A program made the translations under genes and the position numbers. The notes beneath the pieces were generated by a model. That model did no database searches. It had not been told where the DNA came from and saw only the letters and a list, made by a program, of their open reading frames with translations. From contig CAITKP010000015.1 in assembly GCA_903892995.1 (NCBI GenBank), positions 1-51,676 on the forward strand: DNA of 51,676 nt, written 5' to 3'. This DNA comes from an uncultured Campylobacterales bacterium (GTDB taxonomy: Bacteria > Campylobacterota > Campylobacteria > Campylobacterales > Sulfurimonadaceae). Below are positions 1-51,676 of the stretch, one piece after another; positions within the stretch are counted from its first letter, which is position 1; the number at the start of each line of letters is the position of its first letter.

Positions 1-124
1 ACTTTTTCCCCTATTTTATCTTTTAATTTTTAGCTAACTTCGTATTTAATTCCTATTCTTTAATCTTCTATATCCCTTGTTTTACTCGTAGTTTGTTTGA
101 GCTTTCTTTATTTGGTTGGTTGGT

Positions 125-134
125 TTACATGTAA
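125..134. repeat. TTACATGTAA dispersed palindrome (intergenic copy)
   Basis: Perfect 10-bp palindrome TTACATGTAA followed by GAGGGG. It is the first exact copy of a motif repeated through the window. No T-run follows here, so a terminator role is not obvious for this copy. Confidence 0.85.
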
Positions 135-186
135 GAGGGGTTTCATCTGTAGATACTTTTAAAATTACTTTCTATAAAGCAATGAT

Positions 187-196
187 GTGATAAAAT
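187..196 (+). promoter_or_regulatory. Putative -10 region of the DUF465 gene
   Basis: GTGATAAAAT ends with a TAAAAT hexamer at 191-196, about 24 bases before the likely start codon. Similar GTGATAAAAT strings lie before the chemoreceptor gene near 14600 and twice near 1200-1240, suggesting a common promoter type in this genome. No good -35 box is seen, which is usual for housekeeping promoters in Campylobacterota. Confidence 0.4.
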
Positions 197-219
197 CAGA
201 AAAAATATAAGGAATGCCC

Positions 220-456
220 ATGTTACATGAATACCGCGATGTTATTACTCACATGAAAGAAAATGAAGCTTCAAATGCTCACTTTTTAAAAGTATTTGCT
301 CACCACAATGAACTTGATGACAAAATTACAAAAGCTGAAAATGGAGATATTCCATTGACTGATGTTGAGTTAGAAACTCTTAAAAAAGAGAAACTATTAC
401 TCAAAGATGAAGCTTATGGCATGATCTTAAAATACAAAAAAGAGCATAGCTTATAA
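220..456 (+). CDS. DUF465 (YdcH-like) small protein
   Basis: This is a 78-residue acidic, highly helical protein of the DUF465/YdcH type, with the family's pattern of a basic/acidic N-terminal helix (MLHEYRDVITHMK), the F..H..LD..I dyad and a C-terminal KKEKLLLKDE helix. The function of the family is not established. An in-frame ATG also exists at 214, but AAGGA at 209-213 touches it. That ribosome site is 6 bases from the ATG at 220, so I prefer 220. The gene stands alone, and its stop codon lies inside the terminator stem shared with the convergent nitroreductase gene. Confidence 0.8.
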   Translation: MLHEYRDVITHMKENEASNAHFLKVFAHHNELDDKITKAENGDIPLTDVELETLKKEKLLLKDEAYGMILKYKKEHSL

Positions 457-475
457 TCCATCTTTTGATGGATTA
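454..475. terminator. Bidirectional terminator containing both stop codons
   Basis: TAATCCATC, loop TTTT, GATGGATTA form a perfect 9-bp stem. The TAA of the plus-strand gene is the first three bases and the TAA of the minus-strand nitroreductase is the last three. T-rich sequence follows on the plus side, so it should end transcription from both sides. Confidence 0.75.
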
Positions 476-1102
476 TTTTATATACTCGATTACCTCTTCT
501 GCAGAGCATCTTAACTGCTCAGATTGCTTGTTTATTCTGTATCCTAATGGTAAGACCATGCTTAGCTGATATTTTGTTTTATCAAGCCCTAAAAGCTCTT
601 CTACACTATTTTTATCAAATCCTTCAATAGCACATGAATCAATACCAATCATTGCTGCACCACTCATCATATTTGCTGCTGCAATGTATGTTTGTTTTGC
701 TGTCCATGCATATATGTTTTCATCACTACTTAGAGTCTCTTTTAAGTGTGAAGCATATAGTTCAAGATAAAACTCCAATTTCTCTTGTGGCATAGCTCTT
801 CGTTCAAATCTTTTTCTTACAATCCCAGACTCTGGCTTTACACTTTCAATGCCCGCTAAAACGATGACAAGATGTGAACAAGAAGTGATCTGCGCTTGAT
901 CCCAGCAAAGAGGTCTTAGCTTCTCTTTTAGTTCTTGATTTGTTATGACTAAAAACTTCCATGCTTCCATGCCAAATGATGAGGGTGATTTTCTTGCACT
1001 CTCAAGAATGTAGCTTATATCTTCATCAGATATTTTCTTGTTTTCATCAAAAAGCTTACATGCATGTCTAAAATCCATTGCTTTTATAAATTCATTTTTC
1101 AT
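473..1102 (-). CDS. Nitroreductase-family NAD(P)H oxidoreductase
   Basis: The 209-residue protein has the features of FMN-dependent nitroreductases: an N-terminal F..R.S/A-type stretch (DFRHACKLFDENKKISDED), SARKSPSSFGMEAWKFLVI near residues 34-52, a central helix with AAANMMSGAAMIGIDSCAIEGFD near 145-165, and a C-terminal LPLGYR. Such enzymes are usually cytosolic flavin homodimers that reduce nitro compounds, quinones or flavins. The real substrate cannot be read from the sequence. The gene is monocistronic and convergent with the DUF465 gene. Confidence 0.85.
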   Translation of the reverse strand: MKNEFIKAMDFRHACKLFDENKKISDEDISYILESARKSPSSFGMEAWKFLVITNQELKEKLRPLCWDQAQITSCSHLVIVLAGIESVKPESGIVRKRFERRAMPQEKLEFYLELYASHLKETLSSDENIYAWTAKQTYIAAANMMSGAAMIGIDSCAIEGFDKNSVEELLGLDKTKYQLSMVLPLGYRINKQSEQLRCSAEEVIEYIK

Positions 1103-1522
1103 TTTCTATCCTTTTATACTCTTAGTATGAGCTATTTTAGTGGAAAGTTTCTGCAGTTTGGTAAATGAACCCTACATGTAAACATCTTATTTTGATATCT
1201 ATGTGATAAAATTGTTACAAAAATGCACAAATGTGATAAAAACTTGATATTTGCAAATAATTGTAAAAAGTTATCAAATTATTAATTAATGTTATTAAAT
1301 ATTATAAATCGCCTATTTTATGCCATTATGATAATAGATTGTTATAACTTTTATCAATATATAGACTTTTTTCTCTTTTATTATTTAAGATATTAAAAAA
1401 TCTTATTAATATTAAATTTGATTTAAGTTATGACTTATTTTAACTCCCATATAATGCTTGCAGTCAAAACGCTCAAGTTAGTGTTTGAACAAATTTAAGA
1501 ACTTACAAAATGGAGAAAGAAA
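1103..1522. other. 420-bp AT-rich divergent intergenic region
   Basis: No gene is visible. The region separates the divergent nitroreductase and FadL-type genes. It holds a CTACATGTAAA variant of the dispersed palindrome near 1172-1181 and two direct copies of ATGTGATAAAA near 1200 and 1230. A long very AT-rich tract (about 1260-1440) includes TAAGAT/ATCTTA inverted half-sites near 1387-1405. Its size and composition suggest several regulator or nucleoid-protein sites controlling the outer-membrane gene. Confidence 0.5.
1450..1455 (+). promoter_or_regulatory. Putative -10 box of the FadL-type gene
   Basis: A consensus TATAAT follows a T-rich stretch and lies about 70 bases before the start codon. 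A ribosome site (GGAGAAAG) sits just before ATG 1523. No clear -35 box is present. Confidence 0.5.
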
Positions 1523-2731
1523 ATGAAAAAAACAATTAAATTGGCTGTGGTGGCAGCTTTAGCTTTAGGAACAACTTCTGCGTTTGCAACGAATGGTGAT
1601 GCTATGATAGGTGTTGGAGCAAAAGCTGTTGGTATGGGTGGTGTTGGTATTGGTATGAGTCATGGAGCAGAGTCGGCACTTACTAACCCTGCAATGATAA
1701 CAAGCGTAGAGGGTACTGAGATCTCTTTTGGTGGAACTGCATTTATGCCAAATGTTAAAACTGATCTTGGTGACGGATCTGGAGCTCATAAGAGCGCTGC
1801 TGATTTTTCTGTAATTCCTTCAGTTGCAGTTGCTCAAAAAGGTTCTGAGAACTTTTACTGGGGACTTGGTATGTATGGTGTAGCTGGTATGGGAACTGAT
1901 TACCGCAATACTACAGGTGGAATGGCTAACTTTAATATGGTAACAAACTTACAGTTGATGCAGTTTGTAGTTCCATTGGCATATAAAACAAATGGATTTA
2001 GTATCGGTATCGCTCCAATACTTCAATATGGTTCGTTAGATATAAATTTTGTAAATAATTCTGGTCGTGCACTTCCTGGTCTTGCTTCTGGTGCAACTAG
2101 TACAACAAAAGGTGTTGCTCAAGATTTCGGTTTTGGCTATAGCGTTGGTGTTGGGTATGAAACATCAGGTTTTACTGTAGGTGCTTCTTATAAATCTAAA
2201 ATAGATATGGAATATAAAGGTCAAATTTCTCAAGCAATGAAAGATTTTACAGGAACTCTTGGTTCAGATAATTTAGAACAACCAGCAGAAATGGGCGTTG
2301 GTGCATCATATAAAATGGGTGGAAATACTTTTGCTATAGATTACAAACAAATAAAATGGTCTGATGCTAAAGGATACAAAGATTTTAAATGGGATGATCA
2401 AAGTGTAATCATGCTTGGTTACCAATATGCTCAAGATAACTGGGCGTTGCGTGCAGGTTATAATCATGCAAAAAGTCCAATAAAAGATCAAGGTATGGCA
2501 GGTTCATTGACGAATGTATTTAATCTTCTTGGTTTTCCAGCTATTGTAGAAGATCACTATACTGTGGGTGCAAGTTATGGATTTAACAAAGCTACATCAG
2601 TGGATTTAGCATATGTTTATTCTCCAGAAGCGAGTGAAAAATTTGCATATAATTTAACCCAATATGCAACAAGTATAGAAACAAAACACAGTCAATCAGC
2701 TGTAAGTGCTCAAGTTAACTTTAAATTCTAG
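1523..2731 (+). CDS. OmpP1/FadL/TodX-family outer membrane transporter
   Basis: The 402-residue protein starts with a signal peptide ending near residue 22 (ALALGTTSAFA/TNG). The mature N-terminus has the hatch-like glycine-rich stretch (GAKAVGMGGVGIGMSHGAESALTNPA), including the NPA motif of FadL proteins. The rest alternates hydrophobic and polar residues in Tyr/Phe/Gly-rich beta strands and ends in phenylalanine (VNFKF), as expected for a 14-strand barrel. The family imports long-chain fatty acids or aromatic hydrocarbons across the outer membrane. The actual substrate is unknown. It is a single gene with a long AT-rich upstream region and a strong terminator. Confidence 0.85.
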   Translation: MKKTIKLAVVAALALGTTSAFATNGDAMIGVGAKAVGMGGVGIGMSHGAESALTNPAMITSVEGTEISFGGTAFMPNVKTDLGDGSGAHKSAADFSVIPSVAVAQKGSENFYWGLGMYGVAGMGTDYRNTTGGMANFNMVTNLQLMQFVVPLAYKTNGFSIGIAPILQYGSLDINFVNNSGRALPGLASGATSTTKGVAQDFGFGYSVGVGYETSGFTVGASYKSKIDMEYKGQISQAMKDFTGTLGSDNLEQPAEMGVGASYKMGGNTFAIDYKQIKWSDAKGYKDFKWDDQSVIMLGYQYAQDNWALRAGYNHAKSPIKDQGMAGSLTNVFNLLGFPAIVEDHYTVGASYGFNKATSVDLAYVYSPEASEKFAYNLTQYATSIETKHSQSAVSAQVNFKF

Positions 2732-2754
2732 TCTTTAGAGTTTACAAATTCTCC

Positions 2755-2770
2755 GTCGCCTTCGGGCGAC
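2755..2770 (+). terminator. Terminator after the FadL-type gene
   Basis: GTCGCC, tetraloop TTCG, GGCGAC form a perfect 6-bp GC stem 23 bases past the stop codon. A T-rich stretch follows. The UUCG loop is an especially stable hairpin. Confidence 0.7.
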
Positions 2771-2818
2771 ACTCCTCTTTATGCTTCTCTTTTTTAAAAC
2801 TATCTATAGACGAACCAC

Positions 2819-2833
2819 GCTTACATGTAAGGC
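2819..2833. repeat. GCTTACATGTAAGGC palindrome followed by T-run
   Basis: An exact intergenic copy of the dispersed palindrome, with the flanks extending the symmetry to GCTTACATGTAAG. A TTTTTT run follows at 2834-2839. As RNA it could fold as a 5-bp stem with a CATG loop and act as a weak terminator. It lies at the very end of the minus-strand gene 2838-3047. Confidence 0.8.
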
Positions 2834-2837
2834 TTTT

Positions 2838-3047
2838 TTAATTTGGATGCAACTCACGTTTAAGCTCTTTTGGAAGATGTGCAAAGGGAAATCTTTGCTC
2901 GCCACGTTTAACCTCTCCATCATAAATCATCACATCAAGGGTCATATCTTTTTGGTAAAAACGTAAGAGTTTATAAGTCACGCCATCACGTGTAAATGAG
3001 ATTCTTTTATTGCTTAGCTCGATTGTCGGTTTTTTATTTTTTGCCAT
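2838..3047 (-). CDS. Conserved small hypothetical protein
   Basis: A 69-residue basic protein (start MAKNKKPTIEL) with a predicted beta-rich centre (KRISFTRDGVTYKLLRFYQKDMTLDVMIYDG) and a C-terminal helix. I do not recognise a named domain. It has a plausible ribosome site (GAGAATTC) and codon use like its neighbours. It is probably a conserved Campylobacterota protein of unknown function, transcribed alone. Confidence 0.6.
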   Translation of the reverse strand: MAKNKKPTIELSNKRISFTRDGVTYKLLRFYQKDMTLDVMIYDGEVKRGEQRFPFAHLPKELKRELHPN

Positions 3048-3106
3048 GAATTCTCTATTATTTTAATATGCTACAATTATATCTAAATGAGATAAAGGGA
3101 CATTGT

Positions 3107-3178
3107 TTGAAGTTTATTTATAGGTTACATGCTATCGAGCGATGGGAAGAGAATTTAAAATCTAGGAGAAAAAAATGA
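3107..3178 (+). pseudogene. Remnant of a DUF4258-type toxin gene
   Basis: From TTG 3107 a 23-codon frame reads LKFIYRLHAIERWEENLKSRRKK and stops at TGA 3176-3178. The LHAIER stretch resembles the HA.ER motif near the N-terminus of DUF4258 proteins, which typically precede YgiT-type zinc-finger antitoxin genes. The stop overlaps the next ATG (ATGA), the coupling usual in such pairs. The family is normally about 80-100 residues, so most of the gene is missing. This is a suggestive call, not a proven one. Confidence 0.35.
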
Positions 3179-3288
3179 AATGTATGATTTGTAAACATGG
3201 TGAAACTCAAAAAGGTTTTACGACAGTCACCTTGAAAAAAAGTGGAGTACATGTAGATATTCGTGAATACTCACAAAGCGCAGCATAA
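3175..3288 (+). pseudogene. Truncated YgiT-type (MqsA-like) antitoxin remnant
   Basis: The 37-codon frame begins MKCMICKHGETQKGFTTVTL and goes on to a GVHVDIREY stretch. This matches the N-terminal zinc-finger half of YgiT/MqsA-type antitoxins: CxxC, then G.TTVTLE..G..V.I. In complete family members a second CxxC and a helix-turn-helix follow. Here the frame ends right after the first half, so zinc binding by four cysteines and DNA binding are lost. A ribosome site (AGGAG) precedes ATG 3175. Together with the fragment before it, it looks like a decayed toxin-antitoxin pair. A short functional peptide cannot be excluded. Confidence 0.5.
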
Positions 3289-3308
3289 GTTTTTGTGCTG
3301 CAGTAAAT

Positions 3309-4154
3309 CTACTTTAAATAGATTCCAGTTTCTTTGATCTCTATGAGATTTTTATCTGCTAACTCTGTGAGAGAAGCTTTGAAGGCTTTTTTACTTAAGC
3401 CAAATGCTTTTGTTATGAGTTCGGCATCGCTTTTGTAGTTGTAAGGCATACTTCCCCCATTTTCTTTGATGAGTGAAAGCACGTTTTGGGCTGCGTCTTT
3501 TTTACGCTCACTTCCTAGCTTGGTAAGCGAAATATCAAGGTTTCCGTCTGTACGAATGTTTTTGACATAGGCTGTGCGTTTATCGCCTACATGTAAGGAT
3601 TCAAAAACTTCATTTCTATAAATGAGTCCATTGTATCTGTCGTTTACGATTGCCTTAAATCCAAGAGGTGTTTCTTCATACACTAAAATCTCAACAGCAC
3701 AGTTATGAAAGAGCCCTTTTGGTCTTATTTCAAGATATTTCCCAATTTTTTGCGTTCCTACTAGTCTTGGAGTGAGTTCATCTTGAATGACACGAAGAAG
3801 TTTCTTTTCTCCTACGGCAAAGGGTTGTTTTTGCAGGGCTTTTGGCACAAAAAGATCTTTTGGTAATCCCCAATCAACAAAAGCACCGATTTTAGTCACA
3901 TCAACTACTTCAAAAAATCCAAACTGGTCTTTCATAGCTTTTGGTGTGAGTGTTGTTGATACGATACGGTCTTCACTATCTGTATAAACAAACACATCTA
4001 AAAGATCACCGATCTTCATGCTCTCTTTAAAATATTGGTTTGGCAGAAGAACATCACTTCCATCTTCTGCGAGAAGATAGATTCCTGGAGTTGTGTATCT
4101 GTCAATGAGAAGAGTGTTGATACATCCTATCTCTAAATATGGTGATTGTGTCAA
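3309..4154 (-). CDS. CvfB-like S1 RNA-binding protein
   Basis: The 281-residue protein has the CvfB architecture. N-terminal S1-like OB folds include the repeat VTKIGAFVDWGLPKDLFVP near residues 86-104 and VNDRYNGLIYRNEVFESLHVGDKRTAYVKNI near 170-200. A C-terminal winged-helix-like region (GSMPYNYKSDAELITKAFGLSKKAFKASLTELADKNLIEI) follows. CvfB proteins are RNA-binding regulators in Firmicutes and are widespread in other phyla with unknown targets. The start is TTG at 4154 with AAGG 8 bases upstream. It is divergent from the ribosomal operon. Confidence 0.8.
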   Translation of the reverse strand: MTQSPYLEIGCINTLLIDRYTTPGIYLLAEDGSDVLLPNQYFKESMKIGDLLDVFVYTDSEDRIVSTTLTPKAMKDQFGFFEVVDVTKIGAFVDWGLPKDLFVPKALQKQPFAVGEKKLLRVIQDELTPRLVGTQKIGKYLEIRPKGLFHNCAVEILVYEETPLGFKAIVNDRYNGLIYRNEVFESLHVGDKRTAYVKNIRTDGNLDISLTKLGSERKKDAAQNVLSLIKENGGSMPYNYKSDAELITKAFGLSKKAFKASLTELADKNLIEIKETGIYLK

Positions 4155-4222
4155 AATGAAGCCTTTGCATGGTATGCAAGATTATATCTAAATTCAGTTT
4201 AATAAATATTTTACATTAATTC

Positions 4223-4231
4223 TGATACAAT
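4223..4231 (+). promoter_or_regulatory. Promoter of the rpmJ-rplQ operon
   Basis: TGATACAAT is an extended -10 (TGn then TACAAT at 4226-4231). Transcription from about 4238 would give an untranslated leader of some 120 bases before rpmJ. That means this operon fragment has its own promoter rather than being read from the upstream spc operon. Confidence 0.55.
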
Positions 4232-4237
4232 ACGCGT

Positions 4238-4361
4238 CCGCTTTGCTGTTTTGTACACAATAAGTGAATGTTTGTATCTGTACAATAGAGTTTAGACACA
4301 AGTATTGGCTGGATATTCCAGACCTCATAAGCGGCAAAGATTTAAATAACAGGAGCTTTCA
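4238..4361 (+). promoter_or_regulatory. Leader of the alpha ribosomal operon
   Basis: About 124 bases lie between the promoter and rpmJ. They include a perfect CTGGA-TAT-TCCAG hairpin at 4309-4321 and a nearly complementary pair of CCGCTTTGC-like and GCGGCAAAG-like segments at its two ends (about 4237-4247 and 4331-4339). In other bacteria S4 represses this operon through a leader structure. This leader could play a similar part, which is inference. Confidence 0.35.
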
Positions 4362-4475
4362 ATGAAAGTACGCGCTTCAGTAAAGAAGATGTGTGACGAT
4401 TGTAAAGTCGTTAAAAGAAAAGGGATTGTCAGAGTAATCTGTAAAGATCCTAAACATAAACAGAGACAAGGATAA
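4362..4475 (+). CDS. rpmJ: Ribosomal protein L36
   Basis: The 37-residue protein starts [15 protein letters not shown] and has the four zinc ligands Cys11, Cys14, Cys27 and His32, so it is the zinc-binding form of L36 of the large subunit. AGGAG precedes the ATG by 6 bases. It is the first gene of the operon and ends 2 bases before rpsM. Confidence 0.97.
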
Positions 4476-4477
4476 GA

Positions 4478-4840
4478 ATGGCACGTATCGCAGGTGTGGA
4501 CTTACCTAAGAAAAAACGCGTAGAGTACGGACTAACATACATTTTTGGTATTGGTCTATTTAAATCACGTCAAATTTTAGCGGCAACAGGTATTAATCCT
4601 GATAAACGCGTATTTGAATTGGACGCAGAAGATATAGCTGCTATCACTAAAGAACTTCGTGAAACTCACGTTGTAGAAGGTGATCTTCGTAAACAAGTTG
4701 CTATGGATATCAAAGCATTGATGGAACTCGGTTCTTACCGTGGTCTACGTCACCGTCGTGGTCTTCCATGTCGTGGGCAAAAAACTAAGACAAACGCGCG
4801 TACTCGTAAGGGTAAACGTAGAACTGTCGGCGCAGCGTAA
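4478..4840 (+). CDS. rpsM: Ribosomal protein S13
   Basis: The 120-residue protein begins [26 protein letters not shown] and ends with the basic tail [22 protein letters not shown], both diagnostic of S13. It sits in the head of the 30S subunit, contacting the P-site tRNA and bridging to L5. Length is normal. It is the second gene of the operon, with short gaps on both sides. Confidence 0.98.
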
Positions 4841-4851
4841 GGGATTAGAGA

Positions 4852-5244
4852 ATGGCAAAAAGAAAAGTTGCACGTAAAAAAATCGTCAAAAAGAACATTG
4901 CACGTGGTGTGATTCACATCTCTGCATCATTCAATAACACTCTAGTAACTATTACTGATGAAATGGGTAATATGATCGCTTGGAGTTCTGCTGGTAGCCT
5001 TGGTTTTAAAGGTTCAAAAAAATCTACTCCGTTTGCAGCTCAGCAAGCAGTAGAAGCAGTTGTTGAAAAAGCAAAAGTTCATGGAATTAAAGAACTAGGT
5101 ATTAGAGTTCAAGGTCCTGGTTCAGGTCGTGAAACTGCTGTTAAAGCTGTAGGTGCTATCGAAGGTATCCGTGTTACATTCATGAAAGATGTTACACCAT
5201 TACCACACAACGGTTGTCGCGCACCAAAACGTCGTAGAGTTTAA
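4852..5244 (+). CDS. rpsK: Ribosomal protein S11
   Basis: The 130-residue protein has the typical [31 protein letters not shown] core and the C-terminal [17 protein letters not shown]11 forms part of the 30S platform near the Shine-Dalgarno cleft. The basic N-terminus ([19 protein letters not shown]) and length are normal. It is co-transcribed with rpsM and rpsD. Confidence 0.98.
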
Positions 5245-5255
5245 GGAGATTACTG

Positions 5256-5882
5256 ATGGCAAGATATAGAGGTCCAGTAGAAAAAATCGAACGTAGATTC
5301 GGTGTAAGTTTGGCGCTTAAAGGTGAACGTCGTTTAGCAGGAAAATCTGCATTAGACAAACGTCCATATGCTCCAGGTCAACATGGTCAACGTCGTAAAA
5401 AAATATCTGAGTATGGTTTACAACTAAACGAAAAGCAAAAAGCGAAATTCATGTATGGTGTTTCTGAAAAACAATTCCGTACATTGTTCCAAGAAGCTAA
5501 CCGTCGTACTGGTAACACAGGTTCGATCTTAGTAACTCTTCTTGAAACTCGTTTGGACAATGTTCTTTACCGTATGGGATTTGCAACGACTCGTCGTTTT
5601 GCACGCCAATTGGTAAACCATGGTCACGTGCTTGTTGATGGAAAACGTGTTGATATTCCTTCATATGCGGTAAAACCAGGTCAAAAAGTTGAGATCCGTG
5701 AAAAAAGCAAGAAAAACCCTCAAGTTGTTCGCGCTATTGAGCTTACAAACCAAACTGGTTTAGCTCCATGGGTTGATATTGATGCTGATAAAGTATTTGG
5801 AATCTTTACTCGTTTACCAGAACGTGAAGAGGTTATCATTCCGGTAGAAGAACGTTTAATCGTTGAGCTTTACTCGAAATAA
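5256..5882 (+). CDS. rpsD: Ribosomal protein S4
   Basis: The 208-residue protein has the S4 N-terminal domain ([36 protein letters not shown]) and the S4 RNA-binding fold ([37 protein letters not shown]). The N-terminus lacks the zinc cysteines of the four-cysteine form. S4 nucleates 30S assembly and in some bacteria represses this operon. AAGGAG lies just before the start. Confidence 0.98.
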
Positions 5883-5906
5883 TAATATATAAAAAAGGCG
5901 TTAAGA

Positions 5907-6899
5907 ATGAACAAGATAAAAACTACTCCGCTTCTTCCACAAGAGTTTGTGGTTGAGCAGATCAGTGATAACGAAGCGAATATTATCGCTTATCCATTCG
6001 AGACGGGTTATGCTGTATCTTTAGCTCACCCGCTTCGCCGTTTCCTATTAAGCAGCTCTGTTGGATATGCTCCAATAGCGATCCAAATCGAAGGCGCTAA
6101 GCACGAGTTTGATTCTGTGCGTGGTATGCTTGAAGATATTTCTGATTTTATCATCAACTTAAAAGGTATCCGTTTTAAATTAAAAAACGGTGCTACTTCA
6201 GTTGAAGCGAACTACAGTTTTGTTGGTCCGTGTGAAATTAAAGGAAGCGATCTTAATAGTGATGAAGTAGAAGTTGTTACACCTGACGCATTCTTAGCAA
6301 CGCTAAATGAAGATGCGACTTTAAACTTTAGCATCATCATCAAACAAGGTATTGGATACGTTCCAAGTGAAGATATCAGAGAGACTCTCAAAGAGGGTTA
6401 TATCGCTCTTGATACATTCTTCACTCCAGTTCGTAAAGCGACTTACAAAATAGAAAATGTTTTGGTAGAAGATAATCCAAACTTTGAAAAAGTTGTACTT
6501 AATATAGTTACAGATGGTCAAATATCTCCAATAGATGCGTTTAGAAACTCTTTAGAGGTTATGTATGCACAACTTGCAGTATTTAACAGCGAGATCAGTA
6601 TTAAAACTCCAGTTTCTATTGAAAGAGCTGAAGAGAGTGCTGAACTTAAAAAGTTGACTTCACGTATTGAAGAGCTTGGCCTAAGTGCTAGAAGTTTTAA
6701 CTGTTTAGATCGTTCAAGTATCAAAATGATCGGTGAGATCGTATTGATGAGTGAAAATGATCTTAAAAATGTTAAGAATTTAGGTAAAAAATCGTTTGAA
6801 GAGATCTTAGAAAAAGTGCAAGAATTCGGTTTTGCAGTTGGCATGGATCTTTCTGATGATTTGGTAAGTTCATTAAAAAAGAAAATAGAAGCTGAGTAA
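5907..6899 (+). CDS. rpoA: RNA polymerase alpha subunit
   Basis: The 330-residue protein has the alpha N-terminal dimerization and assembly domain ([35 protein letters not shown]) to about residue 230. A linker and the C-terminal domain follow ([44 protein letters not shown]). The NLGKKS helix-hairpin-helix binds UP-element DNA and activators. Length is normal. It lies between rpsD and rplQ as in most bacteria. Confidence 0.98.
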
Positions 6900-6917
6900 G
6901 CTTAAAGAGGATTTTAG

Positions 6918-7268
6918 ATGAGACATCGTCATGGATACCGCAAACTTGGTCGTACAAGTGCTCACCGTGCAGCACTTCTTACGAACTTAAGCATTGCATT
7001 AATTGAAAATGGTAAAATAGAAACTACTGTACCAAAAGCAAAAGAGCTTCGTTCATTTGTAGAAAAACTGATCACAACTGCTCGCGTAGGTGATGCTAAT
7101 GCTCACCGTGCGATTTTTGCAGCTTTACAAAACAAAGAAGCTACTAAGAAATTGGTAAACGAAATAGCTCCTGGTTACGTTGAACGTGCTGGTGGATATA
7201 CTCGTATAGTAAGAACTCGTATTCGTCGTGGTGATGCTACATCTATGGCGTTTATTGAATTAGTATAA
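6918..7268 (+). CDS. rplQ: Ribosomal protein L17
   Basis: The 116-residue protein begins [21 protein letters not shown] and carries [19 protein letters not shown] and [16 protein letters not shown], the standard L17 signatures. L17 lies near the exit of the 50S peptide tunnel. It is the last gene of the operon, followed within 20 bases by a strong hairpin. Confidence 0.98.
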
Positions 7269-7284
7269 TCTAATTCACCCCTTC

Positions 7285-7299
7285 TCGGGCTTTGCCCGA
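7285..7299 (+). terminator. Terminator of the ribosomal operon
   Basis: TCGGGC, loop TTT, GCCCGA form a 6-bp stem 17 bases after the rplQ stop. It is followed by AAAATC rather than a clean T-run, so termination may be partial or aided by factors. Confidence 0.6.
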
Positions 7300-7390
7300 A
7301 AAATCTCACATCTACAAAAAAATACAAACTAATTGAGATCTATAAATAATATTTGTTTAGAGTTGTCAATTACTTTATAAAGAGAATTTC

Positions 7391-8623
7391 ATGGCACATT
7401 TTGGATTTGGAACATACAGGATCAGCGAGCATAATCCTTTACATGTAGAGGCTTTACAAGAGGCTATAAAAAGCGGCATAACGCTTATAGACACATCTAC
7501 AAACTATATGGATGGAGAGGCTCAAAGGGCGATTGCAAAAGCGATGGCGACTTTGAGTGATGAAGAGATAGCAAATGTAGAGATAGTCTCAAAAGTAGGC
7601 TACATACAAGGTTCAACGCTGGCGCGTCATAGAGAAAATAGTTTTGAAGAGGTTGTAGAATATAGTGAAAACTGCTATCACTCCATCTCTCAAAGCTTTA
7701 TCAAAGATCAGATTAGTGTTTCGCTTGAACGCCTTGGTGTAGAGAGTATTGATTGTCTGCTTTTGCATAATCCTGAGTATTATATGCTAGATGGAGTGAA
7801 ACGCGGAATGGATAAAGAGGATAGAATAGATGGGATGTATCAGCGCATCTTTGACGCATTCTTGACTTTAGAAGAGGAAGTAAGAGCTGGTAGGATTAAA
7901 AGCTACGGCATTAGTTCGAATAGTTTTTCAAAGTCACAAAAGGATGAAGAGTATCTTCCTTATGAACCACTTTTGAGTTTTGCAGCAGATGCAGCCAAAG
8001 AGCTTCGCAATAAAAAGCATAGTTTTACAAGCATCGAACTTCCTATAAATCTTCTTGAACAAGAGGGATTAGAGTGTGCTGAGTGGGCTAAAAAAAATGG
8101 ACTCAGAGTTTTAGCAAATCGCCCTTTGAACGCACAAAAAGATATGAAAATGTTTAGACTCGCTGATTATGAAGAGCCAAGAGAGTATTATTACTACCTC
8201 AATGAACTTTTAGAGCTTACAGACAACAAGCTTTTAATGCCACTTTTTAATCTTGCATCACAGTTAGATGAGAGCAAACACAAGTTTGGCTGGATCGGAG
8301 AGTATGATATTTTTCTTTTCTCGCAAATAGTGCCACAGGTGAGAAAATTTATAGAACCACTTGATGATGAAAATAGAGCAACTTTGATTGATATGATCGA
8401 TAAATTTTTACAAGAGTATGGAAAAATGGTTGCGCATGAGTGTTCAAGAAATACAAGAAGAGAGCTGGCAGATGAGTTTGAAGATTGTCCAGTCTCTTTG
8501 CAACATTGTGCCTTAAAGTTTTTGCTTGAAAATGAGAATATCGATTATGTTTTGATCGGAGCTAGAAAAAGAGCCTATATAGCTGATATTACTTCTCTAG
8601 GTGCAGACCTGCTTAAAGATTAA
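7391..8623 (+). CDS. Aldo/keto reductase family protein
   Basis: The 410-residue protein starts FGFGTYRISEHNPLHVEAL, then ITLIDTSTNYMDGEAQRAIAKAM, the substrate/NADPH barrel start of aldo/keto reductases. It continues with LGVESIDCLLLHNPEYYML and GRIKSYGISSNSF. The C-terminus extends past the usual 300-330 residues, with a helical insertion around 240-350 and a final LIGARKRAYIADI. The catalytic Asp-Tyr pair is plausible at DTS and the Tyr following it. Substrate unknown. It stands alone between the ribosomal operon and the NifU-like gene. A TTACATGTAG copy lies inside at 7440-7449. Confidence 0.8.
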   Translation: MAHFGFGTYRISEHNPLHVEALQEAIKSGITLIDTSTNYMDGEAQRAIAKAMATLSDEEIANVEIVSKVGYIQGSTLARHRENSFEEVVEYSENCYHSISQSFIKDQISVSLERLGVESIDCLLLHNPEYYMLDGVKRGMDKEDRIDGMYQRIFDAFLTLEEEVRAGRIKSYGISSNSFSKSQKDEEYLPYEPLLSFAADAAKELRNKKHSFTSIELPINLLEQEGLECAEWAKKNGLRVLANRPLNAQKDMKMFRLADYEEPREYYYYLNELLELTDNKLLMPLFNLASQLDESKHKFGWIGEYDIFLFSQIVPQVRKFIEPLDDENRATLIDMIDKFLQEYGKMVAHECSRNTRRELADEFEDCPVSLQHCALKFLLENENIDYVLIGARKRAYIADITSLGADLLKD

Positions 8624-8701
8624 TACAAGGAATATTTTTTATTGCTTGTTAAGCAATATTTGCATATTTTATGCATTAGACAAATATTTATAAGGTTTAG
8701 A

Positions 8702-8977
8702 ATGATTCCCTTTACAGATGAAGAGCTTATGGCTCCAGTGAAAAATGTTATAGAAAAGGTACGTCCTTCCCTTGCACTTGATGGTGGCGATATAGCTTTC
8801 TTGACAGTGAAAAACTCGACAGTATATGTCCAGCTTCGTGGTGCATGTGTTGGATGTGGAAGTAGTGGAAACACGCTTAAATATGGAGTTGAAAGACAGT
8901 TGAGAATGGATATCCATCCAGAGCTCACAGTTATAAATGTGCCAATAGGCATGGAAAACGATATAGAGAATCTATAA
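8702..8977 (+). CDS. NifU C-terminal-domain (Nfu-type) iron-sulfur scaffold
   Basis: The 91-residue protein carries RPSLALDGGDIAFLTVKNSTVYVQLRGACVGCGSSGNTLKYGVE, the Nfu domain, with the CxxC cluster ligands at Cys49 and Cys52. Such stand-alone domains carry [4Fe-4S] clusters to target enzymes such as radical-SAM proteins, for example the BioB in this window. The frame is open upstream to 8642, but a ribosome site (AAGG near 8691-8694) supports ATG 8702. It is followed after 17 bases by a TPR gene, likely co-transcribed. Confidence 0.88.
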   Translation: MIPFTDEELMAPVKNVIEKVRPSLALDGGDIAFLTVKNSTVYVQLRGACVGCGSSGNTLKYGVERQLRMDIHPELTVINVPIGMENDIENL

Positions 8978-8994
8978 ATATCAGGAAAACAACC

Positions 8995-9597
8995 TTGAGT
9001 AAAATTAGTAAATATAAAGCTCTTTCTCTTGCAAATGAAAGTTTTTTAAAATCTGAATATTCTGTAGCTTTGAGACATTTTGCAGAGGTTTTGCGTGACT
9101 ATCCAGACTCAAAAGAAGCGTATAATGGCGCGATCTTGGCTGAAATGGCGATGAGTGGCGAAGATGGAGCAGAAGCTCTTTTTGATTATTACACAATATT
9201 AAAAGATGAAAATAAAGAGGAAGCCGATGAGGTTATCTCTGAGATACTAGAGACGATTGATGGTTCACTTGAGCAGCTTAAAACAGTTTTTTCACAGCCT
9301 ATAAAAGATAAACTTGAACAAGAGAATGGAATTTTATATGAAGATCTGATCTCTTTAGTAAAAGAGGATGGGAATTTCAAAGAGGTGTTTGAAAACATAA
9401 TGTTTTCAACAAAAGTGATTATCTCAGAAAAAGAGGATTTCGTAGATTTCTTAGAGAGATTGATCAACAATGGTTTTAAAGAGATGGCACTGAGTTATTT
9501 AGAGGGTGCTTTATCTGTATATCCAAACGACAGCCACTTAAGAAAGCTGTTAAAACGTCTAGCAAAAGCGAGTAGTATTGAAAATAGAGCTTCCTAA
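8995..9597 (+). CDS. Tetratricopeptide-repeat protein
   Basis: The 200-residue acidic, all-helical protein has TPR-like repeats near residues 10-50 (ALSLANESFLKSEYSVALRHFAEVLRDYPDSKEAYNGAIL) and 150-190 (GFKEMALSYLEGALSVYPNDSHLRKLLKRL). No signal peptide is visible, so it is probably a cytosolic scaffold. The start is TTG 8995 preceded by AGGA. It overlaps the start of murE by 20 bases. The conserved link to murE suggests coupled translation, perhaps a role in cell-wall synthesis, but that is inference. Confidence 0.65.
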   Translation: MSKISKYKALSLANESFLKSEYSVALRHFAEVLRDYPDSKEAYNGAILAEMAMSGEDGAEALFDYYTILKDENKEEADEVISEILETIDGSLEQLKTVFSQPIKDKLEQENGILYEDLISLVKEDGNFKEVFENIMFSTKVIISEKEDFVDFLERLINNGFKEMALSYLEGALSVYPNDSHLRKLLKRLAKASSIENRAS

Positions 9598-10873
9598 CCA
9601 ACCCTATAAATATGTAACTGAAAACTCTGCGGAGTGTGATAAAGAGACCGCTTTTGTGAAAACTTCACAAAATGAAAAATATGTGCAAAGCGCAATAGAT
9701 CATGGCGCACATTCGATCATTGAGGTTGCAGATATTGCACATCTTTTTGGACTTGACCGTATTAAGATCATCGGGATTACTGGTACAAATGGCAAGACAA
9801 CCACGGCAAGTGCGATATACTCTATCTTGCTTGATCTAGGCCTAAAGGCAGCGATGCAGGGAACAAGAGGATTTTTTCTCAATGATAAGATAGGCGAGGG
9901 AAAAACACTCACAACTCCAAGTGTTTTAAATACGTACCGTCATATCTATCAAGCTGTTCGTGAGGGATGTGAATATTTTGTGATGGAGGTCAGCTCTCAT
10001 GCGATCGTTCAAAAAAGAGTTGAGGGGATCGATTTTGCTTTAAAAATCCTCACAAATATCACGCAAGACCATCTTGATTTTCATAAAACTTTAGCTGAAT
10101 ACACAATGGTGAAAAATAGCTTTTTTGCTGATGAGAGTAAAAAACTTATCAATAAAGATGAGGCAAAGGCATCATTTAACATTAAAAATGCCTATACATA
10201 CGGCATTGAAAATCCAGCGAGCTATAAACTTATGGCGTATTCACTCAACAATGGCTCAAGCGGAATTATTCAAAATTTTGAAAAGATTGTTCCATTTCAA
10301 GCCTCTTTGCATGGATTTTTTAATCTTTACAATCTTTTAGCAGCGATGGCGGCTGTAGATTTAGTGAGTGATAAATCTTTAGAAGAGATTGCAGATGTCG
10401 TTGAAAACTTTGCAGGTGTGAGTGGGAGAATGGAGCAGGTGTGCCAAACTCCAAACGTAATTGTTGATTTTGCCCATACTCCAGATGGGATGGCGCAGGT
10501 CTTAAATGCTCTTAAAGAGAAAGAACTCCTAGTTGTATTTGGAGCTGGTGGCGATAGAGATCCACTCAAGCGTCCATTGATGGGCAGAGTTGCTTCAAGT
10601 TTAGCTAAAAAAATCTATATCACAAGTGATAATCCACGTCATGAAGATCCAGATCAGATTATTAGCGAGATACTCTCAGGCATTGAAGATAAAAGCAATG
10701 TTGTAGTAGAACCAAACCGCAGACGTGCGATTGAGATGGCGCTTGAAGATCAAGGCGAAGATGAGGTTGTTGTTATTCTTGGAAAAGGTGATGAGGCTTA
10801 TCAGATCATTTATGATGAGTATTTTCCATTTGATGATAGAGAGGTTGTGCGAGAACTTTTAGGCTTGAAATAA
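9578..10873 (+). CDS. murE: UDP-MurNAc-L-Ala-D-Glu:meso-DAP ligase
   Basis: The 431-residue Mur ligase adds meso-diaminopimelate to the peptidoglycan precursor. The ATP loop GITGTNGKTT is at about residues 66-75. The central domain continues with VMEVSSHAIVQKRVEGIDF and LTNITQDHLDFH, and the substrate-selecting DNPRHEDP motif follows near residue 350. The DNPR form indicates meso-DAP rather than lysine. It is shorter than the roughly 495 residues of the E. coli enzyme because the N-terminal UDP-binding domain is reduced, as is usual in Campylobacterota. The start is TTG 9578 inside the TPR gene. Confidence 0.93.
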   Translation: MKIELPNQPYKYVTENSAECDKETAFVKTSQNEKYVQSAIDHGAHSIIEVADIAHLFGLDRIKIIGITGTNGKTTTASAIYSILLDLGLKAAMQGTRGFFLNDKIGEGKTLTTPSVLNTYRHIYQAVREGCEYFVMEVSSHAIVQKRVEGIDFALKILTNITQDHLDFHKTLAEYTMVKNSFFADESKKLINKDEAKASFNIKNAYTYGIENPASYKLMAYSLNNGSSGIIQNFEKIVPFQASLHGFFNLYNLLAAMAAVDLVSDKSLEEIADVVENFAGVSGRMEQVCQTPNVIVDFAHTPDGMAQVLNALKEKELLVVFGAGGDRDPLKRPLMGRVASSLAKKIYITSDNPRHEDPDQIISEILSGIEDKSNVVVEPNRRRAIEMALEDQGEDEVVVILGKGDEAYQIIYDEYFPFDDREVVRELLGLK

Positions 10874-10884
10874 TCTTTTCAATT

Positions 10885-10898
10885 GCTTACATGTAAGC
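10885..10898. repeat. GCTTACATGTAAGC perfect 14-bp palindrome
   Basis: The most symmetric copy of the dispersed palindrome in the window, 12 bases past the murE stop. As RNA it could fold as a stem GCTTA/TAAGC with a CATG loop, followed by TTTAAATG. A weak terminator role is possible. Confidence 0.85.
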
Positions 10899-10938
10899 TT
10901 TAAATGATTTAGCGTGAAGATTATCGTAGTTATTTTGC

Positions 10939-10944
10939 TATAAT
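10939..10944 (+). promoter_or_regulatory. -10 box of the ferredoxin-panD genes
   Basis: A consensus TATAAT, 31 bases before the preferred start codon at 10975. A T-rich tract lies just upstream, as is common for sigma-70 promoters of this phylum. Confidence 0.55.
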
Positions 10945-10974
10945 TCGCAAAATTAAAGAATGGAGAACACCAGT

Positions 10975-11349
10975 ATGGGAATCCCTCAACCAGCTTTTTA
11001 TATCTTTAAGTGTGAACAGTCTGCACTTCCTGGGATGCCAAAACCTTCATGCGTTAATCCCCAAACGCAAGACCTTTTTCAATTTTTAGCACAAACTTTG
11101 ATGCAAAAAGGTATTATGGGAACAGTTCAACCTATTCGTACTTCATGTATGAATCGTTGTAATGCAGGTCCGATCATGTTGGTTGAACCAGGGCATACAA
11201 TGTATGTAGGCTTAGATAAAGCAAAAATCGAGCGTATTATTGATGAGCACATCATCGGTGGAAATGTTGTAGAAGAGTATGTTATTTCTCAAGAATTATG
11301 GGATGCTCCAATAACACCAGCCGATATGAAAGCTCAAATGGGACGCTAA
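10975..11349 (+). CDS. Thioredoxin-like [2Fe-2S] ferredoxin
   Basis: The protein (124 residues from ATG 10975) has the cysteine spacing of thioredoxin-fold [2Fe-2S] ferredoxins: FKCEQSALPGMPKPSC, then after about 35 residues TSCMNRCNAGPIMLVEPG. The four cysteines fit the C-x12-C...C-x3-C pattern of Shethna-type or NuoE-like domains. An upstream in-frame ATG at 10960 exists, but the ribosome site GGAG 10962-10965 lies inside that version and correctly before 10975. It is probably a small electron carrier. It is followed by panD after 16 bases. Confidence 0.82.
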   Translation: MGIPQPAFYIFKCEQSALPGMPKPSCVNPQTQDLFQFLAQTLMQKGIMGTVQPIRTSCMNRCNAGPIMLVEPGHTMYVGLDKAKIERIIDEHIIGGNVVEEYVISQELWDAPITPADMKAQMGR

Positions 11350-11365
11350 TTTTTAAGGGTAAAAA

Positions 11366-11731
11366 ATGACAATAGAGATGTTGTATAGTAAGATACACCG
11401 CGCGACAGTAACGGATGCGAACTTAAACTATGTTGGTTCGATTACGATTGATGAAGAACTTTTAGAGGCTTCTAAGATGCGTGTAGGACAAAAAGTTGAG
11501 ATTCTAAACATCAACAATGGTGAAAGATTTTCAACATATATTATTTTGGGTGAGCGCGGAAAACGTGATATCTGCCTCAATGGTGCTGCAGCACGTAAAG
11601 TGCATAAAGGTGATAAAATCATTATCGTAGCGTATGCGACGTATGATGAAAAAGAGCTAGACACCTATAAACCGCGTGTTGTTATTGTCGATGAAGATAA
11701 TAATATAGACACGATTTCAGAGAGCATCTAA
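11366..11731 (+). CDS. panD: Aspartate 1-decarboxylase
   Basis: The 121-residue proenzyme makes beta-alanine for pantothenate and CoA. The self-cleavage site Gly24-Ser25 (NYVGSITID) is intact, giving the pyruvoyl group on Ser25. It also shows [12 protein letters not shown] and [16 protein letters not shown]. Length and motifs are normal. It shares a likely operon with the ferredoxin gene before it. A weak hairpin (AGCATC/GATGCT, 11723-11739) overlaps the stop. Confidence 0.95.
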
Positions 11732-11801
11732 TCGATGCTTCTTTGAGAAATTTCCCTCCTTGTTTCAGTTTTGTGTGCATAAAAATTAGTTAAAATCTCA
11801 C

Positions 11802-12650
11802 ATGCAAAAATTTGAAAATTTCCTATTAGATCACCTTCCAAAAGTACCAAGTATTCATCCACATTATGAGGATGCGATTCACAATATGCTCAAAGCTGGC
11901 GGCAAGCGTTTTCGTCCAGCACTTTTACTTGGTGTTGTGGGTGCTTATAACTCTCTTTTACTCGACGGCGCAAGAGTTGCGGCAATGGCGATAGAGATGC
12001 TTCACACCTACTCTCTTATCCATGATGATCTGCCAGCTATGGACAATGCAAGTTTGCGTCGTGGAAATCCGACTTTACATGTAAGCTATGATGAGGTCAC
12101 GGCTATTCTTGTTGGCGATGCTTTAAATACTTATGCTTTTGAACTTCTCGCTAATGCTCCATTTAGTGATGCAACCCGTGTAAAACTTATCCGTGAACTC
12201 TCCACTAATGGCGGACTTAGCGGTATGGTTTTAGGTCAAGCGATCGATTGTTATTTTGAGAACAAACCTCTTTCTTTGGAGGATATGAAACTCTTACATG
12301 TAAACAAAACAGCAAAGCTCATTGCAGCATCTTTGAAGATGGGTGCGATTATCGTTGGGGAAGAGAAACTTGAAGAGGAAATCTATGAGTTTGGTATAAA
12401 ACTTGGACTTTTGTTTCAGATTCAAGATGATATTTTAGATGTAACGCAAGATGATGAAGAGGCGGGGAAAACCACCAATAATGATGAAAATAAAAACAGT
12501 TTTGTAACAGTCCTTGGACTAGAAGCGGCGATGAAAGAGGCTAATGATTTGGCCGAAGAACTCACACAAAAGATGCAAAGTTTTGATACAAGATTGTACG
12601 CAGAACTTTCTCCTCTTTTAACAAACTACATTAACAGACATAAAGGATAA
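11802..12650 (+). CDS. ispA: Polyprenyl (farnesyl/geranylgeranyl) diphosphate synthase
   Basis: The 282-residue trans-prenyltransferase has the first aspartate-rich motif LIHDDLPAMDNASLRRG (Asp75, Asp76, Asp81) and the second FQIQDDILD near residue 205, both of which bind magnesium and diphosphate. GGKRFRPALLL is the IPP-binding start. Residues before the first motif fit short-chain (C15-C20) synthases. It supplies precursors for quinones and lipid carrier. Only 4 bases separate it from tkt. It contains two exact copies of the dispersed palindrome (12075-12084, 12294-12303). Confidence 0.9.
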   Translation: MQKFENFLLDHLPKVPSIHPHYEDAIHNMLKAGGKRFRPALLLGVVGAYNSLLLDGARVAAMAIEMLHTYSLIHDDLPAMDNASLRRGNPTLHVSYDEVTAILVGDALNTYAFELLANAPFSDATRVKLIRELSTNGGLSGMVLGQAIDCYFENKPLSLEDMKLLHVNKTAKLIAASLKMGAIIVGEEKLEEEIYEFGIKLGLLFQIQDDILDVTQDDEEAGKTTNNDENKNSFVTVLGLEAAMKEANDLAEELTQKMQSFDTRLYAELSPLLTNYINRHKG

Positions 12651-12654
12651 GACA

Positions 12655-14571
12655 ATGGCAAATGAGATGCGCCAAAAGATGGCAAACAGCATAAGATTTT
12701 TAGCAGCAGATATGGTTCAAGCAGCAAATTCTGGGCATCCAGGTGCTCCAATGGGACTTTCTGACATTGCAGTAGTATTAAGCGAGCATCTTCGCCACAA
12801 TCCAAAAAATCCTTCATGGCTCAATCGCGATAGACTGGTGTTTTCAGGCGGTCACGCAACAGGTCTTATCTACTCACTTTACTATCTTTGGGGATATGGT
12901 TTAGAACTTGAGGATCTAAAAAACTTCCGTCAATTAGACTCTAAAACTCCTGGACACCCTGAATATGGCCACACAAAAGGTGTTGAGATCACCACAGGGC
13001 CTCTTGGTCAAGGCGTTGCAAATGCAGTTGGTTTTTCTATGGCAAGCAAGTTTATGGGCGCTCAACTAAACTCTGAGACTGCAAAACTGATCGATCACAA
13101 TGTTTATTGTTTATGTGGAGACGGGGATTTAGAAGAGGGGATTAGCTACGAAGCGTGTTCAATTGCAGGACACAATAAACTTGATAATCTTATCCTTATT
13201 TATGATTCAAACCGCATCACAATTGAGGGTTCTACTGATTTAAGTATTAGTGAAGATATTCGTAAACGTTTTGAGTCACAAGAGTGGGATGTGTTTGAGT
13301 GTGATGGGCATGATTATGATGCGATCAACACAGCGATTGAAAATGCAAAAGCAAGCGAAAAACCATCCCTCATCATCGCGCATACGACTATCGCAAAAGG
13401 TGCAGGTAAACTTGAAGGCTCTCATCACTCACATGGTGCGCCACTTGGTGATGATGTGATTGCTGAGGCAAAAAAAGCCGCAGGTTTTGATGAACAAAAG
13501 AAATTTTTTGTAAGTGAAGATGTGATGGCACGCTTTCGTTGTGCGATAGAAAAGGGTGATCTCTTAGAGCGTGAGTGGATTCACTCGCAAAAAACGATGC
13601 CTTTGATGGAACAAAATGCAGCACTAGAAGCACTTCAAAATCCAGATTTTTCTAAAATCCAGTGGCCAGCGTTTGATAAAGCGGATGCGACTCGTAATAC
13701 AAATGGAAAAATCATGAACGCAATCGCTCGTGCATTACCAGCATTTCTAGGTGGTTCTGCAGATTTGGGTCCATCGAACAAAACGACACTTGATGATATG
13801 GGTGTATTTCCAAAGGGAAGAAATATCTACTTTGGAATCCGTGAACATGCGATGGCTTCGATTGTTAATGCGATGGCTCTTTATGGACCATTGATGCCTT
13901 TTAGCTCGACTTTCTTTGTATTTTCAGATTATATGAAACCATCAGCACGTATTGCAGCACTTGCTGGAATTCAGCAGTTTTTTATCTGGACACATGATAG
14001 TATCGGTGTTGGCGAAGATGGACCAACGCACCAGCCAATCGAGCATTTAAGCCAATTTAGAGCGCTTCCAAACTTTTATGTATGGAGACCAGCTGATGGT
14101 GCAGAAAATATCGTGGCTTGGCAAGTGGCGTTAGAGATGAAAAACTCTCCATCTGCATTTGTGTGTTCACGCCAAAATCTTCCAGTTTTACCAGCTTGTG
14201 TCAAGGGTGAGATCACAAAAGGCGGATATCTTCTAAGTGCAGATGAAGATGCGACGATCACTTTGATGGCTTCTGGTTCTGAGGTGGGTCTTGCGCTTGA
14301 AACAAAAGCACTTTTAAATGCACAGGGAACAAAAGTCAATGTTGTCAGTGTTCCATGTTTTGATCTTTTAATCGAGCAAGAGAGTGCTTATATTGACTCT
14401 ATTATAGTTCCAAATACGAAAAAAGTAGCGATCGAAGCAGCGCGTGGCATGGAGTGGTATCGCTTGGCTGATGAAGTGATTTGTATGGATGGTTTTGGTG
14501 CTTCTGCACCTGCGCCAAAGCTTTTTGAGAAGTTTGGACTCACAGCAGATCAGATAGCAAAAAAGATATAA
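12655..14571 (+). CDS. tkt: Transketolase
   Basis: The 638-residue protein matches bacterial transketolase. It has the N-terminal LAADMVQAANSGHPGAPMGLSD and the thiamine diphosphate motif GDGDLEEGISYEA near residue 155. The pyrimidine-binding domain follows with FGIREHAMASIVNAMALYG near 400 and the THDSIGVGEDGPTHQPIEHL loop. A C-terminal domain follows. It transfers two-carbon ketol units in the non-oxidative pentose phosphate pathway. Length is typical (about 640-660). It is translated right after ispA, as if one operon. Confidence 0.96.
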   Translation: MANEMRQKMANSIRFLAADMVQAANSGHPGAPMGLSDIAVVLSEHLRHNPKNPSWLNRDRLVFSGGHATGLIYSLYYLWGYGLELEDLKNFRQLDSKTPGHPEYGHTKGVEITTGPLGQGVANAVGFSMASKFMGAQLNSETAKLIDHNVYCLCGDGDLEEGISYEACSIAGHNKLDNLILIYDSNRITIEGSTDLSISEDIRKRFESQEWDVFECDGHDYDAINTAIENAKASEKPSLIIAHTTIAKGAGKLEGSHHSHGAPLGDDVIAEAKKAAGFDEQKKFFVSEDVMARFRCAIEKGDLLEREWIHSQKTMPLMEQNAALEALQNPDFSKIQWPAFDKADATRNTNGKIMNAIARALPAFLGGSADLGPSNKTTLDDMGVFPKGRNIYFGIREHAMASIVNAMALYGPLMPFSSTFFVFSDYMKPSARIAALAGIQQFFIWTHDSIGVGEDGPTHQPIEHLSQFRALPNFYVWRPADGAENIVAWQVALEMKNSPSAFVCSRQNLPVLPACVKGEITKGGYLLSADEDATITLMASGSEVGLALETKALLNAQGTKVNVVSVPCFDLLIEQESAYIDSIIVPNTKKVAIEAARGMEWYRLADEVICMDGFGASAPAPKLFEKFGLTADQIAKKI

Positions 14572-14601
14572 TATTTTTCTACTAAAGCTATTTTTTTGTG
14601 A

Positions 14602-14607
14602 TAAAAT
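14602..14607 (+). promoter_or_regulatory. -10 box of the chemoreceptor gene
   Basis: GTGATAAAAT with TAAAAT at 14602-14607, the same string as before the DUF465 gene. It lies 27 bases before ATG 14634, which has a perfect GAGGAG ribosome site at 14623-14628. Confidence 0.45.
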
Positions 14608-14633
14608 ATTTGTATATAGACTGAGGAGATGAG

Positions 14634-15710
14634 ATGTTTGGATGTAGTGCAAAGTTAGAAGAGTTAGAGAGAAAGTACAAAGTACAAATAGCGGAACTCG
14701 AATCAAAAAACGATGATTTAAAACGTGAAGTTGCTCGTTTAGAAGATGAAAAAAATCAGCCAAAAGCTGTAGATAATTCTGCAGAGTTCTTACATGTAGT
14801 GATTGAAAGTTATGAAGATGGAACACAGTTTTTACAAAAGATTATTGAAGATAATGTTTTAAAGCTTGTCGCTATTAATGATCTTAATGATAAAACAGTT
14901 ACAAGAATGGAAAACATTGAAGCAGAAACAGATGAGATCGCAAAATCTATAGATAGCATCCAACAGTATTCAAATCAATTAGGAGATGATTCAAACTCTC
15001 TTAATGATAGCGTTATGTCGATTGCTGAGATTATAAATCTTATTAAAGATATTTCCGATCAAACAAACCTTCTAGCACTTAACGCTGCCATAGAAGCAGC
15101 GCGTGCGGGTGAGCATGGGCGTGGATTTGCCGTTGTTGCTGATGAGGTTAGAAAGCTTGCTGAGCGTACACAAAAAGCGACTCAAGAGGTTGAGATCAAC
15201 ATCAATGGACTCAAACAAAACTCTAACTCTATGATGGAAATAAGTTCTACTTTTATGCAAGAAACAGGTAGCGTCATGAATATCTTGGAGGACTTTAGAG
15301 AGAATGTTGGTCTGGTAAGACGAAACTCAACTGATATCCAAGAAAAAACAGAAGAACTTACAAATGAGTTACATGTAAGCAATGGTAAAATTGACCACAT
15401 TGGATTAAAACTTGATGGTTATAAAGCGATGGTTTCAAAAAAATCTATCAATGTGGTTGATGAGCATAGCTGTAGATTTGGCAAATGGTTTGGAACCGTT
15501 ACATCGACACTTCTCAAAAATCATAGCAGAGATGTATCTCTTATCAACAAGCACCACGCAAATGTACACCAAGGAATCAAGCAAGAGACTGAACTTTGGA
15601 TTAGTGGAAAAGAGAGAGAAGCGCTTGAGCGTATGAAAGATATTGAAAAATCAAGTACGGAAGCGTTTGAACTACTGCTCTCTATAGTAAGGGATGTTTC
15701 AAAACACTAA
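14634..15710 (+). CDS. Soluble methyl-accepting chemotaxis protein with CZB domain
   Basis: The 358-residue receptor has no membrane segment. An N-terminal coiled coil (residues 5-45) precedes the signalling domain, whose tip is near residue 140-190 ([41 protein letters not shown]). The tip contacts CheA and CheW. The C-terminal part from about residue 273 ([12 protein letters not shown], then [11 protein letters not shown]) has the His/Cys pattern of the chemoreceptor zinc-binding (CZB) domain. That suggests zinc- or oxidant-sensing in the cytosol, as in TlpD of Helicobacter. It overlaps the convergent maf gene by 12 bases. Confidence 0.88.
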
Positions 15711-16253
15711 ATAGGGTTTTATCACTTCGGTGGTAAGCCCCATTGCGGTGCTCTCAAACCCACGAACCTCTTTTATATATTTTTTACAAAATCCCTCAAC
15801 CATGCAAGCTCCCGCTTTTCCTCGCCATTCTCCACTTTGAAGATAGTTTTCAAGATCATTTTCATTAAAATTATCAAAGAGATAATCAGTGGAAGAGATA
15901 TCTATCACTTTTACACTCTTAGAGTGAAATATTTGGCATGTAATGATGGATGTAACAGAACCACTTTGTGTGAGAAGAATATTCCTCGCTTCGCTTTCAC
16001 AACGTGCTTTACGCAATATATTTGTACCTGTTGAGATCACTGTATCAGCAACTAAAAGGGGATAATCATCTATGCCAAAGTGTTTGAAGTTTGTTTCATA
16101 TTTGCCAAGAGTGGCGAGGTAAACGAAGTTTTTTGCATCTTGCGCGAGGATGGAATCCTCATCAAACTCTACGCTCTCTTGCACAAACTCGATGCCAGCA
16201 CTTTTTAAAAGCTCTGCTCTAGTTTGTGAAGAGGAACCAAGTCTAATACGCAT
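15699..16253 (-). CDS. maf: Maf-family nucleotide pyrophosphatase
   Basis: The 184-residue protein begins [21 protein letters not shown], the phosphate-binding start of Maf proteins, and has LLVADTVIS with the catalytic Asp. Maf enzymes hydrolyse non-canonical nucleoside triphosphates and affect cell division. The usual W...GDY and KAGAY motifs are here in changed form ([15 protein letters not shown]). Its start overlaps the end of the CopD-like gene by 11 bases, so it is the last gene of the alaS operon. Confidence 0.88.
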
Positions 16254-16779
16254 TTCTTAGAGTGACACCAAGATAGATAGCGCAGATACCAAGAATGATG
16301 TTAAGTGGAACCATATATTTTCCAATCAGTTTTAAAATAGCACCAGCGCCTATGAGATCGCCATTTTTGATAAGTGTTTGTGCTTTGTTGCGTCTTACAA
16401 CCATTGCAATGAAGTTAACACTCATAACAAGCCAGATAGCTTCTTTTACATGTACCAAGTTATAAACGTGCATTGCATAAGCGTTTAAAACATTTCCGCT
16501 CGCATCAACTGCCGCTGTTCTAAATCCATATCCAACCGCCATAATAACCGCTGTGATGATAAGAATAACGACAAATGGAGCAACAATAGCAAAAAGACGT
16601 TTGAGTGCGTGTGCGCTACGCTCGATTTTGATATGTGTATTTTCAAGCATTCCAAATGAGTAGTGTGCTGCAAAGCGCATAGCGATCATACCACCAACCC
16701 AAACGACTGCGCTGATTACATGTAAGAAAACGATTATATTTCTATAATCTGTAAAAATTTGAGATAAAAGGTGTTTCAT
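16243..16779 (-). CDS. CopD-like integral membrane protein
   Basis: The 178-residue protein has about four hydrophobic segments: near residues 15-35 (IIVFLHVISAVVWVGGMIAMRF), 65-88 (IVAPFVVILIITAVIMAVGYG), 110-130 and 150-172. The start FLHVISAVVWVGGM resembles CopD/DUF2269-type membrane proteins, where the histidine may bind heme or copper. The function is not established. It overlaps the stop of alaS by 1 base and the start of maf by 11, so all three are co-translated. Confidence 0.6.
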   Translation of the reverse strand: MKHLLSQIFTDYRNIIVFLHVISAVVWVGGMIAMRFAAHYSFGMLENTHIKIERSAHALKRLFAIVAPFVVILIITAVIMAVGYGFRTAAVDASGNVLNAYAMHVYNLVHVKEAIWLVMSVNFIAMVVRRNKAQTLIKNGDLIGAGAILKLIGKYMVPLNIILGICAIYLGVTLRNAY

Positions 16780-19331
16780 TATGATAAAGCCTTGGTTATA
16801 AATTCGTGTGCCACTGTTTTTGCCTCAGGCAGTTTTGTCACATCTTTTCCGCCAGCTTGGGCAAAATCAGCTCTTCCGCCGCCGCCGCCGCCAAGAACAG
16901 GTGCGACTATTTTGATCCAGTCGCCTGCTTTTACGCTAGAGTTTTTGATCCCTGCTGCGATGAGAACTTTATCATCTTTAACTTGGAACAACATTGCACA
17001 AATTGACTCGTGTTGATTTTTAAGCTCATCTATGCGCTCTTTGATATCTCCGGCTGTGATCTCTGCGATAACATAAGCAGTATCTCCAAGAAGCTCTACA
17101 TGTAAGCTCTCTTTTGCTGCATTTTGTGTTTGTGCAAGCTCTTGTTTAAGTGTTGCAACCTGCTCTTTGAGACGATCGATTCCAGCTTGAAGGTCTTGGT
17201 TTTTTACACTTTCTCTTGCGATATGTAAAGTATGACGTTGTGCTTTGAGATAGTTATAAGCTGCATTGCCACAAACGGCTTCGATGCGTCTTACCCCAGC
17301 GCTTACACCGCTCTCTTTTGTGATGATGAAAGTGCCGATCTCTGCAGTGCTGCTTACGTGAGTACCGCCACAAAACTCTACAGATGCTTCGCCAAAGCTC
17401 ACAACTCTTACTTTATCGCCATATTTTTCACCAAACTGTGCTTTTGCACCGCTTCGCGAAGCTTCCTCGATATCCATCACTTTTGTTACACCGCTAAATG
17501 CGTGCATGATGTGAAAGTTGACACGCTCTTCAACCTCTGCGATCTCTTCAGGAGTCATCGCTTTTGGATGTGAAAAGTCAAATCTTAGACGTGAGGCTTC
17601 CACAGATGAACCCGCTTGAGCGATATGGTTTCCAAGTTTTTCAAAAAGAGCTGCATGAAGCAAGTGCGTTGCTGAGTGGTGTTTTTGCACTTCATCTCTT
17701 GACATATCCACAACAGCTTCTACTGTATCGTTTACATGTAAGGTTTCTTTTGTGTGGATGTGGCTTAAAATAAGTCCATGAAATTTCTTTGTATCCAGTA
17801 CATTTGCTATATTTGCAAGTGTTCCGATATCTCCCGCTTGTCCACCGCTTTGTGCGTAAAATGGCGTGTTGTCAAGGAGTACCCAACCGATCTGCTCTGC
17901 GTGTAAAGTATCTACATGTAAGAAGTTTTCACTTAACAGTGCAAGCACTTTTGCACTGGTAGTTCTATGCTCGTACCCTACAAAGTTGTTTTCTCCAAAT
18001 TTTTCAAGAAGTGATTTGAAATCGCCATTTGTCGCTTCATCTCCACTTCCTTTCCAAGCTGCCTTCGCACGAGTTCTTTGCTCATCCATCAGGGCATCAA
18101 AAGTAGCATTATCAAGAGTAAGCTCTTTCTCGCGAAGCATATCTTCTGTTAAGTCAAGTGGGAAACCAAAAGTATCATAGAGTTTAAATGCGACTTCTCC
18201 ACTAAAGATATCTTTTGTATTTTCAAGTTCAGCGTTAAAAAGCTCGATACCCGATGCGATTGTTTTGAAAAATCTTGCTTCTTCAAGCTCGATCTGCTCT
18301 TTGACAGCTTCTGCTTTTTGGGCAAGGTATCCATACTCACTTCCCATGATAGAGATCAAAGTATCGACAAGTTTGTACATAAATGGTTTGTCAAATCCAA
18401 GAAGATATCCATGACGAACACCACGACGAAGGATACGGCGAAGTACATAACCACGCCCTTCGTTTGAAAAGTTTGTTCCTTGGGAGAGTAAAAATGTTGC
18501 TGTTCTGATATGATCTGCTATGACACGAAATGATGCTCCGCTTTCGTACATGTAAGGCTTAGCAATCATATGAGAAACTTGGTTGATGATCGGCATAAAA
18601 AGTGATGAACCATAGTTACTTGTCATTCCCTCTTTTATGGCAACAACGCGCTCTAGTCCCATACCTGTGTCGATTGATGGTTTTGGAAGCGGAATGAGTG
18701 GACCATCTTTTACTTTTTTCTCATACTGCATGAAAACAAGGTTCCAGATCTCTAAAAATCTATCGCCATCGCCGCCCATGTAATCCTCTGGACCACTGAA
18801 GTTTTCTGCACCTTGATCGTAGAAGATTTCACTACACGGACCACAAGGACCTGTGTCACCCATCTGCCAGAAGTTATCATCATCACCAAGACGCATAATG
18901 CGCTCTTTTGCGATATGTTTTTGCCAGATAAGCTCCGCTTCATCATCGCTCTCATGCACTGTGACCCAAAGACGCTCTTTGTCAAACTCTAAAACCTCTG
19001 TGACAAACTCCCAAGCATAAGCGATTGCGTCCTCTTTGAAGTAATCACCAAAGCTAAAGTTTCCAAGCATCTCAAAGAATGTGTGGTGGCGTGCTGTATG
19101 ACCAACATTTTCAAGGTCATTGTGCTTTCCGCCAGCACGAAGACAAGTCTGGCATGAAGTTGCGCGAGGGTTAGATGGAACAGGCACATCGCCCGTAAAG
19201 ATCGATTTAAACGGTACCATTCCCGCATTGTTAAAAAGCAGGGTCGCATCATCTGGGACAAGTGGAGCACTCTGTGCTCTTGCGTGGTTTTTTGATTCAA
19301 AAAATCTTAAAAACTCTTCTCTGATATCCAT
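16779..19331 (-). CDS. alaS: Alanyl-tRNA synthetase
   Basis: The class II synthetase has about 850 residues. The catalytic core starts [26 protein letters not shown] and includes NNAGMVPFK and [15 protein letters not shown]. The editing domain follows with [12 protein letters not shown] and [14 protein letters not shown], whose His and Cys bind zinc and clear mischarged Ser. The C-terminus ends with the glycine-rich [16 protein letters not shown]. The open frame goes back to a GTG at 19343, but family proteins begin at the MDIREEF methionine, so I chose ATG 19331. It is the first gene of alaS-(CopD-like)-maf. Confidence 0.96.
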
Positions 19332-19456
19332 AATATTTCTCACATGTAAAATTGCGCGATTATAGCTGATTTGAAATTAATCTTTTATATAAAGGATGCA
19401 CTAACCCTCAAGAGATTTTTGGTATTATAATAACAATTTTGAGCGCGGGTAGTATA

Positions 19457-21256
19457 ATGAGTTTCACACCAGTTACGAGAATATCAAGAAATGTATTAAA
19501 AACTCTCAATGATTTTGCACAAGAGAGAAGAGTTGATCCTAAACTTTTAGATTTTGATCTTTTATCTTATGAAACTTTGATAAAAAGAGGTACAGATGAT
19601 GCATATAGGGCGATAGGTTCGAGTGAGATTTTGTGTGAAGATCTTATGCTCGATCCGCTTTTTTGTATAATACAAGAGTATGAAATTCGAATTTTTTCAA
19701 AAGATTCGACTAAACTCATCTCCACTATCAATCTTGCTCTTTCAAGTGATAAATATAAGATTAAAGCTGTTGCTACATTTGGAGTGGGAACTGTTTTAGT
19801 CGCGCATAAAGGGGTTTTAAAAGAGCTCCGCGATGCACTCTGGAAGAAAAAACTTCTTGCTGGTTTCTTTATCGATTTTTTTGAAGCCAATCTTGTAAAT
19901 CAATTGAAAAAACTTGTAACTCTTATCGGCTTTAATAAGCCTTTGGCAAAAGAGATTAAGTTTAGTGTTGCTTCTGGAATCAATCCTCAGCCACCTGTCG
20001 ATGCAAAGATACTTAAAATCTATCTTGAGCAGCAAACAGAGAATAATCTCATTCATCCCATCGAAACAGGTACAAATATATTAAGATATATAAAGCCAAA
20101 AGCAGGGATAGATGGACGGGGTTGTGATGCAAAATATATAAAAGTTCGCGAGCCAAGAGTTATTGATTTAAAGCCTTTGTTTGATGAAACAATATATGAA
20201 GTCGAAGGGGAAAGTGAGATTCTCTATTATGCAAAAAATGATGGATATGTAAAGTGCGAGCATGGAGTTTATAAAATTTCAAAAAAACTTTTTTTAGAGA
20301 GTGCAAGCTTCAAATCATCTGCAAATATAGAAGCCGCAGAGGAGCGAGATATCTCTGTTCATATTGGCGGTAAGCAAAAAAGTTATGAAGATGCAATTGG
20401 TAGCGGTGTAAGAATAGATGTGCGGGATTTGAATGTTGAGGGAAGCATAGCTTCAAATGTCCAAATTATCGCTAACGATCTGACTATAGAGGCACAAACA
20501 CATAGCAAATCAAAGCTTGATGTCGCAAATGTCGCAAACATTAAATTGCACAAGGGTGATTTAAATGCCAATGAAGCAAATATTGAGATTCTTGAAATAG
20601 GTAAGGTGACCGCTAAAACTATAATCAATATCAAGCAGATGTTGGGCGGGGAAGCGATAGCTCCTATTGTAAAAGTAGAGGAAGTGCTTTCAAACTGTGT
20701 CATAACGGCGAGTGAACTCATTGAGATTGGTAACATAAATGGGCATGGTGTGAAGTTGATTATAGACCCAAATAGCATGGAGAGCTATCACAATCAGATA
20801 GAAGAGTTAAAAAATAGGTTGAAAACTCTAAGTATCGAGATACGCCTTCAAAAAGAGGAGTTTGAAAAAGTTCATAAGGAACATTCAGCAGGATTGCCAA
20901 GAATAAAAAAGTTTCAACAGAGGATTTTACTGGCTCAAAAAGAGGGAAGCGAACCTATGAAACAAGATCTTATTCGTATAAAGCAGTATAAAAAAAGTGC
21001 AGAAGAGTTAAAGTTAAGGGCGACAAAAATTAGTGATTTGGAAATAGAATTTGAACGTTTTGCAGGTGAGCAAGAAAGGCTCTATAAGCAAGATCTTCAC
21101 GCAAAAATAGTGCACCATGGAGCGTATGATGGGCGCACTCAAATCACATTTGTAAATCCAAAGACTCAAGAAAAAGTAGTAGCCACTCCAACGGGAGAAC
21201 GAGAAACAATCACTGTCGTCATTGGAAGTATGGGCAGAGAAATAAAGATGGTTTAG
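19457..21256 (+). CDS. FapA/DUF342-domain protein
   Basis: The large acidic protein (about 599 residues from ATG 19457) matches the FapA/DUF342 family of unknown function, often linked with flagella or surface structures. The middle (residues 200-430) has the GIDGRGCDAKYIKVREPR and parallel beta-helix-like repeats (VEGSIASNVQIIANDLTIEA...). The C-terminal part (about 440-560) is a long coiled coil with NQIEELKNRLKTLSIEIRLQKEE. A TTG at 19439 would add six residues, but ATG 19457 is more likely. A TATTATAA-like -10 lies about 30 bases upstream. No signal peptide is visible. Confidence 0.75.
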   Translation: MSFTPVTRISRNVLKTLNDFAQERRVDPKLLDFDLLSYETLIKRGTDDAYRAIGSSEILCEDLMLDPLFCIIQEYEIRIFSKDSTKLISTINLALSSDKYKIKAVATFGVGTVLVAHKGVLKELRDALWKKKLLAGFFIDFFEANLVNQLKKLVTLIGFNKPLAKEIKFSVASGINPQPPVDAKILKIYLEQQTENNLIHPIETGTNILRYIKPKAGIDGRGCDAKYIKVREPRVIDLKPLFDETIYEVEGESEILYYAKNDGYVKCEHGVYKISKKLFLESASFKSSANIEAAEERDISVHIGGKQKSYEDAIGSGVRIDVRDLNVEGSIASNVQIIANDLTIEAQTHSKSKLDVANVANIKLHKGDLNANEANIEILEIGKVTAKTIINIKQMLGGEAIAPIVKVEEVLSNCVITASELIEIGNINGHGVKLIIDPNSMESYHNQIEELKNRLKTLSIEIRLQKEEFEKVHKEHSAGLPRIKKFQQRILLAQKEGSEPMKQDLIRIKQYKKSAEELKLRATKISDLEIEFERFAGEQERLYKQDLHAKIVHHGAYDGRTQITFVNPKTQEKVVATPTGERETITVVIGSMGREIKMV

Positions 21257-22668
21257 TTTAGTACCACTGATTTTATCTCTGTCATCTCTTCGATGGCAAA
21301 TCGAGGGCCTTCGCGTCCTACGCCGCTAAGTTTTACACCGCCATAAGGTTGGATATCAAAACGTAAGGTTGGCATATCGTTGATAACAATTCCGCCTGCA
21401 TCAAGCTCGTTAATCGCACGTTTTATAAGTGAGAAATCATTTGCAAAAACTGAAAATTGCAAGCCATAAGGCGAGTTGTTCATCTTCTCTTTTGCGCTAT
21501 CAAAATCATCTACTTTTATAAGCGAGACGATAGGTGCAAACACCTCTTCACATACGATCTTCATAGCATCAGTGACATCTGCCATCACGCAGGGATAAAA
21601 CAATCGTCCATCACTTTTGACCTCAAGTAATGAGCGTGCTCCCTCATCGAGAGCATTTTGCACCCAGCTATTTGCACGAATTACCGCATCTTCATCTATA
21701 AGTGGCCCCATAAAAGTATCATCATTGTATGGAGAACCTACAACGAGTTTGCTTGTTTCTTCGGCCATTTTTTTCGCAAAATCATCATAGATTTCACTGT
21801 TGACGTAGATGCGTTGCAGGGAGATACAAACCTGTCCAGAGTTTACAAAAGCTCCAATGGCGCATCTCTGTGCTACGAGTTCAAGATCTGCGGTTTTATC
21901 TATATAGGTTGCTGCATTGCCTCCAAGCTCTAAACTCACTTTTTTAATCCCAGCATTTTGAGTGATGATCTTACCAACTAAAACACTTCCTGTAAAGCTC
22001 ACTACTCGAGGGATTTCGCTTGTGATAAGTGCACTTCCAACCTCTGCATCACCATACACAAGGCTGAGCGCATCTTTAATGGCAAACTCGCTCTCGATGA
22101 AAAGTTTTGCAAATTTATAAGCAGTGAGGGGTGCTTCTGGAGTTGGTTTGAGTACAACAGCATTCCCCGCTACAAGGGCGGGGGCGAGTTTGTGTGCGAC
22201 AAGATTGAGTGGAAAGTTAAAAGGGGTGATCGCCACTACAACGCCAGCTGGCTCTCTTGTAAAGTAGGCTATCGATTTTCTTCCACTTGGCATCGCATCT
22301 GTGTTGATGGTTTCACCATGCATCGTTCGCATCGTCTCCGCACTCAAAGTCACAGTTTCAATAGCGCGCTCAACCTCTATACGTGCGTAAGCGATAGGTT
22401 TGCCAACTTCATCCGTGATAGTACGGGCGATATCCTCTTTATTTTCACGAAGCTTTTTTGCAACATCTAAAAGCCATGCGCATCTTTGAGAGAGAGGTGA
22501 AGCTTTTGCAGCTTCTGCCGCATTTTTTGCAATATTGAGAGCTATACGTGCATCTTTTGCTTCACAAAGAGGTGCTTGACTTACAAGCTTGTTGTTGTAT
22601 GGGCTGTGTCTTGAAGTGAGAGTCTCTTTTGTCGCTTCGCTTGAACCAAAATAAATCTTTGCTTGCAT
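21253..22668 (-). CDS. Aldehyde dehydrogenase (NAD(P)-dependent, lactaldehyde/GapN-like)
   Basis: The roughly 471-residue enzyme belongs to the aldehyde dehydrogenase superfamily. It has ITPFNFPLNLVAHKLAPALVAGNAVVLKP (NAD binding, with Asn near 152), FTGSVLVGK, the catalytic Glu in VSLELGGNAA near 247 and the nucleophile Cys in SGQVCISLQR near 281. It oxidizes an aldehyde to an acid; the substrate cannot be fixed. The closest general type is lactaldehyde, glyceraldehyde-3-phosphate (GapN) or sulfolactaldehyde-like dehydrogenases. An in-frame GTG precedes ATG 22668 and either could start. It overlaps the convergent FapA gene by 4 bases. Confidence 0.88.
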   Translation of the reverse strand: MQAKIYFGSSEATKETLTSRHSPYNNKLVSQAPLCEAKDARIALNIAKNAAEAAKASPLSQRCAWLLDVAKKLRENKEDIARTITDEVGKPIAYARIEVERAIETVTLSAETMRTMHGETINTDAMPSGRKSIAYFTREPAGVVVAITPFNFPLNLVAHKLAPALVAGNAVVLKPTPEAPLTAYKFAKLFIESEFAIKDALSLVYGDAEVGSALITSEIPRVVSFTGSVLVGKIITQNAGIKKVSLELGGNAATYIDKTADLELVAQRCAIGAFVNSGQVCISLQRIYVNSEIYDDFAKKMAEETSKLVVGSPYNDDTFMGPLIDEDAVIRANSWVQNALDEGARSLLEVKSDGRLFYPCVMADVTDAMKIVCEEVFAPIVSLIKVDDFDSAKEKMNNSPYGLQFSVFANDFSLIKRAINELDAGGIVINDMPTLRFDIQPYGGVKLSGVGREGPRFAIEEMTEIKSVVLN

Positions 22669-22679
22669 CACTATATTCC

Positions 22680-23426
22680 TTAAAATTTATATACCAAACT
22701 TGTTACTTGAGAAAAATCCTCTTGCTTAATACCGATCGCTGGTTTTGTGTCCACAAGATATGAAAGTTTTAAAGAGAGATAGATTTTTTCATATACAAAG
22801 ACTTGTAGTTCTAAACCATTTGAAATAAGATAATCATATAGTCCGTTGAGTTTTGGTTGGTAGTATCCAACGTAAGAGAGAGAAGAGTCTTTGCTAAACG
22901 CTTTTTTATACGCGAGATAAAAGTTTCCGCGTAAATTATTTTCTTCTTTATCAACCGTTGTTGAATAGGCGATATACTCGTGAAAAGCACCCATTCCAAG
23001 ATAGAGTTTTCCTAGCTCATCATCTTTGATGTGAAAACGCATACCTCCACCTGACACAAATCTTTCTTGGATACTTGTAAATTGATTTGTTTCTGATTGT
23101 GCAAATATTTCCCAGTTTATATTTTTAATATCATTGAAGGTGTGAATATATCTTAGATGAGCATAAGTTGCATTGGTGTTTTTTACACCCGATGCTTCAG
23201 CATAATTGACACTCAGTTCACCCCATGTCACATAACTTGCATTGTCATCATACTGCAGTTTTACGCCACCACTATAGGCATCTGCTTCTGTATTGCCACG
23301 CTGTGTTTGAAAAGATGCATTGACTTGTCCACTCGTGCCTGGTTTCGCACCGATCTCAACAGGTGCAATGGAAACGACTCCAAAAGAGAGAGAAAAAAGT
23401 GTAAATAAAAGAAGAAAAAAACGCAT
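22680..23426 (-). CDS. DUF481-type outer membrane protein
   Basis: The 248-residue protein has a signal peptide (MRFFLLLFTLFSLSFG) and a beta-barrel-like body rich in aromatic residues, ending TSLVYKF with a terminal Phe. The middle has LRYIHTFNDIKNINWEIFAQSETNQFTSIQERFVSGGGMRF followed by LYLGMGAFHEY, the pattern of the DUF481/YdiY salt-induced outer membrane family. The function is unknown. It ends 11 bases after the start of the aldehyde dehydrogenase frame on the same strand and may share its transcript. Confidence 0.7.
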   Translation of the reverse strand: MRFFLLLFTLFSLSFGVVSIAPVEIGAKPGTSGQVNASFQTQRGNTEADAYSGGVKLQYDDNASYVTWGELSVNYAEASGVKNTNATYAHLRYIHTFNDIKNINWEIFAQSETNQFTSIQERFVSGGGMRFHIKDDELGKLYLGMGAFHEYIAYSTTVDKEENNLRGNFYLAYKKAFSKDSSLSYVGYYQPKLNGLYDYLISNGLELQVFVYEKIYLSLKLSYLVDTKPAIGIKQEDFSQVTSLVYKF

Positions 23427-23495
23427 GAATATCCTTATAAAAATTATGAGATTTTACAAGAAGAAAGGTTTAAATCTGATAAGTAGAGAAGATTA

Positions 23496-23516
23496 GCTTA
23501 CATGTAAGCCTTTTTT
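23496..23516. terminator. GCTTACATGTAAGC plus TTTTTT (palindrome copy and likely terminator)
   Basis: A 14-bp palindrome at 23496-23509 is followed by C and six Ts at 23511-23516. It lies between two minus-strand genes. Read on the plus strand it resembles a small terminator; read on the minus strand, which the genes use, the T-run is upstream. It may therefore be simply a copy of the dispersed palindrome. Confidence 0.5.
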
Positions 23517-23552
23517 GCTTATACCCACAAGGGGTACTTCGCATGAAAAAGC

Positions 23553-24581
23553 TTATTTTTTTTGATTTCCATTGGTAATAAAAGAGATGATACCATCACG
23601 AGTAATGATCTCTTCATATTTTTTTGTACGCGCAACTGCATCTTCAAAACCCTCAGGAGAACCAGATTTTGTTTTTACTACAGCATTTGAAACACGAGTT
23701 CCCGCTTTGTTGTAGGCTTCGATTGTAGTTGTTCGAAGTGCCCAGATCATATTTGCAAATTGTGGATTTGCTGAATCGATCTTTTGTTGTGTTGCTGATG
23801 TTTTGATTTTGATCAGGACATTGTAAGCGCTCTCACTAAACTTATAGTTTGCATTACTGAGTTGTGATTGGAGCAGTGTTGCTAAAGTTTCAGAGTTTTT
23901 ATCTGCTTGTATATTGAAAACAAGTTTGTTTTGCGCATCTCTGATCTCTTTTGTGTACATTGTGTATCTGCTAGAGTATTTTGCATCATTAAAACTTGGT
24001 TGGATAGTTTTTAAGAGTGGAAAAATAGTATCAGTCTGGCTTAAAAGCGCATTGATACCATTGCTGAGTTTGAGTTTTTCAAAGATGGAAGCTGATGAGA
24101 AAATATCAAACTCATTTTGGAGTTGGTTATCTATTTTTGTGAGTTTTTCTATATATGTCTGCGCTAAGAGATTGCGATCTATTTGGATCAATACATGCCA
24201 TTTTTCTCCATCATTAGAACTCTCTTGGATCTCTACATTTGAGTATTCGATCTCTTTTGCTTTTGTTGTCACATCTTGTTTGACTTTAGATGCAACCTCT
24301 TCATTATCTCCGATTCTTGATGCAGAGACGCTAGAACTAAATGTAGCATTTACGGAGACAGAGATACGTGAAGAGATGTCAGCGAGAGCGTTGTTTTTAG
24401 CGTCTGTAATAGTTTTTCCCTCACCCACACCATAATAATAGCTACTATTATCGCTTGGAGTTGAGTTTATCCAAGCCGCGGATGCAGCTTTTTGTTGCCC
24501 CGATACTGAGCTAGATGCTCCGTTGCATGAACTAAATAAAAATAGACCCAATAATAAAATTGCTAGTTTGCTTTGTTTCAC
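23553..24581 (-). CDS. LPP20-family lipoprotein
   Basis: The 342-residue protein has a lipoprotein signal (LLLGLFLFSSC, lipid on Cys19). The LPP20 domain near residues 45-140 (YYYGVGEGKTITDAKNNALADISSRISVSV) is typical of Helicobacter LPP20-like surface lipoproteins. A longer C-terminal region follows, which may help anchor or interact. It is the last gene of a three-lipoprotein group on the minus strand (26884 to 23553) with 24-32 base gaps. The role is unknown. Confidence 0.8.
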   Translation of the reverse strand: MKQSKLAILLLGLFLFSSCNGASSSVSGQQKAASAAWINSTPSDNSSYYYGVGEGKTITDAKNNALADISSRISVSVNATFSSSVSASRIGDNEEVASKVKQDVTTKAKEIEYSNVEIQESSNDGEKWHVLIQIDRNLLAQTYIEKLTKIDNQLQNEFDIFSSASIFEKLKLSNGINALLSQTDTIFPLLKTIQPSFNDAKYSSRYTMYTKEIRDAQNKLVFNIQADKNSETLATLLQSQLSNANYKFSESAYNVLIKIKTSATQQKIDSANPQFANMIWALRTTTIEAYNKAGTRVSNAVVKTKSGSPEGFEDAVARTKKYEEIITRDGIISFITNGNQKK

Positions 24582-24613
24582 ATTTTTTCCTTCATTTTTG
24601 CTCTTGAGAAGCG

Positions 24614-25921
24614 TTAGCTTTTGTTCGCCGCTTCTGCTTCTTTTGCTTTTTTAGCCTCTTTTTCTGCTGCTTCTGCCGCTTTTTTTTCTGCTTTTTCTTT
24701 AGCGTTCGCTGCATCTACAATGATCGCTGTAATATCTTCATATTTTGAAGCTAAAGAGGATTGTTTATGTGCATAGTAAGTTCCCATGCCCATATTTGGA
24801 AAGAAGTATATTGCATTTTGTGTTAAACGTTCTATACGTGTTTTGATCTGATCTGCAAATTGAGGAAATTTGCCTTGCACTGCTGCAAGAGAGGTAAGCT
24901 CTTGAGGAAGGTGCTGTAAAATAGGCTGAGCTGCAATGTTTGTAACAGCAACCCCAAATGCACCATACGCTTCCGTCGCTCCTGTCTCTATCTCTTTAGA
25001 CGCTGTGTTTACATTACGTGCGAGTTTTACTTGTTCATCTGTGAGTTTGATATCCGCTTTCATTGCAATAACAGCAGAATCAAGCATCGTAAAGTAGATT
25101 TTTTCTTTCTCATCGGCAGTTGCATTTGCTTTTTTGATCTCTGCTTCTAAGGTAGGAAGTTGCATTTTAAGGAGAATAGCTTTGGCAGGGTCTTTTTTAG
25201 CATCTCCTTCAAGAGAACTTTTTTCTCCTTCTAGCTGGGCTGCTGCATCTTGTGCTTTATCAAGATCTGCTTTTGCAAGCGCTAAATCCTTTTGAAAATT
25301 TGTAGGCGTGAGTGCTATAAGTGCCGCAGAGAGTGTCTCATAAGAATCACTTTGACCCGCTTCTACCATTTTAAGATTTCCTGATTTAAACTCTAAAAAG
25401 TTTTTCAAACCACCCTCAAAACTAAAAAGATCAGGCCACTGTTTTGGATCATCACCATATAAAACTTGTGCTTTTTGTGCGGCTCTATAGGCAAGAGGTG
25501 AGATAGGATCAGCAACTGCGCCAGCTATCGCGCCAATATCAAATCCTGCTGCACTATTTAATTGATTTGCAAGTGCAGAACCTCCAAGTATTTTACGTTG
25601 AACAGGCTCACTGTAGCGAATAGTTGCATAGTATGGATCTTGTTTGAGTATGCTCTCAAGTACTTTTGTTTGCGTTGTATTAAGATCAGCTGCGATTAGC
25701 TTTGGCCAAGTTGTGTCACCTGAAATTTTGATTTTATTTGCCATGACGTGATTGACACGAACAATATCCATACCGATGGCAACGCGATTTACTTGTTTTT
25801 CTAAAGTCGGAACTTCAACCTGACTCGCTAATGTTTCTTTTAAAACACTACATCCGCTCATCCCCGCTACTATAGCTGCTGCAATGCTTACATGTAAAAG
25901 ATTTGTTGTGATTTTTTTCAT
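24614..25921 (-). CDS. Lipoprotein with coiled-coil middle
   Basis: The 435-residue protein has a signal with lipobox (IAAAIVAGMSGC, Cys24). The N-terminal half is mixed; residues about 205-290 form a long alpha-helical/coiled-coil stretch (LALAKADLDKAQDAAAQLEGEKSSLEGDAKKD), and the C-terminus is a KEAKKAKEAE-type helix. I recognise no named domain. It lies between two other lipoprotein genes, so the three probably act together at the envelope. The palindrome copy at 25888-25897 encodes the LLHVS part of the signal peptide. Confidence 0.7.
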   Translation of the reverse strand: MKKITTNLLHVSIAAAIVAGMSGCSVLKETLASQVEVPTLEKQVNRVAIGMDIVRVNHVMANKIKISGDTTWPKLIAADLNTTQTKVLESILKQDPYYATIRYSEPVQRKILGGSALANQLNSAAGFDIGAIAGAVADPISPLAYRAAQKAQVLYGDDPKQWPDLFSFEGGLKNFLEFKSGNLKMVEAGQSDSYETLSAALIALTPTNFQKDLALAKADLDKAQDAAAQLEGEKSSLEGDAKKDPAKAILLKMQLPTLEAEIKKANATADEKEKIYFTMLDSAVIAMKADIKLTDEQVKLARNVNTASKEIETGATEAYGAFGVAVTNIAAQPILQHLPQELTSLAAVQGKFPQFADQIKTRIERLTQNAIYFFPNMGMGTYYAHKQSSLASKYEDITAIIVDAANAKEKAEKKAAEAAEKEAKKAKEAEAANKS

Positions 25922-25945
25922 TTTTATATTCCTTTTTTTTAGCTT

Positions 25946-26884
25946 TTATTCAAACTCATCACTAGATTGCCCAAGTTCACCATTGCGGTTTTTGATAAGC
26001 CCTTGATTGCTCGCATCCTGTTTTTTTGTTTTTTCTAAAAGCTCATAGAAATTATCAAATCTTGCTTTTGCAGAGAGAATGAGTTCATCTTTTGCTCCTC
26101 CACGACTGAGCGCCATATTGTAGTTATCATTTGCACTGTCTAAACCGCTGAGATCTTCACTCACACTCGCTTGTGCTTCATAAAGGATAGCAAGGTCATA
26201 GTAGAAGTTCATATCACGCTTACCTTTGTATTTTTCCATTGCTTTAATTGCACCCTTATAGTTTTTGCTTTGTGCATAATCTATAACAAAAGAGATATCA
26301 TCAGGAAGTGTTTTAAACTCTCTGAGCTGGAATGTTTTTAGAGGAGAGATATCGGCGATAAAATCTTCTACAACATCATTGACCGCTTGGGATGTCAAAA
26401 CAGATTCGTTAGGAAGGTTTTTCACATCTTCTGATTGGCGATTTTTTCTCTTTTTATATGATTCAGATAGAAACTCTTCTGCGCCTCTTGAGAGTGTAAA
26501 GTTGACCTCTATATCAACAGAACGAGTGTTATGAGTTGCTTTGTAGTTGTAGTTTGCGATGTTCATAATCAGCATCACATCATTTTCACCTGCGATAGGG
26601 TTGAGAGCGATAAAGTTTGTTTGCGTCAATTTGGTTTTGATGGAATCAAGTAAAAAATCTTTGACTTTTGGAATAGTTCTATCTAAGTTAAGGATAGTGG
26701 GACTGATGGTAACAGCGAGATATGCACCACCTGGAATCTTGTCATCTTTTGTGACCATCTTTTTGATTTTTGCCTCTTCTCTTGGCGGAGAGTAGGATGG
26801 AATTGTTATCTGTGCGCCTGTTCCACACCCTGTGATAAGGATTGCAGCAGCACTTAAAATAAGCAGTGAGGATTTTTTATACAA
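25946..26884 (-). CDS. Lipoprotein, first of the three-gene envelope cluster
   Basis: The 312-residue protein has a lipoprotein signal (LLILSAAAILITGC, Cys20). The N-terminal domain reads GGAYLAVTISPTILNLDRTIPKVKDFLLDSIKTKLTQTNFIAL and then NYNYKATHNTRSVDIEVNFTLS, a pattern like curli-assembly CsgG/LpoB-type lipoproteins. A helical repeat-like part (YDLAILYEAQASVSEDLSGLDSANDNYNMALSRGG) resembles a TPR. The start is TTG 26884 with AAGGGG 8 bases before it. Function unknown; the family link is tentative. Confidence 0.6.
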   Translation of the reverse strand: MYKKSSLLILSAAAILITGCGTGAQITIPSYSPPREEAKIKKMVTKDDKIPGGAYLAVTISPTILNLDRTIPKVKDFLLDSIKTKLTQTNFIALNPIAGENDVMLIMNIANYNYKATHNTRSVDIEVNFTLSRGAEEFLSESYKKRKNRQSEDVKNLPNESVLTSQAVNDVVEDFIADISPLKTFQLREFKTLPDDISFVIDYAQSKNYKGAIKAMEKYKGKRDMNFYYDLAILYEAQASVSEDLSGLDSANDNYNMALSRGGAKDELILSAKARFDNFYELLEKTKKQDASNQGLIKNRNGELGQSSDEFE

Positions 26885-27001
26885 ATTTTGACCCCTTGTT
26901 TTGATTGTAATAAGTACAAACTAGTATAGTTCGCAATGATTTAAAGGAGACTGAAAGAGACTTGAAATTGAGTATAATCCTAAAAAAATTCAGAAGATTT
27001 T

Positions 27002-27571
27002 ATGTCTAGAGTTAAAAATGAAACATTTTATACAGCATCATTAAAAAAACATGGGCTTACATGTAGAGCTTTGCATTGGAACTCAAATGAGAGTCAGCAG
27101 ATCCGTTTTAAGGTTTTGCTTTCTCTCTTAGAAGAGGATATCTCAGCTTGTAAAGTCGTGGATATTGGGTGTGGCTTTGGTGATTTATATCACTATATGC
27201 AGCCCAAACCTTTGCAATATCTGGGCATTGATGTGATGCAAGAGATGGTTGAGGAAGCGAAAAAAAGAACAGGGTGTGAGATACTTCAATGTGATGCTTT
27301 GGTTGATGAACTCCCTTTTGCAGATTACTACTTTTGCAGCGGTGCTATGAATATTTTACAGAGATTTGAAACCTATCTTTTTATACAAAACTGTTTTAGC
27401 GCATCGCAAAAAGGGTTTATTTTCAATATCTTAGAAGGGGATGATGAATCTTTGGTGTATAACTATTTTAGAGAAAAAGAGATCAAAGAGTTGGCAAAAA
27501 AAATCGGCGCACACTGCGTGATAAAAAAAGGGTATATGCCAAGAGATATGAGTGTAGGATTTTTTAAATAA
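27002..27571 (+). CDS. Class I SAM-dependent methyltransferase
   Basis: The 189-residue protein has the SAM-binding motif I VVDIGCGFGDLYHYM near residue 55 and the acidic loop LGIDVMQEMVEEAKKR. DALVDELPFADYYFCSGAMNIL follows as motif IV. The target is unknown. Its TAA overlaps the ATG of the asparagine synthetase gene by 1 base (TAATG), so the two are co-translated. The palindrome copy TTACATGTAG near 27058 lies inside. Confidence 0.85.
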   Translation: MSRVKNETFYTASLKKHGLTCRALHWNSNESQQIRFKVLLSLLEEDISACKVVDIGCGFGDLYHYMQPKPLQYLGIDVMQEMVEEAKKRTGCEILQCDALVDELPFADYYFCSGAMNILQRFETYLFIQNCFSASQKGFIFNILEGDDESLVYNYFREKEIKELAKKIGAHCVIKKGYMPRDMSVGFFK

Positions 27572-29400
27572 TGTGTGCAGTTTTTGGAATTTTGGGTGAG
27601 TATGAGGAGCAAAAAGCAAAATATGCCCTCTCTTTGATGCACCATCGCGGGCCAGATTTTTGTGGGATTGTGCAAGAGAGAGAGCTTTTTTTCGCGCACA
27701 ATCTTTTGAGTATTATGGATAACTCTCAAAATGCTCGACAGCCACTGCGTCATAATGATATTTTACTTAGTTTCAATGGCGAGATTTATAACTTTTTAGA
27801 ACTCAAAAAAGAGTTGGAGTTTAATGCTGGAGGTGAGAGTGAAGTGCTTATTGAGGCCTATCTTAAATGGGGTGTGGATTTTGTACAGCATCTTCGCGGA
27901 ATGTTTGCTATCGCACTCAAAGATGGGGATACTCTCTATCTTTTTCGAGACCGTTTGGGAAAAAAACCGCTTTTTTATCATCAAGGGGAAAGTTTTATTT
28001 TTGCCTCAGAGATCAAGGCGATAGTGCCATTTTTGAAGCAAAAAAAACTCAATAACGACGCACTTCTTTCCTATCTTTCTTTTTTAGCACCCACACCGCC
28101 ACACACTTTTTATGAGGGGATTTACAAACTTGCAGCGGGAGAGATGCTTACATGTAAGGAAAATAAAGTAGAAGTAAAGCGCTATTACGACATTTTAGCC
28201 CCAAAGGGGAGTTTACATGATGAGTCAAATTTTATAGAAAATGAGCAGAGCGCTTTGAAGCTTTTAGAAGAGAATCTGCTCGATTCCATCTCTACGCGCT
28301 TAAACGCTTCAGTTGAGATAGCTTCACTGCTCTCAGGCGGAATTGACAGCGCTTTTATCGCTGCTATTTCAAAAAAATTTGGGCACAATCTGCACACTTT
28401 TACGCTTGGATACAATGAGTATCAAAACTACGATGAGCGCAAAAATGCAGCATCAACAGCTGAGTTTTTGGGTATGAAAAATAGCGTTGTAGAGATAGAT
28501 CAAAATCGATTTATAGAGGCAAGCGAGCATGTTTTTGACACGCTTGATGAACCACTCAACGATCCCGCAGCTATTCCCTTGTATCTACTTTTTGAAGATA
28601 TCGCAAAAGAGGGATATAGGGTTGTGCTAAGCGGAGAGGGAAGCGATGAGCTCTTTTTAGGCTATAGACAATATTTTGAGTATCTTGATATCCAAAAAGC
28701 CGCAACACTTATGCATAAAAATTGGCTCAAAAAATATTTTCGTTCTAACTTTTCTATGAATAGAGAGTGGGAGTGGTACAAGCGGATTTGGGATGAGAAA
28801 CTCCTCTTTCGCACATCGGGAGAAAAGTTTACTGATCTGCAAAAAAATGAGTTGATGCGTCAAAATATCAAAGATAATGAATCGCTGAAATATTTAGCCT
28901 CGTATAGAGAAAGATTTGAAAAATCCTTACACTCAAAGCGGACTTCGCATGTAAGTGATGCTTCATGGTACAGCTATATTGATCTCAATATTTTTCAAGC
29001 GGAGCATTTTTTGCGTAAACTCGATCATGTGAGTATGGCGCACTCTATCGAATCACGCACTCCATTTTTGGATCATCATCTCGTAGAATCTGTATTTTCA
29101 CTTTCACCAGAGCTTCGTTATGGAGATGCAAATACAAAATCGCTTCTTAAAAAAATAGCCAAACCATATTTGAATGAAGAGATACTCAAACGTAAGAAAA
29201 AGGGGTTTTCAAACCCATATATGGAGTGGTTGATCGCTTCAAAAAAGATTGATTTGATCTTGGAAGTCAATGAAGAAACAGGAATGTTTAGAAAAGAGAT
29301 TTTAGAAAAATATATAGAGATGGCACGTCGGGGACGATTTAAACAGCACGTTTGGGGTCTTTATGTGCTTTCATATTGGATTAAAAAAGAGTTGTTTTAG
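27571..29400 (+). CDS. asnB: Asparagine synthase (glutamine-hydrolysing)
   Basis: The 609-residue enzyme has the N-terminal glutaminase domain with nucleophile Cys2 (MCAVFGILG) and MHHRGPDFCGIV, and LSFNGEIYNFLELK. The synthetase domain carries the ATP loop SLLSGGIDSAFIAAI near residue 257 and LDHVSMAHSIESRTPFLDH. It converts aspartate, ATP and glutamine nitrogen to asparagine. Stand-alone copies in surface-polysaccharide or peptide clusters can amidate other acids, so the coupling to a methyltransferase is worth noting. Length is normal. Confidence 0.9.
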   Translation: MCAVFGILGEYEEQKAKYALSLMHHRGPDFCGIVQERELFFAHNLLSIMDNSQNARQPLRHNDILLSFNGEIYNFLELKKELEFNAGGESEVLIEAYLKWGVDFVQHLRGMFAIALKDGDTLYLFRDRLGKKPLFYHQGESFIFASEIKAIVPFLKQKKLNNDALLSYLSFLAPTPPHTFYEGIYKLAAGEMLTCKENKVEVKRYYDILAPKGSLHDESNFIENEQSALKLLEENLLDSISTRLNASVEIASLLSGGIDSAFIAAISKKFGHNLHTFTLGYNEYQNYDERKNAASTAEFLGMKNSVVEIDQNRFIEASEHVFDTLDEPLNDPAAIPLYLLFEDIAKEGYRVVLSGEGSDELFLGYRQYFEYLDIQKAATLMHKNWLKKYFRSNFSMNREWEWYKRIWDEKLLFRTSGEKFTDLQKNELMRQNIKDNESLKYLASYRERFEKSLHSKRTSHVSDASWYSYIDLNIFQAEHFLRKLDHVSMAHSIESRTPFLDHHLVESVFSLSPELRYGDANTKSLLKKIAKPYLNEEILKRKKKGFSNPYMEWLIASKKIDLILEVNEETGMFRKEILEKYIEMARRGRFKQHVWGLYVLSYWIKKELF

Positions 29401-29582
29401 AGGTTTTTTCTTGAAGCAGTGAAAGTTCAAGAATTCCTCCGACATAGTTGGAAAAAAAGTTTAGGACTTTCATATCCTCTTCATTGAACTTGTTCTCTAT
29501 TTTATCGCTATGATTTGTCCAAAGTATTTTTTACTTCTTGTGTTTGTGTTAGTTCTCTGTCAAATTTAGCAATCTCAGCAAA
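29381..29582 (-). pseudogene. Frameshifted remnant of a second GAF-domain gene
   Basis: On the minus strand a short frame starts at an ATG overlapping the stop of the GAF gene (MNKFAEIAKFDRELTQTQEVKN) and ends at a TAG after 27 codons. After a shift of frame the sequence continues to NKFNEEDMKVLNFFSNYV and then GGILELSLLQ. It closely parallels the end of the intact GAF protein next to it (GGFDNEDLKFMIFFAHYVSTYLELA). It therefore looks like the C-terminal end of a duplicated or longer GAF protein, broken by a frameshift and internal loss. It overlaps the end of asnB. Confidence 0.55.
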
Positions 29583-29583
29583 T

Positions 29584-30084
29584 TTATTCATTTTCATCTC
29601 CAAACATAGCAGCTAGTTCTAAATAGGTGCTGACATAGTGTGCAAAAAAGATCATAAATTTTAAATCTTCATTGTCAAAGCCACCCTCTTTGTTGAGCAG
29701 CTGCAAGACACCAATGATATGGCGATATGAATCGAAAATAGGTGCTGTTGCGATATTTTGTGTGAGATAACCACTTTTTTCATCTATCTCTTTTAAAAAG
29801 TGTGGATTATTATAGGGATCATTACATATTATAGGTTTCTTCTCTTGTAGGGTATGACCGGCAAGACCTTTATCTGCAGATATTCTGATTTTTTGTATTC
29901 CATCGGAAAGTGTCGTCCAAAGCTCAGTATTTTTTTGATCATATATATAGATGGAACACCTATGGGCATGTAAAAGTTCTTTAGCAGTATGTGAAATTAG
30001 CACGAGGCCTTCAGATAATGAGGGTTTGTTTAAAAGTTTCTTACCAAATTCAGTCAATATCGCATATCTCGAACTGTTATCCAT
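29584..30084 (-). CDS. GAF-domain sensory protein
   Basis: The 166-residue protein (start chosen at ATG 30084, with GGAG 7 bases upstream; the frame is open back to 30180) is almost entirely one GAF domain. It shows SEGLVLISHTAKELLHAHRCSIYIYD, then ADKGLAGHTLQEKKPIICND and a final HIIGVLQLLNKEGGFDNED. GAF domains bind nucleotides, tetrapyrroles or other small ligands. No output domain is attached, so it may act with a partner. A decayed GAF-like sequence follows it. Confidence 0.75.
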   Translation of the reverse strand: MDNSSRYAILTEFGKKLLNKPSLSEGLVLISHTAKELLHAHRCSIYIYDQKNTELWTTLSDGIQKIRISADKGLAGHTLQEKKPIICNDPYNNPHFLKEIDEKSGYLTQNIATAPIFDSYRHIIGVLQLLNKEGGFDNEDLKFMIFFAHYVSTYLELAAMFGDENE

Positions 30085-30220
30085 ATTATTCTCCGTGATC
30101 TTTGATTGAAAAGATAGTATAAAAAAGTTCTTTAATCGGCGTTTAAAATCGATTTTAGGCGTTTTTAAACCAATTCTCAAGCAACTCTACTAAAATTTCT
30201 TTAAAAAATAAGGAAAGAGT

Positions 30221-30565
30221 ATGAAAGCAACTATCTGGCATAACCCAAAATGTTCAAAATCTCGTGAAGCATTGGAACTCTTACATGATAAAGGCGTTGA
30301 TGTTGAAGTCGTAAAATATCTTGAGAGTAAGCCTTCAAAAGAGGAGATAGAAGAGATTTTATCAAAGCTTCACATTTCAGCTAGAGAGCTGATGCGCACA
30401 AAAGAGGATCTTTACAAAGAGTTAGAACTCAAAAGTGTGATGGATGAGCAGATGCTCGTTGCTGCAATGGTGGAAAATCCAAAACTAATAGAGAGACCAA
30501 TCGTTATCACCCAAAAAGGAGTTGTAATCGGTCGCCCACCTGAGAAGGTTTTAGAGCTTTTCTAA
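30221..30565 (+). CDS. arsC: ArsC-family arsenate reductase
   Basis: The 114-residue protein begins MKATIWHNPKCSKSREALELL, with the catalytic Cys11 in the anion loop, and has the conserved ERPIVITQKGVVIGRPPE segment containing the Arg of the ArsC/Spx fold. It fits the glutaredoxin-coupled arsenate reductases (YffB/ArsC type). There is no arsenic operon beside it, so a different redox role is possible. It overlaps the end of the deaminase gene by 15 bases. Confidence 0.85.
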   Translation: MKATIWHNPKCSKSREALELLHDKGVDVEVVKYLESKPSKEEIEEILSKLHISARELMRTKEDLYKELELKSVMDEQMLVAAMVENPKLIERPIVITQKGVVIGRPPEKVLELF

Positions 30566-30991
30566 TTTTTCGATAATGACACCGTTATCTTCAATAAATT
30601 TGGAGATAACATCTGATTGTGTGTGCTCGTAAGGTTTTGCATAGATGATCCGTTTGATACCGCTTGCGATAAGATTTTTACTGCATTCACTACAAGGCTC
30701 TAAGGTGACATAGATAGTAGCACCCTCGATACTGATCCCTTTTCTTGCTGCCCAGATGATAGCGTTCATCTCCGCGTGGATCTCATAAGTTTTCGACCAT
30801 TCATGATGATCTTTTGTGTATTCTCCATTCCAGTGATCTTTACAGTTCATAAAGCCTGCTGGAGTGCCGTTATAGCCAGAACTGAGGATTCTTCCATCCT
30901 TTACAATAACTGCACCTACTTGTTTTGAAACACATTTTGAAGCACTTGCTATCTCAAAAGCTATGTTGATAAAATTTGTATCGCTAAGCAT
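30551..30991 (-). CDS. Deoxycytidylate (dCMP) deaminase
   Basis: The roughly 146-residue enzyme has the zinc motif HAEMNAII (His and proton-shuttling Glu) and TLEPCSECSKNLIASGIKRIIY with two zinc cysteines. The pattern of SASKCVSKQVGAVIVKDGRILSSGYNGTPAG matches the ComEB/dCMP deaminase group. It makes dUMP for thymidylate synthesis. An in-frame TTG lies one codon upstream; GAGG is 5 bases before ATG 30991. It is divergent from accB. Confidence 0.88.
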   Translation of the reverse strand: MLSDTNFINIAFEIASASKCVSKQVGAVIVKDGRILSSGYNGTPAGFMNCKDHWNGEYTKDHHEWSKTYEIHAEMNAIIWAARKGISIEGATIYVTLEPCSECSKNLIASGIKRIIYAKPYEHTQSDVISKFIEDNGVIIEKLEKL

Positions 30992-31062
30992 CAAAGCCTC
31001 AATATTTAATATTTGTTATGGTATTATATCGCAAAATTTAATATATATTTTGGAGACTTACA

Positions 31063-31515
31063 ATGGACATGAAGCAAATAAAGGCGTTAATGCAAGAGTT
31101 TGATGGAAGTGGTTTAAGTAAACTAAAAATCGCTAAAGAGGATTTTACAATTGAACTTGAAAAAGTTGTTGGCGCTGTTTCAGCTCCTGTGGCAACACTT
31201 CAAGCAGCTCCTATGATCGCGGCTCCTGTAGCTGTGACATCTGCGGTACATGTAGAGACAGCACCTGAAATATCAGGCGATTTAATCCTCTCTCCAATGG
31301 TTGGTACATACTATGCATCACCATCTCCAGATTCTCCTGCATTCGTTAAAAAAGGCGATACAGTGAAAAAAGGTCAAGTTCTAGCTATTTTAGAAGCGAT
31401 GAAAATCATGAATGAACTTGAAGCAGAGTTTGATTGTAAAATTCTTGATGTACTTGTAAGTGATGGAAATGCAGTAGAGTATGATATGCCATTATTTGTA
31501 GTGGAAAAGATTTAA
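31063..31515 (+). CDS. accB: Biotin carboxyl carrier protein of acetyl-CoA carboxylase
   Basis: The 150-residue protein has an N-terminal helical part, an Ala/Pro-rich linker (VSAPVATLQAAPMIAAPVAV) and the C-terminal biotinyl domain. The EAMKIMNELE motif, with biotinylated Lys114, lies near residue 114. It carries biotin and CO2 between the carboxylase parts. Only 3 bases separate it from accC. The promoter region is shared divergently with the deaminase (TATTATAT-like -10 near 31018). Confidence 0.96.
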   Translation: MDMKQIKALMQEFDGSGLSKLKIAKEDFTIELEKVVGAVSAPVATLQAAPMIAAPVAVTSAVHVETAPEISGDLILSPMVGTYYASPSPDSPAFVKKGDTVKKGQVLAILEAMKIMNELEAEFDCKILDVLVSDGNAVEYDMPLFVVEKI

Positions 31516-31518
31516 TCT

Positions 31519-32859
31519 ATGGCTGAAATAAAACGTATTTTAGTTGCTAATCGTGGAGAGATCGCTCTTCGTGCGATTAGAACGATTAAAGAGATGGGCA
31601 AAGAGGCTGTCGCTATTTACTCAACAGCAGATAAAGGAAGCGAGTATCTAAAACTTGCAGATGCTGCTATTTGTGTAGGTGCAGGACCAAGTTCAAAGAG
31701 CTACTTAAATATTCCAGCAATTATCTCTGCTGCTGAAATCAGTGGCTGTGATGCGGTTTTCCCAGGATATGGCTTTTTAAGTGAAAACCAACACTTTGTT
31801 GAGATTTGTACACACCACAAAATCAAGTTTATTGGACCAACTCCAGAAGTTATGGTTTTAATGAGTGATAAATCTAAAGCTAAAGATGTAATGGTTCGTG
31901 CAAATGTTCCTGTTGTACCAGGAAGTGATGGTGCAATCAGTGATATCTCAGATGCAAAAAAACGTGCAAAAGAGGTTGGTTATCCAGTTATTTTAAAAGC
32001 AGCTCAAGGCGGAGGCGGACGTGGTATGCGTGTTGTCGAAGAGGAAAGTTATTTAGAAAACGCGTTTCTTGCAGCTGAGAGCGAAGCGATCACTGCATTT
32101 GGTGATGGTACTATTTATATGGAGAAATTCATTAAAAATCCTCGCCATATTGAAGTACAGATTATCGCAGATGCACATGGAAATGTCTTGCATGTAGGCG
32201 AGCGTGATTGTTCTATGCAACGTCGTCACCAAAAACTAATAGAAGAGTCTCCAGCAATCGTACTAACTCCTGAAGTTCGTGAAAGATTGCACAACGCAGC
32301 GGTTCGCGCGGCTGAGTTTATCAAATATGAGGGTGCTGGGACTTTCGAGTTTCTTTTAGATGCAGACCTTAACTTCTATTTTATGGAGATGAATACTCGT
32401 CTTCAAGTAGAGCACACAGTATCTGAAATGGTAAGTGGGCTTGATCTTGTCAAGATGATGATCGAAGTAGCAGAGGGCAAAGAGCTTCCTAAACAAGAGG
32501 AGATTAAGCTTCAAGGTCACTCTATTGAGTGTCGTATTACAGCAGAAGATCCGATCAAATTTTTACCATGTCCAGGAAAGATTAACACTTGGATTGCTCC
32601 AGGTGGAAAAGATGTTCGTATCGATACGCATGCACACGCAAACTATATCGTTCCATCAACTTATGACTCTATGATTGGGAAATTGATTGTTTATGGAAAT
32701 GATAGAGCAGAAGCAATCGCAAGAATGCATAGAGCATTAAGCGAATTTCAAATAACTGGGATCAAAACAACGATTCCATTTCATAAAAAGATGATGGCAA
32801 ATCCTGACTTCATCAACAACAACTTCGATACAAAATACCTCGATGGCTATAAAGGCTAA
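31519..32859 (+). CDS. accC: Biotin carboxylase of acetyl-CoA carboxylase
   Basis: The 446-residue enzyme has the start IKRILVANRGEIALRAIRTIKEMG, the ATP-grasp glycine loop KAAQGGGGRGMRVV near residue 160, and EMNTRLQVEHTVSEMVSGLDLVK. These are all catalytic signatures. It carboxylates biotin on AccB, the first step of fatty-acid synthesis. Length is normal. Confidence 0.96.
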   Translation: MAEIKRILVANRGEIALRAIRTIKEMGKEAVAIYSTADKGSEYLKLADAAICVGAGPSSKSYLNIPAIISAAEISGCDAVFPGYGFLSENQHFVEICTHHKIKFIGPTPEVMVLMSDKSKAKDVMVRANVPVVPGSDGAISDISDAKKRAKEVGYPVILKAAQGGGGRGMRVVEEESYLENAFLAAESEAITAFGDGTIYMEKFIKNPRHIEVQIIADAHGNVLHVGERDCSMQRRHQKLIEESPAIVLTPEVRERLHNAAVRAAEFIKYEGAGTFEFLLDADLNFYFMEMNTRLQVEHTVSEMVSGLDLVKMMIEVAEGKELPKQEEIKLQGHSIECRITAEDPIKFLPCPGKINTWIAPGGKDVRIDTHAHANYIVPSTYDSMIGKLIVYGNDRAEAIARMHRALSEFQITGIKTTIPFHKKMMANPDFINNNFDTKYLDGYKG

Positions 32860-32862
32860 GAT

Positions 32863-32884
32863 GATGAACTTTTAGAAGTTCATC
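32863..32884. terminator. Bidirectional terminator between accC and the SurA-like gene
   Basis: GATGAACTT, loop TTAG, AAGTTCATC form a perfect 9-bp stem between the stop codons of the convergent genes. T-rich sequence (TCTCTTTATT) follows on the plus side. Confidence 0.75.
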
Positions 32885-32889
32885 TCTCT

Positions 32890-33735
32890 TTATTCTGTCG
32901 CTTGTGGCAAACGCAAAGTTTTAATATTTGCGTTGAGTCTTGCTCTATCAAAATACTCTCTTAAAACCTGTTCTCTTTTATCGGCCATAATCATATTCTC
33001 TATTTGTGCCTTCATCGATTCTATTTTAAACTCTTCGCTTTTTGTGATATCTTGGATATAAAAGCTTACAAATCCATCTTTTCCATTTGGAATAATCTCT
33101 GAGAAGTGATTTATGGGTGTTTTTTCTAAGAGTTCTGCGAGTTGCGGAGCGATTTTATTGTATTCAAATACTTGCTCTTTATGTCCTATTTCAGCAGAGT
33201 AAAACATAGGATTGTCAATTTTTTGTTGTAAAAGATTTTGAGCTTTTGCCTCATAAATAATGGTAGAAAAAGATTGAGGATGATTGAACTTTGCTTTGTT
33301 GAGTTCATAATAGTCTTTAATCTCCTGCTCAGAGGGCTCATCCATTCTGACATAGGCGATCGCTTGAAACAGTTTTTGGCTTAAAAGACGCTCTTTCATC
33401 TCTTTTTGAACTTGCTCAGATGTAAGGTTTTGGCTACTTGCTACTGCTTCATAAAACTGGCTTACGCTCATATTGTTTTGCGCCGCCATTCTTTTGATCT
33501 CATCGATTACTTCATCTTCGCCAACAGTGATTTTTCTTGCTTTTATCTCTTGATCTTCAAGCTTTTTACGGATTAAAAGATCAATTGTCTTTGTTTGATC
33601 AAGGTGCGATAGTGTCATCGCATCGGTGATTTCAAGCATTGTTATAGGTTCATCTTGCACTAAAATTGCTACACCATCAATCATTTTTGCTTGTAAACCA
33701 AGAGAGAGGAGGATAAAAAATAAAACTTTGTACAT
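32890..33735 (-). CDS. SurA-like periplasmic chaperone
   Basis: The 281-residue protein has a signal peptide (MYKVLFFILLSLGLQA) and a SurA N-terminal-type domain: MIDGVAILVQDEPITMLEI, KTIDLLIRKKLEDQEIKAR and the helices that follow. A parvulin-like part (LNKAKFNHPQSFSTIIYEAK...) appears later but is shortened and not clearly active. It probably helps fold outer-membrane proteins such as the FadL and DUF481 proteins here. Its ATG lies inside a GTACATGTAAG copy of the dispersed palindrome. Confidence 0.78.
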   Translation of the reverse strand: MYKVLFFILLSLGLQAKMIDGVAILVQDEPITMLEITDAMTLSHLDQTKTIDLLIRKKLEDQEIKARKITVGEDEVIDEIKRMAAQNNMSVSQFYEAVASSQNLTSEQVQKEMKERLLSQKLFQAIAYVRMDEPSEQEIKDYYELNKAKFNHPQSFSTIIYEAKAQNLLQQKIDNPMFYSAEIGHKEQVFEYNKIAPQLAELLEKTPINHFSEIIPNGKDGFVSFYIQDITKSEEFKIESMKAQIENMIMADKREQVLREYFDRARLNANIKTLRLPQATE

Positions 33736-33829
33736 GTAAGTCGCTTTATAATGAGTTTAGAACCTTTATTTTACCCGTTTTTAACCAATGATTATCTAAA
33801 ATACGGGACTTATTCAAGAAAGGTTTACT

Positions 33830-35218
33830 ATGGTCGTTACGCGTTTTGCACCATCTCCAACAGGGTATCTTCATATCGGAGGACTGAGAACTGCATTGCT
33901 TTCTTATCTTTGGGCGAGAAAGAATAATGGAAAGTTCATCTTACGCATCGAAGATACTGATATGAGCCGTAACTCGCAAGAGGCCGCAGAAGCGATTGTA
34001 AATGCTTTTAAATGGCTTGGACTCTCACACGATGGCGAAATCGAATACCAATCGCAAAGAATGGATATCTACAAACAGTACATCCAAAAGCTTCTCGATG
34101 AGGGCAAAGCATACTATTGTTATATGTCAAAAGAGGAGTTAACATCTCTTCGTGAAGAGCAGATGGCACGTAAAGAGCGCGCGATGTATGATGGACGCTA
34201 CCGTGATTTTACTGGAACTCCACCAGAAGGTGTTGAGCCAGTTGTGCGTATCAAAGCACCACTTGATGGAAGTATAACTGTAAAAGACGGCGTAAAAGGA
34301 GATGTGACTTTTGAGGTGAAAGATATTTTAGATGACTTCATTATTGCACGTGCGGATGGAACACCTACTTACAACTTCGTCGTAGCTGTTGATGATGCGC
34401 TAATGGGTGTCAATGTCGTTATTCGCGGCGATGATCACCTGTCAAACACTCCAAAACAGATGGTCGTTTATGAAGCTTTGGGCTTTGAGTTGCCAGAGTT
34501 TAATCATGTTCCAATGATCCATAACAAAGAGGGCAAAAAGCTAAGTAAACGTGATGGCGCGACAGATGTTATGGCATATAAAGAGATGGGTTATACGCCT
34601 GAAGCTCTACTCAACTTTTTAGTGCGTCTTGGTTGGAGCCATGGAGATCAAGAGATTTTCTCGATGGATGAGATGATGGAGTTTTTTGATCCAAAAGATA
34701 TCAATCGCTCTGCATCCATCTACAATGTGGAAAAACTTGATTGGCTCAGCGCTCATTACATCAAGAATATGTCCAATACAAAACTCGCAGAACTACTAGA
34801 GGATTTTGGTCTTGTGCTCTCATCACACGATAAAAGAGAGATCCTTTTAGACGCATTTAAAGATCGTGCTAAAACACTTAAAGAGATGGCAGACCTTATC
34901 AACGAAGTGCTTAGCGTTCCTGTGGTGTATGATGAAAAAGCTGTTGCAAAAGGGTTTAAAGCTGATGCTCCTGAGATATTGCACGCTTTTTGCGAGAAGT
35001 TGAAATCAGCCGATGAATTGCATTTGCCAGTGGATTATCATCATGTTATGGAAGAGCTTGTAGCAGAGAAAGAGATCGGTTTTGGTAAGATCGGGCAACC
35101 GCTTCGCATCGCTCTTATGGGAAAACTCTCAGGTCCAGGGCTTGATGTAGTCATGTCTATCATCGGACGCGATGAGACGCTTTCTCGCATAGAAGCAGCG
35201 ATAAAGGCAAACAGCTAA
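33830..35218 (+). CDS. gltX: Glutamyl-tRNA synthetase
   Basis: The 462-residue class I synthetase has the HIGH-type motif (APSPTGYLHIGGLRTAL) near residue 12 and the KMSKS-type KKLSKRDGA near residue 237. The zinc-like YYCYMSKEEL region is also present. Length is normal. Campylobacterota usually have two such enzymes, one specific for tRNA-Gln, and which of the two this is cannot be told. A short leader precedes the start. Confidence 0.95.
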   Translation: MVVTRFAPSPTGYLHIGGLRTALLSYLWARKNNGKFILRIEDTDMSRNSQEAAEAIVNAFKWLGLSHDGEIEYQSQRMDIYKQYIQKLLDEGKAYYCYMSKEELTSLREEQMARKERAMYDGRYRDFTGTPPEGVEPVVRIKAPLDGSITVKDGVKGDVTFEVKDILDDFIIARADGTPTYNFVVAVDDALMGVNVVIRGDDHLSNTPKQMVVYEALGFELPEFNHVPMIHNKEGKKLSKRDGATDVMAYKEMGYTPEALLNFLVRLGWSHGDQEIFSMDEMMEFFDPKDINRSASIYNVEKLDWLSAHYIKNMSNTKLAELLEDFGLVLSSHDKREILLDAFKDRAKTLKEMADLINEVLSVPVVYDEKAVAKGFKADAPEILHAFCEKLKSADELHLPVDYHHVMEELVAEKEIGFGKIGQPLRIALMGKLSGPGLDVVMSIIGRDETLSRIEAAIKANS

Positions 35219-35227
35219 CAAGCTGTT
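35210..35227 (+). terminator. Terminator at the end of gltX
   Basis: AACAGCT, loop AACA, AGCTGTT followed by TTAGC. The stem begins in the last codons of the gene. Confidence 0.55.
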
Positions 35228-35244
35228 TTAGCTCTTTCTTAGCT

Positions 35245-35254
35245 TTACATGTAA
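35245..35254. repeat. TTACATGTAA dispersed palindrome (intergenic copy)
   Basis: An exact copy in GCTTTACATGTAAGGATC, just after the gltX terminator and before the long inverted repeat. Confidence 0.85.
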
Positions 35255-35290
35255 GGATCTTCTTTCGTTACTTTTTTATGGAAATTCTCT

Positions 35291-35677
35291 CATACTTTTT
35301 TTTCCGCAAAAAAAGTATGCAAAAAAGCTCGTGTCAGCAGTTGGATTTCTTTACGCCTTTTTTCGGTCACTGCGTCTAAAAATGCAAAACTCGGCTACAC
35401 CTCAAACAGTTGCATTTTCTTCACGACTTCGCTCGGTCAAAAAAGCTAAAATCCAAAGTGACACAAAGAGAACGCCGACCAAACTCACCCGTCAGTTGCA
35501 ACACCTGCAGAGCCAAGAAAATACGCATAAATCTCGTAAAGAAAATTCAACTGTTTGAGGCGTAGCCGAGTTTTGAATTTTTAGAGATTTGTGAGGAGTT
35601 TCTTGGGAACTTGCCAAAGGCAAGCTCGAAGCCGTTGCAAGAGCTTTTTGCGTACTTTTTTGCGAAGAAAAAAGTAC
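35291..35677. repeat. Long imperfect inverted repeat, gene-free (about 390 bp)
   Basis: The two halves are imperfect reverse complements. The inner arms are about 35377-35428 (AAACTCGGCTACACCTCAA...) and 35532-35584 (...TTGAGGCGTAGCCGAGTTT); the outer parts share GCAAAAAAGCTC and GAGCTTTTTGC. Each end has its own hairpin: 35291-35319 (CATACTTTTTTTTCCGCAAA...) and 35652-35677 (GTACTTTTTT, loop GCGAAG, AAAAAAGTAC, perfect). No protein frame fits. It could be a MITE-like element or a structured terminator/RNA. The region 35219-35721 holds no gene I can support. Confidence 0.75.
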
Positions 35678-35721
35678 ATATAGTAAAATGACGAAGAAGA
35701 GTATTTAACTGTTCTAAATAT

Positions 35722-36075
35722 TTACTTCACAAACTCCGAACCCAACTGCGTCAATACCAAAGTAACTCCATCACTTTGAACTTCAAAAAATCCCTCTTTT
35801 TCAAGCTCGTGCATTGCTTCTTCTAAGGCTTCGTTTTGCGGTTTATCGAGCTTTTTGATGATCTCTCTTGCGACATCGAGCTTTGTCATTATCTGTCCGA
35901 CTTGGTTGTGTCTTGTAAACCATGAAAAGAACATCGCTTTTACTTCATTTTTTGGTGCTACGTCTAAGGCAGTTTTTTTAGGTGGTGCTTTTCTCTGCAC
36001 ATTTCTAGGTGTAGCTTTAGCGCCAGTTCTTGGTGGTTTGCTCGTATTATAATTTTTTTTAGAAGTTGATTTCAC
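35722..36075 (-). CDS. Conserved hypothetical protein with basic N-terminus
   Basis: The 117-residue protein has a Lys/Arg/Pro-rich unstructured start (residues 1-45, KPPRTGAKATPRNVQRKAPPKK) and a compact helical C-terminal part (VGQIMTKLDVAREIIKKLDKPQNEALEEAMHELEKEGFFEVQSDGVTLVLTQLG) that looks like a winged-helix fold. The basic tail suggests nucleic-acid binding. I do not recognise a named family. It lies 12 bases after the end of metH on the same strand. Confidence 0.6.
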   Translation of the reverse strand: MKSTSKKNYNTSKPPRTGAKATPRNVQRKAPPKKTALDVAPKNEVKAMFFSWFTRHNQVGQIMTKLDVAREIIKKLDKPQNEALEEAMHELEKEGFFEVQSDGVTLVLTQLGSEFVK

Positions 36076-36087
36076 TATTTTCCTTTT

Positions 36088-39000
36088 TTAAACGTTGTAA
36101 TACGTTGCGTTTGGATGGTAAACCACCAGTGCCGAGGTGGATTGCTCTGGGTGTATCTGAAATGTTTCACTGAGCTCTATGCCAAACTCTTCGGGTTTGA
36201 GTAGGTTAAAGAGTGGACGGTTAAGCTCTAGATCTGGACACGCTGCATATCCAAATGAGTAACGTGCTCCTTGGTATTTGTTCATCTGCACATCATTTAT
36301 CGTACTTCCCTCACTCTCTGCGATGCCTAGATCGAGTCGTATCTGTTTATGTACCATTTCAGCAAGCGCTTCTGCGAGTTCTACGCCTAGACCGTGAAAC
36401 TGGTAATACTCTGTGTATTTTCCCTCTTCATAGATTTTACGCTCAACTTCGCTGAGTTTATTTCCCGCACTCACACAGGTAAGTGCGATCACATCGTGAC
36501 GGTCATGATGAAAAAAGTCGCTAAGTGCACGGTGAGGTTTGCGTCTTTGGCGAGGAAAATCAAACTCCTCAATCGCTCTTGCATGTACATCCACAAAAGG
36601 TTCTACATTGATATCATTCTTACATGTAAAGCCCTCAGATTCATCGAAAATGAGTAAGCGCTTATCGTCACTTCGACAAGGCCAGTAGCCGTAGATAATA
36701 GTTGGTTCAAACAGTTTTTCATCCAAAAACTGAGCTTTGAGTTTCTCATACGCTGGCCAAACAACTTCGTTTAACTGCTTTTCATACGCCTCTTTACTCA
36801 TCCCCTTGGAGCTATAACCCCAGCGGGATTTAAAAAGGATTTTATGGTTGACCCAATCGAATGCTTTTTCTATTTGCGCAGGAGTGAGTTTCATCTCGCG
36901 TCTTCCCCAAAATGGCGGTGTTGGGACTTTGACATCACGTGCGGGCATAGTAAGCTGTGCAAATGGAGGGATTATAATCTCCGCCTCTTCTACATGCTCG
37001 ATAATTGGTGCATTTGGATGGAGGTTGGTATCAAAATTGCCCGCTTCGATGCGGCTCATCGCCGTTACACCATCAAAAGCATCTTTACAGTAAAAGATCG
37101 GTCCATCATAAAACGGTCGGCAAAAATCATCTATAAAAGCACGCGTGAGCGCTGCACCGCCAAGCAAAATAGGGATTTTGATTCCTGCACTTTTGAGCGC
37201 TTCGAGGTTGTCTCTCATCACTTGCGTGGATTTTACTAAAAGACCGCTCATCCCGATGGCATCGGCGTTGCTCTCTTTGAGTGTTTCGACAAACTTCTCT
37301 AGCTCCACTTTTATTCCAAGATTTACAACTTTAAAACCGTTGTTTGAGAGGATAATATCTACAAGATTTTTACCAACATCATGCACATCTCCTTTGACGG
37401 TTCCAAGGATCAGCGTTGTATCTGTTTTTTTCTCTATTTTTGGCAAGTAGGGCTGGAGATAATCGACTGTTGTTTTCATCGTCTCCGCACTTTGGAGTAC
37501 AAATGGAAGTTGCATCTGACCTGAGCCAAAAAGCTCACCCACGACTTTCATCGCATCTATGAGAATCTCATTTACGATACGTTCTGGAGCGATAGATTGG
37601 CGTGCCTCTTCCACAAGCGGGATCATTCGCTCTTTGTCGCCGTCCATAAGTAGTTTTGCTATCTTTTCTTCGGTGGAAAGAGCGTTGTAGGCTTCATCTT
37701 CAGCGACACTATCGACCGCTTCTTTGTTGCTAAAATGGTCAATAAAAGTAAAAAGTGCTTCGCCGTTTGGACGGCGGTTGAAGATAAGATCATCGCAGAT
37801 GCGTTGCTCCTCTTCGCTGATTTTGTTGATAGGGATGATGTGTTGGACATTGATGATAACTGATGTGAGTTCCGCTTCGATACAGTGGTGTAAAAACATT
37901 GAGTTTAGGTAGGGACGGGCATCTTTATGCAAACCAAAAGAGATGTTTGAAAGCCCTAAAATCGCTCCCACTTCTGGATGGCTGGTTCGCAATTGGCGGA
38001 TCGCTTCGATGGTGTTGATCCCTGCGTCAAAATACTCTTCATCGCCACTTCCAAGCGTGAAAGTAAGAAGGTCAAACACCAAATCCTCTGGATTGATACC
38101 ATGTTTATTGACGGCAAGATCATAGATGCGCTCTGCAATCTCGATCTTTCTCTCAACTGTTTTTGCCATGCCGATCTCGTCAATCGTGAGACACACTAAA
38201 GAAGCACCAAATTTTTTCGCCAGACCACAAACCGCATCAAACTTTTCAATCCCATCTTCAAGGTTGACAGAGTTGATGATAGGCTTGCCGCCGATGAGCT
38301 TGAGTGCCTCTTGGAGTGCCGCAGTCTGTGTAGAATCTGGCATCAATGGAAGTGAAAGTTTTTGAGCGTAAAGGCTCATAACTCTATTCATATCTTTTGT
38401 CTCATCACGCCCTGCAAAGCCCACTGAAACATCAAGAACATGCGCGCCAGCTCTTACTTGCTGTTGCCCCACAGAGAGCGTTCCCTCATAATTTTCATCT
38501 AAAAGAAGCTCACGAAACGCTTTTGAACCTGTGGCATTACTACGCTCGCCCACTAAAAGCGGAGCGGGATCTTGCATAAGCGGAGTCGTGCTAAAGAGTG
38601 AAGCAAGCGAATTTGGCTGGCTTCCTGTTGCCACTTTTGGAGTCTTACATGTAACGCGGTTTGTAAGAGCGCGTATATGTTGCGGAGTCGTTCCACAGCA
38701 TCCGCCAAGAAAACTCACCCCTGCGAACTCTAAAAACTCCTCTTGTTTATCTGCAAATTCATCTGGTCCCATTGGGTAAAATGTATAGCCGCCACGGTTT
38801 TGTGGAAGTCCTGCGTTTGCGTGGATGGAGATCGGTTTTCCCCACACTTCGCTGAGAGTTTTGACATGTTTTTTGACCTGATCGGGCCCTGTTCCACAGT
38901 TAAAACCAAGAGAGAGAATATCAAACGGCTCTAAAATCGCAGCGATAGTCGTGGCATCTGTGCCTATAAGCATCGTTCCTGCAAGCTCAATAGTGACTGA

Positions 39001-39576
39001 AACCATGAGTGGAATCTCCACGTCACGCTCTTTGCTTGCCGCCTCACATGCGTGAAGAGCGACTTTGATTTGAAGTGGATCTTGGCAAGTTTCAAGCAAG
39101 AAGATATCTACGCCGCCGTCTATTAGCCCAAGCGCACACTCTTTGTATCCTGCAAACATCTCATCATAGTGGATATGCCCAAGAGAGGGGAGCTTTGTCC
39201 CTGGTCCGATAGAGCCTAAAACATAGCGAGGATGATCTTGTGTGCTAAACTCATCACATTTTTTACGTACTATTTCAGCCCCTGCGCGTGAGAGTTCATA
39301 CGCACGATGCCCGATGCCGTACTCATCCAAAACCCAAGAAAACGAGCCAAAAGTGTTGGTGGTGATAAGATCAGCGCCAGCTGTAAGGTAAGCGCTAAAG
39401 ATGCTTTCCATCACATCAACTGCTGTGACATTTAAGAGTTCATTACACCCCTCAAGCCCTTCCCAAGCTTCGGTGGGGATATCTTTTTCGCGTTGTTGGA
39501 GTTGTGTTCCCATCGCACCGTCAATGATAAGCGGGCGTTTTTTTATAGTTTCTAAAATTTGTTGTTTGATTGACAT
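36088..39576 (-). CDS. metH: Cobalamin-dependent methionine synthase
   Basis: The 1162-residue enzyme has all modules in order. The homocysteine domain (residues 1-310) has zinc cysteines 227, 293 and 294 (FNCGTGP, GGCCGTTP). The methyltetrahydrofolate domain starts ERSNATGSKAFRELL near 345. The cobalamin domain has DVHDVGKNL near 728, whose His binds cobalt. The reactivation domain ends with YSFGYAACPDLE. It is somewhat shorter than E. coli MetH (about 1227). It makes methionine from homocysteine using B12. It holds two exact palindrome copies (36620-36629, 38645-38654). Confidence 0.97.
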   Translation of the reverse strand: MSIKQQILETIKKRPLIIDGAMGTQLQQREKDIPTEAWEGLEGCNELLNVTAVDVMESIFSAYLTAGADLITTNTFGSFSWVLDEYGIGHRAYELSRAGAEIVRKKCDEFSTQDHPRYVLGSIGPGTKLPSLGHIHYDEMFAGYKECALGLIDGGVDIFLLETCQDPLQIKVALHACEAASKERDVEIPLMVSVTIELAGTMLIGTDATTIAAILEPFDILSLGFNCGTGPDQVKKHVKTLSEVWGKPISIHANAGLPQNRGGYTFYPMGPDEFADKQEEFLEFAGVSFLGGCCGTTPQHIRALTNRVTCKTPKVATGSQPNSLASLFSTTPLMQDPAPLLVGERSNATGSKAFRELLLDENYEGTLSVGQQQVRAGAHVLDVSVGFAGRDETKDMNRVMSLYAQKLSLPLMPDSTQTAALQEALKLIGGKPIINSVNLEDGIEKFDAVCGLAKKFGASLVCLTIDEIGMAKTVERKIEIAERIYDLAVNKHGINPEDLVFDLLTFTLGSGDEEYFDAGINTIEAIRQLRTSHPEVGAILGLSNISFGLHKDARPYLNSMFLHHCIEAELTSVIINVQHIIPINKISEEEQRICDDLIFNRRPNGEALFTFIDHFSNKEAVDSVAEDEAYNALSTEEKIAKLLMDGDKERMIPLVEEARQSIAPERIVNEILIDAMKVVGELFGSGQMQLPFVLQSAETMKTTVDYLQPYLPKIEKKTDTTLILGTVKGDVHDVGKNLVDIILSNNGFKVVNLGIKVELEKFVETLKESNADAIGMSGLLVKSTQVMRDNLEALKSAGIKIPILLGGAALTRAFIDDFCRPFYDGPIFYCKDAFDGVTAMSRIEAGNFDTNLHPNAPIIEHVEEAEIIIPPFAQLTMPARDVKVPTPPFWGRREMKLTPAQIEKAFDWVNHKILFKSRWGYSSKGMSKEAYEKQLNEVVWPAYEKLKAQFLDEKLFEPTIIYGYWPCRSDDKRLLIFDESEGFTCKNDINVEPFVDVHARAIEEFDFPRQRRKPHRALSDFFHHDRHDVIALTCVSAGNKLSEVERKIYEEGKYTEYYQFHGLGVELAEALAEMVHKQIRLDLGIAESEGSTINDVQMNKYQGARYSFGYAACPDLELNRPLFNLLKPEEFGIELSETFQIHPEQSTSALVVYHPNATYYNV

Positions 39577-39632
39577 GCTATTTCTTTATGAGTTAATTGT
39601 TATGATTTTATCCAAAGAGAGCATAAAAAATA

Positions 39633-40274
39633 ATGAGAGAAAAATGTTACCGCTGTTATCGCCCAAAAGAGAGCTGTATGTGTTTACATGTAAGGCCCAT
39701 CCAAACCCGAACAAAGTTTGTGATTTTGATGCACCCAAAAGAGTATAAAAAAGTCAAAAATGGCACAGGGCATCTTACTCATCTTTCTTTGCCCAATTCA
39801 GAGATTCATATAGGGATCGATTTTAGCTCCCAGCCAAGAGTCAATGAACTTTTAGATGATGAAAAAAATCTTTGCTATCTGCTCTATCCAAGTCAAGATG
39901 CCATTGAGATAAACACACACAAGCTTACATGTAAAGAAAATAGTGAAAAAAATGTTGTGATATTTATCATTGATTCTACATGGGCGTGTGCGAAAAAGAT
40001 GATGCGTTTAAGCCCAAACATTGCCGCGCTGCAAGCTATCAGTTTTACACACGCTACAAGTTCGGCGTTTGCGATTAAAGAGCAGCCCGCAGCCTATTGC
40101 CTCTCTACGATTGAATCGGTTTTAACTGTTTTAAAACTGATGGATAAAAATGGCGATGAAGCGATAGGGCAGAGTCAGTTTGAGCAGTTTTTAAACCCAT
40201 TTTTGAAGATGATAGAGTTTCAAATAGAGTTTATGGAAGCGTGCAAAGCTCCCCGATTTGTTTGCATAGAATAG
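39633..40274 (+). CDS. DTW-domain tRNA-uridine aminocarboxypropyltransferase
   Basis: The 213-residue protein has the N-terminal cysteine cluster (CYRCYRPKESCMC), which probably binds zinc. IDSTWACAKKMMRL is the DTW signature near residue 113, and PAAYCLSTIESV follows. DTW (TapT/YfiP) enzymes add the acp3U modification to tRNA using SAM. The gene is divergent from metH, whose methyl cycle supplies SAM precursors, though that link may be chance. Two palindrome copies lie in it (39684-39693, 39925-39934). Confidence 0.85.
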   Translation: MREKCYRCYRPKESCMCLHVRPIQTRTKFVILMHPKEYKKVKNGTGHLTHLSLPNSEIHIGIDFSSQPRVNELLDDEKNLCYLLYPSQDAIEINTHKLTCKENSEKNVVIFIIDSTWACAKKMMRLSPNIAALQAISFTHATSSAFAIKEQPAAYCLSTIESVLTVLKLMDKNGDEAIGQSQFEQFLNPFLKMIEFQIEFMEACKAPRFVCIE

Positions 40275-40277
40275 CGT

Positions 40278-41447
40278 TTACATCCCTGGAATACGTGGAA
40301 TACGACCAAGTTTAGAAAGACGGCAATATTTCCCCCACCCTTTTTTAAGCCAATGCCCAAAAAGAGGCATCGGGATCATCGCAGCTTTTTTATCATCTCT
40401 ATAAACAAAAGCCGCGCCATCTCCGCTGTCCATAACACATAAAATATTGAGATGCTCTGCGTAGCCTTTTTGCGCTCCTTTGTGGCTCTCTTTGACCTTG
40501 ATATTGTGCGCGACATTGCGTGCCATCACTTCGGCAATATGTCCCTGTTTTGCCCTCCACTGCGGGCCTTCAATGGCTGCGATATCGCCTACTGCATAGA
40601 CATCTTCAAACCCATCGACACAGCAAAAATCATCGATTTTAATAAATCCCGCGCCATTTTTTGGGAGATCGGAATTTTGGATAATGTCATGCCCATCACC
40701 AGCGGGGATAAACATCACAAAATCACTCTCTAGTTTGCTATCATCTTCAAACACAACGCCATCACTCTCAAATGATTTGATCTTTTTGCCAAAATGTTTT
40801 GCAATATTTGTCTTTTTAAAAATCATCTCCATCATACTCAGCGCTTGCTCTCCCATGCGCTCTCCAGGTTTTTCCATAGGTGCAAAAAATGTGAGTTCAA
40901 AATTTTCGCGGATTCCCTTTTTTTTGAGCATATTGTGAACATTGAAAAGAAGTTCAAATGCAGGGCCTCCACGTACTGCTGAGGTGTCATTTGGATTGCC
41001 TCCAAAACCAAAGGCAATTTTTGCGCTACCCTTTTGGATGAGTGTAGCAAGTCTCTCTTTGATAAGCAGTGCCTGTGTTGGTTCGCCACAGATTGAGAGA
41101 GTATTTTCAACGCCTTTGGGCTTCATCTTGGATGCTCCCATCGCGATAACAAGAGCATCAAAATCATTGAGGAGTTTCCCACTTTGAAGGCTTACGCGCT
41201 TCTCTTTGGCTTCTATTTGAGTGACGCCATCAATGATGAGATGAAATCCATGTGCTTTTTGAAGATCTACGAGGTCGATGCAGATATCTTCAAAGCTGCT
41301 TTCTCCTGTTGGAATCCAAATGGAAGTTGGATAGATATAGAAAAAATCTCGATCACTCACAAGAGTAACGTCATAGCCATTTTTGCGAAGATAGATGGCA
41401 GATTCAAGCCCTGCAAATCCTCCGCCTAAAACTAATACTTTTTTCAC
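40278..41447 (-). CDS. Sulfide:quinone oxidoreductase-like FAD protein
   Basis: The roughly 389-residue flavoprotein starts VLVLGGGFAGLESAIYLRKNGY and has the VYAVGDIAAIEGP motif of the second FAD-binding part. Layout and the C-terminal GWGKYCRLSKLGRIPRIPGM fit the SQR family, which oxidizes sulfide to polysulfide at the membrane. Of the usual three redox cysteines, one is near 120 (SICGEP) and one near the end (LNILCVMDSGDG). The middle one (before GPA.E) is replaced by Val-Arg in SAVRGGPAFEL. Start GTG 41447 has AGGAG 5 bases upstream; GTG 41453 is also possible. Confidence 0.75.
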   Translation of the reverse strand: MKKVLVLGGGFAGLESAIYLRKNGYDVTLVSDRDFFYIYPTSIWIPTGESSFEDICIDLVDLQKAHGFHLIIDGVTQIEAKEKRVSLQSGKLLNDFDALVIAMGASKMKPKGVENTLSICGEPTQALLIKERLATLIQKGSAKIAFGFGGNPNDTSAVRGGPAFELLFNVHNMLKKKGIRENFELTFFAPMEKPGERMGEQALSMMEMIFKKTNIAKHFGKKIKSFESDGVVFEDDSKLESDFVMFIPAGDGHDIIQNSDLPKNGAGFIKIDDFCCVDGFEDVYAVGDIAAIEGPQWRAKQGHIAEVMARNVAHNIKVKESHKGAQKGYAEHLNILCVMDSGDGAAFVYRDDKKAAMIPMPLFGHWLKKGWGKYCRLSKLGRIPRIPGM

Positions 41448-41549
41448 AATCACTCCTATGTTATAATCTGCAATAATACAAAATATTAGAATGTTCGACG
41501 TTAAAACAAGCTTAACAGTTTAGTTATTTCGTCATACAAGGAAAAGAAG

Positions 41550-42446
41550 ATGAGAATTTTAATCTACGGTTTGGGTGGAGTAGGTGGATATATCGCAGTG
41601 CATTTGGCAAAGACAGAGCATGAGATAGTGGGTGTTGCACGGGGCGAGCATCTTGAGGTTGTACAAAAAAAAGGTTTACATGTAAGCTGTGATGAGGGAG
41701 ATTTTGTAAGCCGTTTTGAGGCTGTAAATGAGAAAAACTTGAGCGGGCTTTTTGATATTGTACTTTTTTGTGTCAAAAGTTATGACTTAGAGCAAGCAGC
41801 GCTTACATGTAAGCCTTTTTTGAAGGAAAACTCCCTTGTGCTTTGTTTGAGTAACGGCGTCGAACATGGCGATGAGCTTCGCTCTTTATTGGATGCAAAA
41901 GTGCTTGATGGATGCGTTTATATCCTCTCACACATAGAAAAAGCGGGGCATATCAAAAAGCTTGGAAGTGTTTTTAACCTTGTATTTGGCGGCGAGGGAA
42001 GCGAGGTTTTGGCGAGTGTTTTAGATGAAGCCCGCTTACGCTACAAAGTGCCTGAGAACATTGAACTGGCAATCTGGAAAAAATATATCTTTATCTCTAC
42101 TTTTGGTGTTTTGACCTCTTACTTTGATATGTCGATAAAAGAGGTTTATGAAAACCATTATGAAGAGGCAAAAGAGTATTTAAAAGAGGTGAGTATGGTG
42201 GGAAAAGCAAAGGGAATCGAGATAGAAGAGGAGATCGAAAAATCGCTTCAAACTGCCTCAAAACTTCCCCTTAGCGCCTCTACATCGATGCACAAAGATA
42301 TCAAAGCACAGAGAAAAGATGAGCTTGAAACATTGTGCGGCTATCTTGTGCGAGAGGCAAAACGCTTAGACCCAAAAGGTGCTTTAGATGGTAGCGTTGA
42401 GATGATTGTAAAATATTATGAAGCGCTTTTAAAACTCCACCATTAG
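41550..42446 (+). CDS. panE: 2-Dehydropantoate 2-reductase (PanE/ApbA family)
   Basis: The 298-residue protein begins MRILIYGLGGVGGYIAVHLAK, the NADPH-binding loop, and has LSNGVEHGDELRSLL and the C-terminal ketopantoate domain (ASTSMHKDIKAQRKDELETLCGYLVREAKR). It makes pantoate for CoA synthesis, which fits panD elsewhere in this window. Some family members act on other substrates, so the symbol is a likely call. Two exact palindrome copies, 41676-41685 and 41803-41812, lie in its first third. Confidence 0.85.
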   Translation: MRILIYGLGGVGGYIAVHLAKTEHEIVGVARGEHLEVVQKKGLHVSCDEGDFVSRFEAVNEKNLSGLFDIVLFCVKSYDLEQAALTCKPFLKENSLVLCLSNGVEHGDELRSLLDAKVLDGCVYILSHIEKAGHIKKLGSVFNLVFGGEGSEVLASVLDEARLRYKVPENIELAIWKKYIFISTFGVLTSYFDMSIKEVYENHYEEAKEYLKEVSMVGKAKGIEIEEEIEKSLQTASKLPLSASTSMHKDIKAQRKDELETLCGYLVREAKRLDPKGALDGSVEMIVKYYEALLKLHH

Positions 42447-42510
42447 TGGTTTGTTTTAACGAAGAACATATCTAGCCTTGATACAATCATACAAAAACTA
42501 GGGAGTTGAG

Positions 42511-43032
42511 ATGGCAAAGTTAGTGTTAGGCGGCGGCTGTTTTTGGTGTGTGGAAGCGGTGTTTAGTAATGTAAAAGGTGTCTTAAATGCACTCAGTGGT
42601 TATGCAGGAGGAGCTAGAAAAAATCCCTCTTACGAGCAGGTTTGCACGGGTGTGAGCGGGCATGCTGAGGTTGTGCAGATAGAGTATGATGAGCGTGTTA
42701 TGAGTATGGCTGAGTTACTAGATATTTTCTGGGCTATCCATGATCCAACTACACTCAACGCCCAAGGTGCGGACAAAGGAACACAATACCGCTCGGTTAT
42801 CTACTATGAAGATGAGGCACAAAAAGAGATTATTTTAGAGTCTGTCAAAAAAGCCTCTTTGAAATTTCGAGATAAGATCGTCACAGAAGTTTCGCCTTTA
42901 CCAACATTTTACGTGGCAGAAGCCTACCATCAAAACTATTTTGCCCTCAATCCAAATCAAGGATACTGCCAAGTGGTCATAGCCCCAAAACTACAAAAGT
43001 TTATGACTTACTTTCCTGATAAACTGTCTTAA
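42511..43032 (+). CDS. msrA: Peptide-methionine (S)-S-oxide reductase
   Basis: The 173-residue enzyme begins LVLGGGCFWCVEAVF, with the catalytic Cys10, and has the GVSGHAEVVQIEYD and NPNQGYCQVVIAPKLQKF segments with a resolving cysteine. It repairs oxidized methionine. The length fits a single-domain MsrA with no MsrB fusion. The ribosome site (GGGAG) is well placed. Confidence 0.95.
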   Translation: MAKLVLGGGCFWCVEAVFSNVKGVLNALSGYAGGARKNPSYEQVCTGVSGHAEVVQIEYDERVMSMAELLDIFWAIHDPTTLNAQGADKGTQYRSVIYYEDEAQKEIILESVKKASLKFRDKIVTEVSPLPTFYVAEAYHQNYFALNPNQGYCQVVIAPKLQKFMTYFPDKLS

Positions 43033-43036
43033 AAGT

Positions 43037-43051
43037 GCTTACATGTAAGGC
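43037..43051. repeat. GCTTACATGTAAGGC palindrome after msrA
   Basis: An exact intergenic copy starting 5 bases past the msrA stop, followed by TTTTAGAG. It has the same layout as the copy at 2819, so it may serve as a weak terminator for msrA. Confidence 0.8.
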
Positions 43052-43112
43052 TTTTAGAGTTGTGGCGTTCAGTAATAGTAAATACACAAAATCAAATATT
43101 TTTTAAGTTCAT

Positions 43113-43153
43113 GTATTTACATTAATAATATGTTTTGTATAATATGTAAATAC
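43113..43153 (+). promoter_or_regulatory. Operator and promoter of the toxin-antitoxin pair
   Basis: GTATTTACAT at 43113-43122 and ATGTAAATAC at 43144-43153 form a perfect 10-bp inverted repeat with a 21-base spacer. A consensus TATAAT -10 (43138-43143) abuts the right arm. This is the usual layout for repression by an antitoxin or antitoxin-toxin complex. Antitoxin start is at 43173. Confidence 0.7.
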
Positions 43154-43172
43154 AACTACTAGAGGAGTGCGC

Positions 43173-43421
43173 ATGAAAAAAGCTATGAATGTAAGATTAA
43201 ATGAGCAGATAATTTTGACATTAGAGAAACTGAGTTTTGAGCTACACACTACAAAAACTGATGTTATAGAAAAAGCAATCCAGCTTTTTTCAAAACAAAA
43301 TAGCAAGCAAAATAATAATCTACTTCAATTTGCAGGAACATTGGGATCAAATGAAGCAAATAGTATGCTTGAAACTATTGGTATGGATAAGTCATCAAAA
43401 GAGTTTACGGTGGATTTGTGA
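43173..43421 (+). CDS. Ribbon-helix-helix-type antitoxin
   Basis: The 82-residue protein starts MKKAMNVRLNEQIILTLEKLSFELHTTKTDVIEKAIQLFSK, a ribbon-helix-helix DNA-binding domain. The more polar C-terminal tail (LQFAGTLGSNEANSMLETIGMD...) should wrap the toxin. GAGGAG at 43162-43167 fits ATG 43173 better than the upstream in-frame GTG 43167. Its stop overlaps the toxin start by 4 bases (ATGA). It probably represses its own promoter through the adjacent inverted repeat. Confidence 0.82.
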   Translation: MKKAMNVRLNEQIILTLEKLSFELHTTKTDVIEKAIQLFSKQNSKQNNNLLQFAGTLGSNEANSMLETIGMDKSSKEFTVDL

Positions 43422-43813
43422 TGATTATAGATAGTGATATATTAATCTATTTTTTAAAGGGCGAAAAACGTGTTGTGCAGGAACTTTTAAAAATCGCACC
43501 TAATGAATTATACACAACGAGAATAAATTACACAGAGCTTTTGTATGGGGCTTATAACTCTTCAAAAGTTGAAGAAAATTTGAATAGATTTAGAAATTTT
43601 CTTGGGGAGTTTACTATTTTAGAGTTTGATGAAAAATCAAGTGAGATTTTCTCTAAAACCAAAGCAAAGTTAAAAAAAGATGGAAATATTATTGCAGATA
43701 TGGATTTGATGATTGCTTCAATTGCTATAGCAAATAATCATGAACTCGTAACAAATAATCAAAAACATTTTAAAAGAATTCCACAGCTAAAACTCATAGA
43801 TTGGCTTGCCTAG
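43418..43813 (+). CDS. vapC: PIN-domain toxin (VapC family)
   Basis: The 131-residue protein begins MIIDSDILIYFLKGE with the first acidic residue of a PIN nuclease, then NYTELLYGAYNSSK and the third acidic cluster DMDLMIASIAIANNHELVTNNQKHFKRI. These acidic residues bind the metal that cleaves RNA. It is neutralized by the antitoxin just upstream. VapC toxins cut tRNA or rRNA; the target here is unknown. Complete and in frame. Confidence 0.87.
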   Translation: MMIIDSDILIYFLKGEKRVVQELLKIAPNELYTTRINYTELLYGAYNSSKVEENLNRFRNFLGEFTILEFDEKSSEIFSKTKAKLKKDGNIIADMDLMIASIAIANNHELVTNNQKHFKRIPQLKLIDWLA

Positions 43814-43885
43814 AGGAGTGGTGCAAGCCTTATCTTCTTATATCGCCATTGAGTGTTTACCAAGCAGTTGGATATTGTAAAATTC

Positions 43886-44104
43886 TTAGGATAGTTTTTT
43901 AAAAACTTCATCTCCGTTAACTAATGTGACAGAATTTGAGTCTATCTCCTCTTTTCTTTTGCTCACTTCTTTAATCCAAAGTTTATCTATTTCACTATTT
44001 GAGGGAGTGATACTAGCCAATATTTTATCAACAATTTTAGTCTTTAGATCTATGGGTAAAATATCTATTTCATCAAAAAGTTGTTCTTGTTTTAAAGCCA
44101 ACAT
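43886..44104 (-). CDS. Orphan addiction-module antitoxin-like protein
   Basis: The 72-residue protein (LKQEQLFDEIDILPIDLKTKIVDKILASITPSNSEIDKLWIKEVSKRKEEID) matches the addiction-module component family (TIGR02574 type), the antitoxins of RelE/ParE-type toxins. It has a good GGAG ribosome site. No toxin gene is visible where one would be expected, downstream of 43886; the only frames there are too short. It may be an orphan that resists a horizontally arriving toxin. Confidence 0.7.
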   Translation of the reverse strand: MLALKQEQLFDEIDILPIDLKTKIVDKILASITPSNSEIDKLWIKEVSKRKEEIDSNSVTLVNGDEVFKKLS

Positions 44105-44197
44105 AATAGAACTCCAATATTTCTAATATTCACTATTCTAGCAAAATAGTGTCTAAATTGTCTTTAGATAAATTTAACCTTTATCGCAAAGGGCACT

Positions 44198-44207
44198 TTA
44201 CATGTAA
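44198..44207. repeat. TTACATGTAA dispersed palindrome (intergenic copy)
   Basis: An exact copy in CACTTTACATGTAAGGCAAG, 15 bases from the end of the BFD-like gene. It is intergenic. Confidence 0.85.
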
Positions 44208-44221
44208 GGCAAGAGAAGTTC

Positions 44222-44443
44222 TTATACCCTCTTGTGCTCTACGAGTGAGAGTATCATCGCCAAAGAAAAGCCGTCATTGTCATAACCCTCTTCTTGACAG
44301 CTTCCACATTTGTTTCCAAGGGGACAGATATCTTGTTCGAGGAGCTCTTTGAAGGAGCTGATATTGTTGTTTTTAATAAGGTCGATCACCTCTTGTGCTG
44401 TGATATGGTTACAGACACAGACCTCTTTTTCTCTCTTTAGCAT
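44222..44443 (-). CDS. BFD-like [2Fe-2S]-binding protein
   Basis: The 73-residue protein begins MLKREKEVCVCNHITAQEVIDLIK and has CPLGNKCGSC, giving the CxC...C...C pattern of bacterioferritin-associated ferredoxin-type domains. Such domains bind a [2Fe-2S] cluster and pass electrons or release iron. It is divergent from the flavin reductase gene, with only 48-54 bases between them. A paired electron-transfer function is plausible. Confidence 0.78.
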   Translation of the reverse strand: MLKREKEVCVCNHITAQEVIDLIKNNNISSFKELLEQDICPLGNKCGSCQEEGYDNDGFSLAMILSLVEHKRV

Positions 44444-44497
44444 AGCAAAACCCTTTATTTTTTTAAGTATGATAGAATTATAGCATTAGGAGTGCAT

Positions 44498-45451
44498 ATG
44501 CAAAGAGTTTATGAGATGGTAATTGTGGGTGCTGGACCTGCTGGGATTGCGGCTGCTGTGGAGAGTTATTTATTGGGGATTCGTGATATTTTGATGCTTG
44601 AAAAAGATGAAAATCATAATGCAACTATCCGCAAATACTATAAAGACAATAAACGTGTAGATAAAGACTGGAAAGGTCAAAAAGTAGAGCTCGATGGCAA
44701 TATTTACTTTCTTGATGGCACAAAAGAGACCACTTTAGATTTTTTTGATGAGGTGATACAAAGTCATGGCATTGAGCTTAAAACGCATACAGAAGTAAGC
44801 AAGATTGTTAAAAATGGAGATATTTTTGAAATCTCTATCGCTGGAGAGATCCTTCATGCAAAATATGTGGTTGTGACTATTGGGCGCATGGGAAAACCAA
44901 ATAAGCCAGAGTATAAAATCCCATCTTCGATAAAATCAAAAGTAGGCTATACGCTTGATGACTGTAAAGATGGCGAGAAGATACTTGTCGTTGGCGGCGG
45001 TGATAGCGCGATAGAGTATGCTGTTGATCTAAGCACAAAGAACGAAGTGGCTATCTGTTATAGACGTGCAACTTTTAGACGTGCAAATCCGACAAATCAA
45101 AAAGATATCGCCAATGCAATCGCACATAAAGAGGTAAGGGCGATTTTAAATGTCAATATCTCAGGTCTTGAAGATCAAGATGGACGTGTGAAAGTGCTCT
45201 TTGATGAAGTGGAAAATGAGGTGTATGACAGAGTGATCTATGCTATTGGCGGCACAACTCCAAGCGCATTTTTGGCAAGTTCAGGGATTGAGGAAAAAGA
45301 TGGCAAACCTGTGCATGATGAAAATTATGAAACAGCGACAAAAGGGCTTTTTGTAGCCGGAGATATCACGCAAGAATCAGGTGGCTCAATCGCTCTTGGG
45401 CTCAATCACGGCTACAAAATAGCGTGTCATATCAACGCGCAAAAATCCTAA
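44498..45451 (+). CDS. FAD/NAD(P)-dependent reductase lacking the redox CxxC
   Basis: The roughly 317-residue enzyme has the FAD motif VIVGAGPAGIAAAVE near residue 8, the NAD(P) motif KILVVGGGDSAIEYAVD near residue 162 and GLFVAGDIT near 285. The domain order is like thioredoxin reductase, but I see no CxxC active site. It is therefore closer to YpdA-like or ferredoxin reductase-like enzymes. The divergent BFD-like gene may encode a partner. Start ATG 44498 has AGGAG at 44488-44492. The last 16 codons lie in the first copy of the 105-bp direct repeat. Confidence 0.8.
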   Translation: MQRVYEMVIVGAGPAGIAAAVESYLLGIRDILMLEKDENHNATIRKYYKDNKRVDKDWKGQKVELDGNIYFLDGTKETTLDFFDEVIQSHGIELKTHTEVSKIVKNGDIFEISIAGEILHAKYVVVTIGRMGKPNKPEYKIPSSIKSKVGYTLDDCKDGEKILVVGGGDSAIEYAVDLSTKNEVAICYRRATFRRANPTNQKDIANAIAHKEVRAILNVNISGLEDQDGRVKVLFDEVENEVYDRVIYAIGGTTPSAFLASSGIEEKDGKPVHDENYETATKGLFVAGDITQESGGSIALGLNHGYKIACHINAQKS

Positions 45452-45505
45452 TCTTTTAAAAGTGGCTCATCTGTGGAGGTCTCTACATGTAGGCTTTCCT
45501 CTTCA
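45401..45505. repeat. 105-bp direct repeat, left copy
   Basis: Identical to 46901-47005 except for one T/C mismatch (45497/46997). It starts sharply at CTCAATCACG and ends at CTCTTCA. It contains the last 16 codons of the reductase gene and, in the opposite direction, a dead-end copy of the tail of the AMMECR1-like gene. A CTACATGTAGG palindrome lies inside. The two copies are exactly 1500 bases apart. Confidence 0.97.
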
Positions 45506-45532
45506 GATGATCGCAATTCATTCTCGACTCAT

Positions 45533-46003
45533 TTATTTGAGTTTATATTTCTTTACAAGTGAATCAACGATTCCCTCCATCACAGAGCCAGGAGATATTT
45601 CATCCCAATCTGCTTGATAATTAGATGTAGTTATGACAGAACCATTACAGTTATATCGAGCTGTACCAAGACCTGCAGATTTCATAGTGTTATAGTTTAT
45701 TATGAATAAGTCCTTGCCATACCCATAATTGCTATAATCATCATATTTTCCAAGACTTTCTATTCTAGCAAGTCGTCCTTGTTCAGAGGCAAGCCATATC
45801 GTCCACACTTTAATTGTTTTGTTTTTTTTATCGATACTTATCGAGCGATTATCTGCCAATATTAAAGGATAAGCCTGACTGCTGGCTACACCAAAATATC
45901 GATTATCTGCAAATTCTTTGAGATCCTGACATACGTAAGGCCAATCACCATCAGCTACTAGAGTCATTGCGACAAACATTAATCCAAAAATTATTTTTTT
46001 CAT
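45533..46003 (-). CDS. Exported protein, adhesin-E-like (islet)
   Basis: The 156-residue protein has a signal peptide (MKKIIFGLMFVAMTLVADG). The body has KNKTIKVWTIWLASEQGR, then a tyrosine-rich central segment, YNCNGSVITTSNYQADWDEISPGSVMEGIVDSLVKKY. The order of VW.....R, the Y.C.G stretch and the final I.PGS..E.I..... resembles the surface-adhesin E family, though the usual final Cys is absent. It is probably periplasmic or surface-exposed. Third gene of the islet operon, 15 bases after the 66-residue gene. Confidence 0.55.
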   Translation of the reverse strand: MKKIIFGLMFVAMTLVADGDWPYVCQDLKEFADNRYFGVASSQAYPLILADNRSISIDKKNKTIKVWTIWLASEQGRLARIESLGKYDDYSNYGYGKDLFIINYNTMKSAGLGTARYNCNGSVITTSNYQADWDEISPGSVMEGIVDSLVKKYKLK

Positions 46004-46018
46004 TAAAACTCTTTTCTA

Positions 46019-46219
46019 TTAGTATTCACAATAGTCACTACCAAAAAAGATTTGATATATTTGCCCATTTACTTTATATGTTCCAATGTTGCCATACTTA
46101 TACCCATACGCTCCATAATCACAACTAATCAGGGATGCATAAGCACCTCCTATCATATACGCTTGTACTGAATTTGACATAGCTAAAAAAATTAAAAACC
46201 CTGTAAATATCTTTTTCAT
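46019..46219 (-). CDS. Small exported protein, Gly/Tyr-rich (islet)
   Basis: The 66-residue protein has a signal peptide (MKKIFTGFLIFLAMSNSVQA). The mature part of about 46 residues is Gly/Tyr-rich with two cysteines (LISCDYGAYGYKYG...FFGSDYCEY) that may form a disulfide. I recognise no family. Its start overlaps the stop of the YodC-like gene by 4 bases (ATGA), so they are co-translated. It may be a secreted effector or an envelope peptide. Confidence 0.55.
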   Translation of the reverse strand: MKKIFTGFLIFLAMSNSVQAYMIGGAYASLISCDYGAYGYKYGNIGTYKVNGQIYQIFFGSDYCEY

Positions 46220-46386
46220 AAGTCAACTTTCTGAAGTGTAGCTTGTTCAAAATACCCACGAAATGCTTCCGTATGCTTATCTGTAAACCATACACAATTC
46301 AAACTTTCTTCATCGACTGTTTCAACTGTCATAATTGGTCCGCCTGATTTTAATTGAACTATATCTCCAACTGAAAAATTTCTCAT
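46216..46386 (-). CDS. YodC-like (DUF2158) small protein (islet)
   Basis: The 56-residue protein reads MRNFSVGDIVQLKSGGPIMT, followed by a segment containing CVWF. That matches the YodC/DUF2158 family: F.VGD.VQLKSGGP.MTV......C.WF. It is a small beta-barrel-like domain of unknown function, common on accessory DNA. It is first in the operon, followed by two exported protein genes. Confidence 0.75.
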   Translation of the reverse strand: MRNFSVGDIVQLKSGGPIMTVETVDEESLNCVWFTDKHTEAFRGYFEQATLQKVDL

Positions 46387-46408
46387 TTAAGCCCTTTTTA
46401 TTTTCCTA

Positions 46409-46478
46409 ATCGGATAATAATATCCGATAGCAATTTACATCAAGCTTAATATTTGAATTATATTATTCAAAACGGATA
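46409..46478. promoter_or_regulatory. Islet operator and divergent promoters
   Basis: ATCGGATA (46409-46416), ATAA, TATCCGAT (46421-46428) is a perfect 8-bp inverted repeat. On the minus strand it covers a TATTAT -10 of the YodC operon, with TTGATG as -35 (46438-46443) and an 18-base spacer. A third half-site CGGATA (46473-46478) lies between a rightward TATTAT (46461-46466) and the regulator start. The regulator probably represses both directions. Inference from layout. Confidence 0.55.
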
Positions 46479-46487
46479 AGGCTTTTA

Positions 46488-46874
46488 GTGGAAATTATTG
46501 ATAAAATCAACTATCTTATAAAAGAAAAAAATTTACAGAAAAAAGATTTCGTTAAAATGCTTCAAGCTATTGAGCCAAAATTGAAATGTACAGGTGAAAT
46601 ACCTAGCGAGCAAACAATTTATGGATATTTGAATGGCAAGCGAGAATTAAAAGTTGAACTCATTCCATATATTGCGGAAGTGCTAGGTGTGGATGAGCAG
46701 GAGCTTTTTCGTTTTGACATTGAGTATGCAACTGAATATAACCTGCGCTACTCCAAGGATGCAAGAGAGATTTTAGATCTCCTCCAATACACTCCAAAAC
46801 CCATGTTGGAGCAGATTAAAATCGTGATGCGAAGATTTAAAAAGACGTATGAAGAAGGACTAAAAGAATTATAA
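46488..46874 (+). CDS. XRE-like transcriptional regulator (islet)
   Basis: The 128-residue protein has an N-terminal helix-turn-helix with a longer loop: INYLIKEKNLQKKDFVKMLQAIEPKLKCTGEIPSEQTIYGYLNGKRELKVELIPYIAEVLGVDEQELF. A helical C-terminal part (residues 75-128) may dimerize. The start is GTG 46488 with AAGG at 46478-46481. The regulator probably binds the ATCGGATA-type operator before it and controls the divergent operon. A plausible phage- or element-type regulator. Confidence 0.7.
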   Translation: MEIIDKINYLIKEKNLQKKDFVKMLQAIEPKLKCTGEIPSEQTIYGYLNGKRELKVELIPYIAEVLGVDEQELFRFDIEYATEYNLRYSKDAREILDLLQYTPKPMLEQIKIVMRRFKKTYEEGLKEL

Positions 46875-46900
46875 AATAATGTTTGCAGGTTTCTTAGCTA

Positions 46901-47005
46901 CTCAATCACGGCTACAAAATAGCGTGTCATATCAACGCGCAAAAATCCTAATCTTTTAAAAGTGGCTCATCTGTGGAGGTCTCTACATGTAGGCTTCCCT
47001 CTTCA
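46901..47005. repeat. 105-bp direct repeat, right copy
   Basis: Matches 45401-45505 with one mismatch. It supplies the last 19 codons and the stop of the AMMECR1-like gene (minus strand), and contains an unused copy of the end of the reductase gene (NHGYKIACHINAQKS, plus strand). The sequence to its left is not shared with the left copy, so the boundary is sharp. Confidence 0.97.
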
Positions 47006-47316
47006 TCTGGTATGAGAAGAGAAAGAGAGATGCTAGCACGTAGGTACTCAGCGGTTGTGAGAGGTGAAAATCGAGGGTCTTGAAATGCTGCGACTTTTGC
47101 ATTGTAGATGATGTCATCGATAAGCGCTTGAGAGGGATGCTCGCTCTTTGCTTCACCGCGTATTTCATCGTGAATTTTTAAAGTGACGATACATCCGACT
47201 TGTTGCTCTAATGCAGGATAAGTAGCTAAAAGTTCATCACGTTTGATAATACGTTTTGCTTCGATAACCTCTTCGATGGAGTCGCGTACGAGTTGAAGCA
47301 ATGGTGATCTTGTCAT
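46948..47316 (-). CDS. Truncated AMMECR1-like domain protein
   Basis: The 122-residue protein starts SPLLQLVRDSIEEVIEAKRIIKRDELL and has VGCIVTLKIHDEIRG and FQDPRFSPLTTAEYLRASISLSLL, which match the AMMECR1 fold (GCFVTLK..g.LRGCIG, DPRFPPLT..E, ISVSLL). The LRGCIG motif is replaced by RGEAKSEHPSQAL, and the last about 50 residues of the usual domain are missing. It may be a shortened family variant or a decayed gene. Its 3' end is in the right direct repeat. It is downstream of bioB on the same strand, with GGAG before the ATG. Confidence 0.6.
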   Translation of the reverse strand: MTRSPLLQLVRDSIEEVIEAKRIIKRDELLATYPALEQQVGCIVTLKIHDEIRGEAKSEHPSQALIDDIIYNAKVAAFQDPRFSPLTTAEYLRASISLSLLIPDEEGSLHVETSTDEPLLKD

Positions 47317-47370
47317 GTGCGACTCCTTTTTTGAAAGATTATAGCAAAACTATTAAAACGATGCGCTTAC

Positions 47371-48216
47371 TTATTTTACAGATGCTGCGACTTCTAGATC
47401 AAGAGAGCGAAGCATCTCTAAATCTCTGTTTTTCTCTCTTCCCAAAGTTGTGAGGTAGTTTCCGATGACGATGGAGTTTGCGCCCGCTTCAAAGATCTCA
47501 TTTTGTCTCTCGCCAAACATCATCTCTCTTCCGCCTGCGACCATGATACGATCTGCATCACATAAAACTTCTCGTGTCAGACGGATTAGATCAAGTGCTT
47601 CATCAACACTGAGTGCATTTGGTTTGAGAGGAAGCGCTGGATTGTGGTGATAAAAATTGATCGGTACAGAAGTCGGATTTAGTTCTTTGAGAGAATTGAG
47701 CATACTGACTCTATCCCCTTGCGTTTCTCCAAGTCCAAAGATTCCGCCTGTTATGAGCACAAGTCCTGCTTGCTTTACATGTAAGCAGGTTTGAAATCTT
47801 TCATCCCATGGATGGGTTGTGCAGATTTGCTCATAAAACTCACGAGATGTTTCAAGATTGTGGTTATAGGCTTTGATACCCGCTTCTTTGAGTGCTAAAA
47901 GTTGCTCTAAAGAAGCTGTTCCATTACAAGCAATAAGGCGAAGTTCTGGGACTTCACGGCTCACTTCACGCGCGACATTACATACAAATTTGAGGGTTTT
48001 CTCATCAAGCCCTTTATGTGCAGTCACAAGACAAAATCCAAGTGCACCGCTTGCTCTTGCTTCTTTGGCTTCTTCTACGATCTTCTCGATAGGTTTTTGG
48101 ATATAACGCTCGATATCCGCTTTATACTTTACACTTTGCGAGCAAAACTTGCAATCCTCGTTACATGTACCGCTGTTGATGTTGCTAATGGCACATAAAA
48201 ATATTTTTTTACTCAT
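47371..48216 (-). CDS. bioB: Biotin synthase
   Basis: The 281-residue radical-SAM enzyme has the cluster motif CNEDCKFCSQS (Cys18, Cys22, Cys25), then LVTAHKGLDEKTLKFV and AYNHNLETSREFYEQICTTHPWDER. It inserts sulfur into dethiobiotin. It is shorter than E. coli BioB (346), as is usual for the Campylobacterota form. It overlaps the phosphoesterase gene by 4 bases. Biotin serves the AccB protein here. A palindrome copy (47775-47784) lies inside. Confidence 0.94.
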   Translation of the reverse strand: MSKKIFLCAISNINSGTCNEDCKFCSQSVKYKADIERYIQKPIEKIVEEAKEARASGALGFCLVTAHKGLDEKTLKFVCNVAREVSREVPELRLIACNGTASLEQLLALKEAGIKAYNHNLETSREFYEQICTTHPWDERFQTCLHVKQAGLVLITGGIFGLGETQGDRVSMLNSLKELNPTSVPINFYHHNPALPLKPNALSVDEALDLIRLTREVLCDADRIMVAGGREMMFGERQNEIFEAGANSIVIGNYLTTLGREKNRDLEMLRSLDLEVAASVK

Positions 48217-48731
48217 AATGTCCTCTCGAAAACGAAGTGGGATTCGTTAAATAGTTCCTCTTTTGGATCTTTACTGTAATAGCTTACTTTATAAGTGTTA
48301 TTCTCTATTTCAAGCATTGCAAACTCTGTGAGAGACTTGTTTCTCGCGCAAGTTTCACCTGGATTTAAAAAGAGTGTGTTGTTTTTGAAATCGCACTCAA
48401 AGATATGTGTATGCCCAAAAATCACTACATCAGCATCTGGATTCATATAAAATGGAAGATGCATCAGTTTAAATTTTGTGTTTGCGAGTTTGAAGTAGTA
48501 GGGTTCTTGTACGAGAAAGTAGCTGTTGTGATAAGAAGCGAGATGGGCATCATTGTTTCCATAAACCGCTCTATATTCTAAACCGCTATTTTTAAGAAGT
48601 TCCAACACCTCAGGCTCGACGATATCTCCTGCATGGATCAAAAACTCAGCACCATTTTTTATAAGATGCTTGATCGCTTTTTTAGCGAGCTTTGTTTTTT
48701 TATGCGTGTCTGAGAGAATACCGATCTTCAT
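48213..48731 (-). CDS. YfcE/MJ0936-type metallophosphoesterase
   Basis: The 172-residue protein has the calcineurin-type metal motifs: GILSDTHKK (residues 4-12), LIHAGDIVEPEVL, AVYGNNDAH and VIFGHTHIFECDFKNNTLFLNPGET. It is a cytosolic phosphodiesterase of the YfcE family, with activity on model phosphodiesters; the physiological substrate is unknown. It starts directly after the stop of topA with no gap, so it is translated with topA and bioB. Confidence 0.88.
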   Translation of the reverse strand: MKIGILSDTHKKTKLAKKAIKHLIKNGAEFLIHAGDIVEPEVLELLKNSGLEYRAVYGNNDAHLASYHNSYFLVQEPYYFKLANTKFKLMHLPFYMNPDADVVIFGHTHIFECDFKNNTLFLNPGETCARNKSLTEFAMLEIENNTYKVSYYSKDPKEELFNESHFVFERTL

Positions 48732-50960
48732 TTATGCCTCTTCTTCGCTCTCTCTTGGTGTTTTGTTTTTGCATTTTATACACTCATAAATATCTTTGTT
48801 TCTATAAACACGAGCTGCTAAAACACCGCCACAGCCATCCTCCGCGCAGCGCAGGGTTGAGGGCTCAAACTTGGAAATAAACTTACATGTAGGGTAGTTT
48901 TCACATCCCCAAAATGCTCCTCTGCGTGATTGGCGAAAGAGAAGTTTTCCGCCACAATCAGGACAAGGAATCTCTGAAACTTTTGAAGCAGTGGCTTCAA
49001 GCGTTTTTGTGTTTTTACATTTTGGATAGCCGCTACATGCTAAAAACTGTCCATTACGTCCATTTTTTATGATCATATCGCTGCCACATTTGTCACATTT
49101 TTCTTCGCTTGTTTGCTCGTTTGAAGTCTCTGCCTTCTCTTCGCCTTCTACTTGTTCTGTGTATTTACATTTTGGGAAGCCGCTACATGCGATAAAATTG
49201 CCATATCTTCCTGAGCGCAGGAGAAGTTCACTGCCACATTTTGGACAGTTTCTTCCTGTAGGTTGTGCGAGTTTTGTGCTGATGATACTCTCTTTGCCCT
49301 CTTCGATCTCTTTCATAAATGGAAAATAGAAATCTTGCAAGGTTTTTTGCCAATCTTTTTTCCCCTCGGCAATCTCATCGAGAACCTCCTCCATATTTGC
49401 AGTAAAAGAAGCATCCACGATCTCTTTGAAGTTTTTTTCCAAGAGTTCAGTAACCGTAAAAGCCATCTCTGTTGGAATCAACTGTTTTTTCTCAACATTG
49501 ATGTAAGTACGAACAGTTAAAGTGGAGATAGTCGGTGCATAAGTCGATGGACGACCGATGCCCTCTGCTTCGAGTTTTTTGATGATAGAAGCTTCGTTGT
49601 AACGAGCTGGTGGTTCGGTAAAGTGTTGTGATGGATTGATGGATTTTATATCTATCGCATCGCCTTGTGTGAGCGCAGGAAGCAGTTTATCTTTGTCATC
49701 ACTGCCAAGCACTTTGTAAAAACCATCAAATAAGAGTTTGCGTCCCGTTGCTCTATATTCTACATTTTGACTTGCAAAAGTGATACTTTGTTGTTCAAAA
49801 ATTGCATCATTCATCTGACAAGCCATAAATCTTTCATAGATGAGTTTGTAAAGTTTTATCTCATCAGCCTTGAGATATTTACTTGCTATTTCAGGCGTGA
49901 AAGAGAGCATTGTCGGGCGGATCGCTTCGTGGGCTTCTTGTGCGCCTTTTGATTTTTTATCATAAGATTTAGCTTCATTTGGAAGATACTTTTCACCAAA
50001 TCTATTTACGATCTCTTCGCGCACTGCATCTACGGCTTCTTTTGCCATATTGAGTGAGTCGGTACGCATATAGGTGATAACCCCGCTTGTACCATCTGGA
50101 GTTTTGACACCCTCATAAAGCGCTTGAGCGATCATCATCGTCTTTTTTGGTGAATACCCAAGTTTACTTGAAGCGGTTTGTTGCAAAGTTGAAGTCATAA
50201 ATGGCGGAGGCGTTGAAGTTTTACGCTGTTTTGTTTCAATAGAAGCAACGCTAAAACTCTCTTTACTCACATTTGTGACAATCTCTTTTGCATCTTTTTC
50301 ATTGGTAATAGTGAGTTTGTCTATCTTCTCACCAAAGTATGAAACAAGGTTTGCTTCGATTTCTGGTTTAAAAATTGTATCAATAGTCCAATACTCTTGG
50401 GGGATAAACGCTTTGATCTCGCGCTCACGGTCAACGATGATTTTAAGTGTAGATGACTGGACACGTCCAGCTGAGAGCCCTTTTTGTATCTTTGCACTTA
50501 AAAGAGGTGAGAGTTTGTATCCCACGATGCGATCAAGTAAACGGCGAGTTTGCTGTGCATTGACGCGATCCATATCGATTTTTCTTGCAGTTTCGAGTGC
50601 ATGAGTGATCGCTGTTTTTGTGATCTCATGAAACACGATTCTAGGAAGGGCTGCGGGATCTTTTTTGATCGCTTGAGCGATATGCCAGCCGATCGCTTCT
50701 CCCTCGCGATCCTCATCGGTCGCGATATAGATGGTATCTGCTTTTTTTGCTAGATCTTGTATCTCTTTGACTGTTGCGCTATTCTCTTTTGCTACACTGT
50801 ATGCAGGAACAAGTTCATTTTTTTCATCCACTGTGATTCCAAAGCGTGATTTTGGCAGGTCTCTTATGTGACCTTTTGAGGCGATGACCTCATATCCTTT
50901 ACCCAAAAAGTTTTTGATAGTACGTGCTTTGGCAGGTGACTCGACGATAATTAGATCCAA
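48732..50960 (-). CDS. topA: DNA topoisomerase I
   Basis: The 742-residue type IA topoisomerase has the Toprim domain at the start (DLIIVESPAKARTIKNFLG, IATDEDREGEAIGWH). The catalytic Tyr is in GVITYMRTDSLN near residue 297. The C-terminus holds four zinc-finger units (CPKCGSEL, CDKCGSDM, CPDCGGKL, CAEDGCGGV). It relaxes negative supercoils. It heads the topA-yfcE-bioB set. Length is normal. Confidence 0.96.
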   Translation of the reverse strand: MDLIIVESPAKARTIKNFLGKGYEVIASKGHIRDLPKSRFGITVDEKNELVPAYSVAKENSATVKEIQDLAKKADTIYIATDEDREGEAIGWHIAQAIKKDPAALPRIVFHEITKTAITHALETARKIDMDRVNAQQTRRLLDRIVGYKLSPLLSAKIQKGLSAGRVQSSTLKIIVDREREIKAFIPQEYWTIDTIFKPEIEANLVSYFGEKIDKLTITNEKDAKEIVTNVSKESFSVASIETKQRKTSTPPPFMTSTLQQTASSKLGYSPKKTMMIAQALYEGVKTPDGTSGVITYMRTDSLNMAKEAVDAVREEIVNRFGEKYLPNEAKSYDKKSKGAQEAHEAIRPTMLSFTPEIASKYLKADEIKLYKLIYERFMACQMNDAIFEQQSITFASQNVEYRATGRKLLFDGFYKVLGSDDKDKLLPALTQGDAIDIKSINPSQHFTEPPARYNEASIIKKLEAEGIGRPSTYAPTISTLTVRTYINVEKKQLIPTEMAFTVTELLEKNFKEIVDASFTANMEEVLDEIAEGKKDWQKTLQDFYFPFMKEIEEGKESIISTKLAQPTGRNCPKCGSELLLRSGRYGNFIACSGFPKCKYTEQVEGEEKAETSNEQTSEEKCDKCGSDMIIKNGRNGQFLACSGYPKCKNTKTLEATASKVSEIPCPDCGGKLLFRQSRRGAFWGCENYPTCKFISKFEPSTLRCAEDGCGGVLAARVYRNKDIYECIKCKNKTPRESEEEA

Positions 50961-51137
50961 ATTATTTTCCTATATATGTAGTATGCTACTTTCAATTTCG
51001 AAAGTGTATCAAAAAAAAATAAAATAATTTGGAAAAAAAATTAAAGCTTTTTGTTTATGTGGCGATATAGTTTGCATCAGCAAGGACGCTGAGAAAATTT
51101 TGAAGAGCCAAGAGCTCTCACCCAAAAAGGATTTAAG
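50961..51137. other. Divergent region between topA and flagellin
   Basis: Contains the topA promoter side and the flagellin leader. A poly-A tract (51010-51040) precedes the sigma-28-like promoter. No gene seen. Confidence 0.55.
51042..51069 (+). promoter_or_regulatory. Sigma-28-like flagellin promoter
   Basis: TAAAG (51042-51046) and GCGATATA (51062-51069) are separated by 15 bases and match the TAAA...CGATAT pattern of FliA (sigma-28) flagellar promoters. The gene starts 68 bases later. The spacing is consistent with class 3 flagellar expression. Confidence 0.65.
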
Positions 51138-51676
51138 ATGGGTTTTACAATAAACACAAACATAGCGGCAATGAATGCACATGCAAGTGCAATGATGAAC
51201 AACCGTGCGATTGATAGTTCACTTAGTAAACTGAGTTCAGGTCTTCGTATCAACAGTGCAGCAGATGATGCATCAGGTCTATCTATTGCGGATTCACTTC
51301 GTTCACAAGCTTCCTCTTTAGGACAATCGATTTCAAATGCAAATGATGGTATCTCTATTATCCAAATTGCAGATAAAGCGATGAATGAGCAAACAAGTAT
51401 TCTTGATACTATTAAAACCAAAGCAACGCAAGCTGCACAAGATGGTCAAAGTGCGGATTCAAGAAAAGCACTTCAAGCGGATATCACAAAACTGATGGCT
51501 GAACTTGATAATATTGCAGGGACAACTTCATACAATGGTCAAAACCTTCTTTCAGGTCAATTTACAAATAAATCTTTCCAAGTTGGTGCATATTCAAATC
51601 AAACGATTGGTGTAAGCATAGGTGCAACAAGTACTGATAAAATCGGAAGTACACGTTTTGAGACAAGTAGCACAAT
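51138..51676 (+). CDS. Flagellin (5' part, cut by window end)
   Basis: At least 179 codons, running off the end of the window. The start [57 protein letters not shown] is the highly conserved N-terminal D0/D1 domain of flagellin. The segment [23 protein letters not shown] is common to the Campylobacterota type. It forms the flagellar filament after export by the flagellar type III system. AAGG precedes the ATG. The C-terminus is outside the window. Confidence 0.95.

Follow-up and report, generated by a model that had tools for sequence, protein, structure and literature searches.

A strand-specifically folding two-module repeat beside gltX in a Campylobacterales bacterium belongs to a cross-phylum set of hairpin repeats

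What kind of element is the 387-bp gene-free block at 35291-35677 of the window, the 51,676-nt stretch of DNA that was analyzed here, and how might it have come to lie beside gltX? The window is contained in the 2.43-Mb draft genome (G000) of an uncultured Campylobacterales bacterium. On the 5' side of the block is gltX, which is on the + strand and ends with its stop codon at 35218; on the 3' side is a 117-aa ORF on the - strand (35722-36075), which has no Pfam match and is followed by metH. The genes on either side of the block therefore converge. The initial annotation described a gene-free inverted repeat of about 390 bp with matching inner arms and a hairpin at each end, and these features hold up: the inner arms (35375-35426 and 35534-35585) are 52 nt long, 92% complementary and separated by 107 nt, and the end hairpins are perfect, with CATACTTTTTTT/AAAAAAAGTATG on the left (35291-35319) and GTACTTTTTT/AAAAAAGTAC on the right (35652-35677). 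The tail-hairpin pattern, with 0.00 occurrences expected by chance in the window, is found twice, at the two ends of the block. The fold predicted for a 401-nt stretch has an energy of -143 kcal/mol, compared with -91 +/- 5.7 for shuffled sequences (z = -9.1). No ORF was found inside the element, nor a linked gene, and no promoter in the element rose above chance.

Alignments of 11 full units and 22 B modules show that the term “inverted repeat” is only partly apt. The arms are complementary, but the unit consists rather of two related modules of ~190 nt, arranged head to head with their hairpins face to face and their tails outward (Table 1). Module B reads along the + strand (35490-35677) and module A along the - strand (35465-35291). 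The 5' part of a module comprises an outer stem, an AAGAAAA-stem, CTGTYTGA, a variable mini-hairpin and GAGTT, and the 3' part comprises the stem-TTTTTAG, the outer stem, GAGCTTTTTTG and a tail hairpin of the form TACTTTTTT-loop-AAAAAAGTA. Forms of the mini-hairpin at the tip include GC-GAA-GC, AC-GAA-GT, GGC-GTA-GCC and GGGC-GAA-GCCC. An additional side hairpin with covarying arms (CTTGCC/GGCAAG, CCTAAC/GTTAGG, CTCGCC/GGCGAG) is present in module B, which is also found alone, without A. The A tail recurs in inverted orientation as the B tail (I3, 21 nt, 90%), giving the unit terminal inverted repeats, and TTCTCT...AGAGAA is present at the rims of several copies of the unit. The suggestion in the initial annotation that this might be a decayed mobile unit finds no support, since no decay is visible and both halves and both tails are intact.

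Table 1. Features of the two-module unit in the window
Feature	Position	Strand	Basis
Module A tail hairpin (CATACTTTTTTTTCCGCAAAAAAAGTATG)	35291..35319	-	12-bp perfect inverted repeat; genome-wide, pattern found only at the ends of the two units
Module A T-run (AGCTTTTTTG on - strand), junction of long hairpin and tail	35320..35329	-	Sequence; in most of 11 aligned units
Module A long hairpin, outer stem GTGTCA/TGACAC	35331..35465	- (sense)	11-unit alignment; alifold
Module A conserved tip (...AACTGTTTGAGGTGTAGCCGAGTTTTG... on - strand)	35364..35429	-	Covariance model R1, E 2e-9
Spacer between the two heads	35466..35489		Variable in unit alignment
Module B long hairpin with side hairpin GAACTTGCC-AAA-GGCAAGCTC	35490..35639	+ (sense)	Alignment A3, 22 modules; alifold
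Module B conserved tip (AAGAAAATTCAACTGTTTGAGGCGTAGCCGAGTTTTGAATTTTTAG)	35531..35596	+	Covariance model R1, E 1e-10
Module B T-run (AGAGCTTTTTGC)	35640..35651	+	Sequence; conserved in A3
Module B tail hairpin (GTACTTTTTTGCGAAGAAAAAAGTAC)	35652..35677	+	10-bp perfect inverted repeat; same pattern counts as A tail

Evidence that the folding is specific to one strand came from three independent sets of modules, in each of which the better-folding strand is the one that bears CTGTYTGA. Alifold values are -37.7 for the sense strand and -27.0 for the antisense strand of B modules, -36.0 and -20.5 for A modules (where sense is the minus strand of the window), and -23.7 and -15.5 for the modules of another, related genus. 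The predicted pairs on the sense strand contain an excess of G-U over A-C cells (42:4 in B, 33:2 in A and 70:13 in the other genus), part of which is expected because RNAalifold prefers G-U to A-C when choosing pairs; the same program gives the reverse ratio, 4:14, for the complement of B, and a smaller excess for the complements of the other two sets. Double compensatory changes affect 21 of the 38 consensus pairs in the modules of the second genus, and the module alignments also contain invariant bases outside the stems. Covariance folding, one of the checks proposed in the initial annotation, thus shows stems that covary and fold on one strand. Together, sense-only folding, the G-U excess and covariation indicate that one strand is selected to fold, and this selection would look alike whether it acts on RNA or on single-stranded DNA.

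Strand-specific folding with G-U pairs is also expected of a functional RNA, and the chief competitor to a mobile repeat is an RNA whose structure serves the cell. Under this model, the module would be transcribed on its sense strand or act in a 3' UTR, in stability, processing or antisense control. The independent occurrence of strand-specific folding and a large G-U excess in A and in B, the doubly compensated pairs and the invariant unpaired bases are all consistent with such a role, as are nucleotide conservation exceeding that of the neighboring gene and the retention of the element beside the same genes in several species. However, elements that are processed as single-stranded DNA should also fold strand-specifically, and no promoter stood out above chance. 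No Rfam 15 match reached the gathering score in the window, the matches at the element all being sub-threshold, and none did so for related modules. Moreover, the element is dispersed, multi-copy and patchy: two genomes of its genus lack it, as do 280 of the 298 sampled across the phylum. A cellular RNA role seems unlikely. The two labels offered by the initial annotation, MITE and structured RNA, are better regarded as aspects of one thing, a MITE-like dispersed repeat in which both halves fold strand-specifically.

Searches of the same genome and of relatives yielded the further copies that the initial annotation had proposed to look for, and the block is not the unique, unconserved sequence that it had named as the contrary case. 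A second full copy, 84% identical, is present in the same genome (G000:C45:24011-24408). Full and/or half copies are present in four other species of the genus (G002, G003, G006 and G007), G001 has a rearranged copy, and solo B copies were found in G003, G006, G002 and G024; no copy was found in G004 or G005, which belong to the same genus. A genome-wide search of G000 found the tail-hairpin pattern TACTTTTTN{2,10}AAAAAGTA four times, each time at an end of one of the two units, and the reversed-pattern control not at all; R1, a covariance model of the tip, has just four matches in this genome, which are the tips of these same units. R1 matches occur in 18 of 60 relatives, with at most 18 per genome, and in 18 of the 298 genomes of the phylum sample, a patchy distribution of the kind seen for mobile DNA. 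With two copies in its own genome and several at non-homologous sites in relatives, the unit is short, dispersed and non-coding, like a MITE.

Within the genus, copies recur in several species at the same sites, namely gltX, mazF, trpC, icd and an endonuclease gene. This sharing of a few sites is also consistent with retention for function. Between G000 and G007, the gltX copies of the element share 93% identity and the adjacent gltX DNA 79%. The mazF copy of G007 is 95% identical to the gltX copy in the same genome but 83% identical to the mazF copy of G003. Since copies within a genome are more alike than copies at the same site in different species, these data suggest either recent spread to the same favored sites or gene conversion. 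Three of seven genus relatives have no trace of the element beside gltX, and one has only a remnant. Nothing similar was found downstream of gltX in G003, a restriction-enzyme gene lies on the far side at this site in G006, and in G001 a single fused tail hairpin follows the gene where others have the full unit. The G001 hairpin was considered as an empty target site, but deletion between two direct TACTTTTTT repeats is a simpler explanation, because the loop matches the right tail and the left rim matches the left tail. No genus copy was seen, on reading by eye, in a clearly divergent intergenic region, and no clear orientation rule emerged across phyla. A bias with respect to the replication strand was not robust: the sense strand is opposite to the leading strand for 10 of 12 modules in G031, but among the eight single modules of G003 and G006 this holds for four.

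The convergent flanking genes, together with the outward T-run after each long hairpin, raise the alternative that the block is a bidirectional terminator for gltX and the 117-aa ORF, with each transcript reading the whole double hairpin and ending at the T-run of the far module. The initial annotation had placed the block between the gltX terminator and an unrelated gene; the flanking genes are gltX and the 117-aa ORF, but a consensus scan of 35100-35800 found no intrinsic terminator, using a short-loop model that does not cover stems this large. By reading, a gene runs into the module in the orientation that the T-run could serve in only about three of nine single B modules. The relatives that lack the element at gltX, or retain only a remnant, also argue against this function, as does its absence from most of the phylum, and the element is far bigger than termination requires. 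A terminator function is improbable.

The part of the element that is shared across phyla is its tip, which consists of CTGTYTGA, a variable mini-hairpin and GAGTT. A scan of 84,980 species genomes with CAACTGTTTGARCGNAGYGAGTTTTG found at least 119 stretches, against about 0.002 expected by chance on simple arithmetic. The tip is set by the search pattern itself, but the flanking arms are free of it, and these pair in 6.4 of 10 positions, compared with 3.2 for shuffled partners. Among the tip matches listed are members of the Campylobacterota, Lachnospiraceae and other Bacillota, Fusobacterium, Thermodesulfobacteriota, Patescibacteria, Bacteroidota, Gammaproteobacteria and others; many of the listed carriers are MAGs, but isolates are also represented (Anaerocolumna, Fusobacterium, Natronincola and Arcobacter). 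The hairpins that bear the tip have arms of up to ~100 nt and unrelated stem sequences. Tip-like matches, mostly weak, occur in eight plasmid records, and the tip occurs in three viral contigs; module B has no phage match and a single plasmid match, to a 37-nt piece. In Aureibacter tunicatorum pAT2 (L228, 2001-2048), a small annotated ORF contains the tip, and two tandem tyrosine recombinase genes follow directly downstream of it. Literature searches for the tip core, the tail motif and TTACATGTAA, a 10-bp palindrome described below, found no relevant paper in the collection searched.

Evidence of movement came from distant carriers of the tip. In a MAG set of 23 tip-bearing units, the units end in 13-bp terminal inverted repeats, GTAACTATTCAGC...GCTGAATAGTTAC, and the 8-bp flanks are identical in 10 of 23 and differ by at most one mismatch in 13 of 23, where 0.65 are expected from shuffled partners. 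These terminal repeats and target duplications indicate that the units of this set are transposed MITEs. The end motif has 141 + 127 copies in one such MAG and none in the reversed control. The combination of GTAA ends and 8-bp duplications is typical of IS66-type elements. In Natronincola, the same host terminator hairpin is found on both sides of the unit in three of four copies, as for GGGCGGGTATAAAAACCCGCCC in L172, which suggests that units in Natronincola peptidivorans (L120, L171 and L172) may have inserted at terminators with a target duplication of ~22-24 bp. Sharp-ended dispersed copies occur in four lineages, including Anaerocolumna and a gammaproteobacterial MAG. Target duplications, which the initial annotation had proposed as a check, are thus present in distant tip-bearing relatives, but none was seen at the copies of the window's genus, this one included. 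Searches for an autonomous partner found no gene family linked to the loci examined; in one MAG, the first 100 terminal-repeat sites listed included no two ends paired at 1-3 kb; and clustering of 1169 ORFs around repeat loci gave only housekeeping genes and translated repeats, with no recurring gene family. The RAYT/Y1 transposase (PF01797) was rejected as the mover, being absent from G000-G003 and G007 and present in 7 of 18 tip-positive and 18 of 42 tip-negative genomes, which shows no association with the tip.

Comparison with known systems places the element closest to MITEs, with which it shares being short, non-coding, palindromic, dispersed and intergenic, and, in the distant relatives with the same tip, the 13-bp terminal inverted repeats and 8-bp target duplications. 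It differs in that neither a target duplication nor a parent transposon was found for the genus copies, in that two modules are joined head to head, and in that one tip is common to several phyla and to different ends. There are also parallels with the REP/REPIN sequences mobilized by RAYT, which are folded palindromic modules, single or in inverted pairs, in intergenic DNA, with a mover assumed to act in trans (PMC3116915, PMC2817692, PMC3733652). However, REP modules are 20-40 nt long and have a GTAG tag at the foot (PMC3116915, PMC2817692, PMC3733652), whereas the modules here are ~190 nt, have few copies per genome and bear no such tag, and the Y1 transposase is absent from the bacterium's own genome and from four of the five other tip-bearing members of the genus. 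The tail, a T-run followed by a T-stem/A-stem hairpin, has an arrangement that might allow it to fold back into a triplex, as in A/T-rich intrastrand triplex motifs (PMC4666352), although the motif characterized in that study is G/C-rich, unlike the A/T tail here.

Integron attC sites are likewise long imperfect hairpins with variable stems and strand-specific folding, often at the 3' sides of genes, and the tip repeats form cassette-like arrays in two genera. It could be proposed, then, that the element is an attC-like recombination site bounding small gene cassettes. In other genera, tip repeats of ~170-300 nt alternate with toxin-antitoxin gene pairs: G038 has three same-strand repeats (L198, G038:C37, 3598-5907) spaced 1101 and 909 bp apart, with BrnT/CopG genes and a coiled-coil gene between them, and G019 has repeats around RelB/YafQ (L202, G019:C137, 1403-2672). 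PIN and restriction-enzyme genes lie on the variable side in the window's genus, and integron integrases are present in the family. Against this proposal, the conserved part here is the tip and not the ends, no RYYYAAC/GTTRRRY pair was seen at the module ends, and most copies adjoin housekeeping genes. Moreover, there is no association with the integron integrase, TIGR02249 being over the cut-off in 4 of 18 tip-positive and 12 of 42 tip-negative genomes and absent from the bacterium's own genome. An attC-like role is very unlikely. As separate observations, the toxin-antitoxin arrays of G038 and G019 carry the same or a closely similar tip at a spacing of ~0.9-1.1 kb, like that of gene cassettes, intact integron integrases (TIGR02249) are common in the family (G002:C4, G007:C67, G004, G005 and G031), and broken remnants occur in G001, G003, G024 and G038.

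Other palindromes were noted in the course of the analysis. The 10-bp palindrome TTACATGTAA occurs 756 times in the bacterium's own genome, compared with once for the reversed control, and at 21 exact sites in the window (e.g., 125, 2821, 12075, 35245 and 47775), two thirds of them inside ORFs. It occurs 48-1220 times in genomes of the genus, of three other genera of the family and in one genome of another family, and 0-6 times in the other relatives; in this it is like the highly iterated palindromes of which cyanobacterial HIP1 is an example. Smaller palindromes are nested within loops of the repeat's hairpins (GCGCCCGAAGGAAGTGCCCTTGGGGTA in the loop of the tip and AAACATCCCTGCGGGAGCGCTTCGCTTGTTTT before the tail), and TTACATGTAA is itself interrupted by a smaller palindrome, TTACATGCGAAGTGCCCTTGGGTGTAA. 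Nested-palindrome sites were seen in L015 (1620-1740), L041 (1580-1610), L040 and L042 (near the tail) and L062.

The block is a real, repeated, two-module element that folds strand-specifically and belongs to a cross-phylum set of hairpin repeats, some members of which are transposed MITEs. The best explanation for it, with a probability of roughly 0.6, is that it represents a compound copy of a mobile repeat, MITE-like and non-autonomous, in which one strand folds. This reading is supported by the second copy in the genome, the full and half copies in relatives, the tip shared across phyla and the target duplications of the MAG set. On the sequence comparisons made here, the link between the genus repeat and the distant transposed MITEs would run through the shared tip and general architecture, and not through overall similarity. 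We infer that transposition, aided in trans, brought this copy to its site, and that the helper recognizes the tip. A putative recombinase or transposase would recognize the element in its folded form, whether single-stranded or extruded DNA, and insert it into intergenic DNA, with promoter-side insertions being lost; in the window's genus, copies would then stay at a few sites and be homogenized with one another.

Long hairpin repeats are commonly viewed as clutter specific to a lineage. Here, one tip is common to repeats of Campylobacterota, Fusobacteriota, Bacteroidota, Bacillota, Pseudomonadota, Thermodesulfobacteriota and Patescibacteria, and these repeats have covarying stems, differing ends and, in some lineages, clean transposition scars. 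It is possible, rather than probable, that a recognition structure moves between classes of mobile repeats across phyla in the form of this tip (stem-CTGTYTGA-(GC-GNA-GC hairpin)-GAGTT-stem), and that one widespread host or mobile-element factor recognizes it. If so, a single factor would handle hairpins with otherwise unrelated stems and ends. The covariance model and the motif provide a handle for finding the factor that recognizes the tip, and the finding opens the question of whether the spread of bacterial MITEs needs a folded single strand.
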